From Cellvibrionales bacterium UBA4435 (GTDB taxonomy: Bacteria; Pseudomonadota; Gammaproteobacteria; Pseudomonadales; Porticoccaceae), in the NCBI GenBank assembly GCA_002390525.1, contig DGPR01000013.1, forward strand, positions 82,629 through 96,684: a stretch of 14,056 nt of DNA. The letters are read 5' to 3'. Shown one piece after another: positions 1 to 14,056 of the stretch (position 1 is its first letter; every line of letters begins with the position of its first letter). Made by a program: the position numbers and the translations under genes. Under the pieces are notes generated by a model. That model worked only from the letters and a program-made list of their open reading frames with translations, was not told the DNA's origin and did no database searches.

Positions 1-1127
1 ACTGGCACAAGTGCATAGAAGCTATCATGTTTATCTGGAGCGAAAGATTTATCTGTACAGGTAGGCCTGTGAAGATATATAGAAAAATCCTCTGATAAAT
101 GATGGTTGTCAAATATATCTTCAAGTAACTCTTTGTATCTAGGACCCATCCAAATCGTATGATGAGCAACATTTTCATAGCATTTTGTTGACCCAAAAAA
201 TAATACAAATAAGCCCATCGAGTGCTTCGCATATTTATTTATTAGTCGATTATGAAGAGATATTTTTTCATTCTTTAGCAATTCTTTGGATACTTGTATT
301 GGGTCAGCATTACTTACAATATAATCAAATTCCTTGCTTTCTTCATTTGTAAAGTTGACTCTTGTAATTAATTTTTTTGATGTAGAAAAATGACTCACAT
401 CACATGAATAATTTATCTCAATGCCGTTCCTTAACATTAATTTTTCAAGTTCAAGTACAAGTTTTCCTGTCCCGCCCATACAAAAGAAAATACCCCATTT
501 TTGTTCTAGCGCATGAATAAGTGAGTATATCGAGGATGTTGTAAAAGGATTGCCTCCAACTAGGAGTGGTTGAATTGAAAATGCTTGACGTAGATTTGGG
601 TGCTTTATATGTTTAGATACAAAGGTATAAACAGAACGGTAGCCTTTCATTTTGATAATATCTGGGGCATAACGGAGCATTGTTGTTAGTCTGTGAAATG
701 GATGTCCCGCTAACTTTTCGTATCCGAGCTTAAATATTTCTTTTGATTCTTTGAGCATGTCTAAGTAGCCTGAAACATCCTCAGGAGATAATTCTTCAAT
801 TTGGCTAAGCATTTTTTCTCGATCGGATCCATAATCAAACTCTGTTTGATCGTTGAAATGGAATCTATACCAAGTGTTTAAGGGTTTGAACTCAAGATGA
901 TCTTCTAAGCTTTCATCAAATAATTCAAATAGCTCATAAAATAGATTAGGCGCTGTTATTACAGTAGGCCCAGCATCATGGAGATAGCCATTTCTTTGGA
1001 AAACTTGTGCCCTGCCCCCTAATTTATCTAGACGTTCATATATGGTTACCTTATTCCCTCTTGCTCTCAATCTGATCGCGGCAGCAATGCCACCAAAACC
1101 TCCTCCGATAATAGCAACTCTTTTCAT
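1..1127 (-). CDS. crtI: Phytoene desaturase (CrtI family), C-terminus beyond window
   Basis: FAD-dependent desaturase that introduces double bonds into phytoene, here most likely towards lycopene, the precursor of beta-carotene and retinal. I translated the minus strand from the ATG at 1127-1125 and it stays open for 375 codons to the left edge, so the gene is partial only because the window ends; the family is usually about 490-510 residues. The N-terminus has the dinucleotide-binding fold with GGGFGG at residues 8-13, followed by the E-R-LDKLGGRA stretch typical of CrtI. A GGTGKLV segment and a late SFAPDKHDSFYALVP segment match conserved CrtI blocks. Its ATG overlaps the stop of crtE as ATGA, which indicates translational coupling in one operon. 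Which desaturation product it makes cannot be read from sequence alone. Confidence 0.93.
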   Translation of the reverse strand, partial: MKRVAIIGGGFGGIAAAIRLRARGNKVTIYERLDKLGGRAQVFQRNGYLHDAGPTVITAPNLFYELFELFDESLEDHLEFKPLNTWYRFHFNDQTEFDYGSDREKMLSQIEELSPEDVSGYLDMLKESKEIFKLGYEKLAGHPFHRLTTMLRYAPDIIKMKGYRSVYTFVSKHIKHPNLRQAFSIQPLLVGGNPFTTSSIYSLIHALEQKWGIFFCMGGTGKLVLELEKLMLRNGIEINYSCDVSHFSTSKKLITRVNFTNEESKEFDYIVSNADPIQVSKELLKNEKISLHNRLINKYAKHSMGLFVLFFGSTKCYENVAHHTIWMGPRYKELLEDIFDNHHLSEDFSIYLHRPTCTDKSFAPDKHDSFYALVP

Positions 1128-2062
1128 ATCAAGTTAAGCCTTTTAATTATTTCATCTTTTAGTGACTCGATGATTGGTTGAATAATTATAGGTAATCGAT
1201 GATTATTTAACATAGCATTTTTTAATATAGCGACTATCTCTTCTTGTGACTGAATAAAATTTCTTTCAGAAATAAAATCATTAAATTTGCTTGGCTGTTT
1301 AAATACGACTTTTTTCTCTAGAGCTGATAAATTCTCAAGTATTCGAATCACCATAAAATTTGGATGACCCTTTAGAAAATCTGACGATATTTCCTGCTCA
1401 AAGCCGATTATATTTTCTATATCGTTTAAATATTGATAAGCAAAACCAAGTTCGTTTGAGATCTCTTTTAGGGCAACACATTCATCTTCTGTGAGCTCCT
1501 TGCAGCGAAACATACCCATCATAGGTAACGCGATTAATGGAGCAGTTTTATCAATAGCTATCTTTCGACACTGATCTTTAGTTAGCGTTAAATGATCTAA
1601 ACTCACGTCTAGTGATTGGCCAAATATTATCTCTTTTACTGAGCATGATAGTAGTTTTAATAGGATATTTTGATGCCACCCTTGCTCTATTTCAGTAATT
1701 TTTCTAAATGACTCTGCAATTAAGTAATCTCCCGTACAAACAGCTGCAGGTATACCGAACTCTTTCCAGAGAGACTTTTTTCCTCGCCTCATTGAGTCTT
1801 TATCACATATATCGTCATGCAAAAGGGAGGCACTATGAATCAGTTCACACACAACTGCCCATTTGATATACGTTTGACTTGAAAGCCCTAGCAAGCCACC
1901 TGAAGCAAGTGCCAAACGGGCCCTTATCCACTTTCCTTTCGACTTATTGTGATGTTTTAGCCAATCAGATATGAATGATTCTTCTATATCAAAACTTCTT
2001 GCAAATTCCTCTTTTACAAGATGAAGACATTCATCTGCCTCTGGAGGCATATAATATTTCAT
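1124..2062 (-). CDS. crtE: Polyprenyl diphosphate synthase, likely GGPP synthase (CrtE type)
   Basis: All-helical isoprenyl diphosphate synthase expected to supply geranylgeranyl diphosphate for carotenoid and retinal synthesis, given that crtI follows with an ATGA overlap. The first aspartate-rich motif is intact (DDICD at residues 83-87 counted from the chosen start, followed by RRG), and a GKWIRARL stretch matches the isopentenyl diphosphate-binding region. The second motif, normally DDxxD, reads NDIEN (about 213-217), so two of three aspartates are replaced. The open frame extends upstream to a TTG at 2101, but that TTG lies in the loop and stem of a terminator hairpin, so it is unlikely to be the start. 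I chose the ATG at 2062, with GAGAGG a few bases upstream (312 residues); ATGs at 2074 and 2050 are alternatives. Fold is certain; product chain length is inferred. Confidence 0.85.
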   Translation of the reverse strand: MKYYMPPEADECLHLVKEEFARSFDIEESFISDWLKHHNKSKGKWIRARLALASGGLLGLSSQTYIKWAVVCELIHSASLLHDDICDKDSMRRGKKSLWKEFGIPAAVCTGDYLIAESFRKITEIEQGWHQNILLKLLSCSVKEIIFGQSLDVSLDHLTLTKDQCRKIAIDKTAPLIALPMMGMFRCKELTEDECVALKEISNELGFAYQYLNDIENIIGFEQEISSDFLKGHPNFMVIRILENLSALEKKVVFKQPSKFNDFISERNFIQSQEEIVAILKNAMLNNHRLPIIIQPIIESLKDEIIKRLNLI

Positions 2063-2086
2063 AGGCCCTCTCATATATCTCAGTAT

Positions 2087-2117
2087 AAAAAAACGCGCCA
2101 ATAAGGCGCGTTTTTTC
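2087..2117 (-). terminator. Rho-independent terminator after second rhodopsin, in front of crtE
   Basis: CGCGCC (2094-2099) and GGCGCG (2105-2110) pair perfectly around a 5-nt loop, flanked by six A and six T that extend the stem. On the minus strand the stem is followed by seven T, the standard intrinsic terminator form. It begins about 20 nt past the rhodopsin stop and ends about 25 nt before the likely crtE start, so it would cut or attenuate transcription into the carotenoid genes. The symmetry would also allow function on the plus strand. Confidence 0.9.
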
Positions 2118-2135
2118 TTGTATTTTTTCTACTAC

Positions 2136-2879
2136 TTAAGCGCCAGCATCAGATTTACGTTGAGCAATCATATAGATCATAACACCGAAACCTGCTTTAG
2201 CAACAATATCTGCAATTGTATAACCCACTTGAACAGCAGCATTAATTTTACCAAGCTCTAAGGCACCTATGCCAAGCATTGGTAGAATAAAGACTATTGG
2301 GTAGAAGCACCAAGAAAGTATAGTTAAAGTTCTTGCATTAGCTACCAATCCTCTAACACTAGTGGGTTGAGAGTTTATTGAGGCACCTAAACCTATAATC
2401 AATTCTTTTACAATGTAAAAAAATGGGATCATTGCAGCAGTCCACCACAACCAACGCTCCTCTCCAGTAGCGGCAACTTCGCCTGGGTAACCTAGAACAA
2501 CCATTAATGCTGAAGCGACTGCTAGCTTGATGCCTTTTGAATAAGTATCTTTCTTACTCAATCTCATCACAAGGACAAGTTCTAGTAAAAGCAGTGGCAC
2601 AGTTAGTAACCAGTCAACATAACGATATGCATCGTTGAATGCTGAGCCAGTAGCAATCACTGTTCCATCTTTAAGGGTATATGCATGCTCAAAGCTTTCA
2701 AACATTCTGACATAATGATAGAAGGCAATTAGGCATACTAAGCCTGATAGCGTAAGTGCTGTTTTATATGCTGGAGCAACTTGGCTACGCTGAGCAAACA
2801 TAAATACTGTAGCTGCTCCAAATGTTGCAATAGCAAAGGACAATGAATTAAAGACGAGATTGTAATCACTTAATTCCAT
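2136..2879 (-). CDS. Light-driven proton pump rhodopsin, green-type tuning (Leu)
   Basis: Seven-helix retinal protein of 247 residues in the inner membrane, predicted to export protons in light. The helix C block RYVDWLLTVPLLLLE gives Asp89 (Schiff-base counterion), Thr93 and Glu100 (proton donor), the DTE set of proteobacterial proton pumps. His55 in helix B matches the counterion-partner histidine. Lys228 in the IADIVAKAGFG segment is the retinal-binding lysine. The tuning position is Leu97, typical of green absorption. It is clearly diverged from the neighbouring proteorhodopsin and could belong to a xanthorhodopsin-like group, but the residue equivalent to the antenna-pocket glycine (bacteriorhodopsin Trp138) is Trp146. 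There is no obvious cleavable signal peptide. The ATG follows a good ribosome site (AAGGGGAG, 6 nt spacing). It has its own terminator downstream. Confidence 0.95.
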   Translation of the reverse strand: MELSDYNLVFNSLSFAIATFGAATVFMFAQRSQVAPAYKTALTLSGLVCLIAFYHYVRMFESFEHAYTLKDGTVIATGSAFNDAYRYVDWLLTVPLLLLELVLVMRLSKKDTYSKGIKLAVASALMVVLGYPGEVAATGEERWLWWTAAMIPFFYIVKELIIGLGASINSQPTSVRGLVANARTLTILSWCFYPIVFILPMLGIGALELGKINAAVQVGYTIADIVAKAGFGVMIYMIAQRKSDAGA

Positions 2880-2953
2880 TCTTTTCTCCCCTTAAAAAAC
2901 TATAATTTTTTACAGCACCCTCTTAAATACACATTACGAAAAATTGAGAAGAT

Positions 2954-2959
2954 ATTATA
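2954..2959 (-). promoter_or_regulatory. Candidate -10 element for second rhodopsin
   Basis: A perfect TATAAT on the minus strand overlaps the T-tract of the preceding terminator, about 75 nt upstream of the rhodopsin start. The best -35 at suitable spacing (TTTAGT, 18 bp) matches only half of the consensus, so this is weak. A separate promoter is expected here because a terminator closes the upstream gene. Confidence 0.25.
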
Positions 2960-3004
2960 AAAAATTGGCGTTACAGGACTAAATATATCGCCCTATAACG
3001 CCAA
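2959..3004 (-). terminator. Rho-independent terminator after proteorhodopsin
   Basis: TTGGCGTTA (2965-2973) pairs with TAACGCCAA (2996-3004), and after one mismatch AGG pairs with CCT, leaving a loop of about 14 nt. On the minus strand the stem is followed by six T. It lies about 30 nt past the proteorhodopsin stop codon, so this gene is probably made as its own transcript. Confidence 0.85.
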
Positions 3005-3035
3005 ACTTGCTACTTGATATTCGAACTACAGGTTA

Positions 3036-3731
3036 TTAAGCCTTAGACGAAGATGTAGCTGCTACCCAAATAACAACACCGAATGCAATCTTGTTAACGA
3101 AGTCTGCAAGGTTGTATACAAGGTTGAGGTTAGATGCAGCATCACCACCTGCACCAGCACCTACGATATAACCTATGGGATAGATTGACCACCCAACAGT
3201 TACAATTAAACGCAGTGCATTGAAGGCAGTTTTACTTGCTTCAGTACCTTGGGCTGCGCTGATTTGACTAGCTTCACCAACGAAGATTTCGTAGATGATG
3301 TATATCCAACCAGCCATACCAATTGCGAATGCTGGCCAATAGGACATAGCTCCAACTTCACCGAGATATCCGCCAACTAGCATCACAACGGATGCAATTA
3401 ACAGCTTCCAGAATAAAGCAGCACGAACTACAGCTATAGCAGAAAGAATCAAGAAAAACTCGACAATCTGCAGTGGTACAGTTAACAACCAATCGACATA
3501 GCGGAAGACTGTCGGGCTTGCACCTGTTGATACCCAAACCCCTCGCATGTAGAAATAGTGAATCGCTGCAATACCAGTTACCATCGCCGCAACGGTTAAA
3601 GATGTTTTCCACTTGCCTTCTGCGCGATCGCGTTCAACAGTGAAAAAGTAAGTTGCCGCAACCATTGCTGCGGATATAATCCAGAAACTGACTCCTGTAT
3701 AATCACTAGGATTTAAACCTGTCGTTTCCAT
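3036..3731 (-). CDS. Proteorhodopsin, light-driven proton pump, blue-type tuning (Gln)
   Basis: Canonical proteorhodopsin of 231 residues, seven membrane helices, inner membrane. The RYVDWLLTVPLQIVE block gives Asp80 (counterion), Thr84, Gln88 (tuning) and Glu91 (proton donor); Lys214 in NLADFVNKIAFG binds retinal and His58 pairs with the counterion. These numbers are exactly 17 lower than the well-known SAR86 green proteorhodopsin (97, 101, 105, 108, 231, 75), whose leader peptide is about that length, so this protein seems to lack a cleaved leader. Gln at position 105 equivalent is the established blue-absorbing state. The antenna-pocket position is Phe135, so no carotenoid fenestration is expected. 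The start is supported by AGGAG six bases before ATG. It is followed by a terminator and lies first in the rhodopsin block. Confidence 0.97.
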   Translation of the reverse strand: METTGLNPSDYTGVSFWIISAAMVAATYFFTVERDRAEGKWKTSLTVAAMVTGIAAIHYFYMRGVWVSTGASPTVFRYVDWLLTVPLQIVEFFLILSAIAVVRAALFWKLLIASVVMLVGGYLGEVGAMSYWPAFAIGMAGWIYIIYEIFVGEASQISAAQGTEASKTAFNALRLIVTVGWSIYPIGYIVGAGAGGDAASNLNLVYNLADFVNKIAFGVVIWVAATSSSKA

Positions 3732-3767
3732 GTTTCTCTCCTTTTACTTTTATTAAGTTTTATTTTC

Positions 3768-3795
3768 ACATTAATGTAAATATTAAAGCTTGCAA
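3768..3795 (-). promoter_or_regulatory. Candidate proteorhodopsin promoter
   Basis: On the minus strand TTGCAA (3795-3790) and TAATGT (3773-3768) are separated by 16 bp, each matching four of six consensus bases. This gives a leader of roughly 30 nt ending in a good ribosome site. The -10 overlaps ACATTAATGT, a 10-bp perfect palindrome (3768-3777) that extends to 16 bp with one mismatched pair, so a repressor could bind here. Weak matches; inference only. Confidence 0.3.
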
Positions 3796-4024
3796 GTCTT
3801 AACGCCTGCTTCAAATTACTACTTAAATGAGCCTTTCTTTGCAAGACAAATTGTTTGCCTAAAGGAAGCACCTGTCTAATTTGAACAATGAAGACCTTTT
3901 AGTCAATAGATTTTTGCTAAAAAACTAATATAAAATTACATATAATTGATATTTAATGAAATTAAATACCTGTTTATTATTGAATCTTCAGGGCTGCAGG
4001 CCAGACACACCAGTTAATTTTAAT

Positions 4025-4043
4025 AAAAGATAGTAATCATTAT
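4025..4043 (+). promoter_or_regulatory. Fur-box-like sequence
   Basis: By hand alignment 14 of 19 bases match the classical Fur consensus, including the unbroken ten bases TAATCATTATC-type right half. It sits about 120 bp upstream of pyrE and about 300 bp upstream of proteorhodopsin, so the regulated gene is not clear. AT-rich sequence raises the chance of a random match. Confidence 0.25.
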
Positions 4044-4080
4044 CATCTAAAATAAAGAATTTACTTAAATTATGAACTTC

Positions 4081-4098
4081 ATCTATGTATACATAGAT
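4081..4098. promoter_or_regulatory. Perfect 18-bp palindrome upstream of pyrE, possible operator
   Basis: ATCTATGTATACATAGAT reads identically on both strands, with no mismatch and no spacer. It ends 63 bp before the pyrE ATG. A dimeric repressor site is the simplest reading; no T-tract follows, so a terminator is unlikely. Confidence 0.4.
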
Positions 4099-4161
4099 AA
4101 AACTAGCCTATTCTGGCAATATTAAGTATGTAAATTTTTTAATTCTTGTTCTGGAGTAGTG

Positions 4162-4842
4162 ATGTCATTTAATAGCTTCCCTGATAAAAAACTTATAGCA
4201 TCCTTGAGCGCTAAAATGTTAATAGAGATTGGGGCAATCAATTTTAGGCCAAGTGATCCTTATATTCTGACATCTGGAAAAGCAAGTCCAGTCTATATCG
4301 ACTGTAGAAAGATAATATCCTACCCTAGAGTTAGGTCGGCTCTTATGGATTTTGGAGCTTCCGTGGTGCTGAGAGATATTGGCTTTGAGTCTATAGATGC
4401 TATAGCTGGTGGAGAAACAGCTGGTATACCCTTTGCTGCTTGGCTTTCAGAAAGGCTTTCTCTGCCAATGCAGTATGTAAGAAAGAAACCAAAAGGATTT
4501 GGTAAGGATGCGCAAATAGAAGGTCATATCACAGAAGGGTCCAAGGTTCTCTTAGTCGAGGATTTAACTACAGATGGAGGTAGTAAAATTAAGTTTTGTA
4601 ATGCTCTTCGAGAGGCCGGTGCAGAAGTTACCGATACCTTTGTCCTCTTTTTTTACGATATTTTTCCTGACACAAAAAAAATACTTGCTAAAAATGATAT
4701 AAGGTTACATTTCCTTACGACATGGAAAGATGTTTTATCTGTATGCAGAGATACTAGTTATATAGACGAGTCATCAATTCTGACGATTGAAGAGTACTTA
4801 AACGATCCGAATGGATGGTCTGAAATGAATGGAGGCAAATAA
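4162..4842 (+). CDS. pyrE: Orotate phosphoribosyltransferase
   Basis: Cytoplasmic enzyme of de novo pyrimidine synthesis that joins orotate to PRPP, giving orotidine 5'-phosphate. The PRPP-binding signature [14 protein letters not shown] is at residues 129-142, and the [11 protein letters not shown] stretch (105-115) provides the mobile-loop lysines. [13 protein letters not shown] (37-49) matches the N-terminal orotate-side block. At 226 residues it is slightly longer than the E. coli enzyme (213) and ends with a YLNDPNGWS tail like that seen in alphaproteobacterial-type PyrE. A GTG at 4159 is in frame, but GGAG at 4153-4156 is well spaced only for the ATG at 4162, which I chose. The gene stands alone, divergent from the rhodopsins, with bioA 93 nt downstream. 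Confidence 0.95.
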
Positions 4843-4871
4843 ATACCTTAGAGTGCCTTAAGAAATTTTTA

Positions 4872-4901
4872 TTGATATTATTAATTTTATTTACTTATCT
4901 T
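4872..4901 (+). promoter_or_regulatory. Candidate bioA promoter
   Basis: TTGATA (4872-4877, five of six consensus bases) and TATCTT (4896-4901, four of six) are 18 bp apart. The start of transcription would fall near 4908, leaving a leader of about 28 nt. No palindrome resembling the BirA operator was found around it. Confidence 0.4.
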
Positions 4902-4935
4902 TTTCTACAAACATTCGTCCAAACTAGTGCTAACT

Positions 4936-6231
4936 ATGACAAAGCCTTTAACACCAGAGCAGGTTGCTATTATTGATAAGAATCATATATGGCATCCCTA
5001 CTCTTCTTTAACAAAACCTATACCAGCATACCAGGTCGTGAGTGCCTCTGGAGTCCGATTAAAATTATCTGATGGCACAGAATTGATAGACGGCATGTCT
5101 TCATGGTGGTCAGCTATCCATGGTTATAACCATCCTGCGTTAAATAAAGCTTTGATAGATCAGATAGGCAAGGTTTCTCATGTCATGTTTGGAGGTATTA
5201 CGCATGAGCCTGCCGCTACTCTTTGTAAGACTTTAGTTGACATTACTCCTGATGGTCTAGATAAGGTGTTTCTGTCAGATTCTGGATCAGTGAGTGTAGA
5301 GGTGGCTCTTAAGATGGCCCTACAATTTTGGTCATCTCAAGAGCGTTTTGAGAAGTCTCGGTTTCTCAGCTTTAAAAAGGGGTATCACGGCGATACATTA
5401 GGAGCTATGTCTGTCTGTGATCCAGTAAATGGAATGCATTCCCTTTTTAACCATACTCTTGATAAGCAAATTTTTGCAGAAGCACCTATTTGTGGTTTCC
5501 ATGATGCCTGGGAAGATAGATATATATATGACGTTAAATCGAAATTAGAAGCAAACTCCCAAAATATAGCAGCTGTAATTATTGAGCCAGTAATGCAGGG
5601 TGCCGGAGGGTTAAATTTTTATTCTCCATTTTATATGCAGGAAATTCGAAAACTGTGTGACAGTTATGATGTTTTGTTGATTGCAGATGAAATTGCTACA
5701 GGCTTCGGTCGCACAGGCAAGTTATTTGCATGCGAGTGGTCAGATACAAGTCCCGATATCTTATGCCTTGGCAAGGCATTAACAGGAGGCTACATGACTC
5801 TAGCAGCAACACTTTGTACGAGCAAGATAAGTAACACTATATGCTCAGGAGGTTCAGGTGTTTTTATGCATGGACCCACCTATATGGGAAATCCTCTAGC
5901 TTGCTCTGTTGCCAATGCTAGTATCGACTTACTTTTAGATACTGATTGGCAGACAACCATTAAAAGAATCAACACCCAGTTAAAAGATCAGCTTTCAGGT
6001 CTAGACGAGCATCGTAGTGTAAAAGATGTCAGATGTTTGGGGGCGATTGGCGTTGTTGAGATGTTTGAAAAAATTGATGTTGGTAAAATACAAAAAGAGT
6101 TCGTTTCCGAGGGTATATGGATAAGGCCTTTTGATAAAAGAATATATTTAATGCCTCCTTATAATATCTCGTCTGAGGATCTAAAAAAATTAACCAATGG
6201 AATTATAAAAGTCATCAATAGACTTTACTAA
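4936..6231 (+). CDS. bioA: Adenosylmethionine-8-amino-7-oxononanoate aminotransferase
   Basis: PLP-dependent class III aminotransferase that makes 7,8-diaminopelargonate from KAPA in biotin synthesis, using S-adenosylmethionine as amino donor. The opening WHPYSS (19-24), DGMSSWWSAIHGYNHP (52-67) and SHVMFGGITHEPA are near-identical to well-known BioA blocks and separate it from other class III aminotransferases. PLP contacts are visible: GS at 117-118, Tyr150, Asp251 in the ADEIATGFGRTG motif, and Lys280 in LCLGKALTGGYM as the Schiff-base lysine. Length 431 is normal. A GTG at 4927 is in frame; the ATG at 4936 is preferred, though neither has a clear ribosome site. No other biotin genes are nearby. 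It ends 35 nt from the convergent trpS. Confidence 0.96.
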   Translation: MTKPLTPEQVAIIDKNHIWHPYSSLTKPIPAYQVVSASGVRLKLSDGTELIDGMSSWWSAIHGYNHPALNKALIDQIGKVSHVMFGGITHEPAATLCKTLVDITPDGLDKVFLSDSGSVSVEVALKMALQFWSSQERFEKSRFLSFKKGYHGDTLGAMSVCDPVNGMHSLFNHTLDKQIFAEAPICGFHDAWEDRYIYDVKSKLEANSQNIAAVIIEPVMQGAGGLNFYSPFYMQEIRKLCDSYDVLLIADEIATGFGRTGKLFACEWSDTSPDILCLGKALTGGYMTLAATLCTSKISNTICSGGSGVFMHGPTYMGNPLACSVANASIDLLLDTDWQTTIKRINTQLKDQLSGLDEHRSVKDVRCLGAIGVVEMFEKIDVGKIQKEFVSEGIWIRPFDKRIYLMPPYNISSEDLKKLTNGIIKVINRLY

Positions 6232-6266
6232 CTAGTTTTCCGAGCTCGAAACTATTGGCAATCCCT

Positions 6267-7301
6267 CTAGTTTCTTATTTCAAGTGATTGTAGCCCCATA
6301 CTAATGTTGATTTTTTTTAAGAATGATGCGCTATGATTTCTAGCTTTTATAGCTCCTTTGCATAATATGGACTCAATATAATCAGGAGACTCTAGTAGCT
6401 CATTATAAAGAATTCTCGGTTTTTGAAGCTCCGCATTAACAAGCTCAAAAAGTTGCTTTTTTGCATCCCCCCATGAAATTCCATTTCTAAATGATTCTCG
6501 CATATAGCTAATTTGATCTGGTGAAGCAAACGCTCTCCAGATTTGGAACACTACAGAAGAGTCTGGATCTTTCGGCTCTCCAGGCTCTAGGAGATTTGTT
6601 TTAATTTTATTAATTTGCTTTCTTAGCTGTTTTTCAGATAAGAACAGCGGAATAGTATTTCCGTAACTCTTACTCATTTTTCTACCGTCTGTGCCTTGTA
6701 AGAGTGAGATTTGGTCGTTAACGACAGCTTGCGGTAAAGAGAACTGTTTACCATAAAGATAATTAAAGCGTTGAGCTATATCTCTGGTCATTTCTATGTG
6801 CTGAACTTGATCTTTTCCAACTGGAACTTTGGTAGCATTAAACATGAGTATGTCTGCTGCCATCAGAATTGGATATGAGTACAAACCCATAGCTACTCCA
6901 AAATCATTATCTTCACCAGAATCAATATTTTTTTGGACCGCATCTTTATATGCATGTGCTCTGTTCATAAGTCCTTTCGGGGCCACGCACATCAAGTACC
7001 AACATAACTGGGGTATTTCGGGAATATCAGATTGTCGGTAGAATGTTACATTATTGGGATCTAAACCAAGTGCTAACCATGTTGCAGCAATTTCTTTTGT
7101 TGATTGATGCACCACGTTGGGATCTTGGCACTTTATCATTGCATGAAAATCCGCAAGGAAGAAGAAGCTATCAACATTCTCTTCTTTACTAGCTTCTATC
7201 GCAGGTCGAATAGCACCCACATAGTTACCCAAATGAGGTGTTCCTGTTGTAGTTATTCCTGTAAGCACCCTATTCGAGACGTTTTTCGATTTAACTTCCA
7301 T
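6267..7301 (-). CDS. trpS: Tryptophanyl-tRNA synthetase
   Basis: Class I aminoacyl-tRNA synthetase that activates tryptophan and charges its tRNA in the cytoplasm. The HIGH-equivalent is TPHLGN at residues 21-26, and the KMSKS signature is exact at 208-212 (GRKMSKSYGN). The GKDQVQHIEMTRDIAQRFN block (162-180) is the characteristic TrpRS helix. The 344 residues are normal for a bacterial enzyme. The ATG at 7301 follows CAGGA with six bases between. It is last in the minus-strand housekeeping run but is separated from apeB by 117 nt with a TATAAT, so it probably has its own promoter. No intrinsic terminator was found after its stop, which faces bioA. Confidence 0.97.
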   Translation of the reverse strand: MEVKSKNVSNRVLTGITTTGTPHLGNYVGAIRPAIEASKEENVDSFFFLADFHAMIKCQDPNVVHQSTKEIAATWLALGLDPNNVTFYRQSDIPEIPQLCWYLMCVAPKGLMNRAHAYKDAVQKNIDSGEDNDFGVAMGLYSYPILMAADILMFNATKVPVGKDQVQHIEMTRDIAQRFNYLYGKQFSLPQAVVNDQISLLQGTDGRKMSKSYGNTIPLFLSEKQLRKQINKIKTNLLEPGEPKDPDSSVVFQIWRAFASPDQISYMRESFRNGISWGDAKKQLFELVNAELQKPRILYNELLESPDYIESILCKGAIKARNHSASFLKKINISMGLQSLEIRN

Positions 7302-7330
7302 CTAAAATCCTGTTTAAGATAAATATAAAG

Positions 7331-7336
7331 ATTATA
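7331..7336 (-). promoter_or_regulatory. Candidate trpS -10 element
   Basis: A perfect TATAAT on the minus strand lies about 30 bp before the trpS ATG, giving a leader near 23 nt. No convincing -35 was found at 16-18 bp, so strength is uncertain. I saw no leader peptide with tryptophan codons and no obvious T-box. Confidence 0.4.
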
Positions 7337-7418
7337 GCTTTTTATTGGGCGTAAAAAGTATTTTATAATCATAAAATGAGCACTGCAATTTTCGGCTATA
7401 CTTTTGCAATAAAGGGCC

Positions 7419-8723
7419 TCATTGTAATTTTTCTGTATCCAAGAACTTATTCAGCATTTGAAACAAGTAAAAAGCATCTTCTTTACCTGCAATTTCCCTT
7501 ATAGAGTGCATGGCAAATGTAGGAACGCCTATGTCAATAGTTTTTATACCAATATTTGCTGCTGTGATAGGTCCAATAGTGCTCCCGCATGACATGTCAG
7601 CTCTATTAACAAAAGATTGTGTTGGGATACTGATATCATTACATAAGTTTTTCAGTAATGAAGATGTCAAACTGTCGGTAGCATAACGCTGGTTGGCGTT
7701 AACTTTTATTACGAGCCCGTTGTTTATAATAGGAGAATGATTTTCATCATGTTTATCTAAAAAATTGGGATGAACGCCATGTGCATTATCAGTAGAAATA
7801 AGCATTGAGTTTGCAACGACACGGGACTTAGTCTCGGCCTGATCAAAAAGCCGATTGAGCACTGATTCCATAAATGCTCCATTTGCACCTATAGCAGAGG
7901 TGCTTCCAACTTCCTCATGATCATAGCAGGCAAGCATACTAGTTACTTGTTTATTAGTTCTGATGATTGCCTGAACACCAGCAAAGCAACTTAAAAGATT
8001 ATCGAGTCTTGCGCTAGATATGAAGTCTTTTTTAAGCCCGATTAAACCTGGTGGCTGAGTATCATAAAAGGAAAGATCGTAATCTATTACTGACAAGTTG
8101 TCAGATTTTGATGTCGAAGATAATTGAGATACGAGTTTTTTAGCCAAAATATCTCTAAAATCTTCATTATTTGTGTGGCGTACAGTTAAGATTGGACGCA
8201 TCCCAGTTTCAGGATTAACTATGTAGCCATTATTTGCATCTCTATTTAAGTGAATTGCTAGACTTGGGATAACAGCGATTGGTTTTTTAAAATCTATTAA
8301 TGCTACAGCAAGCTTATTATCTTTATTTTTAAAAGTAACTTTCCCAGCGATAGACAGATCACGATCAAACCATGTATTTAGGAGCACTCCACCATAAACC
8401 TCTACGCCTAATTGAAAATATGTTTTTTTGTGGATCTCTGGGTTAGGTTTTATTTTTAAGCAAGGGCTGTCAGTGTGTGCCCCAACAAGACGAATACCCG
8501 TTTCTATAGGTTCTTTGGCCCCAACAATAAACGCGATAATAGATGAATCATTACGAGTTACGTAATATCCATTATTACTTTTTAGACACCAAGGTTCATT
8601 TTCATCTAGACATTCAAACCCTGCAGAATTTAAAAACTTCTTCATATTATCTACAGCATGGTAAGATGTCGGAGAATTTTTAATAAATTCAATTAGTTGT
8701 TCGCTATAACTAAAGTTATTCAT
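7419..8723 (-). CDS. apeB: M18 family aminopeptidase
   Basis: Dinuclear zinc aminopeptidase of the M18 (aspartyl aminopeptidase) family, which removes N-terminal residues, often acidic ones, from peptides in the cytoplasm. The metal and catalytic residues are all present: His83 and Asp85 (GAHTDSP), Asp241 (SARLDNL), Glu270-Glu271 (DHEEVGS), Asp312 (STDNAHG) and His406 (FAMHSIRE). The 434 residues match the family, which forms large multimeric shells. The ATG has a modest ribosome site (TGAGA). It starts 19 nt after uppP ends, so it is probably in the hemH-tsaB-uppP transcript. Substrate preference cannot be seen. Confidence 0.96.
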   Translation of the reverse strand: MNNFSYSEQLIEFIKNSPTSYHAVDNMKKFLNSAGFECLDENEPWCLKSNNGYYVTRNDSSIIAFIVGAKEPIETGIRLVGAHTDSPCLKIKPNPEIHKKTYFQLGVEVYGGVLLNTWFDRDLSIAGKVTFKNKDNKLAVALIDFKKPIAVIPSLAIHLNRDANNGYIVNPETGMRPILTVRHTNNEDFRDILAKKLVSQLSSTSKSDNLSVIDYDLSFYDTQPPGLIGLKKDFISSARLDNLLSCFAGVQAIIRTNKQVTSMLACYDHEEVGSTSAIGANGAFMESVLNRLFDQAETKSRVVANSMLISTDNAHGVHPNFLDKHDENHSPIINNGLVIKVNANQRYATDSLTSSLLKNLCNDISIPTQSFVNRADMSCGSTIGPITAANIGIKTIDIGVPTFAMHSIREIAGKEDAFYLFQMLNKFLDTEKLQ

Positions 8724-8742
8724 ATAATTTCTCAGATTGTTT

Positions 8743-9546
8743 TTATTTAGTACCGATTGCGATCATAATCAAGAATATACCTAAAATGAGCCTATAAATA
8801 ACAAAGGGTATCATCCCTACTTTATTGATTAAAATAACAAATAAATTTATACATGTGTACGCAGCTAAAAAGGATATTAATGCTCCGAGCATAAGATCTC
8901 CCCAGTGGATAGCAGTATCGCCGGCTATTTGGGCGACTTTATATGAACCACTTAAAAAAATAATTGGTATAGCCAGTAAGAAAGAAAACTTAGCTGCAGC
9001 TGTTCTTTCAAATCCCAATAAAAGAGCAGCTGTGATAGTTATTCCAGATCTTGATGTCCCAGGTATGAGTGCTAGAGTCTGAGCAAGTCCAACCAAGAGT
9101 GCAGCTTTCCATGTAAATTCATTTAATTTTTTTGTCTTTACAGAAGTGTAGTCTGCAAAACCGAGAGCTAATCCAAAAATTATAGTTGCAACTGCTATGA
9201 TGCTTAGAGTTCTCAAATGTAATTCAATTAAGTTCCCGAAAATTAGCCCAATCAATCCAGCTGGAATCGTTGATAAAATAATACACCAGCATAATCTACT
9301 CTCTGCAGTGTTCCCTCCGTTAATGAAGCTAGACAACCAAGCACATAATAATTTTTTAATATCATCATATAAATAAATAATTACAGCGATTAGAGAGCCA
9401 ATATGTAAAGCTATATCAAAAGCTAAACCTTGATCTCTCCAGCCTAGCAGCACAGATGGTAAAATTAGATGAGCTGAGCTAGAAATAGGCAAAAATTCAG
9501 TTAAACCCTGTATTAAAGATAGAGCTATTAAATGCAATAAATCCAC
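8743..9546 (-). CDS. uppP: Undecaprenyl-diphosphatase (BacA/UppP type)
   Basis: Inner-membrane phosphatase that recycles undecaprenyl diphosphate to the monophosphate carrier for peptidoglycan and O-antigen building; it can confer bacitracin tolerance. The family motifs are clear: QGLTEFLPISSSAH (13-26, with catalytic Glu17) and PGTSRSG (162-168). The protein is strongly hydrophobic, consistent with about eight membrane segments, and 267 residues is typical. The start is GTG, preceded by AGAAGGAT about nine bases upstream; the MDLLHLIALSLIQG opening agrees with known family N-termini. It sits 20 nt after tsaB and 19 nt before apeB, in a compact operon. Confidence 0.97.
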   Translation of the reverse strand: MDLLHLIALSLIQGLTEFLPISSSAHLILPSVLLGWRDQGLAFDIALHIGSLIAVIIYLYDDIKKLLCAWLSSFINGGNTAESRLCWCIILSTIPAGLIGLIFGNLIELHLRTLSIIAVATIIFGLALGFADYTSVKTKKLNEFTWKAALLVGLAQTLALIPGTSRSGITITAALLLGFERTAAAKFSFLLAIPIIFLSGSYKVAQIAGDTAIHWGDLMLGALISFLAAYTCINLFVILINKVGMIPFVIYRLILGIFLIMIAIGTK

Positions 9547-9566
9547 TAGATTCTATCCTTCTACTT

Positions 9567-10262
9567 TTATGTTTTTCTTAATTTTTTTCTTTTTTTCCAT
9601 TTGATATTATTCCTTAGGTAAATTGGGCTAACTTCTTGAACATCAATACCTGATCCTTTTTTCAACTGCAGTTGGGCCATGTTAAGCACATCTTGGGCTT
9701 CAGGGAGCATTACAATATGGTCTAAATCTAGAGTATTTTCTGATGTTTGATCATTGTAATCGATAACATTACCAATCAAAATTACTGGTAATTCTATTGA
9801 ATCTTTTAAACATTGTGGGGACGTAACGCAATCTTTACTGTCGCGCGATAAAATTCCGGATTTATATGAAAACTTAGCCCAATATATTTCATTCATTCGA
9901 GCATCAATTATTGGGACTATATTCAAATCTTCTTTTATTTTAAGCTTTCTGATTGCTGTATATGCAAGTGTTTCAAGACTAGATACGGGTAAGACAGGTA
10001 TATTAGCTCCATAAGCTAACCCCTGAACGATACCAAAGCCTATCCTGATACCCGTGAATGATCCTGGTCCAGCAGTAAAGGCTATGTAATCTAATTTATC
10101 TAAAGTTAAGCTGCTTTTACTCAAAACCTCATCAATCATTGGCAGAATTAATTTCGTATGGCTTCTTTCCGCTAGATTACATTTTGTGATCAGCTCGTCT
10201 CCTGAGCTTAAAGCTGCAGAGCATGATGATGTCGTTGTATCAATTGCTAATATATTAGCCAT
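9567..10262 (-). CDS. tsaB: tRNA threonylcarbamoyladenosine biosynthesis protein TsaB
   Basis: ASKHA-fold partner of TsaD in the complex that transfers the threonylcarbamoyl group to A37 of ANN-decoding tRNAs. The N-terminus MANILAIDTTTSSCSAAL is the TsaB signature, GPGSFTGIRIG (65-75) is the second conserved block, and the end PIYLRNNIKWKK matches other TsaB proteins. From the ATG at 10262 the length is 230 residues, as in E. coli. The frame is open to 10322, but those 20 residues overlap hemH and are unlike the family. The hemH stop and this ATG are separated by one base, so translation is probably coupled. Proximity to adk is common in gammaproteobacteria. Confidence 0.95.
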   Translation of the reverse strand: MANILAIDTTTSSCSAALSSGDELITKCNLAERSHTKLILPMIDEVLSKSSLTLDKLDYIAFTAGPGSFTGIRIGFGIVQGLAYGANIPVLPVSSLETLAYTAIRKLKIKEDLNIVPIIDARMNEIYWAKFSYKSGILSRDSKDCVTSPQCLKDSIELPVILIGNVIDYNDQTSENTLDLDHIVMLPEAQDVLNMAQLQLKKGSGIDVQEVSPIYLRNNIKWKKRKKLRKT

Positions 10263-10263
10263 T

Positions 10264-11286
10264 TTAATGAAGTCTTTCACTAATGATATCTGCAAGAGCA
10301 GATATAAATAATGGTGAATCATTTACACAAGGTATATAACTATAGTTTTCACCACCAGCATCAAGAAATAACTCTCGATATCCAATATTTAGCTCTTCAA
10401 GTGTTTCGAGGCAATCTGCCGTAAAAGCTGGACTTATAATATCTATAGACTTTATGCCGTCTTTTGCACAATCATTAAGCTGATCATCTATATATGGTTG
10501 CAGCCACTTTTTTGGGCCAAATCTAGATTGAAAACCCATTGACCAATTAGCATTTTTCAAATGAAGTTTTGCAGCCAGAGCTTTAGCGGTTGATAAACAA
10601 TGAGCTTCATATGGATCACCTTTATCTGAGTATTCTTGGGGTATTCCATGAAAAGACATTAATAACTTTTCTTTTTTACCATAAATCTTCCAATGATCTT
10701 TTATCGTCTGAGCTAATGCATCAATATAACCAGGATGTGTCGCATAAGATTTTATAACCGTGACATCAGGCACGTTCCTTGATTTTTTTATTATATCGGC
10801 CACTTGATCGTATATAGCCCCTGTTGTTGATCCCGAGTACTGTGGATACATTGGTAGCACAATAAAGCTTTCAATTTTTTCTATTTTGAGCTGCTCTAGA
10901 ACAAATTCAATTGATGGCTCTCCATAAGTTACCGCATTAACTACCAAAGGCCCTTCAGGACTATGCTGTGCATTAAGCTCTTTTTGTAGTGTTTTTACCT
11001 GCCGAGAAGTGATTACTCTTATCGGAGATCCTTTGCATTTATTTCTAGAGACTTCATTACATTGATCTGTAGTGCACCCTTTCCACCATATTTCTTGGTA
11101 TGCCCTTGCAACTTTTTTTGCTCTGAGGGGGATGACAATAAGCCTTAAAAGCAGCCACCAAAAAATTTTGGGAAGCTCAACAACTCTTCGATCAGCTAGG
11201 AATAGCTTCAAGAAATCTGACACACCTTTTGCTGTCGGTGATTCAGGGGTACCGAGATTTACAAGGATAACAGCAGTTTTTTTCAT
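10264..11286 (-). CDS. hemH: Ferrochelatase with internal cysteine-bearing insertion
   Basis: Inserts ferrous iron into protoporphyrin IX, the last step of heme synthesis, at the inner face of the membrane. The ATG at 11286 gives MKKTAVILVNLGTPESP, the family N-terminus, and 340 residues. His213 (SFHGIP) and Glu294 (FTADCLETLEE) are the catalytic pair. The frame stays open to 11346, but that extension is encoded by a terminator hairpin and is not believable as protein. Between IWW and GSPIRV, E. coli has a few residues; here about 15 extra residues carry Cys71, Cys76 and Cys84 (C-x4-C-x7-C). This resembles the ferrochelatases described with a [2Fe-2S] cluster in an internal segment, although a fourth cysteine is not in the insert. 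No clear ribosome site. tsaB follows after one base. Confidence 0.95.
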   Translation of the reverse strand: MKKTAVILVNLGTPESPTAKGVSDFLKLFLADRRVVELPKIFWWLLLRLIVIPLRAKKVARAYQEIWWKGCTTDQCNEVSRNKCKGSPIRVITSRQVKTLQKELNAQHSPEGPLVVNAVTYGEPSIEFVLEQLKIEKIESFIVLPMYPQYSGSTTGAIYDQVADIIKKSRNVPDVTVIKSYATHPGYIDALAQTIKDHWKIYGKKEKLLMSFHGIPQEYSDKGDPYEAHCLSTAKALAAKLHLKNANWSMGFQSRFGPKKWLQPYIDDQLNDCAKDGIKSIDIISPAFTADCLETLEELNIGYRELFLDAGGENYSYIPCVNDSPLFISALADIISERLH

Positions 11287-11313
11287 AATAAGTAAGCAGC
11301 TTCGTTTGTGGGA

Positions 11314-11342
11314 TAAAAAAATGGGCTCATAGAGCCCATTTT
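11314..11342 (-). terminator. Rho-independent terminator after adk, in front of hemH
   Basis: GAGCCCATTTT (11332-11342) pairs perfectly with AAAATGGGCTC (11318-11328) around a 3-nt loop, and on the minus strand the stem ends in a run of seven T. It lies about 20 nt past the adk stop and only about 28 nt before the hemH ATG. That leaves little room for a complete hemH promoter, so partial read-through or a promoter overlapping the hairpin is likely. Confidence 0.9.
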
Positions 11343-11363
11343 GCATCGCTTGTGATTATAATA

Positions 11364-12017
11364 TCAAGTTAATGATGTTTCTAATCTTGCTTGAACTTCA
11401 TCAAGTGGCCCTACACCATCAACACGGCTGTATGATGGTGCACTTGTTGAATCGACCGAAGATAGATTCTGATAGAATCCCACTAGAGGCTTAGTTTGTT
11501 CATGATATACGTTAAGTCGATTGCGTACAGTGCCCTCTCTGTCATCTTCGCGCTGAATCAAAGGTTCACCAGTTGTATCATCAAGGCCATCTTTTTTGGG
11601 TGGGTTATGCTCTATATGGTATACGCGACCTGAGCCCTCATGGACCCTTCTGCCACTTAGGCGTGCAATTATCTCTTCATCTTTTACATGTATTTCTATT
11701 ACTTTGTCTATTTCAATTCCCTCTGTAACAAGAGCTTGAGCTTGAGGTATTGTCCTTGGAAAACCGTCAAATAAAAAACCATTCACACAATCATCTTGTT
11801 GAATACGCTCTTTAACTAGGGCAATAATTAGGTCATCAGAAACTAACCCACCTGAAGCCATTATTCCCTTCGCTTTCAATCCTAATTCTGATTCAGCCTT
11901 AACAGCGGCTCTCAACATATCTCCTGTAGAGATTTGAGGTATAGTAAATTTTTCTGTGATGTACGCTGCTTGGGTTCCTTTGCCGGCGCCCGGTGGTCCT
12001 AAAAGAATAATTCTCAT
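11364..12017 (-). CDS. adk: Adenylate kinase
   Basis: Interconverts ATP plus AMP with two ADP, balancing cytoplasmic adenylates. The P-loop is GPPGAGKGT (7-15), the AMP-side block is [10 protein letters not shown] (84-93), and a long-form LID domain spans about 122-159 ([20 protein letters not shown] to IQREDD). The LID has no zinc cysteines, as in enterobacterial Adk. Catalytic arginines are visible at 88, 123, 156 and 167. Length 217 is normal. The ATG follows GGAG with seven bases between. It has 96 nt upstream after mazG without a terminator, and a strong terminator downstream before hemH; adk next to hemH is the E. coli order. Confidence 0.98.
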
Positions 12018-12113
12018 CTAACATCTCCATTTTTAGAGGAAAAACATAGTCGTACGTGATTAAAAAATTATGGGATCAAACATTACACATAAATTAAGCT
12101 GATCACAAGAAAA

Positions 12114-12947
12114 CTAGAGTTTATTCTTAGCTAAATTTTCTTTTGCCTCACTCCATAGTTTTTCAAGTAACTCAGAGTTAAGCTCTGAGATTGAGCTCCC
12201 CTCTTTGTCTACCTTAGCCTCAATGTAATTAAATCTATGCTCAAACTTTTTTGTTGATCCCCTAAGAGCAACTTCTGCATCTACATCTAAATGCCTGCAT
12301 AAATTTACAATTGTGAACATTAAATCTCCCAGTTCTTCATTAATATTTTCTTTATCATTTTTTTCTATTGCTTCTGATAACTCCGACGCTTCTTCATTAA
12401 CTTTATTGAAGATTTCTTCATTTGTTTTCCAATCAAAACCAAAGGTTGCGGCTCGCTTTTGTATCTTTTGAGCTCTTATTAAAGAAGGCAGCGCTACTGG
12501 TATATTAGCCAAGATTGATTTCTGACCTTTTTCCTCGCGTTCTTTTGACTTTATTTCTTCCCATTTTTTCTTAACATCTTCTGAGTTAAAGCTTTCCTTA
12601 GAATTAAGATTTTTACCTGAAAGTGTTCCATCTGGAAAAATATGAGGGTGTCTGCTAATTAATTTTTTTACGACACAAGATATTACATCATTTAAGCTAA
12701 AGAAATTTTTTTCATCTGCCAGATTACAATAAAATATAATTTGAAAAAGTAAGTCGCCTAGTTCTTCCTTGAGATTATTGAAATTACGGTTTTCGATAGC
12801 ATCAATAACTTCATAAACCTCTTCTAAGGTATATGGAATGATAGAGTTAAATGTTTGTTTGATATCCCAAGGACAGCCGGAAATAGGATCTCTTAATCTT
12901 TCCATGAGAAATAAAAGATCATCAATTGAGTAGAGTTTATTGGGCAT
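12114..12947 (-). CDS. mazG: Nucleoside triphosphate pyrophosphohydrolase MazG
   Basis: Hydrolyses nucleoside triphosphates to monophosphates and pyrophosphate; the bacterial enzyme cleans aberrant nucleotides and can lower (p)ppGpp effects. Both MazG repeats are visible: the first with LEEVYEVIDAIE (41-52) and EELGDLLFQ (61-69), the second with NEEASELSEAIE and NEELGDLMFTIVNL. GCPWDIKQT (24-32) is the typical N-terminal block. The ATG at 12947 (277 residues) is chosen because the 12 extra upstream residues lie inside cysM and do not resemble the family. It overlaps the end of cysM by 11 nt in another frame, so it is probably co-translated. The E. coli protein has 263 residues; the linker here is slightly longer and lysine-rich. 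Confidence 0.96.
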   Translation of the reverse strand: MPNKLYSIDDLLFLMERLRDPISGCPWDIKQTFNSIIPYTLEEVYEVIDAIENRNFNNLKEELGDLLFQIIFYCNLADEKNFFSLNDVISCVVKKLISRHPHIFPDGTLSGKNLNSKESFNSEDVKKKWEEIKSKEREEKGQKSILANIPVALPSLIRAQKIQKRAATFGFDWKTNEEIFNKVNEEASELSEAIEKNDKENINEELGDLMFTIVNLCRHLDVDAEVALRGSTKKFEHRFNYIEAKVDKEGSSISELNSELLEKLWSEAKENLAKNKL

Positions 12948-13827
12948 ATATTCCAGAGGACAGGTAGCGGTCCCCTCTATCACAAACTATAGCGACTATA
13001 ACTGCATGATTTATTTTTTTGGAGATTCTCAAGGCTGCTGCAACTGATCCACCAGATGATACACCACAAAATATACCTTCCTGAGTGGCCATTTTTCTCA
13101 TAGTTTCCTCAGCCTCCTTTTGACCCATATCTATAATTTGGTCAACCTGTGATGATTTATAGATACTTGGTAGATACTTTTTTGGCCAACGTCTAATGCC
13201 AGGTATGCTTGCCCCATCTTCTGGTTGTAAGCCTATAATTTGGATATTAGGGTTTTTTGACTTTAGGTACCGTGAAACTCCCATTATCGTGCCAGTTGTG
13301 CCCATTGAGCTTACAAAATGGGTTATTTTCCTTCCACTTTGTTCCCAAATTTCAGGCCCAGTATTTTCAAAATGCGCTAAAGGATTATCAGAGTTTCCAA
13401 ATTGGTCCAAAACTCTTCCCAGACCATCGGTTTCCATAGATTTAGCTAGATCTCTAGCTCCTTCCATACTTGATTCTTTTGATACTAATATTAAATCTGC
13501 GCCGTAAGCCCTCATTGCAGCTTTTCTTTCCTCAGTATTATTTTCTGGCATGATTAGTATCATTTTGTACCCTTTTATAGCGGCTGCCATAGCTAAAGCA
13601 ATGCCAGTATTCCCTGATGTAGCCTCAATAAGTACATCCCCAGGTTTAATTTCACCGCGCGCTTCAGCGCGTTGAATCATACTAATTGCGGGTCTATCTT
13701 TTACTGATCCAGCAGGATTGTTACCCTCTAGCTTCACAAGAATAGTATTTGAGCTCTTGCCAGATATGCGTTGAAGTGCAACAAGTGGTGTTTTCCCTAT
13801 ACAGGACTCTATTGTCGGATATGGCAT
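12937..13827 (-). CDS. cysM: Cysteine synthase B (O-acetylserine sulfhydrylase)
   Basis: PLP enzyme that makes cysteine from O-acetylserine and sulfide, and in the CysM branch also accepts thiosulfate to form S-sulfocysteine. Lys43 in NPAGSVKDRPA is the Schiff-base lysine, EATSGNTG (68-75) binds the substrate carboxylate, and the GTTGTIMG and GVSSGGS blocks hold the PLP phosphate and ring. The QPEDGASIPGIRRWP segment and the ICDRGDRYLSSG-type end (here IVCDRGDRYLSSG) are diagnostic of CysM rather than CysK. Length 296 is usual. The ATG is preceded by GAGGTGGA. A TATAAT lies about 36 bp upstream. It is first in the minus-strand housekeeping run and overlaps mazG by 11 nt. Confidence 0.97.
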   Translation of the reverse strand: MPYPTIESCIGKTPLVALQRISGKSSNTILVKLEGNNPAGSVKDRPAISMIQRAEARGEIKPGDVLIEATSGNTGIALAMAAAIKGYKMILIMPENNTEERKAAMRAYGADLILVSKESSMEGARDLAKSMETDGLGRVLDQFGNSDNPLAHFENTGPEIWEQSGRKITHFVSSMGTTGTIMGVSRYLKSKNPNIQIIGLQPEDGASIPGIRRWPKKYLPSIYKSSQVDQIIDMGQKEAEETMRKMATQEGIFCGVSSGGSVAAALRISKKINHAVIVAIVCDRGDRYLSSGIYAQ

Positions 13828-13862
13828 AAAAATCCACCTCAGATAAAATCATCTAAATTTTA

Positions 13863-13868
13863 ATTATA
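13863..13868 (-). promoter_or_regulatory. Candidate cysM -10 element
   Basis: A perfect TATAAT on the minus strand, directly preceded by TG, would start transcription near 13856 and give a leader of about 29 nt ending in a strong ribosome site. The -35 region at 17 bp (TAAATA) is poor, so this could be an activator-dependent or extended -10-like promoter. Confidence 0.4.
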
Positions 13869-14056
13869 CAACTCTTACGCTGATATATTTATATCGAAGT
13901 CTAACTTATCACTTACTTCAAGAATACTTTAATCATTATCTCTTAAAACTAGAATAGACTATACTTCTAAAAAATCACAACAAAGGATAGTACGTGATCA
14001 GACTCATCTGACAAGCTTATAAGTGCTTGACTTGCACCTATCTCCTCCATCTTTTT
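13869..14056. other. Right-edge region without a supportable gene
   Basis: Two short minus-strand frames are open to the edge: one of 29 codons ending in TAG at 13969-13967, and one of 16 codons. Either could be the tail of a gene that begins outside the window, but neither resembles a family I know and runs of this length occur by chance. Short inverted repeats (TCAGA/TCTGA and CAAGC/GCTTG) lie between 13998 and 14030. Confidence 0.3.

Follow-up and report, generated by a model that had tools for sequence, protein, structure and literature searches.

Background

In freshwater 'Ca. Methylopumilus', a proteorhodopsin gene, a xanthorhodopsin-like (xantho-like) rhodopsin gene, and the retinal genes lie in a row, and both rhodopsins are green according to the available text of PMC6794327. 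The same text describes marine OM43 with a xantho-like rhodopsin only and raises the question of whether OM43 lost its proteorhodopsin or never had one. A further tandem, in which Rh-noK accompanies a proteorhodopsin, is mentioned for marine betaproteobacteria in a passage of PMC10308929 that cites Yamauchi 2019. We analyzed a stretch of 14,056 nucleotides (the window) from a streamlined Porticoccus-like gammaproteobacterium, in which a blue-type proteorhodopsin gene, RhoA, is followed by an intact green-type xantho-like gene, RhoB, and by genes for retinal synthesis.

Two rhodopsin genes of different families

Both genes (Table 1) scored above the Pfam Bac_rhodopsin cut-off of 24.6 bits, with 157 bits for RhoA and 128 bits for RhoB, and no other match to this family was present in the host genome (87.8% complete). 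By alignment, D80, T84, Q88, E91, and K214 of RhoA and D89, T93, L97, E100, and K228 of RhoB correspond to Asp97, Thr101, position 105, Glu108, and the Schiff-base lysine of proteorhodopsin. The best solved matches of RhoA were 7b03, 2l6x, and 8cnk (E about 8e-83), with 58% identity to the green proteorhodopsin 2l6x over 223 aligned positions. RhoB is nearest in sequence and fold to xanthorhodopsins, its nearest solved relatives being psXR, xanthorhodopsin, Gloeobacter rhodopsin, and Kin4B8, and unlike Rh-noK it has the retinal lysine, Lys228. As the 2 proteins are identical at only 70 of 226 aligned positions (31%), a recent duplication was ruled out.

The initial annotation, which had described 2 tandem rhodopsins that diverge too widely for a recent duplication, each having the retinal lysine as well as the Asp/Thr/Glu set, with Gln in one and Leu in the other at position 105, is borne out by these alignments. 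Only RhoA is a proteorhodopsin; RhoB is not a second one but xanthorhodopsin-like. RhoB further carries a lysine in helix E (Lys158, window positions 2406-2408), where 85 of 93 RhoB-type sequences are aromatic or aliphatic; the 8 sequences with Lys or Arg at this site are confined to loci of the intact tandem or OM43 type (L003 and L018-L023 among them).

Table 1. Features of the window and of the rest of the cassette; positions outside the window are given in L015 coordinates
Feature	Position	Strand	Remarks
RhoA	3036..3731	-	complete ORF, 231 aa; proteorhodopsin, blue type (predicted)
RhoB	2136..2879	-	complete ORF, 247 aa; xanthorhodopsin-like rhodopsin, green type (predicted)
Terminator-like hairpin, RhoA/RhoB intergenic	about 2965-3004	-	15 pairs, 10-base loop, then six T
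Palindromic terminator-like hairpin, 3' of RhoB	2088..2116	-	12 pairs (scan), 13 pairs (fold)
crtE-like polyprenyl diphosphate synthase	1124..2062	-	start taken as the ATG at 2062; PF00348 134.6 bits vs 27, scanned as 1124-2101
crtI-like phytoene desaturase	3..1127	-	runs past the window as L015:12335-13756, with a masked stretch inside
crtB	L015:11455-12342 (outside window)		Pfam above cut-off, NCBIfam below
crtY	L015:10262-11458 (outside window)		Pfam above cut-off, NCBIfam below
blh	L015:9472-10284 (outside window)		above cut-off in Pfam and NCBIfam
pyrE	4159..4842	+	divergent neighbor, right border of the cassette; NF001729 370 bits vs 245
bioA	4927..6231	+	flanking core gene outside the cassette; NF005940 664 bits vs 625

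Color site and carotenoid antenna

Blue proteorhodopsins absorb near 490 nm. In the text available from PMC10807816, blue proteorhodopsins are told by Gln and green ones by Leu at position 105, and the rule is applied likewise in that of PMC3587595. The site was calibrated on proteorhodopsins, and further residues matter for color too. By the position 105 rule, RhoA is predicted to absorb blue and RhoB green light, and we infer their absorption maxima from this site. Residues were counted in 93 RhoB-type and 41 RhoA-type sequences, with those shorter than 200 aa dropped (e.g., the broken G180 copy) and those sharing the first 150 residues merged. Leu occupied position 105 in all 93 RhoB-type sequences, and among the RhoA-type sequences 24 had Leu, 16 had Gln, and 1 had Ile. 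Green type in RhoB is therefore a family trait rather than special tuning, and the predicted blue/green contrast stems from RhoA being blue, the difference coming with the 2 families. The different color tuning proposed in the initial annotation thus stands as a pair of blue and green residue types, but one borne by family.

The fenestration glycine of xanthorhodopsin (position 156 of that protein), which leaves space for its carotenoid antenna, is Trp146 in RhoB; the 93 RhoB-type sequences have Trp (72) or Gly (21) there, and RhoA and all 41 RhoA-type sequences have Phe. A carotenoid antenna is therefore expected on neither protein and was ruled out as a candidate, weakly also by the lack of a match to PF04116 (carotenoid ring hydroxylase, the only family searched) in the 87.8% complete genome. 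The available text of PMC6794327 draws the same no-antenna conclusion from the Gly-to-Trp change in Methylopumilus.

Terminator-like hairpins and selection

A terminator-like hairpin lies 3' of RhoA and another 3' of RhoB, in keeping with the earlier proposal that each gene has its own terminator. The T run of the RhoB hairpin is mostly within the stem, and a simple terminator scan gave it on the plus strand only; the same scan missed the RhoA hairpin because its loop is too long. Over positions 1-5000 the scan returned 3 sites against a shuffle mean of 3.1, that is, no excess, so the support for the hairpins is their recurrence in the 4 intact tandem loci. The RhoA hairpin was found in all 4 (the window, G001, Kordiimonadaceae L020, and Emcibacteraceae L022) with 14 consensus pairs kept, none of which had changed on both sides among these 4 loci, a pattern of conservation without covariation. 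An ACGCGCC/GGCGCGT-type hairpin, like that of RhoB, was identified 3' of the xantho-like gene in the OM43-type loci L018, L019, L025, and L029, and a RhoB-like hairpin lies between both rhodopsin genes in the lysine-less tandems L071, L118, L119, L120, and L133; shape alone therefore says nothing about descent. We do not claim that RhoA arrived with its own terminator, a like hairpin being present downstream in 1 of 8 stand-alone loci (L150 of L148-L155).

By Nei-Gojobori counting, dN/dS between the window and G001 was 0.072 for RhoA and 0.091 for RhoB, and between L020 and L022 it was 0.026 and 0.062, respectively. Between the window and G001, synonymous change in crtE and crtI has reached saturation, which makes these values rough. 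Both rhodopsin genes are under purifying selection and seem to be maintained by it. The lysine-less xantho-like genes of L071 and L118 gave a dN/dS of 0.104, and this low value suggests that a role without bound retinal is maintained in them.

Retinal cassette and its flanks

The cassette has the order RhoA-RhoB-crtE-crtI-crtB-crtY-blh, and crtE, crtI, crtB, crtY, and blh are enough to make retinal from isoprenoid precursors. NCBIfam prenyl-synthase models matched crtE, all below their cut-offs, and the crtI orthologue in L022 scored above the cut-off of TIGR02734 (crtI_fam). The profile test of crtY was made on the G001 copy; crtY of the window's genome holds a masked stretch. The neighbors of the rhodopsin pair are pyrE and the polyprenyl synthase gene, with no flotillin gene adjoining. 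In the window's genome gor comes first, then a peroxiredoxin gene (L015 8795-9460), then the cassette. Among 15 rhodopsin-free congeners, 4 had gor at most about 1 kb upstream of pyrE, and in the other 11 gor was not within the stored flank.

Carriers of the tandem

A search of 17 genomes of the genus identified rhodopsins in 2, the window's genome (G000) and uncultured Porticoccus sp. FRAM18_bin294 (G001), both with the tandem and with the same cassette order; the other 15 had none. The assemblies of the 2 carriers measure 1.2-1.3 Mb and those of the rhodopsin-free G002-G016 1.7-2.7 Mb, and small genome and phototrophy thus coincide within the genus. At E 1e-80, RhoB was found in 2 of 112 genomes of the family, again these 2, and at E 1e-60 a RhoA relative was found in 45 of 390 genomes of the order. 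A xantho-like gene lay within the stored flanks of ~1.5 kb in 2 of the 30 order-wide RhoA-relative loci returned (the window's genome and G001). Close RhoA relatives (E 1e-110) in a 369-genome draw of the class came from the window's own genome only. Homologue searches scored only candidates sharing most words, and among these the RhoA relatives P0124-P0139 were 87-92% identical.

Outside Gammaproteobacteria, among the best 80 of 362 loci, we identified the intact pair in the same order in a Kordiimonadaceae MAG (L020, whose contig ends within blh) and an Emcibacteraceae MAG (L022). By NCBI, Kordiimonadaceae and Emcibacteraceae belong to Alphaproteobacteria, Porticoccus to Gammaproteobacteria, and Methylophilaceae to Betaproteobacteria. 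The flanks differ, with glmS in L020 and a fused aminotransferase gene in L022. The neighboring genes in L020 and L022 closely match genes from genomes of the same order (73% and 91% identity, respectively), and L020 glmS shares only 46% identity with its HTCC2181 counterpart, which makes mis-binning unlikely. A glmS gene lies directly upstream of the cassette in both OM43 HTCC2181 (L018 3220-5079) and the Kordiimonadaceae MAG (L020 201-1571), by chance or as a favored insertion site. No vehicle was found in viral contigs, where no relative was encoded (6 stretches matched the pattern, 0 confirmed), or on plasmids, where 2 of 72,556 records matched, both Polymorphobacter at 55% identity.

Kinds of locus

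We found 4 kinds of locus, of which that of the window, a blue proteorhodopsin with an intact green xantho-like gene, was present in 4 genomes. Another kind combines a green proteorhodopsin with an intact green xantho-like gene (8 xantho-like sequences) and is labeled Methylopumilus-like from its match to the description in the available text of PMC6794327. A third has a blue proteorhodopsin and a xantho-like gene that lost the retinal lysine (7 Ile, 1 Leu) and the counterion aspartate (7 Gly, 1 Ser) in 8 sequences from Methylophilaceae-family genomes (L071, L118-L120, L122, L123, L127, and L133), which are taken to be Rh-noK. The last, in OM43 such as HTCC2181 and KB13, has the intact xantho-like gene only. 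Most genomes of the Methylopumilus-like and lysine-less kinds were drawn from the HTCC2181 family. A further lysine-less genome, G190, has the 2 genes on different contigs; G081 (C15, C121; L139), from the HTCC2181 family, has 3 rhodopsin matches, 1 of them divergent with an in-frame TGA; and in the Methylopumilus-like L136 (G180), the xantho-like gene is split into 2 overlapping frames by decay or assembly error.

Phylogeny and transfer history

The RhoB tree held 45 sequences (28 from the 4 kinds of locus, 16 hand-picked others, and 1 reference) and the RhoA tree 62 (21 hand-picked from 120 listed protein matches, 40 from loci, and 1 reference, with the odd sequence L139_A_2547 left out); in both, end branches are long and deep forks unsure. 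The crt trees held 34 and 22 sequences. The 4 intact tandem copies of RhoB formed 1 clade (100/99), whose joining point to the OM43 copies was not resolved. In the concatenated crt and blh protein tree, the 4 tandem loci again formed 1 clade (100/100), placed inside 15 sequences of Methylophilaceae and kin, of which L023 is titled Burkholderiales, L027 Proteobacteria, and L029 Nitrosomonadales; the sister of this clade was not resolved (82/96). A tree keeping these 15 together was rejected (AU p 0.000258), and the window grouped with the alphaproteobacteria, a grouping of window and G001 being disfavored (AU p 0.017); both p values are optimistic because the 2 groups were chosen with the first tree already in view. 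The nesting of the carotenoid genes among Methylophilaceae implies transfer between classes, and the placement of the window away from G001 indicates that events within the genus were not simple, which suggests more than 1 transfer, or recombination.

The 4 tandem RhoA genes did not form 1 clade (4 changes) but were interleaved with other proteorhodopsins, 8 of which were aligned and were 86-91% identical and all Gln, and they were far from the Methylopumilus-like proteorhodopsins. The pair therefore need not have moved as 1 unit each time. Elsewhere in the order, other families have stand-alone RhoA relatives (L193-L195, 82-87% identical) accompanied by distinct crt genes of their own. As the history of RhoA is unlike that of RhoB and the crt genes, the cassette looks composite, with the xantho-like and crt genes from Methylophilaceae and the proteorhodopsin from a wider blue lineage, and it seems to have passed between distantly related bacteria.

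Discussion

We consider the locus likely to be a phototrophy cassette, acquired horizontally, that supplies 2 independent light-driven proton pumps and the retinal for both. CrtE, CrtI, CrtB, CrtY, and Blh would make retinal, which RhoA and RhoB would each bind; RhoA (blue) and RhoB (green, with no carotenoid antenna) would each export protons independently, and the 2 pumps, if co-expressed, would widen the usable underwater light band of a streamlined heterotroph. The separate terminators would permit separate RhoA and RhoB levels. The RhoB-crt-blh part would descend from Methylophilaceae, and RhoA, whose blue lineage also includes stand-alone genes in other bacteria, was probably placed in front of RhoB. 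Light harvesting in 2 bands ranked likeliest among the readings, and a pump pair in mixed oligomers is a bolder one.

The best-supported rival, which we regard as unlikely, holds that RhoB mainly assists or regulates RhoA within mixed oligomers, with its own color secondary. Loci of the Porticoccus-like, Kordiimonadaceae, Emcibacteraceae, and Methylophilaceae-family genomes indeed all retain a proteorhodopsin gene directly followed by a xantho-like one, the lysine- and counterion-less partner of the 8 Methylophilaceae-family sequences seems to maintain a retinal-free role given a dN/dS of only 0.104 between 2 of them (L071 and L118), and mixed oligomers are speculated for the lysine-less Rh-noK beside a proteorhodopsin in the available text of PMC10308929. 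However, in none of the 4 intact tandem loci has RhoB lost a pump residue or the lysine, and the OM43 isolates HTCC2181 and KB13 have an intact RhoB-kind protein as their only rhodopsin match, so that such a protein can stand alone. It is quite improbable that the pair is redundant, a matter of added dosage or of chance union beside the retinal genes with a color difference of no consequence. Leu is the family state of RhoB-type sequences (93 of 93), Gln occurs in 16 of 41 RhoA-type sequences, and both copies are green in Methylopumilus, all of which would fit redundancy, but blue and green occur together in all 4 intact tandems with a RhoA-lineage proteorhodopsin, and purifying selection on both genes is strong. 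An assembly or binning artifact is highly improbable: the 4 intact tandem genomes are all drafts (52 contigs in G000, about 40 in G001, and MAGs for L020 and L022), but the window sits at one end of a 96.7 kb contig with flanking genes (pyrE, bioA, and gor) that agree with congeners, the same tandem occurs in G001 and in 2 alphaproteobacterial genomes with flanks of their own order, and the protein P0002, from other sources, is 96% identical to RhoB.

Beyond the 2-pump reading, we tentatively consider a mobile 2-color phototrophy island, a possibility that we hold to be doubtful. A blue proteorhodopsin would have been captured by a methylophilaceal xantho-like gene with its retinal operon, and the resulting island would later have reached at least 3 families in 2 other classes; RhoA and RhoB would form mixed oligomers, the green member working as a pump in the window and, in the sister lineage, as a regulatory subunit free of retinal (Rh-noK). 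If so, the Rh-noK system would have evolved from the intact state seen in the window.

Under the preferred reading of 2 independent pumps, the locus would be an intact blue and green pump pair that selection appears to keep in bacteria of 2 classes with 1 shared retinal supply. For the OM43 question, tandem cassettes with crt genes nested among Methylophilaceae are in line with loss or exchange of a proteorhodopsin in front of the xantho-like gene, and for the question of why a lysine-less Rh-noK adjoins a proteorhodopsin, RhoB provides an intact natural relative for comparison.

Comparison with known systems

The adjacent arrangement, which the initial annotation singled out for checking in its blue/green form, is not in itself new and has precedents in Methylopumilus (PMC6794327) and in the Rh-noK tandem (PMC10308929), as far as the available text of both describes them. 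'Ca. Methylopumilus' likewise has its second rhodopsin between the proteorhodopsin and the retinal genes, both rhodopsins keep the pump residues, and its xantho-like copy has Trp at position 156, as RhoB does at the equivalent site; its pair is all green in that text (PMC6794327), whereas the window's pair is blue and green and occurs in Gamma- and Alphaproteobacteria. The proteorhodopsin of the loci taken as the Methylopumilus kind (L130-L138, L143, and L144) is of another lineage than RhoA. The Rh-noK loci share with the window a blue-type proteorhodopsin followed by a xantho-like gene, with related rhodopsins and crt genes, and in the loci read (L071 and L189-L192) the tandem is followed by crtE-I-B-Y-blh as in the window; their second rhodopsin lacks the retinal lysine and counterion, whereas RhoB is intact. 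RhoB is 81% and 76% identical to the single xantho-like rhodopsins of OM43 HTCC2181 and KB13, respectively, which have the same crtE-I-B-Y-blh order and a similar hairpin 3' of the rhodopsin gene; unlike the window's genome, theirs gave no second rhodopsin match.

Dokdonia sp. PRO95 also combines a proteorhodopsin and a xanthorhodopsin-like gene in 1 marine genome, the second rhodopsin having Leu at position 105 in a genome described as lacking crtO, but the 2 genes lie in separate genomic surroundings, unlike the window's tandem (available text of PMC3587595). Flotillin-associated rhodopsins are likewise second type-1 rhodopsins in streamlined genomes; in the available text of PMC10308929 they are proteorhodopsin-family proteins that adjoin a flotillin gene and are of doubtful retinal binding, whereas RhoB is xantho-like, has all pump residues, and adjoins retinal genes. 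MGII archaea were rejected as a blue and green precedent, the 2 types being placed in different genomes or variants, not in tandem, in the available text of PMC6336850 and PMC6741140. A search of the open-licence literature found no printed blue/green tandem in Gamma- or Alphaproteobacteria. The tandem layout itself is published; as far as we have seen, what is new is its intact blue and green version and the spread of that version across classes.
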